Shown one piece after another: positions 1 to 60,094 of a stretch of DNA of 60,094 bases (its first letter is position 1; every line of letters starts with the position of its first letter). The position numbers were made by a program, and so were the translations under genes. The notes beneath the pieces are model-generated. The model saw only the letters and a program-made list of their open reading frames with translations, had not been told where the DNA came from and ran no database searches. The stretch lies in NCBI RefSeq assembly GCF_000732485.2, contig NZ_JAQV02000025.1, positions 1 through 60,094 on the forward strand, read 5' to 3'. Source of the stretch: Bacillus sp. SJS. Its GTDB lineage: Bacteria; Bacillota; Bacilli; Bacillales; Bacillaceae.

Positions 1-3
1 GCA

Positions 4-33
4 TTGACAAATAAGCGATAATTGACCTATACT
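4..33 (+). promoter_or_regulatory. Strong SigA-type promoter of an orphan short transcription unit
   Basis: A perfect -35 TTGACA at 4-9 and a -10 TATACT at 28-33 are separated by 18 bases. Transcription would start near base 40. No open reading frame with a ribosome site follows; the transcript runs into a nested hairpin with a T-run (49-106). The window edge is close, so upstream regulatory sequence is not visible. Confidence 0.6.
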
Positions 34-39
34 TTTACT

Positions 40-106
40 CACGGTTGAGCTCCTTTTCGTAGAGTTGGGAACAAGTATGGTCCCTTCTACATTAGGAGCT
101 TTTTTG
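40..106 (+). ncRNA. Candidate small RNA ending in a nested-hairpin terminator
   Basis: Downstream of the promoter at 4-33, arm 48-54 (AGCTCCT) pairs with 94-100 (AGGAGCT), followed by TTTTT at 101-105. Inside it, 59-63 (GTAGA) pairs with 86-90 (TCTAC), enclosing GGGA/TCCC pairing (67-70 with 81-84). The result is a roughly 65-nt structured RNA with no coding potential. The CTCCTTTT stretch at 50-57 is complementary to a Bacillus Shine-Dalgarno core, a feature of some Gram-positive regulatory RNAs, but it lies partly in the stem. I do not recognise a named family. It could instead be the leader or terminator of something cut off by the window edge. Confidence 0.45.
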
Positions 107-159
107 CGTTCTGTAAAGGATCTTTCTGTTTATTATCCATAATTTTCAAGTGGTGCATC

Positions 160-440
160 GCTAGTGTGCCTGTCCCCATGTTCTCTACTGCGTGAAAGCT
201 TCGGCACCGCTTCTCCAAACCGTTGAGGGGCAAGGGATTGGGCCGTTTGTTCTCTGTCCCCGTTTGCGGTGAAGGAGCAGGGGACTGGCACGGTGCCTGT
301 CCCCGAATTCTCTACTGTATGAAAGCTCCGGCACCAGAACTCAAAACTGTTGAGGGACATGGGATTGAGGCAGCCTCCCTCTGTCCCCTCATACGGTGAA
401 GCAGCAGGGGTCAGGCGCCTGCCTTTGTCTGCAGTAAAGC
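160..440. repeat. Dispersed GC-rich intergenic repeat, two tandem-like copies
   Basis: Two related units of about 125 bases lie here. Each contains a segment like CTACTGYRTGAAAGCTYCGGCACC, a CTGTCCCC...GGTGAAG box and a GGGGAC/GTCCCC inverted repeat; the clearest palindrome is 280-304 (GGGGACTGGCAC and GTGCCTGTCCCC arms around one base). The same family occurs at 32745-33015, and a small palindromic member occurs at 52219-52262. The layout resembles REP/BIME-type palindromic elements. Open frames through it (for example 133-360 minus) are repeat translations without ribosome sites. Confidence 0.7.
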
Positions 441-474
441 AACCTGACTGACACCTGCTCGCAGCTCAAAATCC

Positions 475-510
475 AAAAAAGCGGCGATCCCCCAAAGGAC
501 CGCCGCTTTC
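475..510 (-). terminator. Rho-independent terminator of the potABCD operon
   Basis: Read on the minus strand, a GCGGCGGTCC/GGATCGCCGC stem (481-506) is followed by a run of T (A-run at 475-480) directly after the potD stop codon. Confidence 0.85.
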
Positions 511-516
511 TTTTTT

Positions 517-1590
517 TTACTTCCTGTGCATTTTAAATTCCAGAAACAATTCGTTATAATGAGCCAGCATTTTTTTGCCGAGGTTATCGTACACTTCAAG
601 CTTTTCTGTTGTTTCAGTATCGGGATAGAAGCGCTCATCACCGGAGATTTCTTCCGGCAAAATAGCGAGTCCTTTTTTATTCGGAGTGGAGTAGCCGACA
701 TATTCGACGTTTTGAGCGGCTACGTCCGGTTCAAGCATAAAGTTGATGAATTGATGGGCTGCTTCCCGGTTGGCTGCCGTTTTTGGAATGACCATGTTAT
801 CAAACCACAGGTTAGAGCCTTCTTCAGGAACAACGTAATCAAGCTTTTCATTTTCGCCCATGATTTCGGAGGCGTCTCCGGACCATACCACTCCGGCGGC
901 GGCTTCTTCGTTGGCGAGAAGCATTTTGATTTCATCTCCTACGATCGCTTTGACGTTTGGAGTGATGGTATTCAGCTTCGCTTTTGCCTCCTGCAGATGT
1001 GCTTCATTCGTATCATTTAGAGAGTAGCCGAGGCTGTTCAACCCCATCCCCATCACTTCTCTCGCTCCATCTGCAAGAAGAATCTTATTTTTCATTTCCG
1101 GGTCCCACAAATCATTCCAACTCGTAATTTTCTTCCCATTCAGCATGTCAGGATTGTATACAATTCCAACGGTTCCCCAAAAGTAGGGGATCGAATATTG
1201 ATTGCCCGGGTCAAAGGACAAATCCATGAATCTGGCATCAATATTTTTCAGATTCGGAAGCTTGGAATGGTCAAGCGGAATGAGCAGGCCGTCTTCTTTC
1301 ATCTTGCTGATGGCATACTCAGAGGGCATGGCTACATCAAATGTAGTTCCCCCTTGAGAGATTTTCGTCATCATCGCTTCATTTGAATCGAAGGTTTGGT
1401 AAATGACTTTGATGCCTGTTTCTTTTTCAAAACGATCAATCAGCTCAGGATCTACGTAATCTCCCCAATTGTAGATGGTGAGTGTATTCCCGCCTGAATA
1501 GCCTTGGGAGCTGTTCAGCTGATTAATGGATACATACAAAATAACGGAAATGACAGCAATCGCGATAAAGGCGTTGAGCAGCTGTTTCAT
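517..1590 (-). CDS. potD: Spermidine/putrescine ABC transporter substrate-binding protein PotD
   Basis: This is a 357-residue extracytoplasmic solute receptor for polyamines. It has the PotD/PotF signature after the N-terminal anchor (LTIYNWGDYVDPELIDRFEK, about residues 37-56). The mature domain continues with the PotD-type segments around VGIVYNPDML and VPEEGSNLWFDNMVI. The N-terminus has one hydrophobic segment (residues 5-22) but no cysteine lipobox, so the protein is probably held by an uncleaved membrane anchor. It is the last gene of potA-potB-potC-potD and overlaps potC by 4 bases (ATGA), indicating translational coupling. Specificity for spermidine versus putrescine cannot be read from the sequence. 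Confidence 0.92.
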   Translation of the reverse strand: MKQLLNAFIAIAVISVILYVSINQLNSSQGYSGGNTLTIYNWGDYVDPELIDRFEKETGIKVIYQTFDSNEAMMTKISQGGTTFDVAMPSEYAISKMKEDGLLIPLDHSKLPNLKNIDARFMDLSFDPGNQYSIPYFWGTVGIVYNPDMLNGKKITSWNDLWDPEMKNKILLADGAREVMGMGLNSLGYSLNDTNEAHLQEAKAKLNTITPNVKAIVGDEIKMLLANEEAAAGVVWSGDASEIMGENEKLDYVVPEEGSNLWFDNMVIPKTAANREAAHQFINFMLEPDVAAQNVEYVGYSTPNKKGLAILPEEISGDERFYPDTETTEKLEVYDNLGKKMLAHYNELFLEFKMHRK

Positions 1591-2390
1591 TTTCGGATTG
1601 CCACCCCTTTCACGCGGTTATTTCGCTGGGTAATAAAGTAATAGCCCACGACAAGCAGGATGGTCACAAGGAAAATCAGTGTGGACAGTGCATTAATCGT
1701 CAGGGAAATTCCTTGGCGTGCCAGCGAGTAAATTTCAACTGATAAAGTAGAGAACCCATTTCCCGTTACAAAGAACGTAACGGCAAAGTCATCAAGCGAG
1801 TAAGTCAGAGCCATAAAGAAGCCGGCAAAGATTCCCGGTGTGATGTATGGGAGGATTACTTTCGTGAGAACTTCCCATTTGCTTGCTCCAAGGTCTCTCG
1901 CTGCGTCCACAAGAGACGAGCTCATTTCCTCAAGCTTAGGCAGCACCATAATGACAACGATTGGTACGCTGAACGCAATGTGCGAAAGCAGCACCGAGGT
2001 GAAACCGAGCTTAATTCCAATCATCGTAAAAAGAATCAGGAAGGATGCGCCGATGATGACATCGGGACTGACAATCAGTACGTTGTTCATTGTAAGCAGC
2101 GTATTTTTCGTGCGTCTCTTTTTCACATACGTAATCGCTAATGCACCAAAAACTCCTAAAATTGTAGAAATGGCTGATGAAAGCAGGGCAATGATTAAGG
2201 TGTTAAGGACGATAATGAGCAGTCTTGTATCCTGAAAAACTTCCTTATACCAGTCTAGCGTGAATCCTTCAAATTCCCTCATGGTTCCCCCGCTGTTGAA
2301 GGAATAATACATCAGATAAAAGATTGGTGCATAAAGGATGGCGAAGACGAGAACTAGATAAAGATTGGAAAGCTTGCTGTTTTTTCTCAT
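1587..2390 (-). CDS. potC: Spermidine/putrescine ABC transporter permease PotC
   Basis: This 267-residue inner-membrane permease has about six hydrophobic segments. It carries the binding-protein-dependent transport EAA loop near residues 160-180 (DAARDLGASKWEVLTKVILP), which docks on the PotA ATPase. It belongs to the MetI-like superfamily. It overlaps potB and potD by 4 bases on each side, so the three genes are read as a coupled block. Length and loop position fit PotC proteins. Confidence 0.92.
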   Translation of the reverse strand: MRKNSKLSNLYLVLVFAILYAPIFYLMYYSFNSGGTMREFEGFTLDWYKEVFQDTRLLIIVLNTLIIALLSSAISTILGVFGALAITYVKKRRTKNTLLTMNNVLIVSPDVIIGASFLILFTMIGIKLGFTSVLLSHIAFSVPIVVIMVLPKLEEMSSSLVDAARDLGASKWEVLTKVILPYITPGIFAGFFMALTYSLDDFAVTFFVTGNGFSTLSVEIYSLARQGISLTINALSTLIFLVTILLVVGYYFITQRNNRVKGVAIRK

Positions 2391-3190
2391 CTTGCGCTCC
2401 TCCTTTGGTTATTGGTTAGCAGGATAATGATCGCCATAGCGATGATCAGGAAGACCGCAATCGTTGCTCCCATTCCCCAGTCCTGTGTGACGAGGAAATG
2501 CTGCTCAATGGCAGTCCCAAGGGTAATGACCCGGTTTCCGGCAATCAAACGCGTGATCATAAACAGGGAAAGCGCCGGAATGAAAACGGCCTGACAGCCT
2601 GATTTCACACCAGAAACCGTAAGCGGAAAGATCACCTTTTTGAATGTCTCCCATTGAGAGGATCCAAGGTCTCTCGCTGCATCGATTAAAGAAGGATTCA
2701 TTTCCTCAAGGGAGTTATAAATCGGCAAGATCATAAACGGTATGAAAATATAGACAGACACAAAGACAAAACTGAAGTCTGTGAATAGAATCTGCTGTCT
2801 TCCCGCTCCAAGCCATGCCAGCAGATTGTTCGCCGTACCGTATGTGCCGAAAATTCCAAGAAACGCGTAAGCTTTTAGCAAAAGATTAATCCAGGTCGGA
2901 AGGATGATCAGCAGCAGCCAGAGCTGTTTATGCTTCGTTTTCGTCAGTAAGTAAGCGGTCGGATAGGCAATCAGCAAGGAAAATGCTGTAATAAGGAATG
3001 CATACCAGAAGGAGCTCAGGGTCATCTGCATGTACACCGGTGTAAAGAACTTGGCATAGTTGGCGAGCGTCAGATTTCCTTCAATATCAAACAAAGAATA
3101 GTAAAATATGAGAACGATTGGTGCGGCTACGAAGAGCACCATCCAGAGTACGTACGGGATCAGATACAGATTGCGCGAATTAGTTTGCAT
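2387..3190 (-). CDS. potB: Spermidine/putrescine ABC transporter permease PotB
   Basis: This permease partner of PotC has about 267 residues, with six predicted membrane segments and an EAA loop ([20 protein letters not shown]). I chose the ATG at 3190, behind a GGGGAAA ribosome site, because the protein then begins [10 protein letters not shown] just before the first membrane segment. An upstream in-frame ATG at 3205 would add five residues. The reading frame overlaps the end of potA. Together PotB and PotC form the channel of the polyamine importer. Confidence 0.9.
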
Positions 3191-4286
3191 GGCTTTCCCC
3201 AGCATAGGATTCCAGACGTTTATCGAATTCCTCTTCCGTTTCGTTAAATCTCATGACGTGGATCGCCTCCGGTTCAAAATCGAGCCCGATTTCATCTCCG
3301 ACCGTTGCTTTTTTCGTAGAATGGACAAGCCACTCATTCCCTGCCTCATCATAGCAGCAGATTTCATAATGCACGCCTCTGAAAAGCTGGGAGTCTACCT
3401 TCACCTGAAGCTTTCCATTTTCCCTTTTTGCAATAACCAAATCTTCCGGCCTTACGATAATTTCTACAGACTCGCTTGGAAGAAACCCTTTATCCACGCA
3501 CTCAAATTGCTGTCCGGCAAACTCCACTAAATAGTCTTTAACCATCGTTCCGGGAACAATGTTTGACTCGCCGATAAAGTCGGCAACAAACCGGTTAATC
3601 GGTTCATCGTAAATGTCTGTAGGGGTTCCGCTTTGCTGGATTTGCCCTTTATTCAATACGAAAATTTCATCAGACATAGCAAGTGCTTCTTCCTGGTCAT
3701 GAGTAACAAAGATAAACGTTATACCGAGTCTGCGCTGCAGCTCTCTCAGCTCATACTGCATTTCCGTGCGAAGCTTTAGATCCAGTGCAGAAAGAGGCTC
3801 ATCCAGTAAAATTACTTCAGGCTCATTGACGATCGCACGCGCAATCGCCACACGCTGCTTCTGCCCGCCGGACATTTCCGTGATTTCACGTGTTTCGTAT
3901 CCTTCAAGATTGACAAAACGGAGTGCTTCTTTAACCTTCTCCTCAATCTGCCCTTTTTTCATTTTCTTAATGCGCAGGCCAAACGCAACGTTTTCAAAGA
4001 CGTTTAAATGGGGAAACAATGCATAATCCTGGAAAACCGTATTCACCTGGCGCTTGTTGGCCGGTACATCATTGATTACTTTTCCGTTGAAATATATGCT
4101 TCCGTTTGACGGCTCCGTAAACCCGGCAATAAGACGGAGAATCGTCGTTTTTCCGCATCCTGATGGTCCAAGCAGCGTGTAGAATTTGCCGCGCTCGATT
4201 TCAAAGCTGACACTGTCCAGTACCGGTGCGGCTTCGTCATATTGCTTGGATACCCCTTCAAAACGGATAATGGTTTCGTTTTTCAT
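3180..4286 (-). CDS. potA: Spermidine/putrescine ABC transporter ATP-binding protein PotA
   Basis: This 368-residue ATPase energises PotBC. It shows Walker A (GPSGCGKTT, near residue 38), the Q-loop ([11 protein letters not shown]), the ABC signature ([14 protein letters not shown]), Walker B ([12 protein letters not shown]) and the switch histidine (VTHDQEEAL). The C-terminal part (from about residue 240) is a TOBE-like regulatory domain, as in the PotA/MalK subgroup. It is the first gene of the pot operon, starting behind AGGAGG. A palindrome at 4309-4326 lies just upstream. Confidence 0.93.
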
Positions 4287-4308
4287 AACAGCCTCCTGAA
4301 TGATGATT

Positions 4309-4326
4309 TAAACAAACGTTTGATTA
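4309..4326. promoter_or_regulatory. Palindromic operator-like site upstream of potA
   Basis: The palindrome TAAACAAACGTTTGATTA, with core CAAACGTTTG, lies between a minus-strand TATAAT (4320-4325) and the potA ribosome site, a typical repressor position. Similar palindromes occur at 13175-13190 and 46156-46178. The regulator is unknown; the adjacent XRE-cupin gene is one candidate. Confidence 0.4.
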
Positions 4327-4866
4327 TAAGTAGGAATTGGTAGCGACGAGGATAATCTCCGATGGTCCGTTGAAGTCATTTGTAATCTGGTGAGTATCTG
4401 CAGCAGAAAAATAAATTGATTGCCCTGCACTGGCACTGTAATATCTGGTGCCGATGCGAATAGCCACTCTTCCGCTCAAACAATACCCGTATGTTTCGGA
4501 TGAGGAGGGTTCAAATTCTTTAAATTCCCCATTTTCCTTAAAAAGAAGACGGATCGGTTCCATTTCCTTCTCATTGGATTCAGGAACGAGCCAGTGAATT
4601 TCGTAGCCCTTCTCTTCATCTTTATACCCTGTTTGATCTTCTTCTGAATACACAACCTTCTGAATAGAATCTCCAGATTCAAAAAACTTTTCCGGGGTGC
4701 ATCCCAGCACTTCCAGAATGCTGAAAAAGGTTTCCATAGACGGAGAGCTTAAATCCCGTTCAAGCTGAGATATGTAGCCTTTGCTTAAATCTGTGCGTTC
4801 GCCAAGTTCTTCCTGAGTCAGCCCGCTTTTCAGACGCAGATTTTTTATTTTTTTCCCTATTTGCAT
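4324..4866 (-). CDS. XRE-family transcriptional regulator with cupin sensor domain (polyamine regulator candidate)
   Basis: This 180-residue protein has an N-terminal lambda-repressor-type helix-turn-helix (residues 3-58, with LTQEELGERTDLSKGYISQL). A C-terminal cupin_2 barrel follows (about residues 105-178). The architecture matches the PuuR/HipB-like family that often sits beside amine transport or catabolism genes. It lies 37 bases upstream of potA on the same strand and probably regulates the polyamine importer and itself. Two AGTTTAC-type boxes at 4895-4904 and 4935-4946 flank its promoter region. Ligand and operator are inferred, not shown. Confidence 0.8.
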   Translation of the reverse strand: MQIGKKIKNLRLKSGLTQEELGERTDLSKGYISQLERDLSSPSMETFFSILEVLGCTPEKFFESGDSIQKVVYSEEDQTGYKDEEKGYEIHWLVPESNEKEMEPIRLLFKENGEFKEFEPSSSETYGYCLSGRVAIRIGTRYYSASAGQSIYFSAADTHQITNDFNGPSEIILVATNSYL

Positions 4867-4894
4867 ACATGACCCTTCATTCCTGTTTATAATA

Positions 4895-4946
4895 GGTAAA
4901 CTTTCATGCGAAGAAGTTTTGTCTTACATTACTAAAAGTTTACTTT
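4895..4946. promoter_or_regulatory. Inverted AAGTTTAC boxes upstream of the XRE-cupin gene
   Basis: GGTAAACTTT (4895-4904) and AAAGTTTACTTT (4935-4946) form an inverted pair close to the -10-like TATTAT (4889-4894, minus). The placement suggests autoregulation by the XRE protein. This is inferred from position only. Confidence 0.35.
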
Positions 4947-5006
4947 AAGCATTTTCAATTATAATACGGCCGCTCTGATTTTCAATACTAAAAGCTGAAT
5001 TTCCAT

Positions 5007-5036
5007 AAAAAAGCACACCGTTTGAAAACGGTGTGC
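5007..5036 (-). terminator. Terminator of the ABM-domain gene
   Basis: The GCACACCGTTT/AACGGTGTGC hairpin (5013-5036) is followed on the minus strand by TTTTTT (A-run at 5007-5012). Confidence 0.85.
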
Positions 5037-5045
5037 GGAATACCA

Positions 5046-5333
5046 TTATACTTTTTCCAAAAAATGCACGTCTCTCGTCTCAATGAGATCAGCGATTGCC
5101 TCGCGGTAAGCCTGATAGTGGGCGGATTGCATATGGGCATCAACTGCAGCCTGGTCCTTCCAGTTTTCATAAAAAACGAAGACTCCCGGATCCTCTTTTG
5201 AACGATGAAGATCATAGCTGATGCAGCCTTCCTCCGCTCTTGAAGGAGCGAGCGCCTTTTTCATTTCACCAAAGAGCTGTTCTTCTTTCCCGGGTTTCGC
5301 TTTCATAATGGCATTGATTGTAATTTGAGACAT
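5046..5333 (-). CDS. Antibiotic biosynthesis monooxygenase (ABM/YgiN-like) domain protein
   Basis: This 95-residue single-domain protein begins MSQITINAIMKAKPGKEE. The ferredoxin-like ABM fold is indicated by the initial beta strand, the EEGCISYDLHRS segment and the FVFYENWKDQAAVDAH motif; such proteins are dimeric quinol or small-molecule oxygenases. The start at 5333 is chosen because AAGGAGG lies 7 bases upstream. A longer frame to 5372 has no ribosome site. It is monocistronic with its own terminator. The substrate is unknown. Confidence 0.8.
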   Translation of the reverse strand: MSQITINAIMKAKPGKEEQLFGEMKKALAPSRAEEGCISYDLHRSKEDPGVFVFYENWKDQAAVDAHMQSAHYQAYREAIADLIETRDVHFLEKV

Positions 5334-5484
5334 GTCCATTCCTCCTTTTTCTGTGCTTATACTATAGACCAAAACTTCCCTGAGGGATAAACATTTGCCT
5401 GCACATGCATATGTTTAGTCTCTCCCAAACAAGGTAATGCAATAATATAGCCAAACCACACTCACTAAAGAAGGAGTTTTACAC

Positions 5485-6651
5485 ATGAATCGCTTTACTA
5501 TACCAAGAGACATCTTTTTTGGAGAGAATGCGTTAGAAAAACTGAAAGAGCTTGAAGGCAGAAAAGCAGCTATTGTCATCGGCGGCGGGTCTGTCAAAGA
5601 AAATGGACACCTTGATAAAATTCTATCTTACCTTTCTGAAAAAGACATTGAAACAAAGGTAATTGAAGGCATAACCGAGGAGCCGACAATCGAAACTGCA
5701 CAGGAACAGGCCCAGCATCTCCGTGATTTTGAACCGGATTGGATTATCGGAGTGGGCGGCGGATCCCCTATGGATGCGGCAAAAGCCATGTGGATCTTTT
5801 ATGAATATCCTGAGATTACATTTGAAGAGACCATCAAACTGTTCAATCTGCCTCCCCTTCGCAAGAAAGCTAAATTTATCGGCATTCCGACTACAAGCGG
5901 GACGGCTTCCGAGATTTCCAACCTATCGGTCATAACAGACGGGAAAACGGGAATTAAATATCCGATTGCAAGCTTTGAGCTGACACCGGATATCGCGATT
6001 ATCGATCCGGTTATGGTAGAGGATCTACCTCAAAAGTTGATTGCATACAGCGGCATGGATGCTGTTACCCATAGTATTGAGTCATACGTAGCGAAGCCAA
6101 GAACGGTCTTTACAGATTCGCTTGCCATTGAAGCGGCGGAAATTCTAAAGGATCACCTTGTTTCTTCTTATAAAGGCAGCAAAGAATCGAGAGAACAAGT
6201 GCATTACGCACAGGCGATGGCAGGCATGGCCTTCTCCAATGCGGTGCTCGGAAACGTTCATAGCATGGCCCACAAGAGCGGTCCAGCGTTTGAAATACCT
6301 CATGGCTGTGCGAACGGTATCTATTTGCCGTATGTGATCCAGTTCAACCGCAACGTATCGGCTGACCGTTTTGCTGCTATTGCGAAGCGTCTTGGCTTGA
6401 AGGGCGAAAACAGCGAGGAGCTGACCGATTCACTTGTTGAGTGGGTACGCTCTTTGAACAAAGAAATGAATGTACCAAATTCCTTGAAGGAGTATGGAAT
6501 TTCAGATGAGCTGTTTGAAAAGCATGTGGATGAAATGGCCAAAAACGCCATTGAAGACCCGTGCACATCAACGAATCCCCGTGAAACCTCCGAGGATGAG
6601 ATGCGAAAATTATTCCATGCTGCCTACAACGGAGAAGATGTTACGTTTTAA
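5485..6651 (+). CDS. Iron-containing alcohol dehydrogenase
   Basis: This 388-residue group III (Fe-dependent) alcohol dehydrogenase has the NAD(P)-binding GGGSPMDAAK motif at residues 91-100. Likely metal ligands are Asp192 and His196 (GMDAVTHSIES), His259 and His273 (IPHGCANG), matching the D-H-H-H pattern of the family. It may act as an NAD(P)H-dependent butanol/aldehyde reductase (YugJ/BdhA-like); the substrate cannot be told from the sequence. The start follows GAAGGAG at 5470. A strong terminator at 6659-6686 closes the unit. Confidence 0.88.
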   Translation: MNRFTIPRDIFFGENALEKLKELEGRKAAIVIGGGSVKENGHLDKILSYLSEKDIETKVIEGITEEPTIETAQEQAQHLRDFEPDWIIGVGGGSPMDAAKAMWIFYEYPEITFEETIKLFNLPPLRKKAKFIGIPTTSGTASEISNLSVITDGKTGIKYPIASFELTPDIAIIDPVMVEDLPQKLIAYSGMDAVTHSIESYVAKPRTVFTDSLAIEAAEILKDHLVSSYKGSKESREQVHYAQAMAGMAFSNAVLGNVHSMAHKSGPAFEIPHGCANGIYLPYVIQFNRNVSADRFAAIAKRLGLKGENSEELTDSLVEWVRSLNKEMNVPNSLKEYGISDELFEKHVDEMAKNAIEDPCTSTNPRETSEDEMRKLFHAAYNGEDVTF

Positions 6652-6658
6652 CCTGAAT

Positions 6659-6686
6659 CCCAAGAGCCCCGGCTCTTGGGTTTTTT
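6659..6686 (+). terminator. Terminator of the Fe-alcohol dehydrogenase gene
   Basis: The CCCAAGAGCC/GGCTCTTGGG stem is followed by TTTTTT. Its T-run abuts the stop codon of the convergent ATPase gene at 6685. Confidence 0.9.
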
Positions 6687-7410
6687 ACTCTTCCTCTTTA
6701 AAAAGCTCAGCCAAGAGCCTTTCCCTGTTCTGGAGAAAATATTTAGTCAGACTGTAATGTTCCGTATTTTCATATTCTGTTTCTACAATCTCTCCCTCTT
6801 CAAATAACCGGATGGATGCACCGGGGTACCCAAGCAAAATGGGGGAATGGGTCGCAATAATAAACTGCGCACCCCCTTCCTTTGTCAGATCATATATCAC
6901 TCTGAGAAGGGCAAGCTGCCTTTGCGGGGATAACGCTGCCTCCGGTTCATCGAGAAGATAAATGGCCCTTCCGTTCAGCCTGTTGGTAAACAGCGACAAA
7001 AAGGATTCTCCATGTGATTGGTGATGAAGGGATTTCCCGCCGTAGCTTTTAAATTCATCCTCATCTATTTCGTCAATATGGCTTGCAAACTGGTAAAAGG
7101 ATTCGGCCCTGAAAAAAAACCCGTCCTGCGCTCTTGGGAGCCATGAAAGCTGTAGATGCTCTCCAAGATCCGAATTCGATGCATGAACCTCGTAGCGGTT
7201 ATGGCGGCTGCCTCCTGCAGTGTGAAACCCGCATTGAAAGGCAATCGCTTCAAGCAGGGTTGATTTTCCTGAACCATTTTCTCCGCAGAAAAAAGTCACA
7301 TCACTGTGAAACGAAAGTTCTGTTAAATTTTGTATTGCCGGTATGCTGAATGGGTAATAATCAGGCATAGCTCCGCTGATTGGCTTAAGCCGGATGCTTC
7401 GTAAAAACAA
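6685..7410 (-). CDS. AAA-type (ABC-superfamily) ATP-binding protein, AAA_21/AAA_23 group
   Basis: This 241-residue soluble ATPase has Walker A GENGSGKST (residues 43-51), an SMC/ABC-like signature SHGES and Walker B AIYLLDEPEAAL. The following ATHSPILLGYP segment is typical of single-gene RecF/OLD-like predicted ATPases that are not transporter subunits. No membrane segments are present and no partner gene is adjacent. A DNA-repair or toxin-like function has been proposed for relatives, but nothing here fixes a role. Confidence 0.78.
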   Translation of the reverse strand: MFLRSIRLKPISGAMPDYYPFSIPAIQNLTELSFHSDVTFFCGENGSGKSTLLEAIAFQCGFHTAGGSRHNRYEVHASNSDLGEHLQLSWLPRAQDGFFFRAESFYQFASHIDEIDEDEFKSYGGKSLHHQSHGESFLSLFTNRLNGRAIYLLDEPEAALSPQRQLALLRVIYDLTKEGGAQFIIATHSPILLGYPGASIRLFEEGEIVETEYENTEHYSLTKYFLQNRERLLAELFKEEE

Positions 7411-7559
7411 ACCGTCCCCTCCTTTTTTGCTTCATTATATCGCAGGGGGAGCATTATTTTTTAGGAACTGGTCTTGTTTTTTCAATAATCGGGTAAAGAA
7501 CCTTATAGGATAAGAGTGACAATAAAAAGAACTCATAGATAGAAAGAGGAGGAACCTGC

Positions 7560-8054
7560 ATGTTTACATCCAGGCAAGAATTCATTGAGGAATGGAAACA
7601 AGAATCACAAGCGACTGAAAAAATCCTTCAGACACTGACAGATGAATCGCTTAGTCAGGAAATTGCACCGGGATACAATTATCTTGGCGGCCTTGGGTGG
7701 CATATCACAGTTGCCCTTCACACCATGCTTGCTCAAACCGGATTGAATTTCCAGCACCCTCCCCATGTTGAAACCATTCCTGAATCTGCATCAGAGATTG
7801 CATCTGATTACAGGAACACAAGTGACTCTATGCTTAAAGCAATCCAGGAACAATGGACGGAAGAAACGTTGAATGAAACTCGCGAATTTTTTGGAAATGA
7901 AGTACCTGTTCATGCTGTTCTGAGAACGCTGATCCAGCATCAGGCTCACCATCGCGGACAAATGACGGTATTGATGCGCCAGGCCGGGCTGAACGTACCG
8001 GGTGTATACGGCCCGAGCAAAGAGGAATGGGCGAACATGCACTCCTTGGGCTAA
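7560..8054 (+). CDS. DinB-family putative metal-dependent protein
   Basis: This 164-residue four-helix-bundle protein belongs to the DinB/YfiT superfamily. His48 (GLGWHITVALH) and the C-terminal histidines in LIQHQAHHRGQMTVL form the usual three-histidine metal site. Family members include bacillithiol-dependent S-transferases (BstA-like) in Firmicutes; whether this one is a thiol transferase is not determinable. The start follows AGAGGAGG. A terminator lies at 8063-8091. Confidence 0.82.
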   Translation: MFTSRQEFIEEWKQESQATEKILQTLTDESLSQEIAPGYNYLGGLGWHITVALHTMLAQTGLNFQHPPHVETIPESASEIASDYRNTSDSMLKAIQEQWTEETLNETREFFGNEVPVHAVLRTLIQHQAHHRGQMTVLMRQAGLNVPGVYGPSKEEWANMHSLG

Positions 8055-8062
8055 ACCTTTAG

Positions 8063-8091
8063 GCTGACAGCAATACCTGTCAGCTTTTTTT
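8063..8091 (+). terminator. Terminator of the DinB-family gene
   Basis: The GCTGACAG/CTGTCAGC stem is followed by a run of seven T. Confidence 0.85.
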
Positions 8092-8141
8092 CTTTCATCC
8101 GGAGGTTTGTGGTATTCTTTAGCCATACAATACAGGCGGTG

Positions 8142-8651
8142 ATGAAGGTGAAGATTGTTGTGCTCTCCGATACCCATGTTCCTAAAAGAGCCAAATCCTT
8201 TCCGCCCCGGCTTTTAGTTGAACTTCAAACGGCTGATGCCATCATCCATGCCGGAGATCTTCTAAACACTGCTGCTTACCGCGAGTTGTGCACGTTCGGA
8301 ACCGTTCATGCGGTATACGGAAACGCGGATGAGGAGGAGCTGAAACACCTGCTTCCCCGCCGTCTGCTCCTGGACATGAACAGCTTTAAAATCGGTGTTG
8401 TCCACGGCCATGAAGGAAAAGGGTCTTCAACTGAAAGGCGGGCTCTGAATGCCTTCAAAGACGAACATCTAGACTGTCTGATCTTTGGCCACTCTCATAT
8501 TCCCGTCAAAAAACAGGACAAGGGGCTTCTCATCTTTAATCCGGGCTCCCCGACTGACAAAAGAAGGCAGCCCCGCTTCTCCTTCGGGCTCATCAACATT
8601 GGAGAGACGCTTCAGGCCGAACACGTTTTTTTCAAAAAAGGGTCATACTAA
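8142..8651 (+). CDS. Metallophosphoesterase, YfcE/MJ0936-type phosphodiesterase
   Basis: This roughly 169-residue calcineurin-like phosphoesterase shows the metal-ligand motifs in order: VVLSDTHVP, IIHAGDLL, VYGNADEEEL (the GN.D motif), VVHGHEG and FGHSHIP. They define a two-metal site for a cytosolic phosphodiesterase. I chose the ATG at 8142 (MKVKIVVLSDTH) next to AGGCGG rather than an upstream start at 8109, which would prepend eleven non-conserved residues. A GTG at 8148 is also possible. The natural substrate is unknown. Confidence 0.85.
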   Translation: MKVKIVVLSDTHVPKRAKSFPPRLLVELQTADAIIHAGDLLNTAAYRELCTFGTVHAVYGNADEEELKHLLPRRLLLDMNSFKIGVVHGHEGKGSSTERRALNAFKDEHLDCLIFGHSHIPVKKQDKGLLIFNPGSPTDKRRQPRFSFGLINIGETLQAEHVFFKKGSY

Positions 8652-8681
8652 ACACGTACATAATTCTGAGGAGGAGTACAA

Positions 8682-9083
8682 ATGGAGACTTTTACAGTAG
8701 CATTTCATAAAGAAGACGAAACAGAGGACATGACGGTCTATAAGCTGTCTGAAGAGGATTTTGCAGCCAAAACGGAAGGCGGGACCCGCCATTTATTCGA
8801 GCTTGATACAAATGTAGGCTACTTTGTATTTTTCGATGCCGAGGATAAAAACCGCAACGAATCCTATCTTGTTCTGCAGTATGAGGAAAACGAGGAAGAT
8901 CCGGTTGCATGCTATGGATTTGAATTGAAAGATTTCTACCAGTTTACAGCACTTTACTTAAATGACCTTGAATTCAGCGAAGAACAGCAGGCATCAGAAG
9001 GCGACGAGGAAGTGTACGGTCCCATTCATCACCTTGCCCACCTCATGTTCCATATCGCGGAAGCCGGAAATAAAACGGCATAA
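8682..9083 (+). CDS. Small acidic cytosolic protein of unknown function
   Basis: This 133-residue acidic protein has no membrane segment or signal peptide. It starts behind GAGGAGGAG, which supports translation. A string of aromatic and acidic positions (VGYFVFFDAEDKNRNESYLV) suggests a compact beta-rich fold, and HHLAHLMFHIAE near the C-terminus is histidine-rich. I do not recognise the family beyond similarity to uncharacterised Bacillus cytosolic proteins. It shares a bidirectional terminator with the convergent gene at 9113. Confidence 0.7.
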   Translation: METFTVAFHKEDETEDMTVYKLSEEDFAAKTEGGTRHLFELDTNVGYFVFFDAEDKNRNESYLVLQYEENEEDPVACYGFELKDFYQFTALYLNDLEFSEEQQASEGDEEVYGPIHHLAHLMFHIAEAGNKTA

Positions 9084-9084
9084 G

Positions 9085-9115
9085 AAAAAGGCTGCTGTCC
9101 GGCAGCCTTTTCTTA
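9085..9115. terminator. Bidirectional terminator between convergent small genes
   Basis: The AAAGGCTGC/GCAGCCTTT hairpin has A- and T-runs on both sides and serves the genes ending at 9083 (plus) and 9113 (minus). Confidence 0.85.
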
Positions 9116-9415
9116 TTCTTCTTCCTTTTCCTCAGGCAAATGCTCAAGGCAATAAGAGGCAACCATTGCTTCCTCTTCCTCATCCAAACCAAAGTCAAAG
9201 CTCTGTTCTGTCTCTTTTTCATAAAATTGATATTGAGTAATCCGCGCCTGCTCATTCTCCAGCAGGAAAATCACCCGCAAGTAAATTCCGTTCTCAGAAT
9301 AAAGTTCATCATCCTCCGGAACATCCAAATCCAATAAAAATTCATAGCGGTCACCAGGCAAAATCCCAAACGGATCTTCAAGCAGTTCCGCTTCGTGGCT
9401 AGTAATTGTCAGCAT
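9113..9415 (-). CDS. Small acidic protein, DUF6509-like
   Basis: This 100-residue acidic protein contains the block EDPFGILPGDRYEFLLDLDV, followed by DDELYSENGIYLRVIF. It resembles the DUF6509 proteins of Bacillus, some of which have been mislabelled pullulanase. The C-terminus is a run of acidic residues. No catalytic residues can be named. It ends at the shared terminator. Confidence 0.65.
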   Translation of the reverse strand: MLTITSHEAELLEDPFGILPGDRYEFLLDLDVPEDDELYSENGIYLRVIFLLENEQARITQYQFYEKETEQSFDFGLDEEEEAMVASYCLEHLPEEKEEE

Positions 9416-9486
9416 CCTAACACCGTCCTTCCATTAATCACTTCACTCGGATTATACACAACTTGTTCCTTCAAAGAAATAAAACT

Positions 9487-9512
9487 GTGTAAGATAACGA
9501 AAAATCGGGAAT
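9487..9512 (+). promoter_or_regulatory. Putative SigB (general stress) promoter
   Basis: GTGTAA (9487-9492), 14 bases and GGGAAT (9507-9512) match the SigB consensus GTTTAA-N12-15-GGGWAW with one -35 mismatch. It lies about 54 bases upstream of the YozQ-like gene. Confidence 0.5.
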
Positions 9513-9565
9513 GGACAAGTAGGTGCATCAAAAAGATGCATCCACATCGAAAGGAGCGATTCAGC

Positions 9566-9739
9566 TTGAGCACCAAACTAACCGAAATGGCAGCAGAGGT
9601 AGCAGGCAAATCATTCGATCCGGCCGAAAAGGAGAAAGAACATACAACAACTGGTCTTGAAGTGACACACGAGCAAATTGGCGATCATTATGCAGCAGGA
9701 ACCATTGATCAAAGCATAAAAGCTAAAAACGGTGAATAA
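9566..9739 (+). CDS. YozQ-like small protein (DUF4025)
   Basis: This 57-residue hydrophilic protein has the features VAGKSFDPAEKEKE and TGLEVTHEQIGDHYAAGTID, which resemble the YozQ/DUF4025 family of Bacillus. The start is a TTG at 9566, nine bases after AAAGGAG; the longer upstream frame has no ribosome site. A SigB-type promoter at 9487-9512 suggests expression under general stress. Its function is unknown. Confidence 0.65.
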   Translation: MSTKLTEMAAEVAGKSFDPAEKEKEHTTTGLEVTHEQIGDHYAAGTIDQSIKAKNGE

Positions 9740-9740
9740 G

Positions 9741-9772
9741 AAAAAACGAGGGCTTCCGGCTCTCGTTTTTAT
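9741..9772. terminator. Bidirectional terminator between the YozQ-like gene and the gvp operon
   Basis: The ACGAGGGC/GGCTCTCGT hairpin has A-runs before and T-runs after it, so it can end both the plus-strand gene at 9739 and the minus-strand gvp operon at 9769. Confidence 0.8.
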
Positions 9773-10050
9773 ATTTGAAATCGTAAGTTGTCTAAAAGGT
9801 CCTTAGGCTCCCTGTAGGATTGTCCATTATTGGGATCATGAACATCCTCAGTACTTTTCAGCAGATCAACCGCATCAGCATAGCGCAGCCATGTCTCAAT
9901 ACTTGAAACGACGATTCTTGCCTCTACTGTAATTAATTCAATCCCCAAAACTGAAATTCGCGCAAAAACATCGATGACAATTCCTTTATCCAATATGCGG
10001 TCCACGACTTCTACAAGGCTCGATCCATCCCTGCATTTTTCCAGCATCAT
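9769..10050 (-). CDS. gvpA: Gas vesicle structural protein GvpA-like
   Basis: This 93-residue protein carries the GvpA core, residues 9-60 ([20 protein letters not shown] and [20 protein letters not shown]). In gas vesicles this amphipathic helix-strand-strand-helix protein forms the ribs of the shell. It differs from textbook GvpA by an extended polar tail ending [10 protein letters not shown], resembling the tail of the neighbouring GvpJ-like protein. A good GGAGGGGG ribosome site precedes the ATG at 10050. It is the last gene of the operon, unlike the usual first position of gvpA. Confidence 0.82.
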
Positions 10051-10070
10051 CTTTACCCCCTCCTTATTTT

Positions 10071-10454
10071 TTACTGTGTTCTCCTAACGGGCTTTCCAAT
10101 GACAAATCCGCTTACCTGATCAAGCCTGCCTCTCCAAAGTGCAGAAACGGGCGCTTTTTCCCCTTCGATGTACACATTTTTCAAATGAATGAACGCAGCG
10201 GTCCCATGGTCTCCCGCCCCTTTGCTTGCTTCATAAAAACGCTCACTCAATTTGGCCGAATGCTCATCGGTCCGCTGCTCAAATAAACTCCCAAATCCTT
10301 CTAAATAGTCGGTAGCCGAAATAAGACTCCCGGTTACTGCCTTGCCATCCACAGTTAATATCAAATCCAGCTCAAAATCGTGGCGATTGGCTGTAATCAC
10401 AAGCGTTTCCAGAATGGAATCCCGTCTATAGGATTCCCGAGAATCGTCACCCAT
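10071..10454 (-). CDS. gvpU: Gas vesicle accessory protein GvpU
   Basis: This 127-residue soluble protein resembles GvpU, the last gene of the Bacillus/Priestia megaterium gas vesicle cluster. The recognisable parts are the beta-rich centre ([18 protein letters not shown]) and [11 protein letters not shown] followed by [16 protein letters not shown]. In P. megaterium GvpU is reported to influence vesicle clustering. It starts behind AAAGGGAGG at 10454 and lies 20 bases upstream of gvpA. Confidence 0.75.
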
Positions 10455-10469
10455 ACGGACTGCCTCCCT

Positions 10470-10751
10470 TTAAATTAATCTCTTCAAATCAAGTGCATCA
10501 AGCAGGCCGGTATGCTCTTTCCTTGGCCGTTCTTCAATTGGGTCTGCCTTTGAGCTTAAATAAGGATCTCTCTCCCACCAGTCCAGTCCGATTTCCTTCG
10601 CTTTATCGACAGACGCCACAATCAGTCGGATTTTTATGGTCAGAAGCTCTACATCCGCGAGGTTAATCCGAATATCCCCGGCGATGACGACACCTTTATC
10701 AAGTATCCGTTCCAGTACATCGACAATTGAACTCGTTTGTTCAGACAGCAC
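10470..10751 (-). CDS. gvpJ: Gas vesicle minor structural protein GvpJ-like
   Basis: This 93-residue GvpA-family paralogue has SSIVDVLERILDKGVVIAGD, then ADVELLTIKIRLIVASVDKA and GLDWWERDPYLSS. The latter part is characteristic of GvpJ/GvpS rather than GvpA; such proteins are placed at vesicle tips or nucleation. I chose the GTG at 10751 because AAGGGAGG lies seven bases upstream, immediately after the gvpG stop. The longer frame to 10904 overlaps gvpG and lacks support. The tail ends TGLLDALDLKRLI, echoing the GvpA tail. Confidence 0.8.
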   Translation of the reverse strand: MLSEQTSSIVDVLERILDKGVVIAGDIRINLADVELLTIKIRLIVASVDKAKEIGLDWWERDPYLSSKADPIEERPRKEHTGLLDALDLKRLI

Positions 10752-10764
10752 ACCCTTGCCTCCC

Positions 10765-11022
10765 TTATACAGACTCATCATCCAGCAGCTTGCTCCACTG
10801 CCGTCTTTCCATGTCTTTAGCGCATTCATATCTTCTAATCCATTCTTCATACTGCTGCCTGTACTTATCTTCGTGAATTTCATTTTTTTCATGCCGGAGT
10901 TCAAGCATCAGCAGGTTTTTCTGGATGATTCCAACGTCATACAATTCTTTATCCGCTTCTTCCTTTACTTTTTCAGCAGCGAGCAGGAACAGCTTCAGCG
11001 GCAAAAACAGGACAGGCATCAT
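10765..11022 (-). CDS. gvpG: Gas vesicle protein GvpG
   Basis: This 85-residue protein starts with the hydrophobic PVLFLPLKLFLLAAEKVKEE segment and continues as a charged coiled-coil-like helix (DKELYDVGIIQKNLLMLELR), the GvpG pattern. GvpG is an assembly factor found next to gvpF/L. Its ATG overlaps the stop of gvpF/L (ATGA), so the two are translationally coupled. Confidence 0.8.
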   Translation of the reverse strand: MMPVLFLPLKLFLLAAEKVKEEADKELYDVGIIQKNLLMLELRHEKNEIHEDKYRQQYEEWIRRYECAKDMERRQWSKLLDDESV

Positions 11023-11756
11023 GAGCTTTTCTCTGCTTTCAAATGAATGTTAATGAAGTTATATGGCGGCCATGGACCCGTATAGACAAACTCAGCCTGA
11101 GCCTTGAATGTTTCGTAAAGCTCTGATACAAGCTCATCAAATGAAGTCTCTTGCTCTCTTCTAATGAGATACGATCCGTTCAGCAGCATCGTTTCTGTCA
11201 AAATGTCATTCTGCCTGGAATCATCCGCAGCATCATGAAGCTTTTGATGAATGCTCTCGTCAAATTGCTTTCTTATAGAAAGAAAAAAACGTTCGGCAAG
11301 CTCTCCCTGTTTAATCCGGTCTTTATAAAGGGTGCTTTTATTGGGCTTCACTTTTTTATCGTATTCCTGCGACAGCCATTCTTTTTTTCCAATCACCTTC
11401 AGACCGACCTCTATTCTTCCTTTAAGGGATGGGAGAATTCCCTGAAGCTCGGGATAAAGGCGTTTTAGCAGACCTTCCGCCTCATTCAAGGAATGAACAA
11501 TGTGCCCGAAGCTGAACGGAAAGACAGCCTCGCTGCCATCCATAAAGGAGGTGATGATCTTTTGATGCAGAAGCAGATTTTCTTTTGATGGCCTTAACAG
11601 CAGCGGAACCTCAGCGGCTGCCAGGAACAGATCCTTATATGGAATAATCAGCAATTCACGGTCCATTCCGTCAAAATAAACGCTTCTGTCCGCTTCACCG
11701 CCCGGCCCTGCCGCTATGCAAAAAACGTAAAGTCCAGCATCAGAAGTCAATCCCAT
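11019..11756 (-). CDS. Gas vesicle protein GvpF/GvpL family
   Basis: This 245-residue protein has the GvpF/L two-domain plan. The N-terminal alpha/beta domain contains GLYVFCIAAGP, and LLLRPSKENLLLHQKIITSF is the typical HxxV/I helix. VFPFSFGHIVHSLNEAEGLL and VGLKVIGKKEWL follow, then a helical C-terminal domain that ends GPWPPYNFINIHLK. GvpF and GvpL help GvpA assemble; most clusters have two or more copies and this one has a single copy. Its start overlaps the upstream gvpO/R-type gene by 10 bases. Confidence 0.83.
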   Translation of the reverse strand: MGLTSDAGLYVFCIAAGPGGEADRSVYFDGMDRELLIIPYKDLFLAAAEVPLLLRPSKENLLLHQKIITSFMDGSEAVFPFSFGHIVHSLNEAEGLLKRLYPELQGILPSLKGRIEVGLKVIGKKEWLSQEYDKKVKPNKSTLYKDRIKQGELAERFFLSIRKQFDESIHQKLHDAADDSRQNDILTETMLLNGSYLIRREQETSFDELVSELYETFKAQAEFVYTGPWPPYNFINIHLKAEKSS

Positions 11757-12004
11757 TGGCCCGTCTCCCCACGATGCTTCAAATATTTTCGCGAATACGA
11801 GATGACCTCGTTTTGACTGTTTAATTTCACATCGTACACGCCCACCATCTCATCCCGCGCATACTTTCTCATATACTCTTTTTCTTCAATGATCTCCACC
11901 AATGCGCGGAACCCCTCATCATCAGGTTCAACAGAAGGAATCTTATGTGGCGGCGTAAGATATTCACTAAAAAACTGTTCAATGGCTTCAAGCGTGTTTT
12001 TCAA
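11747..12004 (-). CDS. Gas vesicle protein GvpO/GvpR-type
   Basis: This 85-residue first gene of the operon matches the GvpO (PF05800) pattern. After an N-terminal helix with ATTP-like IEQFFSEYLTPPHKIPSVEP there is YARDEMVGVYDVKLNSQNEV and a terminal ISYSRKYLKHRGE segment. In P. megaterium a related small gene (gvpR) precedes gvpN. The start is a TTG at 12004 with a moderate AAGGG site. No gvpN ATPase follows it. Confidence 0.68.
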   Translation of the reverse strand: MKNTLEAIEQFFSEYLTPPHKIPSVEPDDEGFRALVEIIEEKEYMRKYARDEMVGVYDVKLNSQNEVISYSRKYLKHRGETGQWD

Positions 12005-12082
12005 GTGGACCCAACCCTTTCATTTCTTCCTGTTTTTGTTAGATTTACCTGAACGCTGATTTTTATGAATTCAGTGAAGACG

Positions 12083-12113
12083 AAAAAAAAAAGCTTCCGC
12101 TGGACAGGAAACC
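12083..12113 (-). terminator. Second (tandem) terminator downstream of the DUF1540 gene
   Basis: On the minus strand a GTTTCC/GGAAGC stem is followed by about ten T (A-run 12083-12092). Confidence 0.6.
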
Positions 12114-12122
12114 TTTTACACA

Positions 12123-12153
12123 CAAAAAAAACAGCCTTCATAATTAGGCTGTC
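12123..12153 (-). terminator. Terminator of the DUF1540 gene
   Basis: On the minus strand an ACAGCCT/AGGCTGT stem is followed by eight T (A-run 12123-12130). Confidence 0.8.
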
Positions 12154-12166
12154 CTTTTACTTGTCG

Positions 12167-12322
12167 TTATTCTGCAGGCTTAAATGTCTGGCAATCTGTT
12201 TCATGACTGGTTTCGGCTTTCGTTCCCTTATGACTGACTACGTAGATTTGCGCCGCGCCGCACTTTCTGCCTTTTTCATTGTAGACACAGTTGCCCACAT
12301 CACATAACACGTCCTGAGCCAC
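12167..12322 (-). CDS. DUF1540 small cysteine-containing protein
   Basis: This 51-residue protein is read from a GTG at 12322, preceded by GGGAGGTG. It contains the DUF1540 arrangement LCDVGNCVYNEKGRKCGA and HETDCQTF, with four conserved cysteines (residues 7, 12, 21, 44) that suggest metal binding. Such small proteins are common in Bacillus and Clostridium and are uncharacterised. Two terminators follow. Confidence 0.75.
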   Translation of the reverse strand: MAQDVLCDVGNCVYNEKGRKCGAAQIYVVSHKGTKAETSHETDCQTFKPAE

Positions 12323-12437
12323 AGTTCACACCTCCCAAGCCATTTTTAAAAGGTATCATTTGTTTAGTACAACTATACCCGCTTCCGTCGATTGCAAACA
12401 AAAAACACCAGGAAGCGGCTGCTCCCTGGCTCTCCTT

Positions 12438-13082
12438 TTAAATCGAACGAATGGCTTCTTCTATGGATGTGTCCCCGCTGATCAGATCAAAAGACTTCTT
12501 AAACGTGTGATTCTCTGCAAGCGATGCCGCAATCACCTTCGCTACATCCTCTCTCGGAATCGAACCGCGATCAAGGTTTTCTGCTGCTGAAACCTTTCCC
12601 GTTCCCGGCTCATTCAGCAATCCGCCTGGACGGACAATCGTATAATCCAAACCGCTCCGTTCAAGCTCCTTATCCGCATAGTGCTTCGCTGCATAATACG
12701 GAAGCAGCTGCTCATTCCAATTTTCCCGGTTATGAGCCTGAAGCGCACTCACCATCACAAACCGCTGAACCCCAGTCTGTTTTGCGGCTTCAATCAGCTT
12801 TCCTGCACCATCCAAATCAATGAGGAGCGTTTTATCCGAACCTGTACTTCCACCGGAACCTGCGGTGAATACAATCGCATCACTGCCCTTCACCGCATTT
12901 TCAAGATCGGAAACCGTTCCCTCCAAATCAGCCAGTACCGTTTCAATCCCCTTCTCAGCAAAAGCATCCGCCTGCTCCTGCTTTCTCACCATGGCAATCG
13001 GAGTGTGCTCCCCGCTGTTTTGAAGAAGCTCCACCACCTGCTTCCCAATCTGACCGTTGGCACCTGCTATGATTACTTTCAT
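12438..13082 (-). CDS. yhfK: NAD(P)-binding atypical SDR, YhfK-like
   Basis: This 214-residue Rossmann-fold protein has the N-terminal dinucleotide motif GANGQIGKQV. FTAGSGGSTGSDKTLLIDLD, VSALQAHNRENWNE and IVRPGGLLNEPGTG are all hallmarks of B. subtilis YhfK and its NmrA/SDR_a5 relatives. It may be a redox sensor or oxidoreductase; the substrate is unknown. It is divergent from the MFS gene, with a tandem repeat array between them. Confidence 0.85.
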   Translation of the reverse strand: MKVIIAGANGQIGKQVVELLQNSGEHTPIAMVRKQEQADAFAEKGIETVLADLEGTVSDLENAVKGSDAIVFTAGSGGSTGSDKTLLIDLDGAGKLIEAAKQTGVQRFVMVSALQAHNRENWNEQLLPYYAAKHYADKELERSGLDYTIVRPGGLLNEPGTGKVSAAENLDRGSIPREDVAKVIAASLAENHTFKKSFDLISGDTSIEEAIRSI

Positions 13083-13174
13083 CTTGCATCTCTCCTTTCA
13101 GCTGTTCTTATCATGTCCATATTGTTTCAAAAACGAGAATCCATTTCAAACATGCTGTTTGGGAGGTGTGTTAA

Positions 13175-13190
13175 TTAAACGTTTGTTTAA
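13175..13190. promoter_or_regulatory. Palindromic operator-like site upstream of yhfK
   Basis: TTAAACGTTTGTTTAA is close to the potA-upstream palindrome at 4309-4326. It lies about 90 bases upstream of the yhfK start. No regulator is known. Confidence 0.3.
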
Positions 13191-13205
13191 GGGGTGGAGG
13201 GGTGG

Positions 13206-13482
13206 TTTGTCTGACGATTTTGTCTGACGAACTCACTGCTTCCCCCTTTTGTCTGACGATTTTGTCTGACAAACTCACTCTTCTCCCGTTTGTCTGACGA
13301 TTTTGTCTGACGAACTCACTCTGCCCCCGTTTGTCTGACGATTTTGTCTGACGAACTCACTCTCCCCCCGTTTGTCTGACGATTTTGTCTGACAAACTCA
13401 CTCTGCCCCCGTTTGTCTGACGATTTTGTCTGACAAACTCACTCTTCTCCCGTTTGTCTGACAAACTCACTCTACTCAAATC
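13206..13482. repeat. 41-bp tandem repeat array, seven units (last truncated)
   Basis: Units begin at 13206, 13248, 13289, 13330, 13371, 13412 and 13453, with a period of 41 (the first is 42). Each full unit has two copies of TTTGTCTGAC, first followed by GATT and then by RAACTCACT, plus a C-rich spacer. The last unit retains only the second half. The period is not a multiple of three, so it is not a coding repeat. It fills the divergent region between yhfK and the MFS gene. The rest of 13083-13577 shows only the palindrome at 13175 and the MFS ribosome site. Confidence 0.9.
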
Positions 13483-13577
13483 ACCTGACGATTTTTGAGC
13501 TCTCCATCCAACGATGGATGACGGAAGGAATGACCTGGGATAAAATAGGATCAGAGAATAGAAAGGAAGTTTTTTAC

Positions 13578-14810
13578 ATGAACACATTGCGTATGGTTCA
13601 CCCTATTGCCTGGAATATCATTATCGGAACGTTGTTCAGCCGGATGGCGACTTCGATGAGTATTCCTTTTCTGGCCATATATTTAACTAGTGAAATGGGG
13701 GTTTCAGCCTCTGTAACAGGAGCAATTATTGCAGCGAGTTCACTTGTGGGGATTGCCGCGAGCTTTTATGGGGGGTATTTGTCTGACCGGTTCGGACAAA
13801 AGCCGGTTCTGCTTATATCCATTTTCGCTTGGAGTCTCGTTTTTATCGGTTTTGCCCAGTCCTCCGCTGTTTGGATGTTTTTTGTGATGAATATGTTGAA
13901 CGGTCTTTGCTGGGCCGTTTTTGAGCCTACATCCAGAGCGATTCTTTCGGACGTGACGGAGGAGAAAAACCGGCTGGTTCTTTTCAATCTCCGCTATACA
14001 GCGATCAATGTCGGTGTCGTGTTTGGGCCGATTATCGGCCTTCAGCTTGGTTCTTCTACCTCCCTTGCTCCGTTCTATTATGCAGCGGGGGCCAGTCTGC
14101 TTTATGGATTGTCGCTTGTATACATGCTTTCCGTTCATAAAATCGGAACACCTTCCACTGCGAAACCTATTGTAACGGTGAGGGAGGCATTCGGCGTGCT
14201 GAGAAAGGATACCATTTTTCTGCTGGGGCTGGTCGGTATTGTATTGTCTGTTGCGGGGTATTCCCAATTTAGTTCGACGCTGCCTCAGTACTTTGCGATG
14301 TCTCCGAAAATCGAGAATGGGGCCCAGTTTTTCTCCTTGATGCTAACGTTAAACGCAATTGTTGTGATTATGTTTCAGTATCCGCTCATTCAGTTTGGAA
14401 AAAAGTACAGTCCTATTCTTTCGATTTTGGCTGGGAATCTGCTTGTTTCAATCAGCCTGCTGACTTTTAGTCTGACGGACAGTTTATTCGGGATTCTGGG
14501 AATCGTGGTCTTGTTCACGGTTGGGGAAGTTTTGATGTTTTGCATGACGGATATGTTTGTAGATCAGCTTGCCAAACCGGGTTTGAAGGGCTCGTATTTC
14601 GGCGCCATGGGCTTCACGGGGATTGGGAGCGTTATTGGTCCATTTGCAGGGGGCATTCTGCTTGACTCCTTTGGAACGACACAGCCCATTCTTCTTTTCG
14701 GGTCTCTCGCTCTGTTGACAGCGCTTGGCATTCCTATGCTGATAAAAGTACATATATTAAGCAGACGAAAAGAAGCTGCCACTCCAATCCATGAATCGAA
14801 AGGTTATTAA
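13578..14810 (+). CDS. MFS drug-efflux-type transporter (DHA1, YttB-like)
   Basis: This 410-residue protein has about twelve membrane segments. The MFS motif A occurs between helices 2 and 3 (GGYLSDRFGQKPVLL), and a proline/glycine-rich helix 5 (VFGPIIGLQLG) indicates the antiporter (DHA1) group. It probably exports drugs or metabolites using the proton gradient. The start at 13578 follows AAAGGAAG by eight bases; the frame extends upstream to 13518 without a ribosome site. The substrate is unknown. Confidence 0.85.
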   Translation: MNTLRMVHPIAWNIIIGTLFSRMATSMSIPFLAIYLTSEMGVSASVTGAIIAASSLVGIAASFYGGYLSDRFGQKPVLLISIFAWSLVFIGFAQSSAVWMFFVMNMLNGLCWAVFEPTSRAILSDVTEEKNRLVLFNLRYTAINVGVVFGPIIGLQLGSSTSLAPFYYAAGASLLYGLSLVYMLSVHKIGTPSTAKPIVTVREAFGVLRKDTIFLLGLVGIVLSVAGYSQFSSTLPQYFAMSPKIENGAQFFSLMLTLNAIVVIMFQYPLIQFGKKYSPILSILAGNLLVSISLLTFSLTDSLFGILGIVVLFTVGEVLMFCMTDMFVDQLAKPGLKGSYFGAMGFTGIGSVIGPFAGGILLDSFGTTQPILLFGSLALLTALGIPMLIKVHILSRRKEAATPIHESKGY

Positions 14811-14842
14811 AAAAAAGCCGCCCGGCAATCGCTGAGGCGGCT
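14809..14842 (-). terminator. Terminator of the SDR gene
   Basis: A GCCGCC/GGCGGC stem (14817-14841) is followed on the minus strand by eight T. It also lies just after the convergent MFS stop codon. Confidence 0.8.
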
Positions 14843-14849
14843 TCTCTAA

Positions 14850-15503
14850 TTATTCCCCTTCAAAAACAGCCTCAAGTTCCTTTTTTTCGGCATGCATTTG
14901 AAAGTATCTTTCTGCGATGTTTCCAGAGGAAAAGCTTGTACCCTCTTGTACAAACCCTTTTATGGTCAGCGTTCCAACATATATTCCTTTCGGTTCAAGT
15001 TCCTGGCTCAGGCTATAGGCTAAATTCCGGATGCCCGCTTTCCCTATTGCCAGTGAGGAATAATCCGCATATGGATGGAGAGCAAGTCCTCCTCCTGTTA
15101 ATAGGATCGATCCCCCGCCTGTTTTCTCCATGGCAGGAAGGACAGCTTTCACACTGGTTAATGCACCGCCAACGCTTACGCTGAAGTCGCGTGTCAAATC
15201 GTCGGCAGTTAAGCTTGTCGGCTTTCCAGGTGTTCCTGCGGCTGCATTATAGAGGAGGACATGGACGCTGCCAAACATTTCGATCGCAGCGGAAATTGCT
15301 TCTGATAAACTGTTCTCATCAGAAGCATCCCCCTGGAACCCTTTTGCTTCTACTCCATCTTCAGTAAGTTCGGATACGTATTGGTCAAGTGCCTCTTTAC
15401 GCCGGGCAATAAGGGCTACAGAGTATCCCTCTTTTCCAAATTTTTTTGCGGCTGCCATGCTGATTCCTTCACCGGCTCCAACAATGATCATCGTTTTATT
15501 CAC
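14850..15503 (-). CDS. Short-chain dehydrogenase/reductase
   Basis: This 217-residue SDR has MIIVGAGEGISMAAAKKFG at the nucleotide-binding site and VLLYNAAAG as the NAG motif. SILLTGGGLALHPYADYSSL comes before the active-site region, where YSSLAIGKAG replaces the usual YxxxK spacing only slightly. The GTG start at 15503 follows GGAGG by nine bases; the longer frame to 15665 runs through the operator region. Two palindromes overlap its promoter (15522-15555), so it is likely repressor-controlled. The substrate is unknown. Confidence 0.82.
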   Translation of the reverse strand: MNKTMIIVGAGEGISMAAAKKFGKEGYSVALIARRKEALDQYVSELTEDGVEAKGFQGDASDENSLSEAISAAIEMFGSVHVLLYNAAAGTPGKPTSLTADDLTRDFSVSVGGALTSVKAVLPAMEKTGGGSILLTGGGLALHPYADYSSLAIGKAGIRNLAYSLSQELEPKGIYVGTLTIKGFVQEGTSFSSGNIAERYFQMHAEKKELEAVFEGE

Positions 15504-15521
15504 TGATTCCGCCCTCCTTAT

Positions 15522-15555
15522 TTGTATATACAACCATAACGTTTGTATGTACAAA
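15522..15555 (-). promoter_or_regulatory. Promoter of the SDR gene with two palindromic operators
   Basis: On the minus strand TTGTAC (15549-15554) and TATATA (15525-15530), with an 18-base spacer, form a promoter. The palindrome TTTGTATGTACAAA (15542-15555) covers the -35 and TTGTATATACAA (15522-15533) covers the -10. The centres are about 21 bases apart, two helical turns, as expected for cooperative repressor binding (MarR- or TetR-like). No regulator gene lies beside it. Confidence 0.5.
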
Positions 15556-15600
15556 TTAACACGCGGAAAAAAGGATGTCAACTGCCCACCCTTTTCCAGC

Positions 15601-17667
15601 TCAGTTTTTTTCAATAACGATAAAGCAAGTGCTGTCCGGAAGCCTGACAGGATTACCTGTTTCATTCGTTAGCTCTATTTTCTTCAGCAAATGCTCTTCA
15701 TAGCCTTCTTGCAGATAATGTTCGAAGAGCAGAATTTCGGCTTCGCTTCCGAGAGCAGTCTTTATAAACTCTTTAAAAACCGTGGGGGTAAAGTAGCCAA
15801 ACTGTTCCTGAACTTCATGCGGATAGGCTTCTTCTCCCCATGTATACGTGTAGAGGAATTCCATTGCATCGTTTACATTCAGAAGAACGGCATCCTCTCC
15901 TGCTAATGTGCAGTCGATTGCTCTCCCCTCAAAATCCTGTACATACCTTTTGAAAAAAGAAAGGCCCTTTGGATCTTTAAACCGAATGATTCTTTTTTGC
16001 TCCGCAGGTTCTGTCATAATGCCGTCCCGAATAATGATTCTCCCTTTTGGACGAAGGGCTTTCAGGGAGCTTTTTAATGCTTGAGCGATGACGAGATGAT
16101 TAAACTTTTTGCCTTTGTAAGGAATATAGGAAAACATTTCATGAAGGATGGAAGAAAATACAATCGTATCTGCGCTTTCTTTTCCCACATACTGCTCGAG
16201 CTGCAAGGCATCCCCTTGCATGACTTCCCATGAGGCCTGCTCTCTTTGCTTTTTCCTTTTCAGCTCTTCTACCACATTTACAGCAATATCAATTCCAATT
16301 ATTTTAGCCTCTGGATGGTACTGGGTTAACAGATCGAGCATCACCCCGCCTCCCGGACCAATATCAATCATGGTTTCTCCTATTGCGTAATCGACAATTT
16401 TTTTCTTGAAATCCTGGGAGCTGTTCATATCGCTTAAATACGTTTGTTCGTTATTCAGCCGGTCATATCCATCTTTTCTGAAATTGAACAAATCATATAA
16501 AAGCACGATTGCCCGGTCATAGAGCGGAGATTTTTCTGCCTCCTGGCAAAACTCGATCAGCTTTTCAGCTGCGGCTGAAAAGGAGAAATAAATACCCGCC
16601 ATCTCCTCATGCTCGTTCAAAGCTGCGGAAATTAACTGGACATGTTCATTCTCCGGCTGCTTTCCCATCAGTAGCTCTTCAATCGAATATTCCTCAAGAT
16701 AGGATTCTATTATTCTTTTTTTATATACATTAACAGTCTTTTTTCCTTTATAGTCGTAATACAGCTCCTTCATCATCGGTTCAAAGGAAATCTGGCTAAG
16801 AGCAGAATCCTGCGCCTGCTTCTCTGTTATCAAGAATATCTTGATAAACTCCTCAAAACTGAAATTATAAAGCGCGGCTTCCACATACCACATGTCAATC
16901 CTATGAAAAAAAGCATTCAGCCGGGGTTCAGCTAGAGGAATTTCCTTCACAAATTCTTTATAGACGGCTGCAAAATCCTCTCCGGAAACGGATGCATTGG
17001 TTCTAAGCCTTCTCATCCTCTCATAAAGGGTTTGCTCCCTGCTCGTTTCACCCGCGCAGATCCAAGTGATCACTTCTTTCATTTCCTCTTCAACAGATCT
17101 CCAGATACCGGGAGACACGCCTTCGATGATGCACTGGTTTAAAGCATATAAAATCGAGAACAAGTCATCCCTGCTTCCATGTGTTAGATGGATGAGAGAG
17201 GCATACCGGACTTCTCCTCTTATGTATTGTCCCGCTAATCCGTGAGTCAGGATGAGAAGGTATATGAACTCTTCCCGCTTACGATCCCTTTTTGATTTCG
17301 GCAGCTTTTCCATCTCAGAAGCATAAATTTGTGCAGATCCAATATTGTGTATGGCAAGCTGATAGCCCTTTTTCAGCCATTCACGTCTTTGGTGGGAAAG
17401 GCCGCACTTGGCTGTTTCACTCCAGATAAGCACTTCTTCCACTGCTTGTTTTTGGTATTCCGGAAGATGCAATCCATGTAGTGTAATGAGCGTTCTTTCC
17501 ACATACTCCAGTACAGGGTTTTCTGTCATTTGCTCCAGCGATTCAATTTGCTCAAGATTTACATTTTTCTCTTTCGTCAGGGTTAGGTATTTCAGCCACT
17601 TGTGCTCCCGAAGCAGCAGAGTGTTTCCTGATTTAAGCTGGCTGATCGCGTTTAATGATGAAAGCAC
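15601..17667 (-). CDS. Large class I SAM-dependent methyltransferase with a novel helical N-terminal region
   Basis: This is a 688-residue protein. Residues 1 to about 420 are a mostly helical region I do not recognise. From about 430 a methyltransferase domain follows: motif I TMIDIGPGGGVMLDLL, acidic loop IIGIDIAVNVVEELK, DTIVFSSILHEMFSY and the motif LRPKGRIIIRDGI. A C-terminal extension of about 120 residues follows (FGYFTPTVFKEFIKTALGSE). The GTG start at 17667 lies nine bases after GAGGAG. It is monocistronic, so context gives no clue to the substrate. A tRNA, peptide or natural-product methyltransferase are all possible. Confidence 0.75.
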   Translation of the reverse strand: MLSSLNAISQLKSGNTLLLREHKWLKYLTLTKEKNVNLEQIESLEQMTENPVLEYVERTLITLHGLHLPEYQKQAVEEVLIWSETAKCGLSHQRREWLKKGYQLAIHNIGSAQIYASEMEKLPKSKRDRKREEFIYLLILTHGLAGQYIRGEVRYASLIHLTHGSRDDLFSILYALNQCIIEGVSPGIWRSVEEEMKEVITWICAGETSREQTLYERMRRLRTNASVSGEDFAAVYKEFVKEIPLAEPRLNAFFHRIDMWYVEAALYNFSFEEFIKIFLITEKQAQDSALSQISFEPMMKELYYDYKGKKTVNVYKKRIIESYLEEYSIEELLMGKQPENEHVQLISAALNEHEEMAGIYFSFSAAAEKLIEFCQEAEKSPLYDRAIVLLYDLFNFRKDGYDRLNNEQTYLSDMNSSQDFKKKIVDYAIGETMIDIGPGGGVMLDLLTQYHPEAKIIGIDIAVNVVEELKRKKQREQASWEVMQGDALQLEQYVGKESADTIVFSSILHEMFSYIPYKGKKFNHLVIAQALKSSLKALRPKGRIIIRDGIMTEPAEQKRIIRFKDPKGLSFFKRYVQDFEGRAIDCTLAGEDAVLLNVNDAMEFLYTYTWGEEAYPHEVQEQFGYFTPTVFKEFIKTALGSEAEILLFEHYLQEGYEEHLLKKIELTNETGNPVRLPDSTCFIVIEKN

Positions 17668-17792
17668 GGAATCCGCTCCTCTTTTCTATTTTTTCACCAC
17701 TCTATCATACTCTAAATATTCCAATACCCGGAAATGGAATGTCCTTACGCCTATGCTCATAGACTGAGAGTATACGAAGGGAGCTGGTCCGG

Positions 17793-18155
17793 ATGCTTGA
17801 ATGGAGTGCGGCTATTGCTGCGGTGGCCTTTACGATTCTTGTTGTCTTTTTGATTATGACGCTGCGCAAGGTTATGGTTACTCTCGCTGAGACCAAAAAA
17901 ACGTTAACGGATGCCAGGAGTGCTGTGAATGGCCTTACGGAGGAAGCGGAGGAACTGATTCACACCGCTAATCAAATTTCAGTTGATGTAAAAGGGAAGG
18001 TCAAAGCGGTCGATCCTCTGATTGAGTCGGTGCATGATGTTGGCGAGGTTATTCAGAACGTTACGAGTTCCGTAAAAAGAGCGACCGCTCAAAATGCGAA
18101 GCCAAAGACGATTCATATGCAGGAAAGCAAGCCTGTTCAAATTAAATTAAAGTAA
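17793..18155 (+). CDS. DUF948 membrane-anchored protein (YtxG-like)
   Basis: This 120-residue protein has one N-terminal membrane segment (residues 5-26). A long amphipathic helix follows (ETKKTLTDARSAVNGLTEEA), the DUF948 pattern seen in B. subtilis YtxG. The tail is basic and disordered. It starts behind GGGAGCTGG and ends at a hairpin terminator (18161-18188). YtxG relatives are general-stress proteins of unknown function. Confidence 0.75.
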   Translation: MLEWSAAIAAVAFTILVVFLIMTLRKVMVTLAETKKTLTDARSAVNGLTEEAEELIHTANQISVDVKGKVKAVDPLIESVHDVGEVIQNVTSSVKRATAQNAKPKTIHMQESKPVQIKLK

Positions 18156-18160
18156 GCAAA

Positions 18161-18188
18161 AGAGGCCGGAATTAGACGGCCTCTTTCT
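18161..18188 (+). terminator. Terminator of the DUF948 gene
   Basis: The AGAGGCCG/CGGCCTCT stem is followed by TTTCTTG. Confidence 0.8.
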
Positions 18189-18224
18189 TGTGATCATCCG
18201 TTCTCTTTAGAAATATGTCTTTTA

Positions 18225-18240
18225 TGTGAAAATATTCACA
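18225..18240. promoter_or_regulatory. Rex operator 1 upstream of nox
   Basis: A perfect TGTGAA-N4-TTCACA palindrome matches the NADH-responsive Rex repressor consensus. It lies just upstream of the -35. Confidence 0.8.
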
Positions 18241-18245
18241 TAGTG

Positions 18246-18273
18246 TTGCATTTTCAATCGGACGGAGTATACT
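18246..18273 (+). promoter_or_regulatory. Promoter of the NADH oxidase gene
   Basis: -35 TTGCAT (18246-18251), a 16-base spacer and -10 TATACT (18268-18273). The start point, near 18280, lies between Rex boxes 1 and 2. Confidence 0.6.
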
Positions 18274-18285
18274 GAAGGTAAGATA

Positions 18286-18301
18286 TGTGAAACACTTCAC
18301 A
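18286..18301. promoter_or_regulatory. Rex operator 2 upstream of nox
   Basis: TGTGAA-ACAC-TTCACA lies immediately downstream of the predicted transcription start, where bound Rex would block elongation or initiation. Confidence 0.8.
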
Positions 18302-18307
18302 TATACT

Positions 18308-18323
18308 TGTGAATTACTTCACA
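18308..18323. promoter_or_regulatory. Rex operator 3 upstream of nox
   Basis: TGTGAA-TTAC-TTCACA is centred 22 bases after box 2 (two helical turns), within the leader of nox. Confidence 0.8.
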
Positions 18324-18347
18324 AAACATATTAGGAGGTCTTTTCTA

Positions 18348-19679
18348 ATGAAAGTTATTGTTATTGGATGTACACATGCTGGTACTGCAGCCGTTTCAAA
18401 TATGAAAAAACAATACCCTGAAGCAGAGATTACCGTCTACGAGAAAAATGATAATGTGTCCTTCCTTTCATGCGGAATCGCGCTGTATGTAGGCGGAGTG
18501 GTAGAAAAAGCGGAGAGTTTATTCTACTCATCACCAGAACAGCTAGCCGATCAGGGAATTCATATGAAATTAAAACACGAAGTAACCAATATCGATCGTC
18601 ATGGAAAAGAAATCACAGTAACCGATATGAAAACGGGTGAATCCTTTAAGGATTCCTACGATAAACTTGTTGTCACAACCGGTTCATGGCCGGTCGTTCC
18701 TCCGCTGGAAGGCATTCAGCTAAATAACATTCAGCTTTGCAAAAATTACTCCCATGCTAAAACAATCATTGAGAAATCAAGGGATGCCAAGAACATCACC
18801 GTTGTCGGTGCAGGCTACATTGGAATCGAGCTTGTGGAGGCATTTGAGCATTATGGAAAAAATGTGACGCTGATTGACGGGGAAGAACGGATTTTAAACA
18901 AGTACCTGGATCCCGAATATACGGATCAGATTGAGAGTACGCTTGCTGCGAAAGATATAACTCTTGCCCTTGGACAAACCGTAACGCGGTTCGAAGGTAC
19001 TGACGGCAGCGTTTCGAAAGTCATTACTTCCAAAGGCGAGTACGAGGCAGATCTTGTCATCCTCTGCATCGGCTTCAAACCAAATACCGGTTTATTAAAA
19101 GGCGAAGTTAACATGCTTCCTAACGGGGCGATTATTGTGGATGAGTATATGAGAACGAGTGATGAAAGCATCTTTGCTGCAGGTGACAGCTGTGCCATCC
19201 GCTACAACCCGACAAAGCAGCCTGCTTACATTCCGCTTGCGACCAACGCAGTCCGAATGGGCACTCTAGTTGCGAAAAATATTATGAAGCCGACGGTCCG
19301 CTATATGGGAACACAAGGTACATCAGGGATTAAAATTTATGACCTGAACATCGCATCCACGGGTGTAACCGAAACAGCGGCCTCTCATTTGAATATGAAT
19401 GTGAAATCCATCACAATTAAAGAGAATGATAAGCCTGAATTCATGCCTGAGTATGATGAAATTATGCTGAAAGTAGTATATGAGGAAGATACGAACCGCA
19501 TTGTCGGCGCTCAAGTTATGTCAAAGACCGATGTAACCCAAGCCGTCAACACCCTCTCTGTCTGCATCCAAAATGAGATGACGATTGATGAACTCGGCTT
19601 CGTCGACTTCTTCTTTCAGCCTCACTATAACAAGCCCTGGAACTTTTTAAACCAGGCAGGACTTCAAGCGATTGGCTAA
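18348..19679 (+). CDS. nox: NADH oxidase (water-forming type), FAD-dependent
   Basis: This 443-residue pyridine nucleotide-disulfide oxidoreductase carries MKVIVIGCTHAGTAAVS at the FAD site. The redox cysteine Cys42 lies in SFLSCGIALYVGG, the second dinucleotide site is VVGAGYIGIELVEAFE, and IFAAGDSCAI is the FAD-binding motif. Single active cysteine and N-terminus match H2O-forming NADH oxidases of Lactobacillales and Bacilli; CoA-disulfide reductases are the close alternative. The start at 18348 follows AGGAGG. Three Rex boxes upstream mean derepression at high NADH/NAD+ ratio, consistent with a role in NADH reoxidation. Confidence 0.88.
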   Translation: MKVIVIGCTHAGTAAVSNMKKQYPEAEITVYEKNDNVSFLSCGIALYVGGVVEKAESLFYSSPEQLADQGIHMKLKHEVTNIDRHGKEITVTDMKTGESFKDSYDKLVVTTGSWPVVPPLEGIQLNNIQLCKNYSHAKTIIEKSRDAKNITVVGAGYIGIELVEAFEHYGKNVTLIDGEERILNKYLDPEYTDQIESTLAAKDITLALGQTVTRFEGTDGSVSKVITSKGEYEADLVILCIGFKPNTGLLKGEVNMLPNGAIIVDEYMRTSDESIFAAGDSCAIRYNPTKQPAYIPLATNAVRMGTLVAKNIMKPTVRYMGTQGTSGIKIYDLNIASTGVTETAASHLNMNVKSITIKENDKPEFMPEYDEIMLKVVYEEDTNRIVGAQVMSKTDVTQAVNTLSVCIQNEMTIDELGFVDFFFQPHYNKPWNFLNQAGLQAIG

Positions 19680-19704
19680 GCCAGGGGAATCCCTGGCTTT
19701 TTTT
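19678..19704 (+). terminator. Terminator of nox
   Basis: The GCCAGGG/CCCTGGC stem is followed by TTTTTTT. Confidence 0.9.
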
Positions 19705-19736
19705 ATTCCCTGCATAAGCTTACTATGGAGGCATTT

Positions 19737-20927
19737 TTATTTTGCTTCCTTTAACTCTTCCCTATCTCTTATAACGGCAGGACGGATCCAGGCCACATTT
19801 TCATGGACACCGGTTTGATCTTTTAACTTCTGCTGGATTGCCTGTATGTGCTCCTTAATGGTGGAGGCCGTCATCTCGAGTTCCATTAAATGCGATTGCT
19901 GCTCCATCGTAATCTCAGCAGATCCCTCAGTCCTCATGCTTAACTTTTCCGTTAGTTCCAGAATCTCATTCATCCGGTCGATTAGAAGCTGATTCTCCGT
20001 TTCCACTTCGGCTGAGTCTCTTTTCACTTCGTTTGACTGATCGGCCAAATGATTAACAGCGGTCATGACTTCTTTAAATATCCCATTCATTTCCTGGCCT
20101 TTTTGTTTTCCATCCTGAAGAATCTCCTGATTCAAATCAAAGGCCGTCTCCTGTGACAGGATGCTTTTGTGCACATCTTCTACGATCAATTCGATGGCAA
20201 TCGCACTTTCCTTGACCTGAGCCGAAAGTTTGCGGATTTCATCTGCTACAATCCCGAAACCCGCTCCATGTTTCCCTGCTCTTGCCGCTTCAATCGCTGC
20301 ATTCAGTGCAAGAAGGTTCGTTTGATTGGCTATATAATCAATTGAACTCAATGCCTTGGTTACTTCTCTCATTTTTACAACAAGCGACTGATTATAGGCT
20401 GCAAATTCATCCGAAATCTCCACAATCCTTGAGAAAACCAGGCTAAAATCCGCAGCTTTTTGCATCCCGCTTTTTGATAGTACGGTGACATCCGCTGCTG
20501 TGTGGGAGGTCACTTCAATAATTGAATCCAAATTTTGAATCATCCCGTTAATTTTCCCTAAGCGGTCCCCGAATACTTGGATAATCTCCTTCTGAGAATC
20601 AATGTCCTTGACCATCTCCATAAGCTGTGTACCCACCTGTTCTGAAGACTCACTCAGCTGAGCGTTCATCAATTGAAGATGTCCGCCGTGAGCTTCCAGG
20701 TGCCTTAATTCCTCCAATGAATCCACAAAAGCAGCTTCCGCCACCGGTTCTTCCGCTTCTTTGGCAGGGACTGACTTTTTTCTGAAAAGGAAGACCAACA
20801 GCAAACTGGTCATGACCGCCGTACCCACCAAGGATGCAGCGAAAGACATCACAAAATAATGATAAAACGTAAGAACTATAGCAAAGAGGGATCCTCCTGC
20901 GATCAACGGTATCCTTGATTGAATCAT
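19737..20927 (-). CDS. Methyl-accepting chemotaxis-type signalling protein
   Basis: This 396-residue protein has two short N-terminal hydrophobic segments (residues 8-48) with almost no extracellular loop. A long coiled coil follows, with the conserved MCP hairpin tip around residues 205-235 (IANQTNLLALNAAIEAARAG, then FGIVADEIRKLS). No HAMP or periplasmic ligand domain is visible, so sensing must occur in the membrane or through a partner. Its ATG overlaps the stop of the RibU-like gene by 4 bases. It would signal to CheA/CheW. Confidence 0.82.
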   Translation of the reverse strand: MIQSRIPLIAGGSLFAIVLTFYHYFVMSFAASLVGTAVMTSLLLVFLFRKKSVPAKEAEEPVAEAAFVDSLEELRHLEAHGGHLQLMNAQLSESSEQVGTQLMEMVKDIDSQKEIIQVFGDRLGKINGMIQNLDSIIEVTSHTAADVTVLSKSGMQKAADFSLVFSRIVEISDEFAAYNQSLVVKMREVTKALSSIDYIANQTNLLALNAAIEAARAGKHGAGFGIVADEIRKLSAQVKESAIAIELIVEDVHKSILSQETAFDLNQEILQDGKQKGQEMNGIFKEVMTAVNHLADQSNEVKRDSAEVETENQLLIDRMNEILELTEKLSMRTEGSAEITMEQQSHLMELEMTASTIKEHIQAIQQKLKDQTGVHENVAWIRPAVIRDREELKEAK

Positions 20928-21520
20928 ATTGCAACGCTCCTTTTTTGCAGAATCCGAACAAGCTTGAAGGTAAACGGAATGCCAATCAGGTAGACCATTG
21001 AGATTTTTATGAGGTTAAAGGGCAGAATGACGAACAGCACCGCCGTCCTCATATCTTTTACCATTGGATTGAACTGGGCAAAAGAAGCTGTATACTCTTC
21101 CATACTTAAACCAAGAAGACTCATGATGGACGGCAGAATAAAATAGTAGTTAAGTGCGTACATCGCCGCTAAAAAAATAAGTGTGGAGATGCCATAGCTC
21201 GTCCAATCCAGTTTTTTACGGTAGAAATAAAACCATCCGATCAATCCCGCAATTAGAGATCCGGATATGAAATTGGCAAATTGACCCACAGGAAAACCTA
21301 CATAGCTGCCATGCAGCACATACTCCACAATGTTCTTTACAAACTGAACCAAAATCCCTGCCAATGGCCCCATTGTAATTGCGCCAATCAGCGCCGGAAT
21401 ATCACTCAAGTCGAGAGTAAGAAAGGGCGGGAAAAATGGAAGTGGAATTTTAAAATAATACAATAGCATACTGCATGAAGCCAGAATGGCAATGGAGGTC
21501 ATTCTTTGTGTTTTGGACAT
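20924..21520 (-). CDS. ECF transporter S component, RibU-like
   Basis: This 198-residue membrane protein has about six helices. The block PFFPPFLTLDLSDIPALIGA with GPLAGILVQFVKNIVEYVLH and GFPVGQFANFISGSLIAG resembles the riboflavin transporter RibU/FmnP. I chose the ATG at 21520 behind AAGGAG; an upstream ATG at 21559 sits in the loop of a hairpin without a ribosome site. No FMN riboswitch precedes it. The energising EcfAAT module must be encoded elsewhere. The ligand may be a flavin or another vitamin. Confidence 0.78.
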   Translation of the reverse strand: MSKTQRMTSIAILASCSMLLYYFKIPLPFFPPFLTLDLSDIPALIGAITMGPLAGILVQFVKNIVEYVLHGSYVGFPVGQFANFISGSLIAGLIGWFYFYRKKLDWTSYGISTLIFLAAMYALNYYFILPSIMSLLGLSMEEYTASFAQFNPMVKDMRTAVLFVILPFNLIKISMVYLIGIPFTFKLVRILQKRSVAI

Positions 21521-21547
21521 GGATTTATGCTCCTTTAATTTAGGAAA

Positions 21548-21569
21548 AGACAGCTTCATAAGCTGTCTT
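21548..21569 (-). terminator. Hairpin between the DICT and RibU-like genes (weak terminator/attenuator)
   Basis: On the minus strand AAGACAGCT pairs with AGCTGTCTT, followed by TTTT. The short T-run suggests partial termination within a three-gene transcript. Confidence 0.45.
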
Positions 21570-21578
21570 CTCTATCAT

Positions 21579-22130
21579 TTATACGGTCGTCGTTTTTTTA
21601 ACATGAGGTGCAAGGAGACTGACTGCCTGTTTGACAACAGCAGGGCTTGAGCTTTTAATTCCTTTGAATTTTCGGCCCTCCTCTACTTCATGAACCCCGA
21701 AGCCTTCCATATCAAATGCTACCATCATCGACTTAAACATCGGTGAATCAATGACAAGGAACCATTCTCTCATTAATTCGCTTTTAGGAGGCAGTGCAAT
21801 ATAATCAATTCCATCTGCCGGGTCCATGTCTGCATCGTTTTCCCCGAATATATGAACCTGAGAAAATTCCGTCATCGCTTGAAAACGATCGAGTACATTT
21901 TTTGCACGGGAAAACTTTTGAAAGCCCGCGTATACATTTCCTTTAAGCTTTTTGGTCAAAACCATATTTTCCATCATTAAGCACATGTACTCAAGTTGCG
22001 GTACACTCGTTTCGTATTTTAAGGATTGAGCATTGAGCCTTGACAGAGGGGCATTTTCCAGCCGTTCTGTTTCGCCCTCTACCGCTCCGAAACATTCTTG
22101 GAAAAGAGACAATTTTTGCAATGCCATCAT
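21579..22130 (-). CDS. DICT-domain sensory protein
   Basis: This 183-residue soluble protein has a central and C-terminal part (VHIFGENDADMDPADGIDYI, then REWFLVIDSPMFKSMMVAFD) that matches the pattern of the DICT sensory domain. That domain is usually fused to GGDEF, MerR or kinase modules; here it stands alone. The ATG at 22130 follows GAGGAGG by six bases. It is the first gene of a probable unit with the RibU-like and MCP-like genes, suggesting a membrane-associated sensing role. The ligand is unknown. Confidence 0.6.
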   Translation of the reverse strand: MMALQKLSLFQECFGAVEGETERLENAPLSRLNAQSLKYETSVPQLEYMCLMMENMVLTKKLKGNVYAGFQKFSRAKNVLDRFQAMTEFSQVHIFGENDADMDPADGIDYIALPPKSELMREWFLVIDSPMFKSMMVAFDMEGFGVHEVEEGRKFKGIKSSSPAVVKQAVSLLAPHVKKTTTV

Positions 22131-22371
22131 TATATTCCTCCTCAAATTTACCCTTTTAGGTCTATGTATCTAATTAAATAGTATTATAAACTATAAAAAT
22201 TATTATATCCACTTCTAACGTTCTGGTCTTTTAGTTCTATTTTTAGCAGCTTGCAAAAAGCATTCAAAACTATTAAGGAAAATAGCCCCCACTTCCTAAG
22301 ACCAAGTTTGGTTTCGCCTTGCAGGGGAATGAGTTAAAGTGGAAGAGGAAGTATGGTAAGGAGGGCATTGG

Positions 22372-23607
22372 GTGAAAAAGAAAGCAGGGCTTGTGATTTT
22401 GGGCGTTTCCATTCTTTTTTTGCTTATTACGATCATGCAAAAGGATGATGAAAAAAACACGGATTTCATCAATGTAAAAGAGTATGGAGCCGCAGGTGAC
22501 GGAATCAAGGATGATACAAAAGCCATTCAGAAGGCATTGAAGGCCGGACCTCATAAAAAAGTGTTTTTTCCAAAAGGAAAGTATAAGGTGAGCGATGACT
22601 TGACCGTAAAAGGATATACAGAGGTTTACGGAGATCACGCTGGAATCTTTGCTGACTCCGGGTTAGCATCCGTTATCCGCATAAAAGGAGATCACGTCCA
22701 TATTCACGATCTGACAGTGGATGGCAAGGCGAAGGCCCTTAGAGGCATTACTGTTGAGGCAGGTTCTTCTTATGCTCATATTTCGAAAAGCGTACTCCAA
22801 AACTTCAACCAGCCGGAGGAACCTAAGAAGCTTTCCCGGCAAACGGTAAGTGCTGTCAGGATTGAGGGCGGGACAAATCATACGACAGTAGATAAAAGCA
22901 GGATTTTCAATGTGATGGCCCGCAACCCGATTGAGGGCTGGAATCACCAAGTATCCCGCGGTATTCTGATCAGCCCGTCTTCAAAGGAGCAGACAGCAGC
23001 GAAAAATGTGACGATTTCCAACTCCTCATTCTCAAGCATTGGACCAAAGGATGACGGAGATGGCATTGTCGTTCAAGGATTTAAAGAAAAAGTGAACGTG
23101 AACATCCTTGCCAACACATTTACCAATATCCATAAAAGAGCCATTAAAATACAGTCTCCCGGAGCTATCATCAAAAAGAATATCATTTACAACAGCTTCC
23201 GGAAAAACAACTATTATACGACCTACTACGATCCGAAAAAATATGATATGTGGGCGGCCATTTCGATTTACGCCGACCACACCGTAATTCAGCAGAACTC
23301 CATCAGCGGTGCCGGTGACTATGGAAGAATCATCGATGTCGCCAATGCAAGCCATGTTAAAATCGATTCGAATTACATTCAAAATGGCAGCAGGGCCAAC
23401 TACAGCGACTCCTCTGTGGTATCGATTACATCCGAGAAAAAACGTGATGCCGCATACATCACTGTTTCCAACAATACTCTTGCAAATGGACGCTACGGAA
23501 TCTTTGCCGGCAAAAACATAAAAGGCATTAAGGTCTTAAACAATCGTCCGATCAATGTAGCGGACTATCAGAATAAAGCATTGAAGGAAACATTGAAGGA
23601 AAGCTAA
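22372..23607 (+). CDS. Secreted right-handed beta-helix protein (pectate lyase_3/GH55-like)
   Basis: This 411-residue protein has an N-terminal signal/anchor (residues 5-20). The block INVKEYGAAGDGIKDDTKAI is the classic opening of pectate-lyase superfamily and phage tailspike beta-helices. Repeated short beta-helix rungs follow, with asparagine-ladder-like NVTISNSSF, NVNILANTF and YITVSNNTLANG segments. The GTG start at 22372 follows AAGGAGGG. It probably binds or cleaves a polysaccharide at the cell surface. Catalytic residues are not obvious. Confidence 0.8.
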   Translation: MKKKAGLVILGVSILFLLITIMQKDDEKNTDFINVKEYGAAGDGIKDDTKAIQKALKAGPHKKVFFPKGKYKVSDDLTVKGYTEVYGDHAGIFADSGLASVIRIKGDHVHIHDLTVDGKAKALRGITVEAGSSYAHISKSVLQNFNQPEEPKKLSRQTVSAVRIEGGTNHTTVDKSRIFNVMARNPIEGWNHQVSRGILISPSSKEQTAAKNVTISNSSFSSIGPKDDGDGIVVQGFKEKVNVNILANTFTNIHKRAIKIQSPGAIIKKNIIYNSFRKNNYYTTYYDPKKYDMWAAISIYADHTVIQQNSISGAGDYGRIIDVANASHVKIDSNYIQNGSRANYSDSSVVSITSEKKRDAAYITVSNNTLANGRYGIFAGKNIKGIKVLNNRPINVADYQNKALKETLKES

Positions 23608-23637
23608 CAAGACAGCATGAGGGCTGTCTTGTTTTGT
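23607..23637 (+). terminator. Terminator of the beta-helix gene
   Basis: The ACAAGACAGC/GCTGTCTTGT stem is followed by TTTGTTG. Confidence 0.8.
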
Positions 23638-23717
23638 TGCAATTATAATCTGGTCTACTAAGTCTTACACACTTTAATTTTGAAAAAATCAAGACAGAAG
23701 CAGCAACCCAATCCACG

Positions 23718-24659
23718 TCACAGACTAGAATTAATAAACTCATTTACATATTTGCTCATTTCTCTATACTGAGTCCAATGAAGATAATGATGTCCTTGTA
23801 ATGAAACTACTTTACTCGAAGAACTCTTACTTAATTGAGTTTGATAAAATGCTACCTTAGATTTACCTTCTTCCCTTCTTTTATCTTCTTCCCTGGCAAA
23901 AAATAAAACTGGCATCTTCGTTGAAAATTTCAGCTCTTTCGTTTTATTTATGTTACTTCTAATTTCATTTGTTTCATCTACAACATTTCTGTTGTAGCCT
24001 TTCCAAGCAAAAATCGCTTTTGTTATTTTTAAATTCTCTTCAGAATATGTACCCTTCTCTGCTAATGGAAGGAAGTCAATCGGAATCACATTTACAGCTA
24101 ACCTTGCAGCTCCCGCTTGAGCAGCATATTTCAAATATTCGGGCATGGCTGGAGCGGATTCGCCAAAATAATCTAAAGCCTTAGGTAACGTAGCATCAAT
24201 ACCAATAACAGCTTTAACTTCAGCTGGATATTTATCAGCATAATACATACTGTAAATTCCGGAGATAGAGTGAGGCATTAATATATAGGGACCTTCTACA
24301 TTTGCTTTTTTTAGAGCTGTTCTAATTTCTTCCACTATATTTTCCACTGTACGGGCTTTATTTGTAAAATCACTCCATCCATATCCAAATGTTTCTACTA
24401 CTGCCACCCTGTTATTTTTAGCTAACTCGTTTATTAACGGTTCAAAGTCTAAAGCAGGAGCAGCAGTTCCCAATCCGCTTAGTAAAACGATTGTGTCCCG
24501 CCCTGCCCCTTTCGAATAGACGTGCATATTCTCACCATTTACTTTTACTAATTTGCCAGCCTCAGGAAACTTTTTTTGTTCATATAAGTTCATTCCTTGA
24601 TGGCAAAATACCCAAATAAACATGGCTGCTGTCAAAAACAACAGGGTGTTCCTGAACAT
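23718..24659 (-). CDS. Alpha/beta hydrolase with N-terminal membrane anchor
   Basis: This 313-residue protein has a hydrophobic N-terminus (residues 4-22). The alpha/beta-hydrolase elements are the oxyanion region IVLLSGLGTAAPALDF, VVETFGYGWSDF, a nucleophile serine in LMPHSISGIYSMYYAD, VIGIDATLP and a C-terminal histidine in LQGHHYLHW. The serine motif HSISG replaces the usual GxSxG first glycine. The gene is visibly more AT-rich than its neighbours, hinting at separate acquisition. The substrate is unknown. Confidence 0.78.
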   Translation of the reverse strand: MFRNTLLFLTAAMFIWVFCHQGMNLYEQKKFPEAGKLVKVNGENMHVYSKGAGRDTIVLLSGLGTAAPALDFEPLINELAKNNRVAVVETFGYGWSDFTNKARTVENIVEEIRTALKKANVEGPYILMPHSISGIYSMYYADKYPAEVKAVIGIDATLPKALDYFGESAPAMPEYLKYAAQAGAARLAVNVIPIDFLPLAEKGTYSEENLKITKAIFAWKGYNRNVVDETNEIRSNINKTKELKFSTKMPVLFFAREEDKRREEGKSKVAFYQTQLSKSSSSKVVSLQGHHYLHWTQYREMSKYVNEFINSSL

Positions 24660-24749
24660 AATCCAAAACCTGAATTTTTTTTAATACTCATTCTTACCTC
24701 CCATCCCCATCAATACGAGCAAAGTTTAAGACCACCGTTAAGGGCAGTA

Positions 24750-25511
24750 TTAATAGCTCACTGCCGGCTCTCTGGCCTCCTCTTCCATCTGAGAAAGAAC
24801 CTTAATAATCTTCTTATAAAACTGCTCCTTGCTTTCCCCCCTCTTCAATTCGTTATGAAGCTTTCCGTCCTTGATGAAAACGATGCGGTCGCAGTAGCTT
24901 GCGGCGGAAGCATCGTGTGTAACCATCATCATGGTAGCTCCTGCTTCTTTATTGATTGATTCCATGATTTCAAGGACATCTCTTGCTGATTTCGAATCCA
25001 AATTCCCTGTTGGTTCATCTGCCAAAATCAGTTTTGGCTGATAGATAATCGCCCGTGCGATTGCCGTTCTTTGTGCCTGTCCGCCGGAAATTTCATAAGT
25101 TCGTTTATCTAATATAGGAGCAATACCGAGTTTTTCTGCAATCCTCTCAGCTTTTTCATTCATTTCGTTCACTTTCATGCCATCGAGTGTGAGACTCAGG
25201 ACGATGTTTTCCTTCACAGTGAGAGTTGGCAGCAGATTAAAATGCTGAAAGATAAATCCGAGCTCCCGTCTCCGGAACAGCGCCAGCTCTTTAGACGATA
25301 AACGGTTTGGATTCTTCCCATCAATTAAAATCTCGCCGTCTGTCGGGGAATCGATGGTTGATACCATATTCAAAAGCGTTGTTTTCCCGCTTCCCGATGG
25401 ACCCATCACCCCAACGAACTCTCCCTGCTGAACGGTCAAATCAATTTTGGAAAGCGCCCGGTAGGAAACCTTCCCTTCGTACACCTTTGAAACATTTTTC
25501 ACTTCAAGCAT
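24750..25511 (-). CDS. BceA/YxdL-type ABC transporter ATP-binding protein
   Basis: This 253-residue ATPase has Walker A GPSGSGKTTLL, Q-loop FIFQHFNLLPTLT, signature ISGGQAQRTAIARA, Walker B LILADEPTGNLDSK and the switch VTHDASAASYCD. It belongs to the LolD/MacB/BceA group that pairs with FtsX-like permeases. It lies 13 bases after the permease gene's partner start region, in the order permease-encoding 25525 downstream of it in coordinate but with both on the minus strand, so the permease is transcribed first. Peptide-antibiotic detoxification is the likely role. Confidence 0.85.
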   Translation of the reverse strand: MLEVKNVSKVYEGKVSYRALSKIDLTVQQGEFVGVMGPSGSGKTTLLNMVSTIDSPTDGEILIDGKNPNRLSSKELALFRRRELGFIFQHFNLLPTLTVKENIVLSLTLDGMKVNEMNEKAERIAEKLGIAPILDKRTYEISGGQAQRTAIARAIIYQPKLILADEPTGNLDSKSARDVLEIMESINKEAGATMMMVTHDASAASYCDRIVFIKDGKLHNELKRGESKEQFYKKIIKVLSQMEEEAREPAVSY

Positions 25512-25524
25512 ATTAGCTCCTCCT

Positions 25525-27405
25525 TTAGATGGCTTGCTTCACTTTATTTACATAACCAACGCGAATGATGAGGAAATAAACGAGCTGGATCAGCATGAAG
25601 CTTCCAAGCACCATCGCAATTTCCGTCCAAATTCTTGTGCCAAACATATTGCCAAGCGCAATCAGCGCGATAAATCCGTGTGCAGCTGCTACCCCTACAG
25701 GAACAAAAAATAAGAGAGACATTTGAACGGTTACAATTTTCTTCATCTCTTTATCTGTCAAACCGATTTTTGAAATCGCCTGATACTTTTTCACATCCCC
25801 TTCGAAATCGGCATAAAGACGGAAATAAAGGAAGCTTCCGGCAGCTGCGAAGAAAACAAATCCGATAAACAGCCCGACGAATAAGAAAATATTAATCGAC
25901 TGTTTCACTTGATCGATTTTGACCGCTGATGATGTAAAAAGAAAGGCTGGATCCGCTTTCTGACTGAAGGCATATTCAAGCTTTTTCCCTGCAGCAAGTG
26001 TAGAAGAGGCGTTTTCTGTCCGATACGCCGTGTAGGATTTCTCCTCTGCTTTGATTGCAGCAAACTGTGGATCCGGCAGGATGACCAAGTCCCCGGTAAA
26101 CAAACTCATGGAGAAAAGCAGTTTATCCAATACTTTCGGTTTCATTGTTTTCTCAGGAAGCCCGTTTATATGAATTGGCTCCGGCTCATTCCCTTGTGTC
26201 AAACCGCGGGGATATAAAAGGTCCTCCTGCATCATAGCGGCCTCTCCTTTTTCAAGGGACAGCTTCGGTTCTTTCCATAAAGCAGCCGCGCGATTGTAAT
26301 CTGTCTCGCTCATGATCGTATAAGCCTTGTTCTCATCGGTCAGCTTCTTATAGGAAACACTCAGTTTTTCATAATCCGTCCCACTCAACGCATCCTCAAT
26401 CTGGCTGATTCGCTCATCTTTTTTCTGATCGTTCGGTGCAGCCTGATACACAAACGTATAAGGCTCCTGCAGTTCCACACTGTTTGTCATCATTGCACGG
26501 AAACCAACAAGTGTACCAATCGCGGCAAAGGCAACAGTTGAAACAATCGAGACAATAAAAAACATCCGCGCGTTGTCCTTCATTCGAAAGGAAAGGTCTG
26601 AAAAAGTGACGATATTGGTCCGGTTTAAATAGATGCGCTCATTCGTTTTCAGTTTTGAAATGATCCAGACGCTTGCTTGCGTAAAGAGAAAATATGTACC
26701 GATGACGACAACGATTGTAACGGGAATCATCGCGGACACAACCATCACTCCCTTCACAGCAATAGCGGCTGCGTATCCCCCAAGAAGCAGAACCGCGGCA
26801 AGCACTGTCCGGATCCTGGATGCCTTCGGTTCAGGTCTCGGCTTCTCAGTGCCTGTCAGCAAATCAATCAGCTTATTTCCTTTCAGGACGGCAGCAGTGA
26901 ATGATGAGATGACAAAAAATAATACCGTAAAGGCCGTAAAGGTCAGAATCATAGCACTTTGAGGGAAATAAAACGGCAGTGCCGGGTTCATTCCGATCAC
27001 CTTTGATCCAAGAATGAGCAAACCCTGGGACGCTAGCAGCCCGGCTCCTATTCCAAACAAAATGGATAGCAGGCCAATGACCATGTTTTCCAGGAAAACA
27101 AGCTTCCTCAGCTGCAGGCTTGTCATCCCATGCAGGATGAACAAACCGAATTCTTTTTTTCTTGTTTTAAGGAACGTGCTCATTGAATAGAGGATAAAAA
27201 AGAATGTAAATACATAGATGATGGACTCTGCAAAGTGCATGCCTGTTGAAGCATCTTTCAAAGTACCCGCTGTGAGTGCAGGGTGAAAGGCAAAGACGGC
27301 ATAAACGAAGAAAACAAAAACAGAAAATGCACTGCTTAAGAAATAGGCTGCATACGTCCTCCAATTCCGAAGAACGTTATTGAGAGCCAGCTTGCGAAAG
27401 GTCAA
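25525..27405 (-). CDS. BceB/YxdM-type FtsX-like ABC transporter permease
   Basis: This roughly 626-residue permease has about ten membrane segments and a large extracytoplasmic domain between segments 7 and 8 (about residues 310-500), the layout of bacitracin/bacteriocin-resistance permeases. It begins TFRKLALNNVLRNWRTYAAY from a TTG at 27405, eight bases after AAAGGAG; the frame extends upstream through the promoter. BceAB-type transporters normally sit beside a two-component system, which is absent here. A YtrA-like operator covers the transcription start. Confidence 0.85.
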   Translation of the reverse strand: MTFRKLALNNVLRNWRTYAAYFLSSAFSVFVFFVYAVFAFHPALTAGTLKDASTGMHFAESIIYVFTFFFILYSMSTFLKTRKKEFGLFILHGMTSLQLRKLVFLENMVIGLLSILFGIGAGLLASQGLLILGSKVIGMNPALPFYFPQSAMILTFTAFTVLFFVISSFTAAVLKGNKLIDLLTGTEKPRPEPKASRIRTVLAAVLLLGGYAAAIAVKGVMVVSAMIPVTIVVVIGTYFLFTQASVWIISKLKTNERIYLNRTNIVTFSDLSFRMKDNARMFFIVSIVSTVAFAAIGTLVGFRAMMTNSVELQEPYTFVYQAAPNDQKKDERISQIEDALSGTDYEKLSVSYKKLTDENKAYTIMSETDYNRAAALWKEPKLSLEKGEAAMMQEDLLYPRGLTQGNEPEPIHINGLPEKTMKPKVLDKLLFSMSLFTGDLVILPDPQFAAIKAEEKSYTAYRTENASSTLAAGKKLEYAFSQKADPAFLFTSSAVKIDQVKQSINIFLFVGLFIGFVFFAAAGSFLYFRLYADFEGDVKKYQAISKIGLTDKEMKKIVTVQMSLLFFVPVGVAAAHGFIALIALGNMFGTRIWTEIAMVLGSFMLIQLVYFLIIRVGYVNKVKQAI

Positions 27406-27437
27406 AATGAACACTCCTTTTAATCTTATACGAATTA

Positions 27438-27495
27438 GGTGTATTACTACAATTAGTACACTTAATACATTATGATATTTTCCTTTTGTTGTCAA
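27438..27495 (-). promoter_or_regulatory. Promoter and YtrA-like operator of the BceAB-type transporter
   Basis: On the minus strand TTGACA (27490-27495), a 17-base spacer and TAATGT (27467-27472) form a strong promoter. GGTGTA-N13-TACACT (27438-27462) covers the start point. This arrangement closely matches the AGTGTA-N13-TACACT inverted repeat I recall for the GntR-family repressor YtrA, which responds to cell-wall antibiotics in B. subtilis. Confidence 0.6.
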
Positions 27496-27557
27496 TATAG
27501 AAAATTTAATACCGGATGATATGGCCCTTCACTTCGATTTGTGAGTTTACCGGTGTC

Positions 27558-27735
27558 GCTCGCATCGGTTTTCCGGCTGAACTCCCTGCTTTTCCGGCCG
27601 TTCCCGCTTGCTTTCCAGCCAAACTTCTTTTTCCAGCCGATTCTTTGCCTTTTCCGGCTGCTCGCATCGGTTTTCCAGCCGCACTCCCTGCTTTTCCGGC
27701 CGTTCACGATTGCATTCCAGCCAAACTTTTTCAGC
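27558..27735. repeat. Imperfect tandem repeats with a TTTTCCRGCYG core
   Basis: About eight TTTTCCGGCYG/TTTCCAGCC cores recur every 19-22 bases. A higher-order 102-base duplication is also visible (GCTCGCATCGGTTTTCC at 27558 and again at 27660). The sequence lies between the divergent BceAB-type operon and hmp. A minus-strand open frame (27492-27806) passes through it only because 102 is divisible by three; it lacks a ribosome site. The remaining part of 27406-27936 holds the two promoters. Confidence 0.75.
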
Positions 27736-27845
27736 CCCCTAAATAGTGCTAAGCCTGTGTCTATTACCGAATATCCATAAATGAGAAAATGACTATCCTC
27801 TTCCATATTTCACCTAATTGTCATAGATTTGTGTCTGTTGTTTTA

Positions 27846-27914
27846 AAGATGTATTTACAATATTGTTTTAATCCGTTTACAAGAGTACTTTTAAGATGTA
27901 TTAAAAATACTTGT
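27846..27914 (+). promoter_or_regulatory. hmp promoter with two NsrR-like boxes
   Basis: AAGATGTATT-N3-AATATTGTT (27846-27867) and AAGATGTATT-N3-AATACTTGTT (27893-27914) are related dyads 47 bases apart that resemble NsrR sites (AAGATGYATT...AATACATCTT). A promoter with TTTACA (27876-27881), a 17-base spacer and TATTAA (27899-27904) is overlapped by the second box, so NO-sensitive repression is expected. Confidence 0.55.
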
Positions 27915-27936
27915 TTATGAAGGAGAGCAGAATCTT

Positions 27937-29115
27937 ATGCTAAGCGAAAAAACCAAGAGTATTGTTCAATCTACCGTACCTGTTTTAATCCAGCATGGAA
28001 CAGCCATTACATCCTGCTTTTATAAAAACCTGTTCACCGATCATCCTGAGCTTTTAAACTTATTCAATCAATCGAATCAAAAGCAGGGAAGACAGCAGGA
28101 AGCACTTGCTCGAGCTGTACTTGCAGCGGCAGCGAACATCGACAATCTTGAGGTGATTTTTCCCATCGTTAAGCAGGTTGGACATAAGCACAGGAGTCTC
28201 GGTGTAAAGAAAGAACATTACCCGATTGTAGGAAAATACTTATTAGAAGCAATGAAAGAGGTTTTGGGCAATCAAGCGACAGACGAAGTCATTACTGCAT
28301 GGGGAGAGGCTTATGGAGTTATTGCTGGGGTTTTCATTGGAGAGGAAGAGAAAATGTATCACCAAGCTGAAAATCAATGTGGTGGCTGGAGCGGCTTTAA
28401 GAGTTTTAAGCTTGCAGATAAGGTGGTAGAAAGCGACGTTATTACTTCCTTCTACTTAACCCCAGCTGACCACCAATCGCTGCCGGATTTTCTGCCGGGA
28501 CAGTATATCTCAGTCAGAGTCAAACCGGATGGAGATGCTTTCTGGCATAACCGGCAGTATAGTTTATCCAATGCACCCGGTACAGGAATCTTTAGAATAT
28601 CAGTTAAAAAAGAACAGCCAGGAACGGTATCCGGCTTCCTCCATAATCAATTGAACATTGGGGATTTCATTGAGGTCAGTGCACCTGCTGGAGATTTTAC
28701 CCTCATTGATAACGGTCCGGAGCCCATTACCTTTTTAAGCGGCGGAATAGGAGTGACTCCATTCATTAGCATGCTGAACGATCTTGCAAAGAGAAACCCT
28801 GAATGGAATGTGCAGTTTATCCATTCAGCCCAAAACGAGCAGGTTCATGCTTTTAAAAAGGAAGTCAATCACCTCATCCAAAGCATGCCAAATGCGGAAG
28901 CTGTTTTTTTCTACGAGAATACGGATGGAAGACTTTCATTTGAAGAGCTCCAGCGAATCCTTCTTACCAAGAAAGGAAATTTCTATGTGTGCGGGCCTGT
29001 TCCTTTTTTAAAGGCGATGCTTAAAGCATTATCTCTCCTCGATATTGAAAAGAACCGAATTCATTATGAGTTTTTTGGGCCGGCTGTACATTTGAACGAG
29101 CCGCAGACAGTATGA
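27937..29115 (+). CDS. hmp: Flavohemoprotein Hmp (nitric oxide dioxygenase)
   Basis: This 392-residue protein converts NO and O2 to nitrate using NAD(P)H. The N-terminal globin domain (1-140) has the proximal haem His85 in VGHKHRSLGV and the B10 Tyr in SCFYKNLF. The FAD domain (about 150-255) has NRQYSLSNAPG, and the NAD domain (260-392) has GGIGVTPFISML and VCGPVPFLKAML. The start follows AAGGAGAG. NsrR-like boxes upstream fit NO-induced expression. Confidence 0.95.
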   Translation: MLSEKTKSIVQSTVPVLIQHGTAITSCFYKNLFTDHPELLNLFNQSNQKQGRQQEALARAVLAAAANIDNLEVIFPIVKQVGHKHRSLGVKKEHYPIVGKYLLEAMKEVLGNQATDEVITAWGEAYGVIAGVFIGEEEKMYHQAENQCGGWSGFKSFKLADKVVESDVITSFYLTPADHQSLPDFLPGQYISVRVKPDGDAFWHNRQYSLSNAPGTGIFRISVKKEQPGTVSGFLHNQLNIGDFIEVSAPAGDFTLIDNGPEPITFLSGGIGVTPFISMLNDLAKRNPEWNVQFIHSAQNEQVHAFKKEVNHLIQSMPNAEAVFFYENTDGRLSFEELQRILLTKKGNFYVCGPVPFLKAMLKALSLLDIEKNRIHYEFFGPAVHLNEPQTV

Positions 29116-29118
29116 AAA

Positions 29119-29149
29119 TAAAACCGGAGATCCATTTCTCCGGTTCTTC
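29119..29149. terminator. Bidirectional terminator between hmp and the DUF606 gene
   Basis: The AACCGGAGA/TCTCCGGTT stem is flanked by A-rich sequence on the left and TTCTTCATT on the right, between convergent genes. Confidence 0.75.
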
Positions 29150-29150
29150 A

Positions 29151-29627
29151 TTATTGTACTGATTGAATTTTTTCCCTGTCTTCGCTGACTCTTCCGCGCA
29201 CCTGCCACTTATAAACCGCAATCCCCGCCATCATGATTAAAATTCCAGCAAGCTTATTCAATGAAAAAGGAATCACTGTTGCTTCAAATAATCCGAATGA
29301 GTCAATGATTAGAGCAAGGGTAAGCTGCACAACAATGACAATCGATACGGAAAAAGCAGGTCCGAGCTCCTGAATTCCTTTCATCACACTAAATACAATC
29401 CCCACTCCAAAAAGACCGCTGAGCAGATAGAATGGGTTCAAGTCTCCGATATCGAACAGATTCCCTCCATCAATAAGAAAAAAAAGAACCAGAGATGAGA
29501 CGAGCCCCAGTCCGAGAACGCCCATTGTCGTCAGCCATGCTCCGGCTTTGCTGCTCACCCTGGCGTTAAATACGGTTTGCAGGCTGATGAGCAGTCCTGC
29601 CATCGCCGCAAGAATCATTCCTATCAT
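29151..29627 (-). CDS. DMT-superfamily DUF606 (YdcZ-type) membrane protein
   Basis: This 158-residue protein has five hydrophobic segments. The DUF606 signature is at the start (ILAAMAGLLISLQTVFNARV) and again at PFYLLSGLFGVGIVFSVMKG. DUF606 proteins occur as pairs of half-transporters; a second copy lies at 30357-30782, on the other side of the YeiL-type regulator. All three genes are on the minus strand and probably co-transcribed. The substrate is unknown. Confidence 0.8.
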   Translation of the reverse strand: MIGMILAAMAGLLISLQTVFNARVSSKAGAWLTTMGVLGLGLVSSLVLFFLIDGGNLFDIGDLNPFYLLSGLFGVGIVFSVMKGIQELGPAFSVSIVIVVQLTLALIIDSFGLFEATVIPFSLNKLAGILIMMAGIAVYKWQVRGRVSEDREKIQSVQ

Positions 29628-29642
29628 ATGATCCCTTCCTTT

Positions 29643-30341
29643 CTATTCATATATATTGCCGCTGGCGAGCTCTCTAAGTTTCGCAGCGTCTTTTATACGT
29701 AAGTTTCCGTTTCTTCGCTCAATCATCTCTTCCGCTGCCAGCTTCTGAATGACACGGTTTAAATGGCGGTAGCTCGTGCCAATCAAGTCAGCAATCTCCT
29801 GCAGGCTCGAGGTTTTCATCTCCTTGTAAAACATAGAGCCTTCTCCATCAGAAGAAATGGAAAGAAGATAGCTCGCAAGCCGGACTTCCACCGGATACAG
29901 CATATTTAAACTGGAGGAATGGGATTCTGTATAGAATTTATGGGTAACTTCCTCCAGCAGGAAACGGAGAAATGCCGGATCGGAATCGGCAAACTCAGAG
30001 ATCTCCTGAAAACTTACACCTGCCATGATACCTTCCGTCACTGCTTCTACCGTATTAAACACGTCCCTTTTTTTGATGTATTCAATGTCCCCAATCACAG
30101 CCATTGGGGTTTTAAAGCGGACAATCAGTGTTTTGCCTTCCGGCGAGATCGTATAAATTTTTACCTTTCCGCTTAACAGGAAGTACATATGCTCAAGCTT
30201 ATCGCCTTTTGAACAAAGATTTTCACCTTGTTCAAAGCAGTAAAGGCTCATGTTTTCTGCGAGCTTCTCAGGGAAAACACCTTGAAGTCCAGCTTCAGCG
30301 AGCATACGTGTAAGCTGTTCCGGATGATCATATTTTTTCAA
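29643..30341 (-). CDS. Crp/Fnr-family transcriptional regulator, YeiL-like
   Basis: This 232-residue protein has an N-terminal cyclic-nucleotide-binding-like domain (residues 30-125, with YFLLSGKVKIYTISPEGKTL). A C-terminal helix-turn-helix follows (SLQEIADLIGTSYRHLNRVI). It groups with YeiL, a nutrient-starvation regulator, by its unusual effector loop and neighbourhood. No Fnr-type cysteine cluster is present at the N-terminus. Its position between two DUF606 genes suggests it controls them. Confidence 0.8.
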   Translation of the reverse strand: MKKYDHPEQLTRMLAEAGLQGVFPEKLAENMSLYCFEQGENLCSKGDKLEHMYFLLSGKVKIYTISPEGKTLIVRFKTPMAVIGDIEYIKKRDVFNTVEAVTEGIMAGVSFQEISEFADSDPAFLRFLLEEVTHKFYTESHSSSLNMLYPVEVRLASYLLSISSDGEGSMFYKEMKTSSLQEIADLIGTSYRHLNRVIQKLAAEEMIERRNGNLRIKDAAKLRELASGNIYE

Positions 30342-30356
30342 CTTGCCTTCCCCCTT

Positions 30357-30782
30357 TTACATTTTAAAAATAAAGACTCCAAGGATCATTATCCCGATTC
30401 CTATCCAATGCCGCTTCTTGACTCTTTCTTTAACCGCACCAAATAATCCTTTAGAGTCAATGATAAATGCACAAAGCAGCTGGGCAATTAAAAGAACTGA
30501 AACGGCAAACGCGACTCCAAGCTCATTGATGGCAGACATTTCCCCAAATACAATCAAGCCTCCGAACAGCCCGCCGATTAAATAAAAAGGAGGGACTTCC
30601 TTCAGTCCGCTCACCCGTCCGTCCCGGATGAAACTGTAAACGACGATTGATAACGTAAATCCTATAAGATGAATAAGGGCATTCGTCCGCCACACTCCGA
30701 GATCCTCACTCATCCTTGAGTTAAACACCCCTTGAAGCGTGATGAAGATTCCGCCCATTATTGAAAAAATGATTCCTTTCAT
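30357..30782 (-). CDS. DMT-superfamily DUF606 (YdcZ-type) membrane protein, second subunit
   Basis: This 141-residue half-size transporter has the same DUF606 blocks as the gene at 29151 (GGIFITLQGVFNSRMSEDLG and PFYLIGGLFGGLIVFGEMSA). I chose the ATG at 30782 because GGAGG lies six bases upstream; the frame extends to 30809. It is transcribed first, followed by the YeiL-like regulator and the other DUF606 gene. Confidence 0.8.
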   Translation of the reverse strand: MKGIIFSIMGGIFITLQGVFNSRMSEDLGVWRTNALIHLIGFTLSIVVYSFIRDGRVSGLKEVPPFYLIGGLFGGLIVFGEMSAINELGVAFAVSVLLIAQLLCAFIIDSKGLFGAVKERVKKRHWIGIGIMILGVFIFKM

Positions 30783-30874
30783 ACCATTGCCTCCCTGCTC
30801 TTTTTTCACTCCTCTTATTAAATGACAGGAAGGAGCGGTTTTAAAAGGACATATGTCCTTCCCTTTTGGAGCAT

Positions 30875-30908
30875 AAAAAAGACCCCTTGCTGTGCAAGAG
30901 GTCTTTTA
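30875..30908 (-). terminator. Terminator of the DJ-1/PfpI gene
   Basis: The GACCCCTTGC/GCAAGAGGTC stem is followed by TTTTTT on the minus strand (A-run 30875-30880) and TTTT on the plus strand. Confidence 0.85.
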
Positions 30909-30914
30909 TTCTTC

Positions 30915-31580
30915 TTAGCTCAATTGTTTAATAACTTCTTTTGCCGCGCTGATTGTGGACTGCGGATTTTGGCCTGTAATCAGGTTTCCGTCCGCTTGAA
31001 GATGATCCGTCCAATTCTCTTTTGTCACAACGTCCGCACCAAGCTCGCGAAGGCGTGTTTCAAGCAGGAACGGCATGTATTGATCAAGCGTTGTTGCTCT
31101 TTCTTCTTCATCTGTGAATGCTGTTACCGTTTTGCCGGCTACAAGCGGAGTGCCGTCAGAAAGCTTTACTCCTACAAGACCCGCTGGTCCGTGGCAAACA
31201 GCAGCGACAATTTTATCCGCTTCGTACATATCGCGGACGATTTCATGAAGCTTGATGTTATCCGGAAGGTCGAACATGGTACCGTGTCCGCCAGGCATGA
31301 AGACCGCATCATAGATGGAAAGATCCTCAATATCTTCAAGCTTTAATGTATTTTCCAGATATTTCGCTGTATCCAGAATTTCCTGCGGAGTTTCTCCGCC
31401 TTCCAAACTGCGGTCGTCAACCGGAGCTTTTCCTCCAAGCGGACTTGCTACTGTTACGTCATATCCAAGTTTTTTGAACTCAACGTAAGCCTCTCCGAAC
31501 TCAGAAAGCCACAATCCTGTTTCGTGACCATTGTTCATTTTATCAGCCGTCGTTACGACCATTAATATATGTTTCGCCAT
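30915..31580 (-). CDS. DJ-1/PfpI-family protein (Hsp31/glyoxalase III-like)
   Basis: This 221-residue class I glutamine-amidotransferase-like protein has the nucleophile elbow cysteine in AAVCHGPAGLV. FMPGGHGTMFDLPD supplies the neighbouring catalytic residues, and HETGLWLSEFGEAYVEFKKL is typical of the Hsp31/YraA-like chaperone or methylglyoxal-detoxifying group. The ATG at 31580 follows GAGGAGG. It is monocistronic. Activity as glyoxalase III or deglycase is a family inference. Confidence 0.83.
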   Translation of the reverse strand: MAKHILMVVTTADKMNNGHETGLWLSEFGEAYVEFKKLGYDVTVASPLGGKAPVDDRSLEGGETPQEILDTAKYLENTLKLEDIEDLSIYDAVFMPGGHGTMFDLPDNIKLHEIVRDMYEADKIVAAVCHGPAGLVGVKLSDGTPLVAGKTVTAFTDEEERATTLDQYMPFLLETRLRELGADVVTKENWTDHLQADGNLITGQNPQSTISAAKEVIKQLS

Positions 31581-31727
31581 GATTTGGTTCCTCCTCATGT
31601 GAATGATTGAATTTGTTTTACAGACCCTATTCTAGTCCCATCTGAGCCATAATACAAATTAGAAAATTGCAGCGTATGTATAAGGATATTTATTGATATG
31701 TTCATATAAAAAAAGCCCATTCAGAGC

Positions 31728-32243
31728 CTACGTTTCAATCACAATTTCCCCTTCATCTGAAGGGACTTCAAAACCTTTTAAAAAAGCAGATAAAATCTCT
31801 TCCGTAATCGGAAAGGCTGCGTTGGCATCAAAGCGCTTGCTTCGTATCTTCAGCCTTTTTCTCAGTTCATCCGGGTGCACCTTCAAATAAATGAGCTTCC
31901 ACTCACCGCCTGCTTCTTCAATCAGCTGTTTATACGTATTTCTTCTCGCACGCTGCCAAAAACTGAAGTCTATGACAACGGATTTCCGGTTTCGTATTAG
32001 TTCTTCCAATTGTTTCTGAAGCTTTGTTTCTGCTTCCTCTTTGAACTTCTCGTACTCTTCTTCACGGTAGTCAATTCCAAATCGACCATGAACGGCCCAT
32101 ATTTCTTCATCAATGGAGAGCCTGGTAAAACCCTCCTTTTCGAGCTGCTGGGCAAAGGTTGTCTTTCCTGAGCCCGCGACCCCGCACATCATAACTGCTA
32201 ATGGTCCGCTATGCTTTAAGAGGTCCTCTATTATTGTGCTCAT
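31728..32243 (-). CDS. P-loop nucleotide kinase-like AAA protein
   Basis: This 171-residue protein has Walker A GVAGSGKTTFAQQLEKEG (about residues 21-38). The acidic SIDEEIW and a basic lid-like RSKRFDANAAFPITEE follow, the pattern of small AAA_33 kinases related to YjjX/zeta-like or shikimate-kinase folds. The start at 32243 overlaps the stop of the VOC gene by four bases (ATGA), with TGGAG ahead. It is co-transcribed with the VOC gene. The phosphate acceptor is unknown; antibiotic or small-metabolite phosphorylation is possible. Confidence 0.75.
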   Translation of the reverse strand: MSTIIEDLLKHSGPLAVMMCGVAGSGKTTFAQQLEKEGFTRLSIDEEIWAVHGRFGIDYREEEYEKFKEEAETKLQKQLEELIRNRKSVVIDFSFWQRARRNTYKQLIEEAGGEWKLIYLKVHPDELRKRLKIRSKRFDANAAFPITEEILSAFLKGFEVPSDEGEIVIET

Positions 32244-32626
32244 TGTTTTTTCTCCAGATTCAGCTGCCATGAGACACCATATTTGTCCTCCACCCAGCCG
32301 AACTTTTCGCTCACGGGTGATGAGGCAAGCGGCATCAGCACTTGTCCATGATCGGATAGCCTTTGAAAAATGGTCTCGATTTCTTCATCAGATTCGCAGG
32401 CCACAAACAATGACAGAGCCGGGGTAAAGGCATGATGGTCGCCATTCGTGTTGTCGATGCACCTGAACGTTTGACCCTTAAGTGTGAAAATAGCATACAT
32501 CACTTTGCCATCTTCATGATGAAAAATCTGCTGAATATTCGAATCATCAAAGATGGAGAGGTAGTGGTTCATCGCCTCCTCTGCCTGGCCGGAAAACATG
32601 AGGAATGGTGTAATTGGATTGGACAT
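32240..32626 (-). CDS. VOC-family protein, PhnB/3-demethylubiquinone methyltransferase-like
   Basis: This 128-residue glyoxalase-fold protein has ITPFLMFSGQAEEAMNHYLS, FTLKGQTFRCIDN and SEKFGWVEDKYGVSWQLN, the PhnB (3-dmu-9_3-mt) pattern. It is a dimeric cytosolic protein of unknown activity. The ATG at 32626 lies nine bases after AAAGGAG; two codons upstream there is another ATG. It is the first gene of a two-gene unit with the kinase-like gene. Confidence 0.8.
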   Translation of the reverse strand: MSNPITPFLMFSGQAEEAMNHYLSIFDDSNIQQIFHHEDGKVMYAIFTLKGQTFRCIDNTNGDHHAFTPALSLFVACESDEEIETIFQRLSDHGQVLMPLASSPVSEKFGWVEDKYGVSWQLNLEKKQ

Positions 32627-32744
32627 GCACATACACTCCTTTCATGTTTAATCATTTCAAGATTGGCTTCCCAAAGTCCTTTTAAAAAAGTAATTCTCTT
32701 CTCTAGCCAATACTAAAGGCCTCGCTCAGCCAGTACATCAGCGA

Positions 32745-33015
32745 GGCATCGGTTTTTACGTATGTGTGCCTGACCCGCAGTCTGCTAATGAATGAAAACT
32801 CCGGCACCGACTCTTGTAGCCATTGGTACACAAGGCTTCCATGACTTAGGCCTCTGTCCCCTTCTGCGGTGAAGGAGTTGGGGACTGGCACCATGCCTGA
32901 CCCGCTGTGTGCTAGCGAACGAACGCTCCGGCACCTGCTCTTCAAACCGTTGGCAGACAAGGCTTCAGTGACCTAGGCCTCTCTCCCCTTCTGGGGTGAA
33001 GGAGTTGGAGACTGA
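32745..33015. repeat. Dispersed GC-rich intergenic repeat, two copies (same family as 160-440)
   Basis: Two units are visible, each with the GCTCCGGCACC-type box, CTGTCCCCTTCTGCGGTGAAG-like box and GGAGTTGGGGACTGGCAC. They closely parallel those at 160-440. The region between the VOC gene (divergent) and the nhaC stop is otherwise empty. A minus-strand frame at 32703-32960 is a translation of the repeat and resembles the frame at 133-360. Confidence 0.75.
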
Positions 33016-33041
33016 CCCCAATCCTAATCCCACCCGCTACT

Positions 33042-34454
33042 TTACAAAAAAAATGAAACCGCACCGTACAAAACAACCGTTATCCCGGCAGCAATGAGAG
33101 CCGGCTTCAGCTTATATCTTGCATACTTCAGCACGGATAAATTAAGAATTCGGGCGATGGTATTGGTATCGTCGCTCAAAGGCGAGGCAAACGCTCCAAA
33201 CGTTCCGCTCGCAAACACGGTTCCAATGACTAGAGGTAGCGATAGATCGGAGGCAATCGCAATGGAAACGCCGAGCGGCATAAGAATTCCCCATGTTCCC
33301 CAGGCAGAGCCAATGAAATAGGAGACCGCTGCTCCAAACATAAAGAGAATCGGAACAAGCAGGGATGGCGGAATCCATTGCGAGTGGCTAGTGACAAAAC
33401 GGGAAAACCCTAGCTCCTCACTCGCAGACGAAAGCCCCCAAACGAAGGAAAGCAGCACAATGACCGACATTAAATCATTTCCGCCAAGGATAAAGTTATT
33501 CAGCAGTTCCCCCGTTTTGATTTTCTGAATTCTGAAAAACAGGAACGTTAAAATTAATGCGACAAGGAGCGCCGTCAGCATAGCTGTGAGGACGTCTGCT
33601 TTAATAAAGGCTGTAAAGAAGCCCCCTCCTTTTTGATGTCCATCCCACCATGTGAACAGAAAGGTCAGGCCAATGACGAGGATAAGCGGTACAAATAAAT
33701 TCCACGGCCGCTCCGGGAGATCCTTTCCTACCGATGGATCACAATTGTGCCAGTCGTCTTCACCGGATTCGTCGCCGATCTCTTCCGGATCGCTCTCCTC
33801 TGTCGATTTTGAATGATGGAAAAAACTCAAATAAATACCCACTAAAATCAGGATATAGGAAAAGAAATTAAATGGGATGCTTTGGAGAAACAATTGATAG
33901 GAGTCCGCCTTGATTTTTTCGTTTTCAAGGGCAAGGTCGATGAGTGAGGTCATGTAACCGACAAATGCAGTCGCAATCGGAATGAGGACAATAATCGGGG
34001 TAGCCGTCGTTTCAATTACAAACCCCAATTCCTGAGTTGACATCTTCACTTTTTTCAAAAGCGCCCGCATAATCGGAGCAATGGTGACAAACCGGAAGCT
34101 CGGTGCCGCGAACGTTCCAATCGTTGATATGTATGTGAGAAAAAGAGCCTGTTTCTTAGTTTGAACCTTTGCAGATGCCGCTTCTACGAATCCGCGAATC
34201 CCGCCGGCTATTTTAATCATTCCAATTAAGCCCGTAAAGGCGTACAAAAACATAAAAATTTTGATGTTCCCCGGATCAATGATTCCCTTTACGAGAATTT
34301 CAATCATTTTTGTGAGCCCTCCCACTAAAGAAGGCTGCAATAAATAAGACCCTGCGAGCAAGCCGGCAAACAGGCCAGGCAGCACCTGCTTCGTTTTGAT
34401 GGCAATGGGAATAGCAATTAAAAATGGGATAACCGAAAACCAATCGTTTTGCAT
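33042..34454 (-). CDS. Na+/H+ antiporter NhaC-family protein
   Basis: This 470-residue protein has about twelve membrane segments. The family blocks FIGSAWGTWGILMPLGVSIA and FGAFASPLSDDTNTIARILN correspond to the conserved NhaC ion-translocation region. An acidic, histidine-containing cytosolic loop (about residues 215-245) interrupts the middle. It probably exchanges Na+ or an organic acid for H+; NhaC superfamily members also include malate/lactate antiporters. It starts behind GGGTGAG and is monocistronic. Confidence 0.85.
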   Translation of the reverse strand: MQNDWFSVIPFLIAIPIAIKTKQVLPGLFAGLLAGSYLLQPSLVGGLTKMIEILVKGIIDPGNIKIFMFLYAFTGLIGMIKIAGGIRGFVEAASAKVQTKKQALFLTYISTIGTFAAPSFRFVTIAPIMRALLKKVKMSTQELGFVIETTATPIIVLIPIATAFVGYMTSLIDLALENEKIKADSYQLFLQSIPFNFFSYILILVGIYLSFFHHSKSTEESDPEEIGDESGEDDWHNCDPSVGKDLPERPWNLFVPLILVIGLTFLFTWWDGHQKGGGFFTAFIKADVLTAMLTALLVALILTFLFFRIQKIKTGELLNNFILGGNDLMSVIVLLSFVWGLSSASEELGFSRFVTSHSQWIPPSLLVPILFMFGAAVSYFIGSAWGTWGILMPLGVSIAIASDLSLPLVIGTVFASGTFGAFASPLSDDTNTIARILNLSVLKYARYKLKPALIAAGITVVLYGAVSFFL

Positions 34455-34568
34455 GACGTCTCACCCTATCCGTTTTTCATCCATTTTTAGATTGCGGAAG
34501 AGTGAGGCGTTTTATCCTGATTTTGTTTTTGTCAGAAAATCAATAGAACCGATAAGAGAATGTTGCGC

Positions 34569-34928
34569 TCACTCAGAAACAATTTCTCTTTGGACTTTCT
34601 TCGGCAGCTTGTCAAAAACCAATTGATAGGAATGTTCGATTAAGCTTTCGGCAAAATCATTCGGCAAAGAGGCATCAAGGTAGATGGAATTCCAATGGGT
34701 TTTGTTCATGTAATAGCCCGGTATAATGCCCTCATATTCTTCCCTTAATTCTTCAGCCCGAACTGGATCGCACTTTAATGTGATAATCGGCTTTCCCTTT
34801 GCATCGCTTCCAAGCATAGCAAACATTTTTCCTCCAACATGATAGCGGTCTGCCTGCCAATCCGGCTGGTAATCATGGAAAGCGCCTTTCCGAGCTTTGC
34901 ACAATGCATCAAGGTGGTCCTTATTCAT
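34569..34928 (-). CDS. MmcQ/YjbR-family protein
   Basis: This 119-residue protein contains the YjbR-fold segments YHVGGKMFAMLGSDAKGKPI, LKCDPVRAEELREEY and NKTHWNSIYLDASLP. These define the CyaY-like, possibly nucleic-acid-binding YjbR family. The start follows AAAGGAGG. Relatives are uncharacterised. Confidence 0.82.
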   Translation of the reverse strand: MNKDHLDALCKARKGAFHDYQPDWQADRYHVGGKMFAMLGSDAKGKPIITLKCDPVRAEELREEYEGIIPGYYMNKTHWNSIYLDASLPNDFAESLIEHSYQLVFDKLPKKVQREIVSE

Positions 34929-35007
34929 TGTATTGCCTCCTTTGCTTCTGCTGATTTTTAGGTGACTCTGCTTCTATTATAGAAAAAGGAGAGAACATCG
35001 TCTTTAT

Positions 35008-35046
35008 AAAAAAACCGCTTCCTCCAATTTCTCTGGAAGAAGCGGC
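35008..35046 (-). terminator. Terminator of the mtl operon after mtlD
   Basis: On the minus strand GCCGCTTCTTCC pairs with GGAGGAAGCGG, followed by seven T (A-run 35009-35015). Confidence 0.85.
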
Positions 35047-35058
35047 AAAGCCTGCTGT

Positions 35059-36201
35059 TTATTTTTTCAGCTGTTCATACTGAGCAGCGATCTCTTTCAC
35101 TAATGAGCTATTCGGATCAAGCTTGCTTACCTCAGTCAGAACGTGCTCGACACCATGCTCGCTGATCATCTTCTGCAGTTCAACGGATTCGGAATCATCC
35201 TTCACATCAAAAAGAAGAGCCGCAGCAATGGCTTTCGCCAGGTTTTCAGTTGGCAATCCGAAACGGGCAGACTCTCTTGCCGGTTTGACAAGGCGGTCTT
35301 CTGATCCAAGCTTGCGGAGCGGGGAACGTCCAACCCTTGATACGCCATCATGAAGGTAAGGATTTTGAAAGCGGCCGATGATTTTTTCGATATACTTGCC
35401 GTGCTCGCCCTGGTCCAGGCCGTATGTTTTTACTAAGTATGCGCCTGTCTCGTTCAGCGTGTTTTTGACCTGTACGGAAATGGTTTCGTCATTGAGAGCT
35501 TCATCAATGGTTTCTTTCCCGGCAAGCCACCCAAAATAGGCGGTAACAGCATGTCCGGTGTTTACAGTGAAGAGCTTTCTTTCGATGAATGGAGCAAGGT
35601 CCGGAACGGTAATCATCCCATCTACATTCGGAATTTCCTGATCCGTCTCAACGACCCACTCATAATACGTTTCTACGAGGACATCAAGTGAGCCCTGGTT
35701 GTTTTGAATCGGAACAATTCGGTCCACAGCGGAATTGAAGAAAAATACCCGGCCTTCAAGCTTTCCCTTCGTCTCTTCATCCAGCTGCTCAAGGATATGT
35801 CCTTTTAAAATATCAGTTGCACCAATTTGGTTCTCACAGGCAATGATGTAAAGAGGCGCTTCATTTTCTTTTAAGCGCTTCACGATCCCCTTTGCAATCA
35901 GCGGGGCGATTCTCGGAAGAATATTCGGGCCGATCGCCGTTGTGACATATTCAGCCTGTCCAATCGCTTCAATTACTTCATCTTCCTGCTTCATATTGTT
36001 CAAACCGGAAACATTTGTGATTTCCAGCACTTCCTGTGGATCTGCCGCTGTTTTTACCTTATAGCTAGTTTCCTCATTCAGCTTGCTAATGATGTCATCT
36101 GCAATATCCACAAATGTTACGTGGTAGCCTGATTGAGAGAATAGAGCCCCGATAAAGCCTCTGCCTATGTTTCCTGCGCCAAAATGAATCGTGTTTTTCA
36201 T
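35059..36201 (-). CDS. mtlD: Mannitol-1-phosphate 5-dehydrogenase MtlD
   Basis: This roughly 380-residue NAD-dependent enzyme oxidises mannitol 1-phosphate to fructose 6-phosphate. It begins MKNTIHFGAGNIGRGFIGAL, with the Rossmann GxGxxGxG. The polyol-dehydrogenase motif is in the centre, and FFNSAVDRIVPIQNN with LFTVNTGHAVTAYFGWL holds the catalytic lysine/histidine region of the long-chain family. The ATG at 36201 lies nine bases after AAAGGA; in-frame ATGs at 36210 and 36207 overlap the mtlR stop. It is the last gene of mtlA-mtlR-mtlD. Confidence 0.92.
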   Translation of the reverse strand: MKNTIHFGAGNIGRGFIGALFSQSGYHVTFVDIADDIISKLNEETSYKVKTAADPQEVLEITNVSGLNNMKQEDEVIEAIGQAEYVTTAIGPNILPRIAPLIAKGIVKRLKENEAPLYIIACENQIGATDILKGHILEQLDEETKGKLEGRVFFFNSAVDRIVPIQNNQGSLDVLVETYYEWVVETDQEIPNVDGMITVPDLAPFIERKLFTVNTGHAVTAYFGWLAGKETIDEALNDETISVQVKNTLNETGAYLVKTYGLDQGEHGKYIEKIIGRFQNPYLHDGVSRVGRSPLRKLGSEDRLVKPARESARFGLPTENLAKAIAAALLFDVKDDSESVELQKMISEHGVEHVLTEVSKLDPNSSLVKEIAAQYEQLKK

Positions 36202-36206
36202 CTTCA

Positions 36207-38297
36207 TCATTCCTTTATCCGTTTATTTTGTACGTAAGCGTAAAACGTTTCTTCTAATTTCCGGCGGATCATCTGTCCATTCGAGGAAGAAAAGATGAGC
36301 ATATTTTCTTTGCTTTCTACAATGGCGGTACTAATTAAGCTGACAATTTCAAGCTGACTGGGCCGTAAATTCATCGGAGCTAAGAGAAGCAGGATGCTTC
36401 TCGCTTGCATATCCTTTCGGTCCATCCCTTTGATTTGATAAGGCTCATCGAGATGGACAACCCGGAAGATGAGCTCTTTGACCCCATCATGCCTGGCATG
36501 AAAAAGCGCCATGTTTGTATCCGGAATCCCAAGACCCGCTTGCCGCTCCCGTGCCAGCAGCTGTTCCCCTACTGCCTTCGCTCCTGTCAGCAGACCCTCT
36601 GCTTCGCATTCGAATGCCATTTCCTCCAAAAGATGATGATGACTATCGGCCTTTTTCCGGTCAGTAACCGCTAAATTCTTTAAGATCATCCGAATCGAGG
36701 TGTGGATATCCTCCATCTCCTGCAAAAGGACCTCAAGGGAAGAAGATGATTCCATCGTTTCCTGAAAAGCCTTCGGCGAATTTTGGTCCGCATAATGCTG
36801 CTTGCTTGTGAACGTTTGAATATGTTCGCCTAAGAAGTGCCGAACCGATTCAATATCCTCATCTGTCAGCAATGGGTTGACCAGCACGTAGCTCTGCTGA
36901 AAAAACGGAAGCCGTACGGTCGATATGACTAAATCAAATTTCTGCAAATCGATTTCCTGAATTTCTTTTAGGGAGGCAACCTCAATGGATGAAATCTCTG
37001 CCATTTCCTTCTTGATCCGGCTGGCGAGCATCTTGGATGTTCCAATGCCGGTCGGGCATACAACGAGGGCCCGAATGGACAACTCCTCTTTTCTTAGCTC
37101 AAGCGCCGATCCAAAGTGCAGAACAATATACGCTATTTCATCGGGTGGAAACTTGATGTCGCCAAACTCTAATTCAAGACTTTTCTCCACTGCCATATAA
37201 AGAACCGGATACTTCTTTTTAATATCGTCTGTCAAAGGATTAAAGGATGCCAGTCCTTGCTGAATCCGGAATAGCGACGGTTCCATATGGGCGAATAATC
37301 CTTGAAACAAAGAGAAATCCGAGGTTAAATCGATGTTCAATTTTTGAGAAACATGCTGAATGGTTCTCTTAATGGAACGGCCAATCACGACGCTGTCATA
37401 GAAAACCTCTTCGGCTTCCTGGACTCGGGATCCTCTCCAGATGACAGATAGAAAATGAATTTCCGGCTCATCCAAAACGATCGAAAAAGCATTCTCTATC
37501 CCGTTGCTGACCTCTTTCATCCTCTTATACTCTTCATATTCATGGATGTAAGAGTCTTCTTCTCCCTCAGGCAGCCGGAACCCGCCTTCATGCCTTTGGA
37601 CCGTGATGCAAATATGGACAATGAGGGCGATATAAGCGCTATCCGCGAGCTTTAAATAGCCATTGTTCTGAACGCTTAATTGTTCATCTACCGCTCTTAA
37701 GTGCGCCGCGTTAAAGTAATGAAGCACCTTTTGATCCTTATTTTCCGTCTGACTCAGGCGAAAAACATTTTCAATCAGTTCTTCATTAAAATACATAAGG
37801 AAAAAGCTGGCCAGCGCTTTTCGTTTGGAATCCTCACGCGCAATAAGCTCCACCCCTACTCCTTTTTTTCTGGATAGCTCGATTCCGAAGCTGCTGAGCC
37901 AGCCTGAAAGCTCGTCCATATAGGTGACAAGGGTCGTGACGCTGATTCCAAGATCATTCGCGAGCGGAGCAAGCTTAATGGCCTCTTTCTCTTCCATTAA
38001 TTCAATCAAAATGAGTAATTTTCTTTCTTCAGCTGTCAGATCGACAAGCTTGATATTCACCATCATCTGAACAAGCTTGAAGATATTCTCATTCTTTCCG
38101 GTAATGGAAAGGCCTTTGTCCTGTGACTTCGAAAGGGAAAGATCAAACCGGTTCAGAATCGGTTCAATGTTTTTCAAATCCCGCTGCACGGTTCTGACAC
38201 TGACATGAAGAAAAGCAGCAATGGAATGAGCGGTATGTTTGCCTGACGTCTTAATAATGAGCTCTATTATTGCTTTTTCCCTGGAGGTAACAAACAT
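36207..38297 (-). CDS. mtlR: PTS-regulated transcriptional activator MtlR
   Basis: This roughly 696-residue activator of the mannitol operon has an N-terminal HTH_11/DeoR-like domain (ASTR-like SIAAFLHVSVRTVQRDLKNI). A second HTH and two PRDs follow (PRD histidines in YIALIVHICITVQRHEG and DEIAYIVLHFG). Next come an EIIB-Gat-like domain (VVCPTGIGTSKMLASRI, with its cysteine) and a C-terminal EIIA-Mtl-like domain (DTNMALFHARHDGVKELIF). HPr and EII phosphorylation of these domains tunes activity. The ATG at 38297 is favoured by GAGGG; 38309 is an alternative. Confidence 0.9.
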   Translation of the reverse strand: MFVTSREKAIIELIIKTSGKHTAHSIAAFLHVSVRTVQRDLKNIEPILNRFDLSLSKSQDKGLSITGKNENIFKLVQMMVNIKLVDLTAEERKLLILIELMEEKEAIKLAPLANDLGISVTTLVTYMDELSGWLSSFGIELSRKKGVGVELIAREDSKRKALASFFLMYFNEELIENVFRLSQTENKDQKVLHYFNAAHLRAVDEQLSVQNNGYLKLADSAYIALIVHICITVQRHEGGFRLPEGEEDSYIHEYEEYKRMKEVSNGIENAFSIVLDEPEIHFLSVIWRGSRVQEAEEVFYDSVVIGRSIKRTIQHVSQKLNIDLTSDFSLFQGLFAHMEPSLFRIQQGLASFNPLTDDIKKKYPVLYMAVEKSLELEFGDIKFPPDEIAYIVLHFGSALELRKEELSIRALVVCPTGIGTSKMLASRIKKEMAEISSIEVASLKEIQEIDLQKFDLVISTVRLPFFQQSYVLVNPLLTDEDIESVRHFLGEHIQTFTSKQHYADQNSPKAFQETMESSSSLEVLLQEMEDIHTSIRMILKNLAVTDRKKADSHHHLLEEMAFECEAEGLLTGAKAVGEQLLARERQAGLGIPDTNMALFHARHDGVKELIFRVVHLDEPYQIKGMDRKDMQARSILLLLAPMNLRPSQLEIVSLISTAIVESKENMLIFSSSNGQMIRRKLEETFYAYVQNKRIKE

Positions 38298-38337
38298 AAC
38301 ATCCCTCATTTCAAGCGGACAATTTTTATGTAAAACA

Positions 38338-38370
38338 GGAATAGAAAGGTGGATTCCACCTTTCTATTCC
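38338..38370 (-). terminator. Perfect 33-base inverted repeat between mtlA and mtlR
   Basis: Two 16-base arms (GGAATAGAAAGGTGGA and complement) meet around a single central base, followed on the minus strand by TGTTTTAC. The weak T-run suggests partial termination or RNA processing that lowers mtlR relative to mtlA. It may equally act as a stabiliser of the mtlA transcript. Confidence 0.6.
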
Positions 38371-38376
38371 CTTCTA

Positions 38377-40287
38377 TTATTTATTTAGTCCTCCGATTAC
38401 ATCCATCAATTCTCCCTTCGTGGATGCGGATGCCATTTTTTCAATGTTCTCCATATCCGAGCAGGTTACAGCAATTCCTGAGAGAATTTCAAGGTGTGTT
38501 CCATCTTTTCCGGCGATTCCGAATAGAAGACGTACCTTTTGTCCTCCGAAATCAACGCCATCCGGAATTTGAAGAATGGTCACACCGGATTTGATCACAT
38601 CTTTCTTAGCGTCCTCTGTACCATGAGGAATCGCCACATCATTCCCCATATAGGTAGATGTCATTTCATCCCTTGCAATCATAGCCTCAATATAGGATTC
38701 CTTCACATAGCCACCATCCACTAAAACACGGCCGGCAAAACGAATCGCTTCGTCTTTGTCCGTAAAACGCTGATTTAGGAAGATGTTTTCTTTTAGTAGG
38801 ACATCTGAATCGGAAGCTGGCTCTTCAACAGGAGCTGAAGCAGGAGCTTCTTCAACCGGAGCCTCTTCATTGGATCCATTTTTCAAACGGTCTACCAATT
38901 TATCGTATTCAGGACTCGCAAGGAAGCTGTCGACTGAAATGTGATACGCATTGGGAACCTTATTTTTCGCTCTCGGAGTCAATTCTTCCTGTGTAATCAC
39001 AATTTCAGCATCACTAGGAAGATTGGAAATCGCCGAGTTTACAGAGGTAATGCTTAATCCCGCTTCTTTAAATTTCTTTCTCAAAATCGATGCACCCATC
39101 GCACTTGAGCCCATTCCGGCATCACATGCGAAGATAACTTTGTTTACATTCTGCGGGAATTCGCCGGCTGGAGCAGAAGAAGCAAATGTGCTTGCAACAC
39201 TGCTTTTCTTGCCTTTCATTTCCTGCATTTTGTTTGCTGCATCTTCAATGCTTGTCTCTTTGTCTTTGATTGTTTTCAAGACTAGAGCAGAAACGATGAA
39301 AGAAACGGCTGCAGCGACGAGGACTCCTAAAATATTAGCAATGTATGTTCCGCCGTCCTTTGGTGTTGCAAGCAAAATCGCGATAATGCTTCCCGGTGAT
39401 GCTGGAGCAGAAAGACCTCCGCCAAATAGGACAAGGGTGAACACACCACTCATACCGCCAAGAATTGCGGCTACAAAAAGCATTGGTTTCATTAAAATAT
39501 AAGGGAAATAAATTTCATGTATTCCGCCCAGGAATTGAATGATGGCAGCTCCCGGTGCAGATTGTTTAGCCGAGCCTTTGCCAAAGAACGTATAGGCAAG
39601 AAGGATTCCAAGTCCCGGACCAGGATTCGCTTCAAGCAGGAACAGAACGGATTGTCCATGCTGCTTTGCCTGCTCCAATGCAATCGGAGACAATACCCCG
39701 TGGTTAATTGCGTTATTTAAGAAAAGAACTTTTGCCGGTTCAATCAGAATGCTGGTCAGAGGAAGAATTCCCAGTCCTACCATCAAGTCTACTCCTGCTA
39801 CCAGAATTCCTGTGAACGCTGATACCGCAGGTCCTACACCTACTAAAGAGAGCAGTGCTAGAATACCGCCGATAATTCCGACAGAGAAGTTATTCACCAG
39901 CATTTCAAAGCCGGCTTTTACCTTTCCTTCAACCCACTGATCAAATTTCTTAATCGCGTAACCGCCAAGAGGTCCCATAATCATGGCACCGAGGAACATC
40001 GGAATGCCTGATCCTACAATGACACCCATTGTGGCGATCGCACCGACTACGCCTCCGCGCTGATCATGAATCAGCTTACCTCCAGTGTAACCGATAAGCA
40101 ATGGAAGCAAATACGTAACCATTGGATCTACAAGCTTGGCGAACCCTTCATTCGGCAGCCAGCCGGTAGGAATAAATAATGCCGTAATCAAACCCCAGGC
40201 GATAAATGCACCGATATTCGGCATTACCATTGAGCTTAGGAAGTTGCCGAACTTCTGAACGCCAACTTTTATATTATTTTGAGCCAT
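38377..40287 (-). CDS. mtlA: PTS mannitol transporter subunit IICBA, MtlA
   Basis: This 636-residue fused transporter and kinase imports mannitol as mannitol 1-phosphate. EIIC (1-340) has multiple membrane segments including MVMPNIGAFIAWGLITALF and GGIHEIYFPYILMKP. EIIB (about 380-470) has the phospho-cysteine Cys388 in VIFACDAGMGSSAMG. A Pro/Glu/Ala-rich linker follows (about 472-495), and EIIA (about 498-636) has the phospho-histidine His555 in VAIPHGTEDAKK. B. subtilis encodes EIIA as a separate mtlF; here it is fused. The start follows GAAAGGAAG. Confidence 0.94.
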   Translation of the reverse strand: MAQNNIKVGVQKFGNFLSSMVMPNIGAFIAWGLITALFIPTGWLPNEGFAKLVDPMVTYLLPLLIGYTGGKLIHDQRGGVVGAIATMGVIVGSGIPMFLGAMIMGPLGGYAIKKFDQWVEGKVKAGFEMLVNNFSVGIIGGILALLSLVGVGPAVSAFTGILVAGVDLMVGLGILPLTSILIEPAKVLFLNNAINHGVLSPIALEQAKQHGQSVLFLLEANPGPGLGILLAYTFFGKGSAKQSAPGAAIIQFLGGIHEIYFPYILMKPMLFVAAILGGMSGVFTLVLFGGGLSAPASPGSIIAILLATPKDGGTYIANILGVLVAAAVSFIVSALVLKTIKDKETSIEDAANKMQEMKGKKSSVASTFASSAPAGEFPQNVNKVIFACDAGMGSSAMGASILRKKFKEAGLSITSVNSAISNLPSDAEIVITQEELTPRAKNKVPNAYHISVDSFLASPEYDKLVDRLKNGSNEEAPVEEAPASAPVEEPASDSDVLLKENIFLNQRFTDKDEAIRFAGRVLVDGGYVKESYIEAMIARDEMTSTYMGNDVAIPHGTEDAKKDVIKSGVTILQIPDGVDFGGQKVRLLFGIAGKDGTHLEILSGIAVTCSDMENIEKMASASTKGELMDVIGGLNK

Positions 40288-40332
40288 ATGCGCTCTTCCT
40301 TTCTATTATATATCTTGATTTAAGTGTACTTT

Positions 40333-40346
40333 ATAAAACGCTTTCA
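40333..40346 (-). promoter_or_regulatory. cre-like site (CcpA) upstream of mtlA
   Basis: TGAAAGCGTTTTAT on the minus strand matches the catabolite-responsive element TGWAARCGYTWNCW with one mismatch near the 3' end. It lies about 50 bases upstream of mtlA. Confidence 0.5.
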
Positions 40347-40369
40347 TTTAAACGATTAGGAAATATGAC

Positions 40370-40393
40370 TTTGTCGCAGCATAGCGTGTCAAA
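40370..40393. promoter_or_regulatory. Putative MtlR operator upstream of mtlA
   Basis: TTTGTCGC-N6-GCGTGTCAAA is an inverted repeat of TTTGWCRC half-sites, resembling published MtlR operators of Bacillus/Geobacillus. It lies upstream of the cre-like site in the mtlA promoter region. Confidence 0.45.
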
Positions 40394-40466
40394 ACTTTTG
40401 TTCAGGAACCAATCTGGGCGAATGTACATATTCTGCCTTCAAAGAGGTTTTGTCAGGAGGGGACAG

Positions 40467-41069
40467 ATGATGTACGAGAGCCAGGCTTCAATGCAGTTTG
40501 CGTTTGACATGCGCAATAGCTTCCTTTTTAAAAAGAACGATGAAAACTACATTACCATTATGGGATCTAAACAGCTGAACACCGTTAAGACGTCCCTGCT
40601 TGATATCTTCTTGAGCAAAGGGAACCTCGTAGAACCGCACTACCACCAAAATGCAGCGGAACTCGTCTACTGCATATCAGGCTCTGCTGACGTTTCCATT
40701 TTAAACCCCTTTACAAAACAGCTCCTTACCTACCGAATCTCCCCCCAGCAGGTCGCTAATGTCCCCCAAGGATGGTGGCACTATGAAAAAGCTATAGAGG
40801 ATCACACACATCTTCTTGCCATCTTTAACGCATCGAACCCCGAAGTGGTCCTCGGCTCCGACATCCTGAAATTCACTCCGGCAAGCATCATGTCACAAAC
40901 GTATTGTATCAGCGAAAACGAATGGAAGCAGGTAACAGAGCCCGTCAGGCCCAGTACGTATATCGGACCTTATGAAGACTGTACAGGAGAGGAAAGAACT
41001 CCCCCGGCGCTGCAGCCGAACGCTTCGATTGACCATTTTCAGCCTCCTCATTATTGGGGTGCCAGATAA
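40467..41069 (+). CDS. Cupin-domain protein, germin-like
   Basis: This 200-residue protein has a single beta-barrel cupin (about residues 45-165). The metal-binding histidines are in VEPHYHQNAAELVYCISG, with the second cupin motif in NVPQGWWHYEK. The start at 40467 follows GGAGGGG; the longer frame overlaps mtlA antisense. It is divergent from mtlA. Possible oxalate decarboxylase-like or sugar-related activity cannot be settled. Confidence 0.75.
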   Translation: MMYESQASMQFAFDMRNSFLFKKNDENYITIMGSKQLNTVKTSLLDIFLSKGNLVEPHYHQNAAELVYCISGSADVSILNPFTKQLLTYRISPQQVANVPQGWWHYEKAIEDHTHLLAIFNASNPEVVLGSDILKFTPASIMSQTYCISENEWKQVTEPVRPSTYIGPYEDCTGEERTPPALQPNASIDHFQPPHYWGAR

Positions 41070-41082
41070 AACTTGTTCAAAC

Positions 41083-41110
41083 AAAAGACTGCCTTCGTGC
41101 AGTCTTTTTT
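41083..41110 (+). terminator. Terminator of the cupin gene
   Basis: The AAAAGACTGC/GCAGTCTTTT stem continues into six T. Confidence 0.85.
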
Positions 41111-41211
41111 CTGCTTCCACTAAATCTCCCTGAATTTACAGGACCTTCCTGCCAAAACAAAGGACTTTTCACTCATATTTTATTAAAGTATTGGGAATAC
41201 CTCTTTTATTG

Positions 41212-41236
41212 GTTTATGTTCCTGGCATTGGGGAAA
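41212..41236 (+). promoter_or_regulatory. Putative SigB promoter of the YflT-like gene
   Basis: GTTTAT (41212-41217), 13 bases and GGGAAA (41231-41236) match the SigB consensus. The start point would be only a few bases ahead of the AGGAGG site, giving a very short leader, which lowers confidence. Confidence 0.4.
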
Positions 41237-41259
41237 CTCTTTTTCAGGAGGCGATATAT

Positions 41260-41601
41260 ATGAGTCCGAAATTCAAGTTATTCCATAATGACGAACATTT
41301 AAAAGAATCCATTGATAAAATTCGCAAAGACGGGGTGCGCGATGAGGATATTTATATCCTTTCCCATGACAATGACCATGTAAGACGTTCAAGAAAGGAA
41401 ACAGACGCCAATAAGGTAGGCGTAAAGGTGACCGGTCTTGGAACGGCTACAAAAAATATATTCAGAAGCAAAGACGACAAACTCGTCGTTAAGATGCAAA
41501 AAATCGGCTTTGACACAAAAAAGGCCGAGGAGCTGGAAGAAGAATTGGATAAAGGAAAAGTACTATTAATCGTAACTAATCAGGATGAAGTTTCGTTCTA
41601 A
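41260..41601 (+). CDS. yflT: General stress protein 17M-like (YflT)
   Basis: This 113-residue protein has an N-terminal block KLFHNDEHLKESIDKIRKDG and DEDIYILSHDNDHVRR, as in YflT (general stress protein 17M). The ATG at 41260 follows CAGGAGGCG. In B. subtilis yflT is SigB-dependent; a SigB-type motif lies upstream here. The molecular role is unknown. Confidence 0.75.
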   Translation: MSPKFKLFHNDEHLKESIDKIRKDGVRDEDIYILSHDNDHVRRSRKETDANKVGVKVTGLGTATKNIFRSKDDKLVVKMQKIGFDTKKAEELEEELDKGKVLLIVTNQDEVSF

Positions 41602-41670
41602 GAGGTCTTGGAAAAAGACCTTCTCTTTTGAATAAATGATTTACCTAATAGCTCACGGAGGCGAAAAACA

Positions 41671-42306
41671 ATGAATAAATCAAAACTTGCAAAAGATATG
41701 TTCAAAGGCGGTACGGTGAAACGCACAGTGGCCGGGGGAATCTTAGGAGCAACAGTCGGCTATTTTGCCACACCTGAACGCAGCAAAAAACTTCTGTCTC
41801 TTATGGGAAATGAAGCGCTTAAAAATGCCGGTATCAACGCAGACATGGAAGATGTGACAAGCAAGCTTGACCGCTTCAAAGGCGTTGGAGAAAAATCCAA
41901 AAAGGCCATCGGCAAACTGAATTTCATGAAAAAACGCAAAAAAGAGGACAACGAATTCCCTGAAAATGAAGATGAACAGGAAATGAGCTCAGAGGATGAA
42001 GAGTACGACGAAAGTGATTATGAAGAGAACACAAATGATCAGGATGATAACAGCTACGATTCTGATGACGAAAACGAAGATGAGGAAAACGAAGATTACA
42101 ATTCATTAAAAGAAGAAAAGAAGAGACTGCAGGAGCAAATGAAAGAGCTTGAAGCAAAAATGAGCAAGTATGAAGACGAAGATGAAGACGAGGAAGAAGA
42201 AGAATACACGGGCCGTGAAAAAAACAGCAGCGCTTCTGATGAGGAAGAAGAAGAAAAAGATACGGTTCTATCGAGCAATGATGATACATCTGCAGTGAAA
42301 AATTAA
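41671..42306 (+). CDS. YtxH-like protein with long acidic low-complexity tail
   Basis: This 211-residue protein's first 90 residues contain a glycine-rich hydrophobic segment (GGTVKRTVAGGILGATVGYF), as in YtxH-type proteins, followed by a basic helix. From residue 95 on it is dominated by Glu, Asp and Ser with a short coiled coil (SLKEEKKRLQEQMKELEAKM). Such tails are intrinsically disordered. It lies 70 bases after yflT and may belong to the same stress unit. The start follows ACGGAGG. Function is unknown. Confidence 0.65.
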   Translation: MNKSKLAKDMFKGGTVKRTVAGGILGATVGYFATPERSKKLLSLMGNEALKNAGINADMEDVTSKLDRFKGVGEKSKKAIGKLNFMKKRKKEDNEFPENEDEQEMSSEDEEYDESDYEENTNDQDDNSYDSDDENEDEENEDYNSLKEEKKRLQEQMKELEAKMSKYEDEDEDEEEEEYTGREKNSSASDEEEEEKDTVLSSNDDTSAVKN

Positions 42307-42320
42307 GACACCTGATACGG

Positions 42321-42348
42321 CCTGATCCATCCTGATCAGGTTTTTTTA
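42321..42348 (+). terminator. Terminator after the acidic YtxH-like gene
   Basis: The CCTGATC/GATCAGG stem is followed by seven T. Confidence 0.85.
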
Positions 42349-42379
42349 TTTGGATAAGCAGGCAAATTCGATTGTCCGC

Positions 42380-43930
42380 TCAAATCGCCTGCTCGAATAT
42401 TTCCACGCAATTTCTCCCATTTCTTTTGGCTGCATACAGAGCGCCATCTGCTTCCCGCACCAGCTCTTTTATGGATCCCCCCGGCATTGCTTGAAGCGAA
42501 GAAATTCCGAAGCTAGATGTTACACGAATTTCCTTATCACCAGCCTTTATACCGCACTCCGATACTTTTTCCCGAATGGTATTGGCAAGATGATAGGCAT
42601 CCTCAAGAGAGGCATCCGGTATACAAATAATAAATTCTTCTCCCCCATAACGGCCCGCTATTTCCTTGTCTCCCAAGATTCCTTTTACCACACCAGCCAC
42701 ACTCGTTAATACCTCATCCCCTGCTTCGTGCCCATATGTATCATTCACTTTTTTAAAATAATCAATATCGAACATGATGACGGAAATCAGTCTCCAGCTC
42801 GGTATTAGAGAGTCCAAAAGAGCTTGGGCATTTTTCATAAAGAATGCCCGGTTATAAACCTGAGTTAATCCGTCCATGCTTGCTAAATGCTCAAGCTTTT
42901 CCTGCAAGCAGACTCTTTCCGTGACATCTGCGAACGTAATGATCTGCCCTACCAGAACCTTTCTTTTATTTTGAACAGGCGAGAATCGAATATGCCAGTG
43001 TGAAGTCTTTCCGTTTATAACCAATTTATAGTCACACTCCTGCTCTCTTCTTATGAGGTAAGCAAGCTCAGGATTTCCAGCCAGCAGCGCTTGGATTGGT
43101 CTTCCGATAGGATGATTGGAGAGCATAGGAAGGGTATCCCTCATCCTCTCATTAAAATCGACAAGTATTCCATTGTTATTTAGAATCAGAATCCCGTCTT
43201 TCATACTCTCAAAAGCCACCTCCCGGGCAATGGGGGCTACATTGAACATTTGAAAAAACAGAAGAGCGGCCCCATGCAGGAGAAAGGAAACACTCATGGA
43301 TACAGGTCCGAGGTCTATGCCTTCCGGACTTAGGCCATTTAAGTAAAAATGGTTCGCAACAATCGGCATAATCAGACCTGCTACCATCAGCAAAATTTGA
43401 ATCTGGTACCTTAGGATGGATTTCGGAAGCTGCATGAGCAAAATGATACTGCTCATCATCAGGCATATAAAAAGAAAGATGGAGTGAACGTAAAAAAACG
43501 GGCCCCATTCAAGCTTTAGAATTGGATAGGAAATATCACTTCTCAGCCCCATCGACCTGTAATACAAGTGATGAAGATCATTTGTATTATGCATAAAGAT
43601 CGTGATAACGGGGATAAGTAAAAGCGCATAATACATCCATGGTTTAACCCTTTGTCCTGCATATTCAAAGCACATATGCAGCAGAAAGACAGGAATGAAC
43701 AGAATTGCCAGGTATTCGATATTCACCCATAATTTAATCTGCTCCAAGGAAGGACTGGACAATTCAAAAGCATATGAATAGGTGAACATCGCCGAGAATA
43801 AGGTAACGAAGACATAATACCTTGCACCAGGTGCACCCTTGAGCTTGAATAAGGCATATAAACCTAAAAACAAACTTAATGTCCCTGCCAGGATGACGGC
43901 GAGCAAGTACATGACTATTTCTTGTGGCAT
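42380..43930 (-). CDS. Membrane-bound diguanylate cyclase
   Basis: This 516-residue protein has an N-terminal 7TM module (about residues 5-215), the histidine-kinase-type 7TM domain. A PAS domain (about 225-340) includes ILNNNGILVDFNERM. The GGDEF domain (about 350-510) has an intact catalytic GGEEF at residues 429-433. No inhibitory RxxD site is seen just before it. It should synthesise c-di-GMP in response to a membrane or PAS signal. It is monocistronic. Confidence 0.9.
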   Translation of the reverse strand: MPQEIVMYLLAVILAGTLSLFLGLYALFKLKGAPGARYYVFVTLFSAMFTYSYAFELSSPSLEQIKLWVNIEYLAILFIPVFLLHMCFEYAGQRVKPWMYYALLLIPVITIFMHNTNDLHHLYYRSMGLRSDISYPILKLEWGPFFYVHSIFLFICLMMSSIILLMQLPKSILRYQIQILLMVAGLIMPIVANHFYLNGLSPEGIDLGPVSMSVSFLLHGAALLFFQMFNVAPIAREVAFESMKDGILILNNNGILVDFNERMRDTLPMLSNHPIGRPIQALLAGNPELAYLIRREQECDYKLVINGKTSHWHIRFSPVQNKRKVLVGQIITFADVTERVCLQEKLEHLASMDGLTQVYNRAFFMKNAQALLDSLIPSWRLISVIMFDIDYFKKVNDTYGHEAGDEVLTSVAGVVKGILGDKEIAGRYGGEEFIICIPDASLEDAYHLANTIREKVSECGIKAGDKEIRVTSSFGISSLQAMPGGSIKELVREADGALYAAKRNGRNCVEIFEQAI

Positions 43931-44066
43931 ATCAATTTACTCCATATTTTTCTAAATATTTTTCAATTTATTATATAGCAGAATCATTGACAGTGACTAG
44001 AGGATCATGAAGATTTCCCTTTCTTTCTGCTTGGGCCCCTCAGTGAATAGAGATTAGACTCTACAT

Positions 44067-44092
44067 AAAAAAGGCCCGGAAAACCGGACCCA
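44067..44092 (-). terminator. Terminator of the class D beta-lactamase gene
   Basis: On the minus strand GGTCCGG pairs with CCGGGCC, followed by six T. The rest of 43931-44134 shows no gene. Confidence 0.8.
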
Positions 44093-44134
44093 TTTTCAGG
44101 ATTCCATCAATTACAAATGCTTTTACTAATAGAT

Positions 44135-44935
44135 TTAATTCGTAATCAGCTTATATTTCTGCAAAATGCTTCTCGTTATCTTTTTTGCTTCCGCTGAGGT
44201 TCCATCAATATGGGCTGCAAACGTATAGGTACTCTTTCCAGATTCGATGATTCCCGCATACCAGCCCTTTCCTGCCCCTTGTCCGGTTTTTGCATAAATC
44301 GTGTAATGCTTACCTTCTTCCTGAACCATCATCCGTTTTACTGTATTCATCACGGCAGCATCGAAAGGCAGTTCTTCCTTGTACAGCGATTCCATAAATT
44401 CAGTCTGCTCCAGCGGTGATATTTTAAGAGTGCTGTTCAGCCAGAACTGGTCAATTCCACCGCTTATATCCTTATTACCGTAAGAGATTTTGTCTACCCA
44501 CTCTTTCATCCTTTGCTCTCCGATATCCCGGGCCATCGCCTGATAGTACCACACCACCGAATATCTCATTCCTGAACCTAATGTATGATCCTGATTCCAT
44601 ACAGGAATCTCCCGTTCCACTCCATCCCAGTATTTGATGTCGTACTCATCCTCAACGGCTTTCGTTTGAAGGCCAATCAGAGCGTTCGGAACCTTAAAAG
44701 TAGATTCTGGTGCCGTTCTTTCCTTTGCACGACTTTCGTTGAAAACAAAAGTCCGGTCTTTTTTTACATCGTGAAGAACAAATGCCCCCGGATGAGAGGC
44801 AAAAAACTCTTCTGCCTCAAGCTTTCTGATCTCCACCTTGCCTGCAAGTGCTTCTGCGTCAGGCTTCACCCATATTGCCAGAATCACTGCTGCTGCCAAA
44901 GCAGCAAAAATCATTTGCTTTCTGAACTTTTTCAT
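44135..44935 (-). CDS. Class D (OXA-type) beta-lactamase
   Basis: This 266-residue secreted serine beta-lactamase has an N-terminal signal peptide (residues 1-29, cleavage near AEA). All class D motifs are present: STFK at 78-81 (Ser78 nucleophile; Lys81 expected carbamylated), SVV at 126-128, YGN at 152-154 and KTG at 216-218. It resembles chromosomal Gram-positive enzymes such as B. subtilis YbxI. Spectrum cannot be predicted. It lies downstream of the FHA-winged-helix gene on the same strand. Confidence 0.92.
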   Translation of the reverse strand: MKKFRKQMIFAALAAAVILAIWVKPDAEALAGKVEIRKLEAEEFFASHPGAFVLHDVKKDRTFVFNESRAKERTAPESTFKVPNALIGLQTKAVEDEYDIKYWDGVEREIPVWNQDHTLGSGMRYSVVWYYQAMARDIGEQRMKEWVDKISYGNKDISGGIDQFWLNSTLKISPLEQTEFMESLYKEELPFDAAVMNTVKRMMVQEEGKHYTIYAKTGQGAGKGWYAGIIESGKSTYTFAAHIDGTSAEAKKITRSILQKYKLITN

Positions 44936-45046
44936 TCTCCTCTTCCTCCTCTTATGTTTTTACAGCCTCATTCTATCAGCCGGAAATCTGTAAAAACATA
45001 GAAAGAAAGTAGAATTTATCTAATAACATTCTTAATTTTCAGTTAA

Positions 45047-45715
45047 TTATTTTTCAAGCATATACCCTGCTCCTGGTGCCGTAACAATCTTTTTGCCGAA
45101 TTTGCCGAGCTTTTTACGGAGCCGGTAAACGAGCGCACTCAGCTCTTCCTGCCCAACCTCATGAAGCATCCCGCTGTTATCTGAAAATCTTTCAGGCCAA
45201 ATTCGTTTTTTTATTTCATCATAACTGACCACTTTATCACAATGTTCCTCCAGAAAAAGCAGCAGCTCCATATACTTTCCGTTAAGCCGCAGCGGTTGCC
45301 CCTGGATCAGGACTAAGCGCTTTTCTCTGCATATCTTAAACACCTGCCGATCAGGGCAGATCAGGTCCTTTGTTGTTTCAAGCCCGTCTTCACACTGATT
45401 AATAAAGGTCAGCTTTACTGCCCCTTTCGCAAGGGAGATGAAGTCCTGATTCCCCAGCGGAATCTGCTGAAGCGGCTCCAGGGAAAGACCGTTCACTTCT
45501 ACACCGTGCTTGCTTTTTAGGTTGGTAATGGTATAGGTTCCATTTTCGCATTGAATGACCGCATGTTTTCTGGATATGTACGGATTGGAAAAATGCACGT
45601 CCAGATGATTTCCTTCAGAGGACCGTCCAATCAGCATTCTATTTCGCTTAAACGGGATGAAGGCGCCCTGAGCAAAACCGTGCCCTTCTTCCACTCTAAG
45701 ACATGCTCGAAGCAA
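45047..45715 (-). CDS. FHA-domain protein with OmpR-type winged-helix DNA-binding domain
   Basis: This 222-residue protein has an N-terminal FHA phosphothreonine-binding domain (residues 20-105), with GRSSEGNHLDVHF, YISRKHAVIQ and LKSKHGVEVNG as the key loops. A C-terminal Trans_reg_C winged helix follows (about 135-220), with LRLNGKYMELLLFLEEHCDK and ELSALVYRLRKKLGKF. It lacks a receiver domain, so activity may depend on binding a Thr-phosphorylated partner. The TTG start at 45715 lies eight bases after GAGGAGG. The beta-lactamase gene follows 111 bases downstream. Confidence 0.8.
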   Translation of the reverse strand: MLRACLRVEEGHGFAQGAFIPFKRNRMLIGRSSEGNHLDVHFSNPYISRKHAVIQCENGTYTITNLKSKHGVEVNGLSLEPLQQIPLGNQDFISLAKGAVKLTFINQCEDGLETTKDLICPDRQVFKICREKRLVLIQGQPLRLNGKYMELLLFLEEHCDKVVSYDEIKKRIWPERFSDNSGMLHEVGQEELSALVYRLRKKLGKFGKKIVTAPGAGYMLEK

Positions 45716-45784
45716 AAAAACAACCTCCTCACTTTCCTTTTGTTCTTTTCATTATAACAGCAGTTATAAAAAAGAAGGGCGAAC

Positions 45785-45816
45785 AAAAAGAAGACCTGGA
45801 TTGAACTCCAGGCCTT
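45785..45816 (-). terminator. Terminator downstream of the YpzG gene
   Basis: On the minus strand GGCCTGGA pairs with TCCAGGTC, followed by TCTTTTTG. Confidence 0.75.
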
Positions 45817-45862
45817 CCTCTGTCTTGCCGATTTCCAATCCTGCTATCACAACGCTATTTCC

Positions 45863-46015
45863 TTACCAGCGATGGGCTTTGGCATTGCTTCGCAGAATGA
45901 TGTTGGTCTGCGACATCTCGGTATGACCGCACACCTGAGATTTCGAACGCTTTGGCCTTGTCCAATTATGATGAAACTGGGCTGAATGCTGGTCTAACTG
46001 GTCTCGGTAACTCAT
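45863..46015 (-). CDS. YpzG-family small protein
   Basis: This 50-residue protein has the family core FHHNWTRPKRSKSQV and the conserved end LRSNAKAHRW, matching YpzG of Bacillus. It starts at an ATG (46015) behind GAGGTGA. The family is linked to spore formers, and the role is unknown. It ends ahead of the terminator at 45785-45816. Confidence 0.72.
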   Translation of the reverse strand: MSYRDQLDQHSAQFHHNWTRPKRSKSQVCGHTEMSQTNIILRSNAKAHRW

Positions 46016-46155
46016 TCGCTAATCACCTCGTAGTTAGGATCTAGTGCCTTGATATTCGGAGGAATATCTTGTATAGGTTATGTCTTTTGCGGAAAATTAT
46101 TAGCGGCGGAAATATTTTAGCCTGAATTACTTTAAAGCGTACGCAGCAAAACGAA

Positions 46156-46178
46156 TTTAAACAAACGCTTGTTTTAAA
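46156..46178. promoter_or_regulatory. Palindrome upstream of a possible micropeptide
   Basis: TTTAAACAAACGCTTGTTTTAAA has the same ACAAACG-type core as the palindromes at 4309-4326 and 13175-13190. It precedes the two-CxxC reading frame at 46201. Confidence 0.3.
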
Positions 46179-46200
46179 AAACAGGACTGAGGAAAAGTTT

Positions 46201-46290
46201 ATGATAAAGTTTTGTCCATCCTGCAAGTCCATATTGCCCGAGAAGTTAATACAAAACCCAGCTGCCTATTTGATTTGTACATCATGCTGA
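46201..46290 (+). CDS. Possible 29-residue two-CxxC zinc-knuckle micropeptide
   Basis: The frame ATG 46201 to TGA 46288-46290 reads MIKFCPSCKSILPEK and ends YLICTSC, giving CxxC pairs at residues 5/8 and 26/29. A GAGGAAAAG site lies 7-12 bases upstream. The cysteine spacing is that of a minimal zinc ribbon. Within 46016-46411 this frame and the palindrome at 46156 are the only features I see, apart from a terminator at 46338. Expression is uncertain because the frame is so short. Confidence 0.35.
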   Translation: MIKFCPSCKSILPEKLIQNPAAYLICTSC

Positions 46291-46337
46291 TAAATAATTA
46301 TGATCTGCATAAGAAAGTATTTCCTCATCATGGGTAA

Positions 46338-46367
46338 ACAAAAAAAAGAGAGCTCTGACCGCTCCCC
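46338..46367 (-). terminator. Terminator of the DUF454 gene
   Basis: On the minus strand GGGAGC pairs with GCTCTC, followed by eight T. Confidence 0.75.
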
Positions 46368-46411
46368 CTTCGCTTTGTATTCAACTTTATTACTCCGCCG
46401 CCACCGCTGCT

Positions 46412-46831
46412 TCACATGGATTCAGACTTCTTTGAAGCCTCGCGATCCCCCGGGTGGAGCGTCTTAATTTTATAAATAAAATAATAATGTTTATATAAAG
46501 CAAGAACAATCAGCAAAATTCTCACTAAAAGAATGTCCACATATAACACAGAAACCAATATAAAAAAATCCGCTATCACATTGATCCTGATTTTCTCCGC
46601 CAGGCTCATCCCTTTTTTCTGCAGGAATGCCAGAACGTATTTTTTATAAACCCAGGTATCCTTAAACCAGCGGTCAATTCTCTTTGAACTTTTCGCAAAG
46701 CAAAAGGCAGCGATTAAGTAAAAAGGACCTCCTGGCAGAACAGGAAGGAACGTTCCTGCAATCCCAATCACCAAGGCTATTGATCCGATTAAAACCAATA
46801 GGATCATTTTAATCATTTTAATCGTGTTCAT
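46412..46831 (-). CDS. DUF454 (YbaN-like) inner-membrane protein
   Basis: This 139-residue protein has three to four hydrophobic segments. It carries the DUF454 signature GIAGTFLPVLPGGPFYLIAA, then CFAKSSKRIDRWFKDTWVYK. The family is widespread and uncharacterised. Its own terminator follows. Confidence 0.83.
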   Translation of the reverse strand: MNTIKMIKMILLVLIGSIALVIGIAGTFLPVLPGGPFYLIAAFCFAKSSKRIDRWFKDTWVYKKYVLAFLQKKGMSLAEKIRINVIADFFILVSVLYVDILLVRILLIVLALYKHYYFIYKIKTLHPGDREASKKSESM

Positions 46832-46971
46832 GGAATCTCCCCTGCAGCTTGATCATAATCTTTCTCTTCACTTTATCAAAGAAATACGAAACCTCCAAAG
46901 CTTATACCTGATTAAAAATATGGAAATTCAATTTTGTATATGTTTATGCCAGTCCTTTTATTTCAGGAACT

Positions 46972-47001
46972 AAAAAAGAACGAATCATAAAGACCCGTTC
47001 C
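46972..47001 (-). terminator. Terminator of the DUF6440 gene
   Basis: On the minus strand GAACG pairs with CGTTC, followed by TTTTTT. Confidence 0.65.
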
Positions 47002-47013
47002 ATTGATCTGGGA

Positions 47014-47214
47014 TTACTTATCAGCATCCTCTATCATTTCCACTATTGGTTCACCTTTCTCATCAAGCAGGGGGGTGAGTCCGCTGCCCTGTGGGTTCCA
47101 TGTATGCAAATAGTTTACTCCTGTTTGACGGTCAACGAGAATATAAATCAGGCCATGCTGATAATTTTGGACCATCTTTTCATCGAAACGCTTTTCCGTT
47201 TTTTTACCAAACAT
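47014..47214 (-). CDS. DUF6440-family small protein
   Basis: This 66-residue soluble protein has the block LVDRQTGVNYLHTWNPQGSG with LTPLLDEKGEPIV, the DUF6440 pattern. It starts behind AAAGGAGG and lies immediately downstream of the ABC permease gene, so it may be co-transcribed. Its role is unknown. Confidence 0.72.
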   Translation of the reverse strand: MFGKKTEKRFDEKMVQNYQHGLIYILVDRQTGVNYLHTWNPQGSGLTPLLDEKGEPIVEMIEDADK

Positions 47215-47262
47215 GAATAATCACCTCCTTTAATGATCATTTCCGCAAAAACAAGCAGTACC

Positions 47263-48009
47263 TTAACGATCCAACCCGTTTTTCTTATAGGCGTAAACAA
47301 AAATCCCTAATGCAGCAGCCAGCCAGCCGATGAGGACACTAATGTCGGTGGCATTCCATATATAGCCGCTCTCAGAAACGATACCGTTCACATAGTTTGT
47401 CAGCACCCCTGTGTAGGTAAAGTCCAATATGGCGGACAAATCCTCCTGGAAAAGCTTCACTGCAGGTACGGAAGTCAAAAGCAAGGTGATCGGCATGCTC
47501 AATAAGGAAGCCTGCGCCTGGTTTTTTGAGAAAATTCCAATAATATACCCTATAATCAGGCTGATCAGGCTCGCTGCAGTTGTCATGATGAAGAAGGTTC
47601 CAAATGGGATTTCCCCAAATGAAGACCCGCTCACAGGAATCATCAGCAGATTGACCAGGATTAACAGCAGAAAAGGAGGCAGCAGTGTCCCTATCAAGTA
47701 CTCCAGGCCATTTACAGAGGACGTCATGAGTACTCTCAATGTGTTCTTTTCCTTTTCTTCTGCTAATGGAGCACTGCTCATAGAGATTCCAGCTATGGCG
47801 ATGTTGAAAATAATCCCGAAGCTCAGGGCGAATGCATTCGTTGAAAAGGATACTCCTTCATTGTTTACATCTACATCCGGCATAATATTTTTAATGACAA
47901 ACACAAATCCCAAAGCGAGAATCGGCCCTAACATGACTCCCGTATTATTCAGCAGCGTCTGAAATTTCATAGCCGTGATGGCTCTGACTTTTTTTACTGA
48001 AATCCTCAA
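47263..48009 (-). CDS. ABC-2-type transporter permease
   Basis: This 248-residue permease has six hydrophobic segments and the ABC-2 conserved segment APLAEEKEKNTLRVLMTSSV between helices 2 and 3. It lacks a large extracellular domain. It overlaps the ATPase fragment at 48006 by four bases. Together they form an exporter of unknown substrate next to a LytTR regulator, a common set-up for self-resistance or bacteriocin-type exporters. Confidence 0.82.
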   Translation of the reverse strand: MRISVKKVRAITAMKFQTLLNNTGVMLGPILALGFVFVIKNIMPDVDVNNEGVSFSTNAFALSFGIIFNIAIAGISMSSAPLAEEKEKNTLRVLMTSSVNGLEYLIGTLLPPFLLLILVNLLMIPVSGSSFGEIPFGTFFIMTTAASLISLIIGYIIGIFSKNQAQASLLSMPITLLLTSVPAVKLFQEDLSAILDFTYTGVLTNYVNGIVSESGYIWNATDISVLIGWLAAALGIFVYAYKKNGLDR

Positions 48010-48203
48010 AGCAATTCCCTCCCCGTCAGTTCCAGGAACACTTTTTCTAATGTCGGTTCATTGGAATGAATCGTAACAAGCTCGCCAGCGGCTATCCACT
48101 GCTGGATCTTTTCCCCTGTTTCCTCAGAGTGAGGCAGCATAAATTCCCGCTCGTCCTCTAATCGGATCTGATACTGTTTATTCCGATTGTACTTGAGCTC
48201 CAT
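48006..48203 (-). pseudogene. Out-of-frame C-terminal domain of the ABC exporter ATPase
   Basis: These 65 residues (MELKYNRNKQYQIRLEDERE to LEKVFLELTGRELL) are the C-terminal DUF4162-type domain that normally follows the nucleotide-binding domain in one protein. Here the frame begins inside the end of the ATPase frame (overlap 48178-48203) and is shifted relative to it. The ATG lacks a ribosome site. Either a one- or two-base frameshift broke the gene, or the two parts are made by translational coupling or frameshifting. See the finding on this split. Confidence 0.65.
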
Positions 48204-48843
48204 GCTCTACAATTATCCCATCATGAAGAAGAGCAATTTGATCACATAGTTTAGCCGCCTCGTCCATGTTGTGGGTCGTAAGGAAAATGGCCGTCCCCGA
48301 TTCTTTCAGCTCCAGCAGCAATTCGTGTACAGATGTAGCTGTACTCGGGTCTAAACCGCTCGTCGGTTCATCCAAGAAGAGCACCTTTGGCTCATGCAAG
48401 ATGGCTCTGGCCAGAACCAGCCGCTGTGTCATTCCCTTCGAAAGCTTACCGGCAATTTTATTTTTATGCCCGAACAGCCCCACTCTTTTCAGAAGAACAT
48501 CAATCCGTTCCATCTCTACTCCTAAAATCCTGGCGAACAGCTTCAAGTTGCTGTAAACGGTCATTCTTTCATATAATCCACTGTTATCTGTAACAATGCC
48601 GACTTGTTCGTAAATGCTTTCGTTTATTTGTTCGATGGGTTTTCCTAATACCGTTGCTTTTCCTGAAGTTTGCGCCAATTGTCCGGTTAGTATTTTAATC
48701 GTGGTTGTTTTCCCTGATCCAGAGGGGCCCAGAAATCCAAATATTTCACCAGATCGGACTGAGAAACTAAGTTTTTTTAATGCCGGTTCGTTTTTGAACT
48801 GCTTGGATAACTGTTCAGCATCAATCACTGTATGTCTTTCCAT
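48178..48843 (-). CDS. ABC exporter ATP-binding protein (nucleotide-binding domain, C-terminus in another frame)
   Basis: This 221-residue ATPase has Walker A GPSGSGKTTTIKILTG, signature LSKGMTQRLVLARA, Walker B VLFLDEPTSGLD and switch LTTHNMDEA. It belongs to the NatA/CcmA-like group. It stops at HDGIIVEHG plus six residues, where homologues normally run on for about 60 more residues; those are found in another frame at 48006-48203. The ATG at 48843 follows GGGAG. Its partner permease lies at 47263. Confidence 0.85.
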   Translation of the reverse strand: MERHTVIDAEQLSKQFKNEPALKKLSFSVRSGEIFGFLGPSGSGKTTTIKILTGQLAQTSGKATVLGKPIEQINESIYEQVGIVTDNSGLYERMTVYSNLKLFARILGVEMERIDVLLKRVGLFGHKNKIAGKLSKGMTQRLVLARAILHEPKVLFLDEPTSGLDPSTATSVHELLLELKESGTAIFLTTHNMDEAAKLCDQIALLHDGIIVEHGAQVQSE

Positions 48844-48903
48844 ATACTCCACTCCCTTAAAAAAAGTTGGGGGTTTGATGAAGCTTCCCATCTGTTTTAC
48901 AGT

Positions 48904-48932
48904 TTAGTACTGATCAAGGGGAAAGTCGTAAA
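48904..48932 (-). promoter_or_regulatory. Promoter of the ABC exporter with dyad symmetry
   Basis: On the minus strand TTTACG (48927-48932), a 17-base spacer and TACTAA (48904-48909). Flanking sequence holds an inverted TTACAGTACTG / CAGTACTAAACTGTAA dyad, a plausible target for the upstream LytTR regulator. Confidence 0.45.
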
Positions 48933-48970
48933 AGTCCGCTGAACAGTACTGTAAGAAGCTCAAATGCAAC

Positions 48971-49001
48971 AAAAAAAGGCTGAAATGTACTCATTTCTGC
49001 C
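48971..49001 (-). terminator. Terminator of the LytTR regulator gene
   Basis: On the minus strand GGCAGAAATG pairs with CATTTCAGCC, followed by seven T. The exporter genes therefore have their own promoter. Confidence 0.85.
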
Positions 49002-49012
49002 TCACCTGTACG

Positions 49013-50014
49013 CTAAAAATCAAGTAATTGCTTCATTTCTTCTAAACGGGTTCTGGAAAGAGGAACCTTTACATTTGGATGACCTTTTAAAATCAGCGTG
49101 TAGCTGTTCTTTGAATAGCTAATCAATTCTGAAACCCGCTGCAGGTTCACTAAATATGACCGGTGGCATCTGAAAAAACCGAATGTATGTAGTTTCTCTT
49201 CGAGGTCATTCATAGTCAAGTCTGTAGGGAAGTATTCCTCATTAATGCGCAAATGGCTGACACTGTTGATGCTTTCAATATAATCGATCTCATCCGGACT
49301 GAAAAAAATGGTCTTATCCGCTAATTTACATGTTACTTTGAAAACACGGTTCGGCTTAAATACTTCACTCTCTTTCTTTTGCATGAGTATGTCATCCGTC
49401 TCTTCGGCGGAAAGATCGGTTTTTTCCAGACCCGCTGCTTGATTATAGCGGTAGATCTCGCTGGTTAACAGCAATAAATCTTCGATTGAATTAGAGGTGA
49501 TGACCGTTGCCGTGATACCGGAGCGGACATGTTCAACCGCTTTTAAATAAAGCTCAATTCCTTCACCCGATAAGTTATCTAACGGATTTTCAATTAGCAG
49601 CACATCAGGAGAAAACAAAGACATTCGAAATAAGCTGACCCTTCTTTTCTGGTCATCTGTCAATTTTTTGATTTTCGTACCCCACACATCCAGCAGAGAA
49701 AAGGCAGCAATGGATTCCTCCAAAGGGTCCGGATAATCTGCAAGCTCCTTAAAAAATTTCAGGTAGCTTTGAACGGTTAGCGAATCATATAAGCCCTCAT
49801 CTTTCATTTGCGAAAAAATCGATTCTGTCTCTCTATGGATATGGCCGCTGGAAGGAGGAATTCTCCCTGTTATCAAATCAAACAGCATGACACTTTCTTC
49901 ATTGGACATCTTTATCCCGATATGCGAGGACTCACCAATAACTAAATCTACATTCTTTAAGATAATCCGGTGAGCTTCTTCTTTCATTACTTGATCTAAA
50001 GAATCAAAAGTCAT
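49013..50014 (-). CDS. LytTR-family regulator fused to a degenerate ABC ATPase-like domain
   Basis: This is a 333-residue protein. Residues 1-215 follow the plan of an ABC nucleotide-binding domain (ILKNVDLVIG, GHIHRE, SLTVQSYLKFFKELADYP, LLDVWG, PDVLLIENPLDNLS). The Walker A lysine/threonine and the LSGGQ signature are lost (IGIKMSNEES; LTDDQKRR) and Walker B has Asn for Asp. Residues 230-333 are a LytTR DNA-binding domain (IDYIESINSVSHLRINEEYF, FFRCHRSYLVNLQRVSEL). It lies upstream of an ABC exporter it probably controls. Confidence 0.82.
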   Translation of the reverse strand: MTFDSLDQVMKEEAHRIILKNVDLVIGESSHIGIKMSNEESVMLFDLITGRIPPSSGHIHRETESIFSQMKDEGLYDSLTVQSYLKFFKELADYPDPLEESIAAFSLLDVWGTKIKKLTDDQKRRVSLFRMSLFSPDVLLIENPLDNLSGEGIELYLKAVEHVRSGITATVITSNSIEDLLLLTSEIYRYNQAAGLEKTDLSAEETDDILMQKKESEVFKPNRVFKVTCKLADKTIFFSPDEIDYIESINSVSHLRINEEYFPTDLTMNDLEEKLHTFGFFRCHRSYLVNLQRVSELISYSKNSYTLILKGHPNVKVPLSRTRLEEMKQLLDF

Positions 50015-50226
50015 GGTATACTCACTTTCTTTGTTTATTTATGTACTGGTTATCCTATCAGCTCTGGATGACTGGCGATCACTCACTCTTTTCATCCATA
50101 TTCCCGTTTTTGCACTCGTTTTAAGCGTGGCCATAAAAAAGTATTTACTGTTTAGTGCCGGCCAAATATCTCATTTCCTGGCTCTTCGTATTTTCCATAC
50201 ATCTGACTCTTTTAAGGGACGCAGAT

Positions 50227-50264
50227 AAAAACACCCTTTTAGATAACTATAATCTAAAAGGGTG
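50227..50264 (-). terminator. Strong hairpin terminator upstream of the LytTR gene
   Basis: Perfect 13-base arms (CACCCTTTTAGAT and complement) are followed on the minus strand by TTTTT. It is probably the second of two tandem terminators after glmS. Confidence 0.75.
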
Positions 50265-50312
50265 AGCCTTTGCTTTGATTCTGATCATTTAAAATAAAGT
50301 TTGATTATAAAT

Positions 50313-50359
50313 AGAAAATCCCCATACATTTTGATAAGAATTAATCAAAATGTATGGGG
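50313..50359 (-). terminator. Terminator of glmS
   Basis: Perfect 16-base arms (CCCCATACATTTTGAT and complement, loop of 8) are followed on the minus strand by ATTTTC. On the plus strand GTTGTTTTTC follows, so it can act in both directions. No gene is visible in 50015-50390 besides the hairpins. Confidence 0.75.
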
Positions 50360-50390
50360 GTTGTTTTTCATGGATTATCTTTGCCAGCTA

Positions 50391-52193
50391 TTATTCAACC
50401 GTCACACTCTTCGCCAAGTTACGCGGCTTATCCACGTCACAGCCTCTATGCAGAGCAGCATAGTAAGCGATCAGCTGAAGCGGAATAACGGAAGCAAGCG
50501 GTGAAAGGGCTTCATGTACTTCTGGAAGGACGAAACGGTCGTCTTCCTGCTCAAGTCCTTTTCCGGAAATGATGCAAGGGTTTGCTCCACGGGCAGCAAC
50601 TTCCTTCACGTTTCCGCGGATGCTCAAGTTCACGTGTTCCTGTGTAGCTAGAGCGATAACCGGTGTGCCTTGTTCGATCAATGCGATTGTTCCGTGTTTA
50701 AGCTCTCCACCGGCAAAACCTTCTGCCTGGATGTAGGAGATTTCTTTCAGTTTCAATGCGCCTTCAAGACCTACATAGTAGTCAACTGCACGGCCGATGA
50801 AGAAGGCGTTGCGTGTTGTAGACAGGTACTCGCGTGCGATGTACTCCATCTCTTCTTTTTGGTCGCAAAGGGCTTCCATTGCGTTAGCAGCGATACCAAG
50901 CTCCTTCACAAGATCAAGCTCAAGTTCGTGGCCTTTCATTTCTGCTGTAACAGCAGCTGTAATGGCTAGAACCGCCAGCTGGGCTGTGTATGCTTTTGTA
51001 GAAGCTACTGCAATTTCAGGGCCTGCATGGAGAAGAAGGGTGAAATCAGCTTCACGGGAAAGCGTAGAGCCTTGTACGTTTGTCAGCGTCAATGCTTTGT
51101 AGCCAAGTTCTTTGATTTGCACAAGAACGGCACGGCTGTCCGCTGTTTCTCCGCTTTGGGAGATGAAAAGGAATAGCGGCTTTTCGGAAAGCAAAGGCAT
51201 GTTGTAAGAGAATTCGCTTGCCACATGCACTTCTACTGGTGTTTTTGCCCATCTTTCAATGAACTGTTTTCCAACAAGACCTGCATGGTAGCTTGTTCCG
51301 CATGCCACAATATAAATACGGTCAGCTTCGTCGATTGCATCAACGATGTTTTGATCGATTGTCAGCTTGCCGTCTTCATTTTGATATTTTTGAACGATTT
51401 TCCGCAATACAAGCGGCTGCTCGTCGGTTTCTTTCAACATGTAGTGAGGGTATGTTCCTTTTTCTATATCGCTTGCGTCGATTTCTGCTGTGTAAGGAGC
51501 ACGTTCAACGACTTCGCCAGTTAACGTTTTAATGACTGCCTGCTCACGAGTCACGATAACCATTTCTTTATCCATAAGCTCAACATACTGGTTTGTCACT
51601 TGAAGCATCGCCATTGCATCAGAAGCAATAACATTGAAGTCTTCTCCAAGTCCAACTAGAAGCGGGCTTTTGTTTTTTGCTACATAAATTGTATTTGGAT
51701 CTTGGTTATCAAGCAATCCGATAGCGTAAGATCCTTTTAGAACGGAAAGAGTCTGGCGGAAAGCTTCTTCCACGCTTGCGCCTTTTTCCATCATTTTTTC
51801 GATCACCTGTACGACTACCTCAGTGTCTGTTTCACTTTGAAGCTCCACATCCTGAAGGTAATCTTTTTTAAGCTGAACGTAGTTTTCAATTACTCCGTTA
51901 TGAACCAAAGTCAGACGTGAAGATGCACTTTGGTGCGGATGCGCGTTTACACGGCTCGGTTCACCATGTGTAGCCCAGCGTGTGTGACCGATTCCAACCG
52001 GTGCAATCACACTTGAATCCACGATGGAACGAAGATCTGCGATACGTCCTTTTTCCTTAAATACCGTTACGCCTTCTTCGTTGGAAAGAGCGATTCCTGC
52101 AGAATCGTATCCCCGGTACTCAAGCTTTTCCAAACCTTTAAGCAAAATTTCTTTCGAGTCATTCAGTCCAATGTAACCTACAATACCACACAT
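50391..52193 (-). CDS. glmS: Glutamine-fructose-6-phosphate aminotransferase GlmS
   Basis: This 600-residue enzyme makes glucosamine 6-phosphate from fructose 6-phosphate and glutamine, the first step of UDP-GlcNAc synthesis. The N-terminal Ntn-hydrolase glutaminase begins MCGIVGYIG, with catalytic Cys after Met removal, and includes [14 protein letters not shown]. Two SIS isomerase domains follow ([34 protein letters not shown]), and it ends NLAKSVTVE. The ATG at 52193 follows GGAGG by nine bases. A glmS ribozyme lies upstream (52301-52452). Confidence 0.97.
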
Positions 52194-52218
52194 AATCGTT
52201 TTCCTCCCGCTTCTGCGA

Positions 52219-52262
52219 AGGGGACAGGAACGCCGCAACTTTGGGGACCTTCACTGTCCCCT
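52219..52262. repeat. GGGGACAG palindromic repeat in the glmS leader
   Basis: AGGGGACAG (52219-52227) and CTGTCCCCT (52254-52262) are inverted arms around 26 bases. They share the GGGGACWG/CWGTCCCC core of the dispersed repeats at 160-440 and 32745-33015. It lies between the ribozyme and the glmS ribosome site. Confidence 0.6.
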
Positions 52263-52300
52263 CACACATGTTAGATGTTTTATTCTATAGGATTCGATTA

Positions 52301-52452
52301 GTGTCCCTCTCTTTGTCCAACGGGTTGCCCCGCTGTTTTAAAGAAAGACTTGCGGCTGCTATCGTACAGCCGGGAGGTATCCGCCGATTCATCGATAAAC
52401 CTCCTCCTCGTCAACTAAGCGATGGGTCGTCCGTGCTTAGTTCAGGCGCTTT
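52301..52452 (-). ncRNA. glmS self-cleaving ribozyme (GlcN6P-responsive)
   Basis: On the minus strand the conserved core is plain: GCGCCTGAAC at the cleavage site (G+1 near 52449), a TTAG-closed P2 loop, then GACGAGGAGGAGGTTTATCG, TCGGCGGATACCTCCCGGCT, a CAGCCG closing stem and AAGTCTTTCTTTAAAACAG leading to P3/P4. This matches the GlcN6P-activated ribozyme of Bacillus glmS. Cleavage exposes a 5'-OH end and destabilises the mRNA, giving feedback on GlcN6P. Confidence 0.93.
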
Positions 52453-52512
52453 GTGCTGCTCCGTATTTCACTTTACTCATTGCCCGGGTTCATAAAGCGA
52501 AACACAAGGTTT

Positions 52513-52542
52513 ATATTACAATACATCGGAGAAAACCGTCAA
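52513..52542 (-). promoter_or_regulatory. Promoter of glmS
   Basis: On the minus strand TTGACG (52537-52542), an 18-base spacer and TAATAT (52513-52518) place the start near 52506, about 55 bases before the ribozyme cleavage site. Between glmM and this promoter I see only the glmM terminator. Confidence 0.65.
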
Positions 52543-52782
52543 TCCTAATATTTCCCCACGGCTTGCTCTTTACCCTCCGACCCCTTTAGTATATGTTGCT
52601 AAAGGATGTCTTGTTAAGGACAGATGCAAGATGACATTTACCCTGTTTGAAAGATTTTCTAACCAATATCTCTAAAAAAGATGGATTTCCCATACTTCTT
52701 TTTTCCTTTTCAAGGGAAAATCATCACAGCCGGAAGAAAAAATTAAATGCTCAAATCATCACATAAAGGTCATTATAAATAT

Positions 52783-52809
52783 AAAAAAAAGAGGCCCCTA
52801 AGGCCCCGT
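52783..52809 (-). terminator. Terminator of glmM
   Basis: On the minus strand GGGGCC pairs with GGCCTC, followed by eight T. Confidence 0.75.
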
Positions 52810-52830
52810 TTTCCTCGAATTCTATGTAAG

Positions 52831-54177
52831 TTATTCGATACCCATTTCATCTTTAACAACGGCTACGATGCGTTCTACGTATTGACGGCAAAGCTCTTCA
52901 GTCGGTGCTTCTGCCATTACGCGGACTAGAGGCTCTGTTCCGGAAGGACGAACAAGTATTCTTCCGTTTCCATCCATTTCCTTCTCTACGTCTTCAATAA
53001 CAGCTTTTACTTTTGCATTATCTGTTACGTGATGCTTATCTGATACTCTGACATTGATCAGAAGCTGAGGGAATTTCGTCATTTCATCAGCAAGCTCAGA
53101 AAGGGTTTTGCCGGTTGATTTCAAAATATTCACTAGCTGAATAGCTGTGAGAAGACCATCCCCTGTTGTGTTGTAGTCAAGGAAGATAATATGGCCTGAT
53201 TGCTCTCCGCCCAAATTAAACTGATTCTTCTTCATTTCTTCTACTACATAACGATCGCCAACAGCCGTTTGGATACTTTGAATTCCTGCTGCTTCCAGGC
53301 CTTTATAGAAACCAAGGTTACTCATAACGGTCGATACAACGGTATCCTGATTCAGCTGACCTTGATCTTTCAAATATTTGGCACAGATAAACATGATCTG
53401 ATCGCCATCCACGATATTTCCTTTTTCATCTACTGCAATTAAACGGTCTCCGTCTCCATCGAATGCAAGTCCGATATCAGCACCTTTTTCCAGAACAAAA
53501 GCAGCCATGGCTTCAGGGTGTGTAGAGCCTACACCATCGTTTATGTTCAATCCATTTGGAGAAGTTCCCATCGTTGAAACATCCGCTTCAAGATCAGCAA
53601 ACAAATGAGTTGCAAGGGATGAGGTTGCACCATGTGCGCAATCCAGAGCTACATGGATGCCGGCAAATTCTTCATCAACCGTCTGTTTAAGGAATTGAAG
53701 GTACTTCTGACCGCCTTCGAAATAGTCGTTAACCTGTCCAAGTTCCGCTCCCACAGGTCTTGGAAGGTGATCCTCCGCCTGATCCATGAGCCCTTCAATT
53801 TCAAGCTCCTGTTCATCCACAAGCTTAAAGCCGTCTGGTCCAAAAAACTTGATTCCGTTATCCTGAACCGGATTGTGAGAGGCAGAAATCATAACACCCG
53901 CCTGAGCTCCTAAAGCTTTGGTTAAATAAGAAACACCTGGAGTAGAAATAACGCCCAAACGCATAACCTCTGCTCCAATGGAAAGAAGTCCGGCAACAAG
54001 TGCTCCTTCCAGCATATGTCCGGATACACGTGTATCACGGCCAATTAATACCTTTGGACGATCTTTATCCTTAGTAAGGACATATCCGCCAAAACGGCCG
54101 ATTTTAAAAGCCAGTTCCGGCGTCAGCTCGCTGTTCGCTACTCCTCTTACTCCATCTGTTCCAAAATACTTACCCAT
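52831..54177 (-). CDS. glmM: Phosphoglucosamine mutase GlmM
   Basis: This 448-residue alpha-phosphohexomutase interconverts GlcN-6-P and GlcN-1-P. The catalytic phosphoserine is Ser100 in [14 protein letters not shown]. The Mg-binding loop is [13 protein letters not shown], the sugar loop GGEQSGHI and the phosphate loop [13 protein letters not shown]. It begins [15 protein letters not shown], as expected. It follows cdaR in the conserved cdaA-cdaR-glmM operon; GlmM also binds and inhibits CdaA. Confidence 0.96.
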
Positions 54178-54204
54178 GTTAGAATCGCTCCTTTTTTCTG
54201 TTCC

Positions 54205-55503
54205 TCAAGATTGAGTTCCCGAAATTCGAATTGTTGCTTCCTCTTGGGGTAATGACCATTTCACATCATTCGGTCCCTTTACCTCAACCTTAATTGTTTG
54301 CTCCCCATCCTCCAGACCGGATGCATTGACCACCAGCTGAAAATCCTTGGAGGATACCTTTTTCAGCTGTTCTTCCAGTCCTGTTACCGTAATATCAAAT
54401 GCTTGTGCCGATGGGTCAAGGTATTCAATTGACTTTCCTTCATCCAGTCCCGCTGTTTCAATAGGGATGCCTTTCAGCACTTTCTCCCCTTCTTTATCTA
54501 CATCTATTTTTACTTGTACCTTCTGCTGTGAAAGTTCTTTTACTCCTTCGGGCAGCGGAAGACCCAATTCAACCACACTGTCTTCTTTGATCTTGGTTAA
54601 ATCCAAATCAGGACCCTTAATTTCCTTTAAACCCTCTAAAATATTTTCAGGTCCGTATGCCGTTACCTCACTGGGAGAAATGCTGATCGAGCGAATGGTC
54701 ACGCCCTCCGGCGGTTCCCCAGTCTGATTCAGCTCCACGGGCAGTGTTTTGCTTGGGCTCTGAATTGGAACGGAAACTTCGATGGTCCTTGGCAGAGCTT
54801 CAACCGGCAGAATATTGCCTGCCTTGTCATACACGATGACTTGGGCCTGCTGCTTTAGATCCTGATCTGCATCCTGCAGGTTCACCCTGGCTCGTACATA
54901 CGAAATTTGCTTGATAACAGCTTTTGAGGCTGTTACTTTAACCGTTTTCGGATTTAAAACAGGCTCACCCGGCTTATAGCCTTCTGCGATCTGTTCCTCA
55001 TTTATAAAAGAAGCTTCTACTGGAAACTCTTTTGTTGTTTTTTCATCAATCTTTACTTTCACAGATCCTGGATTAATTCCAACTTTTAACGAACTGTCCA
55101 GGTTTCTGTATTTCAAATCCACTTCATGCTCCCCTGGTTCAAAGCCGCTTAAATCTGCATAAACCTCAACATTTCTGCGCTGTTTCGCAATTGTGACCTG
55201 GCTCGTCGGACCTGTAATGTCAACGGAAACAGTATCAGGTAGACCGGACACTACATAATTGTCATTGCCTGTTTCTGCTTTCAGCTCAACATTCTCAAGG
55301 GTAGCGGAAGATTCATTAGGCGCTGGCTGATTATTATTATTCGTACCAGGCGGCTTCGGGAAAATTTGACTGCTTTGCGGTTCATCATTGCTGACCCGAT
55401 TCGTGTTTCTCGAAGTATCCGGATTAACAGAAAGATAAATCATCAGTGCAATTAATAGAGCGATGATTCTCATAAACCATGTGTTATTCATCAGTTTATC
55501 CAT
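54205..55503 (-). CDS. cdaR: YbbR-domain regulator CdaR
   Basis: This 432-residue protein is anchored by one N-terminal membrane segment (about residues 9-24). A proline/asparagine-rich linker and four YbbR repeats follow; the repeat cores are recognisable at PDTVSVDITGPTSQVTIAKQ, PKTVKVTASKAVIKQISYVR, PSEVTAYGPENILEGLKEIK and AFDITVTGLEEQLKKVSSKD. CdaR modulates the diadenylate cyclase CdaA from outside the membrane. It overlaps cdaA by 8 bases. Confidence 0.93.
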   Translation of the reverse strand: MDKLMNNTWFMRIIALLIALMIYLSVNPDTSRNTNRVSNDEPQSSQIFPKPPGTNNNNQPAPNESSATLENVELKAETGNDNYVVSGLPDTVSVDITGPTSQVTIAKQRRNVEVYADLSGFEPGEHEVDLKYRNLDSSLKVGINPGSVKVKIDEKTTKEFPVEASFINEEQIAEGYKPGEPVLNPKTVKVTASKAVIKQISYVRARVNLQDADQDLKQQAQVIVYDKAGNILPVEALPRTIEVSVPIQSPSKTLPVELNQTGEPPEGVTIRSISISPSEVTAYGPENILEGLKEIKGPDLDLTKIKEDSVVELGLPLPEGVKELSQQKVQVKIDVDKEGEKVLKGIPIETAGLDEGKSIEYLDPSAQAFDITVTGLEEQLKKVSSKDFQLVVNASGLEDGEQTIKVEVKGPNDVKWSLPQEEATIRISGTQS

Positions 55504-56323
55504 TCTTCTTCCCCCTCCATTGCCAGCGGCTTGAGGAAGCAGAGCGGGTCCGCGCTTGCTTGTTTGAGTTAGAAGATAAAATGTTTTTCAGCGCATCCTC
55601 ATCCAGGTTCCGATGAAGCTCGCCATTTCGTGCTGCCGAAATACTGCCGGTTTCTTCAGAAACAATGATCGTGATACTGTCTGTAACCTCACTGATGCCA
55701 ACAGCTGCCCGGTGCCTTGTTCCAAGTTCCTTTGAAATGAGCGGGCTTTCTGATAGCGGAAGATAGCAGGCAGCTGCTGCTATCTGGCTGCCTCTAATAA
55801 TCACGGCACCATCATGAAGCGGGGTATTCGGAATAAACACGTTGATTAGCAGTTCAGATGAAACATTGGCATTCATAGGAATTCCCGTTTCAATATAATC
55901 ACCCATTCCTGTTTCCCGTTCGATGGTCATGAGTGCTCCAATACGGCGCTTCGCCATATAAGAAGTAGCTTTGGTTATGTCGTCTGTAAGTTTAACTCCT
56001 TCATCCTCTTCAGGAAAAGCACTCTTTGAGAACAGCCTTCCTCGTCCGAGCTGTTCCAGCGCTCTCCTAAGCTCAGGCTGAAAAATGACAATGATCGCGA
56101 TAAATCCCCATGATATAGCTTGATCCATTAACCAGAAGATTGTATTGAGTCCCAAAAATCCGCTTATTGTTTTAACTAGCAGAATCACAATAATCCCTTT
56201 AAGAAGCTGGACGGCTTTTGTTCCTCTAATTACCATAATCAGTTTATATATGACGAACCAAACCAGGAGAATATCAATGGCAGTGCCTAAGTACCTAAGT
56301 ACAGATATGTCTTCAAATGCCAT
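55496..56323 (-). CDS. cdaA: Diadenylate cyclase CdaA
   Basis: This 275-residue membrane enzyme makes c-di-AMP from two ATP. It has three N-terminal membrane helices (about residues 10-80) and a DAC catalytic domain with DGA at 171-173 (LHDGAVIIRG) and RHR at 203-205 (GTRHRAAVG). The ATG at 56323 follows GGAGG by eight bases; the longer frame to 56347 adds eight residues. With cdaR and glmM it forms the regulatory module that links c-di-AMP to cell-wall precursor synthesis. Confidence 0.95.
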   Translation of the reverse strand: MAFEDISVLRYLGTAIDILLVWFVIYKLIMVIRGTKAVQLLKGIIVILLVKTISGFLGLNTIFWLMDQAISWGFIAIIVIFQPELRRALEQLGRGRLFSKSAFPEEDEGVKLTDDITKATSYMAKRRIGALMTIERETGMGDYIETGIPMNANVSSELLINVFIPNTPLHDGAVIIRGSQIAAAACYLPLSESPLISKELGTRHRAAVGISEVTDSITIIVSEETGSISAARNGELHRNLDEDALKNILSSNSNKQARTRSASSSRWQWRGKKNG

Positions 56324-56485
56324 ACTCGTTTCCTCCATCAAGTTCAATTAAATTGTAATATCCTAAAGACTAGGACAGATTGTATTTATGTATGCCCAAA
56401 GCCTCTGTCAGCAGCTATAGGAGGACATATGGTGCTGTCACCAACTACCCCATTATAGCACAAAATTTTTTCAGTAAATAAAGAA

Positions 56486-56516
56486 ACCAAAAGGCCACCC
56501 TAAAAGATGACCTTTG
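56486..56516 (-). terminator. Possible weak terminator between rsiW and cdaA
   Basis: On the minus strand AAAGGTCA and TGGCCTTT form an imperfect stem followed by TGGTTT. Some read-through from the sigW operon into cdaA is likely. Confidence 0.4.
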
Positions 56517-56577
56517 CCTTATTATATCTGATTTTATCCGCTTCTATTGGAGGATTTGAAAAAAACCTGACGGCTCC

Positions 56578-57189
56578 CTATTGGAATACATCGACCACTT
56601 CGCTGCCGAAGGATTTCATTTTATACCAGAGCCAGCCAAAGAGTTCGTTGACTTCACTAATATCCCCTGTCACTTCACCGGCCGCCGCGGTATATTCTTC
56701 ACCGTTAATAACCGTTACATTCCCTTTTACCTTCCCGTCTACTTGAAGAGTTCCGTTTCGGACGGTTATATCGCCTTCTACTACTTCTCCCTCAGGTACA
56801 GTGACCGTGTTATTCTGTACAATAAGCTTAGGATTTTTCGTTACACTGAATTGATGGTCGCTCGACCAAGCTGATACAAGACTTCCGCTCATCAACACTA
56901 CAAATAAAGAGGCTGCGATTAGCAGCGGATGTGCCTTAAACCATCTGCCGGCGCCGATTCTTCTTTTTTCCTTCGGCAGATTGGCCATTACCCGTGATGT
57001 AAAATCATCGGGAACAGCGACATGGGAAGTGCTTTGTACGAGCGCAATCGTTTTTTTGAGCTCCTGAAAGTGTGTATGACACACTTTACATGCCTTTAAA
57101 TGTTCTCTTAATTCCGCTTCTTCCTGTTGATTCGTCTCGTGATCGAGATATTTATGCATCAATGACACCGTTTGTTCAGTACATGCCAT
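56578..57189 (-). CDS. rsiW: Anti-sigma-W factor RsiW
   Basis: This 203-residue protein has a cytosolic zinc-binding anti-sigma domain (LREHLKACKVCHTHF, with His30, Cys34 and Cys37). One membrane segment follows (about 84-108) and then an extracytoplasmic region rich in beta structure. In B. subtilis PrsW and RasP cleave it in response to envelope stress, freeing SigW. It lies 17 bases downstream of sigW. Confidence 0.93.
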   Translation of the reverse strand: MACTEQTVSLMHKYLDHETNQQEEAELREHLKACKVCHTHFQELKKTIALVQSTSHVAVPDDFTSRVMANLPKEKRRIGAGRWFKAHPLLIAASLFVVLMSGSLVSAWSSDHQFSVTKNPKLIVQNNTVTVPEGEVVEGDITVRNGTLQVDGKVKGNVTVINGEEYTAAAGEVTGDISEVNELFGWLWYKMKSFGSEVVDVFQ

Positions 57190-57206
57190 TATTATTACAC
57201 CTCACT

Positions 57207-57770
57207 TTATAAATGCCTCAGCTGTTTTCTGAGTGCTTCCCTTCCCCTGTGTATCCTTGTTTTAACCGTGCCGGCCGGGATCTCCAATATTTCACTGATT
57301 TCGATAATGGATAGCTCGTCTATATATTTCAGCACGATCACACTTCGATACTTATCCGGAAGCTTTAAAATTTCCTTTTGAATCGTTTCCTGCAGCTCAA
57401 GGGTCTCCACTTCCTCTTCAGGAAGGGCAATGTCTGCAGCAACCTGAGAATACATTGTAAGGCCCTCTGTTCCTGCTATTTCTGCATCTAAATAATAATC
57501 AGGCTTCTTCTTGCGTATTCGGTCTATGGAAAGATTCGTAGCAATTCGGTAAAGCCATGTGGAAAATTTTTTGTCCAAGTCGTATCTGTGAATGTTTACA
57601 TATGCCCTTATAAACGCTTCCTGAGCGATATCTTCGGCTTCATGAGCATTTCCAAGCATTCTGTAACACAATTGATAGATCTTATCTTTATAGAGATCAA
57701 CAATTTCCGCAAAAGCATTTTGATCTCCCTTAATAACCTCTTTTATCCTCTTCTTTATGATAGTCTCCAT
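57207..57770 (-). CDS. sigW: ECF RNA polymerase sigma factor SigW
   Basis: This 187-residue ECF sigma factor has sigma-2 (YRMLGNAHEAEDIAQEAFIR, FSTWLYRIATNLSIDRIR) and sigma-4 (KYRSVIVLKYIDELSIIEIS, PAGTVKTRIHRGREALRKQL). It drives envelope-stress and antibiotic-detoxification genes. It starts at 57770 behind AGAGGG. A perfect SigW-type promoter at 57808-57833 indicates autoregulation. Confidence 0.96.
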   Translation of the reverse strand: METIIKKRIKEVIKGDQNAFAEIVDLYKDKIYQLCYRMLGNAHEAEDIAQEAFIRAYVNIHRYDLDKKFSTWLYRIATNLSIDRIRKKKPDYYLDAEIAGTEGLTMYSQVAADIALPEEEVETLELQETIQKEILKLPDKYRSVIVLKYIDELSIIEISEILEIPAGTVKTRIHRGREALRKQLRHL

Positions 57771-57807
57771 CTATATTACCCTCTTCTCTTTCACGGGTCT
57801 GTAGGAA

Positions 57808-57833
57808 TACGTTCTAAAAACCAAAAGGTTTCA
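57808..57833 (-). promoter_or_regulatory. Autoregulatory SigW promoter of sigW-rsiW
   Basis: On the minus strand TGAAAC (57828-57833), 16 bases and CGTA (57808-57811) match the SigW consensus exactly, 38 bases before the sigW start codon. Confidence 0.9.
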
Positions 57834-57960
57834 TTTTTTCACATAAAAACAGTTTAACAAATTATTGCCAATATGTAGATGGTAAGTTACACAACTTTCG
57901 CGAAAAGGAATTGAAAAATAAGGAAGTTCTCGATAATAATCATATATAGGGGGGAATAGA

Positions 57961-58512
57961 GTGAAGAAAAAAATATATTTGATCCGCCATTGTAAAGCAA
58001 ATGGACAAGAAGCAGAAGCTCATTTAACACATGAGGGAAAAGCACAGGCAGCTTCCATAGCATCTTTTTTAGCGAGTAAAAGCATTGATGTTCTCTACTC
58101 AAGTCCGTTTAAGAGGGCTATTGATTCTGTCCTCCCGTTTTCACAGGAAAGCGATTTGGAGATTATACTGGACCAAAGACTTGCTGAGAGAATTCTCTCC
58201 AAACATAACATTCAAGATTGGATGGAAAAACTGTCTCAGACATTCCAGGACAAAACGATCGTCTTTGAAGGCGGTGAATCAAGTATGGCTGCATCTTCAA
58301 GAGGATTAGAGGCAATTGAGGATTTTCTGGATGGCCCTTTTCACTCAGCTGCCATGGTTTCTCATGGAAATATGATTTCATTGATCCTGAATCACTTTGA
58401 TGATGCATTTGGCTTTGAACAGTGGAAAACCCTTTCTAACCCTGATGTATATTTATTAGAATTTGAAGGCTCCGTTCCTGAAGCAAGAAGAGTATGGGGG
58501 TCTCCGGTTTAA
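57961..58512 (+). CDS. Histidine phosphatase (phosphoglycerate mutase-like) family protein
   Basis: This 183-residue protein has the catalytic motif IRHCKANGQE (a variant of RHG). The remaining active-site arginines and histidine lie in LYSSPFKRAIDSVLPF and MVSHGNMISLIL. The GTG start follows GGGGGGAA. The preferred phosphoester is not predictable. The downstream stretch to 58742 has an imperfect hairpin at 58539-58558 but no gene. Confidence 0.85.
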   Translation: MKKKIYLIRHCKANGQEAEAHLTHEGKAQAASIASFLASKSIDVLYSSPFKRAIDSVLPFSQESDLEIILDQRLAERILSKHNIQDWMEKLSQTFQDKTIVFEGGESSMAASSRGLEAIEDFLDGPFHSAAMVSHGNMISLILNHFDDAFGFEQWKTLSNPDVYLLEFEGSVPEARRVWGSPV

Positions 58513-58742
58513 AGTCTTATTCACTTAAAAACAGGGAGACGCATTCTAAAGCGTTTCCCCGTTATAGTATAAAGTTTGAGTTATGCTGATTGAAGCGGAA
58601 AGATGATACACCACAGCGGGAATGATGACGCCGCACCCTTTAAAAACAGAGTAAGCCTCATTTCCCGCACCGCTGCGGAGATAAATCTAAGTAAATTAGC
58701 AAGTGGGCTATCTTAGAATAGACTCTGGACAGCCCGTAACCG

Positions 58743-59648
58743 TTATAAAAGTTTTTCTCCAAAAAGTGAGCCCATTAAGGCTACGGCAACCGATGCGGTC
58801 TTGTTTCTCTCATCCAAAATCGGGTTAACTTCTACAAATTCAGCCGACGTTATCATTTCAGATTCAGCCAGCATCTCCATAGCTAAATGACTTTCACGAT
58901 AGCTGATCCCGCCAATAACGGGTGTTCCTACACCCGGTGCGTCATGCGGATCCAATCCGTCAAGGTCAAGCGACAAATGAACACCGTCCGTACGATCTTT
59001 CAAGTATTCAATTGTTTCTTCCATAATACGGGCCATTCCAAGACGGTCAACCTCATGCATGGTGTAAACGCGGATTCCCTTTTCTTTAATCAGTTCCCTT
59101 TCACCCTCATCAAGGGAACGGGCACCGATGATGACAACATGCTCAGGCTTAATTTTTGGAGAGAACCCTGCAATCCCCGTTAAGGATTCATCGCCTATTC
59201 CTAAACTTGCCGCGAGCGGCATGCCGTGAATGTTCCCTGACGGGGAAGTATCAGCTGTGTTTAAGTCGCCGTGAGCGTCATACCAAATAACCCCAAGATT
59301 TTTATAGTTTTTCGCCAGTCCAGCAAGAGTCCCAATCGCGATACTGTGGTCTCCGCCAAGCACTAAAGGAAAAGCACCTGTTTTAATCACTTCATCAACC
59401 TTTGAAGCCAGCAGTTCGCTCGCTTCTGATACCGCTTTCAAATTTTTTAAATTATATAAAGGTTCTTCCAGCTCTTTTTCCCGTTTGCCTATTTTTATGT
59501 CTCCGCTATCTTCAATAGTAAAATGGAGATTTTCCAGCCGTTCTACAACGCCTGCGTATCGGATGGCACTAGGCCCCATATCGACACCCCGTCTGGTTTG
59601 TCCTAAATCCATCGGTACACCAATGATATTAATTTTTTCAGCAGCCAT
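58743..59648 (-). CDS. rocF: Arginase RocF
   Basis: This 301-residue Mn-dependent arginase converts arginine to ornithine and urea. The di-manganese motifs are GGDHSIAIGT, WYDAHGDLNTADTS with the SGNIHGMPLA substrate loop, and SLDLDGLDPHDAPGVGTP. The length matches bacillary arginases. Its promoter (59679-59708) and an ARG-box-like palindrome (59722-59735) lie upstream. It is separated from the roc genes seen in B. subtilis. Confidence 0.95.
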   Translation of the reverse strand: MAAEKINIIGVPMDLGQTRRGVDMGPSAIRYAGVVERLENLHFTIEDSGDIKIGKREKELEEPLYNLKNLKAVSEASELLASKVDEVIKTGAFPLVLGGDHSIAIGTLAGLAKNYKNLGVIWYDAHGDLNTADTSPSGNIHGMPLAASLGIGDESLTGIAGFSPKIKPEHVVIIGARSLDEGERELIKEKGIRVYTMHEVDRLGMARIMEETIEYLKDRTDGVHLSLDLDGLDPHDAPGVGTPVIGGISYRESHLAMEMLAESEMITSAEFVEVNPILDERNKTASVAVALMGSLFGEKLL

Positions 59649-59678
59649 CTGTCTTCCTCCTCTATTCTCTATCCTCTT

Positions 59679-59735
59679 ATTTTACATAGAAAAAGACCTA
59701 TGACTCAACTCGACATAAATATGTATAAAAATACA
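59679..59735 (-). promoter_or_regulatory. rocF promoter with ARG-box-like palindrome
   Basis: On the minus strand TTGAGT (59703-59708), an 18-base spacer and TAAAAT (59679-59684). TGTATAAAAATACA at 59722-59735 is a palindrome resembling the arginine-regulator (AhrC/ArgR) box and lies just upstream of the -35. An activating role would fit arginase induction by arginine. Confidence 0.4.
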
Positions 59736-59817
59736 GAAGATTCACACAGAATAAAGAAAATGAACGCACAAAAAAAGCCTTACACTTTGTGAAAGACAGC
59801 AGTGGCTGATATGAAAT

Positions 59818-59893
59818 TGGTGGAGCCTAGCGGGATCGAACCGCTGACCTCCTGCGTGCAAGGCAGGCGCTCTCCCAGCTGAGCTAAGGCCCC
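59818..59893 (-). tRNA. tRNA-Ala (TGC)
   Basis: This is a 76-base cloverleaf with encoded CCA, acceptor GGGGCCT, anticodon loop CTTGCAC (anticodon TGC) and T-loop GGTTCGATCC. A T-run downstream at 59770-59776 (minus) probably ends the tRNA operon. Confidence 0.96.
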
Positions 59894-59920
59894 TGAATCT
59901 GGATTTAAAAGTAATGAAGA

Positions 59921-60002
59921 TGCGGGTGAAGGGAGTCGAACCCCCACGCCATAAGGCGCTAGATCCTAAGTCTAGTGCGTCTGCCAATTCCGCCACACCC
60001 GC
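59921..60002 (-). tRNA. tRNA-Leu (TAG)
   Basis: This 82-base tRNA has acceptor arms GCGGGTG/CACCCGC, anticodon loop CTTAGGA (anticodon TAG), a class II variable arm and T-loop GGTTCGACTCC. The CCA is not encoded; the 3' discriminator A is followed by TCTTC. Confidence 0.95.
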
Positions 60003-60018
60003 ATATAAAAAATGTAAA

Positions 60019-60094
60019 TGGTGAGCCATGAAGGACTCGAACCTTCGACCCTCTGATTAAAAGTCAGATGCTCTACCGACTGAGCTAATGGCTC
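60019..60094 (-). tRNA. tRNA-Lys (TTT)
   Basis: This 76-base tRNA has encoded CCA, acceptor GAGCCAT, anticodon loop CTTTTAA (anticodon TTT) and T-loop GGTTCGAGTCC. It ends exactly at the window edge, and the cluster probably continues beyond it. Confidence 0.95.

Follow-up and report, generated by a model that had tools for sequence, protein, structure and literature searches.

The window, a 60,094-nucleotide stretch of a Bacillus sp. SJS contig, contains a compact run of six consecutive minus-strand genes (12004-9769) whose products match gas vesicle protein (Gvp) families by HMM, in the order gvpO/R, gvpF, gvpG, a gvpJ-type gene, gvpU and gvpA (Table 1). The coding regions of gvpO/R and gvpF overlap, as do those of gvpF and gvpG, and the remaining gaps in the operon are within about 20 bases. 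This agrees with the first-pass annotation, which had proposed the same six-gene operon: HMM searches with all six proteins returned Gvp families, that of GvpO/R being marginal in Pfam. The annotation had also described the operon as devoid of gvpN and gvpK. Indeed, neither of these, nor gvpL, gvpS, gvpT, gvpP or gvpQ, occurs within the operon in the reading-frame list or among the HMM matches. The six proteins give solely gas-vesicle Pfam families over cut-off, with none pointing to another nanocompartment (encapsulin, BMC).

Table 1. Features of the gvp operon and its flanks in the window.
Feature	Coordinates	Strand	Evidence or remark
gvpO/R	11747..12004	-	TTG start; PF05800 25.5 bits, cut-off 25, marginal
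gvpF-type gene	11019..11756	-	245 aa; PF06386 148 bits
gvpG	10765..11022	-	PF05120 50.3 bits
gvpJ-type gvpA paralogue	10470..10751	-	GTG start; PF00741 62.8 bits
gvpU	10071..10454	-	NCBIfam NF041667 110.5 bits, cut-off 70
gvpA, second shell protein	9769..10050	-	PF00741 51.7 bits; NF006874 104.8 bits, cut-off 100
Conserved upstream element	12029..12069	-	TTCATAAAAA ... AGGwAAATCTAACArAAAyAGG; candidate promoter/operator of the operon
Terminator-like hairpin and T run just past gvpA	9742..9770	-	Fold -11.1 kcal/mol, z -3.2
Hairpin and T run between DUF1540 gene and operon	12088-12117	-	11-pair stem
Small reading frame, tail-to-tail with gvpA	9395-9739	+	

A complete gvp cluster in the same genome

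A complete Priestia (Bacillus) megaterium-like gvp cluster, including gvpN, gvpL, gvpS and gvpK, lies on contig C26 of the same genome (locus L006; hereafter the main cluster). Its genes run in one direction and encode GvpQ, A, R, N, F, G, L, S, K and J, a YtxH-like protein that occupies the GvpT position, and GvpU. GvpN is matched by TIGR02640 at 344.9 bits (cut-off 266.8) and GvpQ by NF041670 at 113 bits, in a frame that may cover P too; GvpK exceeds its Pfam cut-off and GvpU its own cut-off. L and S were assigned from gene order and similarity; their Pfam families fit and the NCBIfam models fall below cut-off. Across the genome PF00741 finds five copies (two in the window operon and three on C26), GvpF/L has three matches (two on C26, one in the window) and GvpK a single match, on C26.

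These results bear directly on the first-pass annotation, which had taken the lack of gvpN and gvpK as the premise of a self-sufficient shell, and had named the missing genes elsewhere in the genome, together with vesicle formation, as what would speak against it. A genome search finds gvpN and gvpK on C26, alongside gvpL and gvpS, which is the genetic half of that counter-evidence. The stand-alone minimal shell thus loses its main support. Taking B. megaterium as the standard for a stand-alone vesicle cluster, the operon contains the shell gene (gvpA/B) and F, G and J, whereas L, S and K (plus N for elongation), which that standard places in the same cluster, are found on C26.

The operon proteins are distinct from their main-cluster counterparts. 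GvpF of the operon is 36% identical to main F (255 columns) and 23% to main L (201 columns), and matches the solved chain 6l5d, described as 'Gas vesicle protein' (E 2.9e-13). The J-type protein is 66% identical to main-cluster J and 47% to main A. GvpO/R, at 54% identity to main-cluster GvpR over 79 residues, belongs to the GvpO/GvpR family by a PF05800 score that passes the cut-off marginally; the same model gives 30.7 for the counterpart in the operon of genome G051, 24.2 (just below cut-off) for that of Metabacillus mangrovi KCTC 33872 and 32.0 for the main cluster. No Pfam family scores above cut-off for the operon GvpU. Assignment of the operon GvpA to the shell family follows from PF00741 and NF006874, both over cut-off, and from its likeness to solved shells; it matches the NCBIfam GvpA models NF046092 and NF006872 below their cut-offs.

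Control signals and flanks

The pattern of the conserved upstream element is present in 13 of 118 loci, every one from the five operon-bearing genomes, the pattern having been derived from the very sequences on which it was scored. It is retained in all five carriers, at three sites, and beyond it the upstream sequences of the M. mangrovi (G003) and G051 versions are, by eye, unlike. Since the element is kept despite this difference, the operon seems to move or to be inherited as one unit together with its control region. When the genome was searched with the 13-base operon motif at up to one mismatch, there were 16 hits, compared with 21 for the reversed motif used as control, and the only exact hit is the operon site, so that a second regulon member is not shown. 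A GTTAGATT core common to the upstream regions of both gvp loci was noted by eye and is too short for a claim. Scanning for sigma-70-type promoters gave no minus-strand match; the three found were all on the plus strand (4.3 in shuffles).

The operon ends in the terminator-like hairpin just past gvpA, which was equalled in 2 of 200 shuffles. A simple hairpin scan missed it, an internal mismatch being the probable reason. On the other side, a stem resembling the hairpin between the DUF1540 gene and the operon was seen by eye in G001 and G004. In G003 and G005, where the site is operon-free, the C-terminal part of the small reading frame that faces gvpA is found again next to the DUF6509 gene.

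Distribution and versions of the operon

The main F and L pair is present in each of the six genomes from the genus, the second operon in four (G000, G004, G001 and G003). GvpF/L occurs in 17 of 80 genomes of the family, which adds one further carrier of the second operon, G051, from another genus. The order and class samples were draws from larger groups, the class sample sharing genomes with the order sample. In the former, 111 of 397 genomes match the operon GvpF profile, only G000, G001 and G051 exceeding 440 bits and the next scoring 270; in the latter (398 genomes, E limit 1e-85), G000 alone was found. A first protein-based contig scan returned eight relatives, with the operon in M. mangrovi only (76%); four of the other seven (42, 42, 40 and 36% identity) sit in N, L, S, K clusters. 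Plasmid-borne transfer was also considered and set aside: GvpF matches 28 plasmid records, but identity stays below 60% throughout the 12 of 28 matches listed, with no carrier there.

The operon lineage is known from five genomes and three genomic sites. In G000, G004 and G001 it reads O-F-G-J-U-A and is flanked by DUF1540 and DUF6509 genes, a site that has no operon in G005 and an unrelated gene in G003. The M. mangrovi version, O-F-G-U-A, is without J and lies some 4 kb away from a glmS-like gene, on the far side of which is a glmM-like one (both named by eye). In G051 the order is R-F-G-L-S-K-J-U-A, with other neighbours again. All five carriers have an N, L, S, K cluster in the same genome; this co-occurrence is by itself weak evidence, since the main F and L pair is genus-wide. 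GvpK is likewise over cut-off in all 111 genomes of the order sample with a GvpF match.

Several observations concern gvp loci outside the operon lineage. In the order searches GvpK occurs without a match to the operon GvpF profile at G369:C3:40631-40882 and G218:C11:190159-190392, one over cut-off and one below, possibly marking partial or divergent clusters. In the main cluster of G002 (L065), a member of the same genus as the window genome, nothing matched GvpT or GvpU of the latter. In Alkalihalobacterium chitinilyticum (L053:7058-8008) gvpN appears as two adjacent open frames, and in G312 the main-cluster gvpL (L106:7678-8482) appears as three separate open frames and looks interrupted or mis-assembled.

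Phylogeny and the mosaic operon of G051

A tree of R, F and G places the operon genes in a single clade (100/100), separate from every main cluster; where this clade belongs among them is less sure. The operon clade recurs in the A and U trees (100/99) and in the J tree (99/96). Judged from these trees the operon lineage is deep and is not a recent copy of the main cluster.

The exception is the L-S-K block of G051: in the L+S+K tree these operon copies branch with G051's own main cluster (100/99). The block begins with L and runs into the 5' end of J; in a DNA alignment of 1618 columns it is 85.2% identical to that main cluster, followed by 84.5, 83.9 and 83.6% to the main clusters of G054, G050 and G055 of that genus. 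Beyond the block, the stretches that align are short, at 69-82%. The R, F, G, J, U and A proteins of G051, by contrast, are 54-79% identical to the window operon versus 32-63% to its own main cluster. The L+S+K tree and the DNA identity together indicate that main-type L, S and K came to lie among operon-type partners in G051.

This mosaic speaks against a plain reduction series from nine to six to five genes, the G051 L-S-K being a main-type block. The simplest history suggested by the sequences is a six-gene ancestor, with L-S-K gained in G051 and J lost in G003, so that the six-gene state may be ancestral. If instead an original L-S-K had been overwritten by gene conversion in G051, the window operon would be a reduced descendant. 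The G051 copy of L-S-K may also reflect a need for local supply and not sharing.

A divergent shell protein under purifying selection

The operon GvpA resembles two solved shells, 7r1c (E 1.4e-25) and 8gbs (E 1.9e-21), which we take to be those of B. megaterium and Anabaena, respectively. It is 65% identical to main GvpA over 74 residues. Core positions 9, 13, 35, 42, 48, 49, 51 and 62 are fixed in the five operon GvpAs (four different sequences), and the operon residues there are absent from all 18 main-type and outgroup rows (14 different), in which these positions are invariant. The changes include A13V, A49S and G62D; the C-terminal tail also differs between the operon and main types. Three second-cluster GvpA rows from another genus, tallied separately from the 18, have the main-type residue at positions 13, 42, 48, 49 and 51 and a third residue at 9, 35 and 62.

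Rates of change were estimated by NG86, whose values are rough for such short genes. Between G000 and G001, dN/dS in the operon is 0.017 (R), 0.169 (F), 0.053 (G), 0.078 (J), 0.232 (U) and 0.028 (A), and in the main cluster 0.098 (R), 0.009 (F), 0.068 (G), 0.026 (J), 0.024 (U) and 0.028 (A). Four genome pairs gave 12 comparisons with both ratios usable, pairs with saturated or zero dS yielding no ratio and being left out; the operon value is higher in nine, lower in two and equal in one. Against M. mangrovi, dN of GvpA is 0.137 in the operon and 0.031 in the main cluster, where dS is saturated. By these measures purifying selection acts on the operon genes, in most cases less strongly than on their main-cluster counterparts; the higher operon ratios also fit relaxed constraint.

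Discussion

Two gvp loci per cell and N-less clusters are both already known. The P. megaterium cluster, gvpAPQBRNFGLSKJTU, has the families R, F, G, J, U and A in common with the window operon and its general layout in common with the main cluster of this genome. The operon differs from it in being without N, L, S, K, T, P and Q and in having gvpU and gvpA last. Halobacterium salinarum has two related gvp loci per cell, as here, namely p-vac and c-vac, which PMC9501494 describes as related vac regions, differently expressed and giving different vesicle shapes; the second locus here, in the window, is without N, L, S and K. In Table 1 of the same paper Streptomyces coelicolor gvpOAFG-JLSK also appears without N, but L, S and K are kept.

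A further parallel comes from G240, G312 and G411, of one other genus of the order, where an N-less second cluster (A-R-F-G-L-S-K-J) accompanies an N-containing one, as in the window genome. Unlike the operon, these second clusters have their own divergent L, S and K and no match to U, and both the R+F+G tree and the L+S+K tree set them apart as a branch of their own. Their GvpAs do group with those of the operon in the GvpA tree (83/86), in a join flagged as a possible long-branch artefact. The two clusters of each genome (L105/L106 in G312, L107/L108 in G240, L109/L110 in G411) lie about 44-51 kb apart in opposite orientation. The literature searches turned up no second operon limited to a shell protein and its handlers with a relative that carries main-type L-S-K inside.

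We favour, with moderate confidence, the reading that the operon is an accessory shell-variant cassette that has its own GvpA, O, F, G, J and U and relies in trans on the main cluster for L, S, K and N. The operon would supply a second GvpA along with GvpF, GvpG and GvpO/R, proteins reported to handle shell subunits, and would add a GvpA-like GvpJ and a vesicle-organizing GvpU. The complete cluster would provide GvpL, S and K for early assembly and GvpN for elongation. When expressed, the operon would thus give vesicles with a second type of shell or with a mixed one, presumably gas-filled and perhaps altered in shape or strength. Counting in favour of this reading are the N, L, S, K cluster in each of the five carriers, the G051 mosaic, the GvpK match that accompanies every GvpF match in the order sample, the purifying selection on the six genes and the eight fixed core positions of the operon GvpA.

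Published work bears on this reading in several ways. For B. megaterium, PMC11223475 reports that L, S, K and J are essential, that GvpN is required for elongation and that R, T and U are dispensable; because L, S, K and N are needed there, the operon alone should not suffice. PMC11445434 describes GvpA2, F and G as an interdependent set, with the A2-L contact depending on S, K and J, and in haloarchaea monomeric GvpA is reported to be bound by GvpF and GvpO, while by split-GFP GvpL and GvpN touch other Gvps and not GvpA (PMC9501494). The genes retained in the operon largely match these shell-handling partners, which we count in favour of the cassette. The division between handlers and other proteins is not clean, since a GvpN-GvpA2 interaction was seen in B. 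megaterium upon removal of other Gvps (PMC11445434) and haloarchaeal pulldowns recovered GvpN, J, M and H together with GvpA (PMC9501494). Gvp sets do appear mixable, as Anabaena GvpA is built into vesicles by B. megaterium non-structural proteins (PMC11223475). Moreover, three GvpA changes distinguish spindle from cylinder vesicles in Halobacterium (PMC9501494), which suggests from p-vac and c-vac that few GvpA changes can alter vesicle shape.

The foremost alternative, which we regard as unlikely, is that the operon proteins modulate the main vesicles, with small amounts of variant GvpA, J, G and U entering or tethering them and tuning their number, width or clustering, and that no second vesicle type forms. 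Vesicle clustering is reported to be mediated by GvpU and less by GvpT (PMC11445434), though PMC11223475 states that a role of GvpU in clustering could not be confirmed. Further precedents are that excess GvpG and other Gvps lower vesicle amount or size in other hosts (PMC9501494) and that B. megaterium vesicles are narrower when R, T and U are all omitted (PMC11223475). Modulation would nevertheless not need a complete shell gene accompanied by dedicated F, G and O, and between G000 and G001 the constraint on the operon GvpA equals that on main GvpA, although not against M. mangrovi.

It is quite improbable that the six genes alone build a reduced, perhaps non-gas-filled protein shell, as the first-pass annotation had proposed. 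The presence and conservation of GvpA, J, F and G and of the operon's own upstream element fit such a shell, but a complete cluster is present in the same genome, each of the five operon carriers found has an N, L, S, K cluster, B. megaterium requires L, S and K (PMC11223475), and the M. mangrovi operon is without J as well. What survives of that proposal is a lineage that is distinct, under selection and equipped with a shell protein of its own, for which a shell with different properties is plausible from the sequence. Slightly less probable still is a decaying duplicate of the main cluster heading for loss: the varying gene number (nine, six, five), the absence of the operon from two of the six genus genomes, the state of the window's site in G005 and G003 and the higher dN/dS in 9 of 12 comparisons would suit it, but the frames are intact in five genomes with dN/dS at 0.23 or below, the upstream element is kept at three sites and the lineage is deep, with no sign of a recent copy.

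The operon touches on a problem on which vesicle engineering depends, namely how the Gvp proteins divide into those tied to a particular shell subunit and those that serve assembly in general. The five-, six- and nine-gene versions beside complete clusters amount to a natural, evolutionary swap experiment, and the operon GvpA is a shell variant changed at eight positions that are invariant in the main-type and outgroup rows, three of which also differ in the second clusters of the other genus. More tentatively, and at rather less than even chances, Gvp genes may fall into two modules, one specific to the shell (A, O, F, G, J and U) and one a general assembly machine (L, S, K and N), the first being a transferable cassette that re-clothes vesicles and depends on the resident machine. 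G051 would then be a natural record of the two modules recombined. From the natural set of versions the prediction is that O, F and G (and U and J) must match GvpA, whereas L, S, K and N need not.
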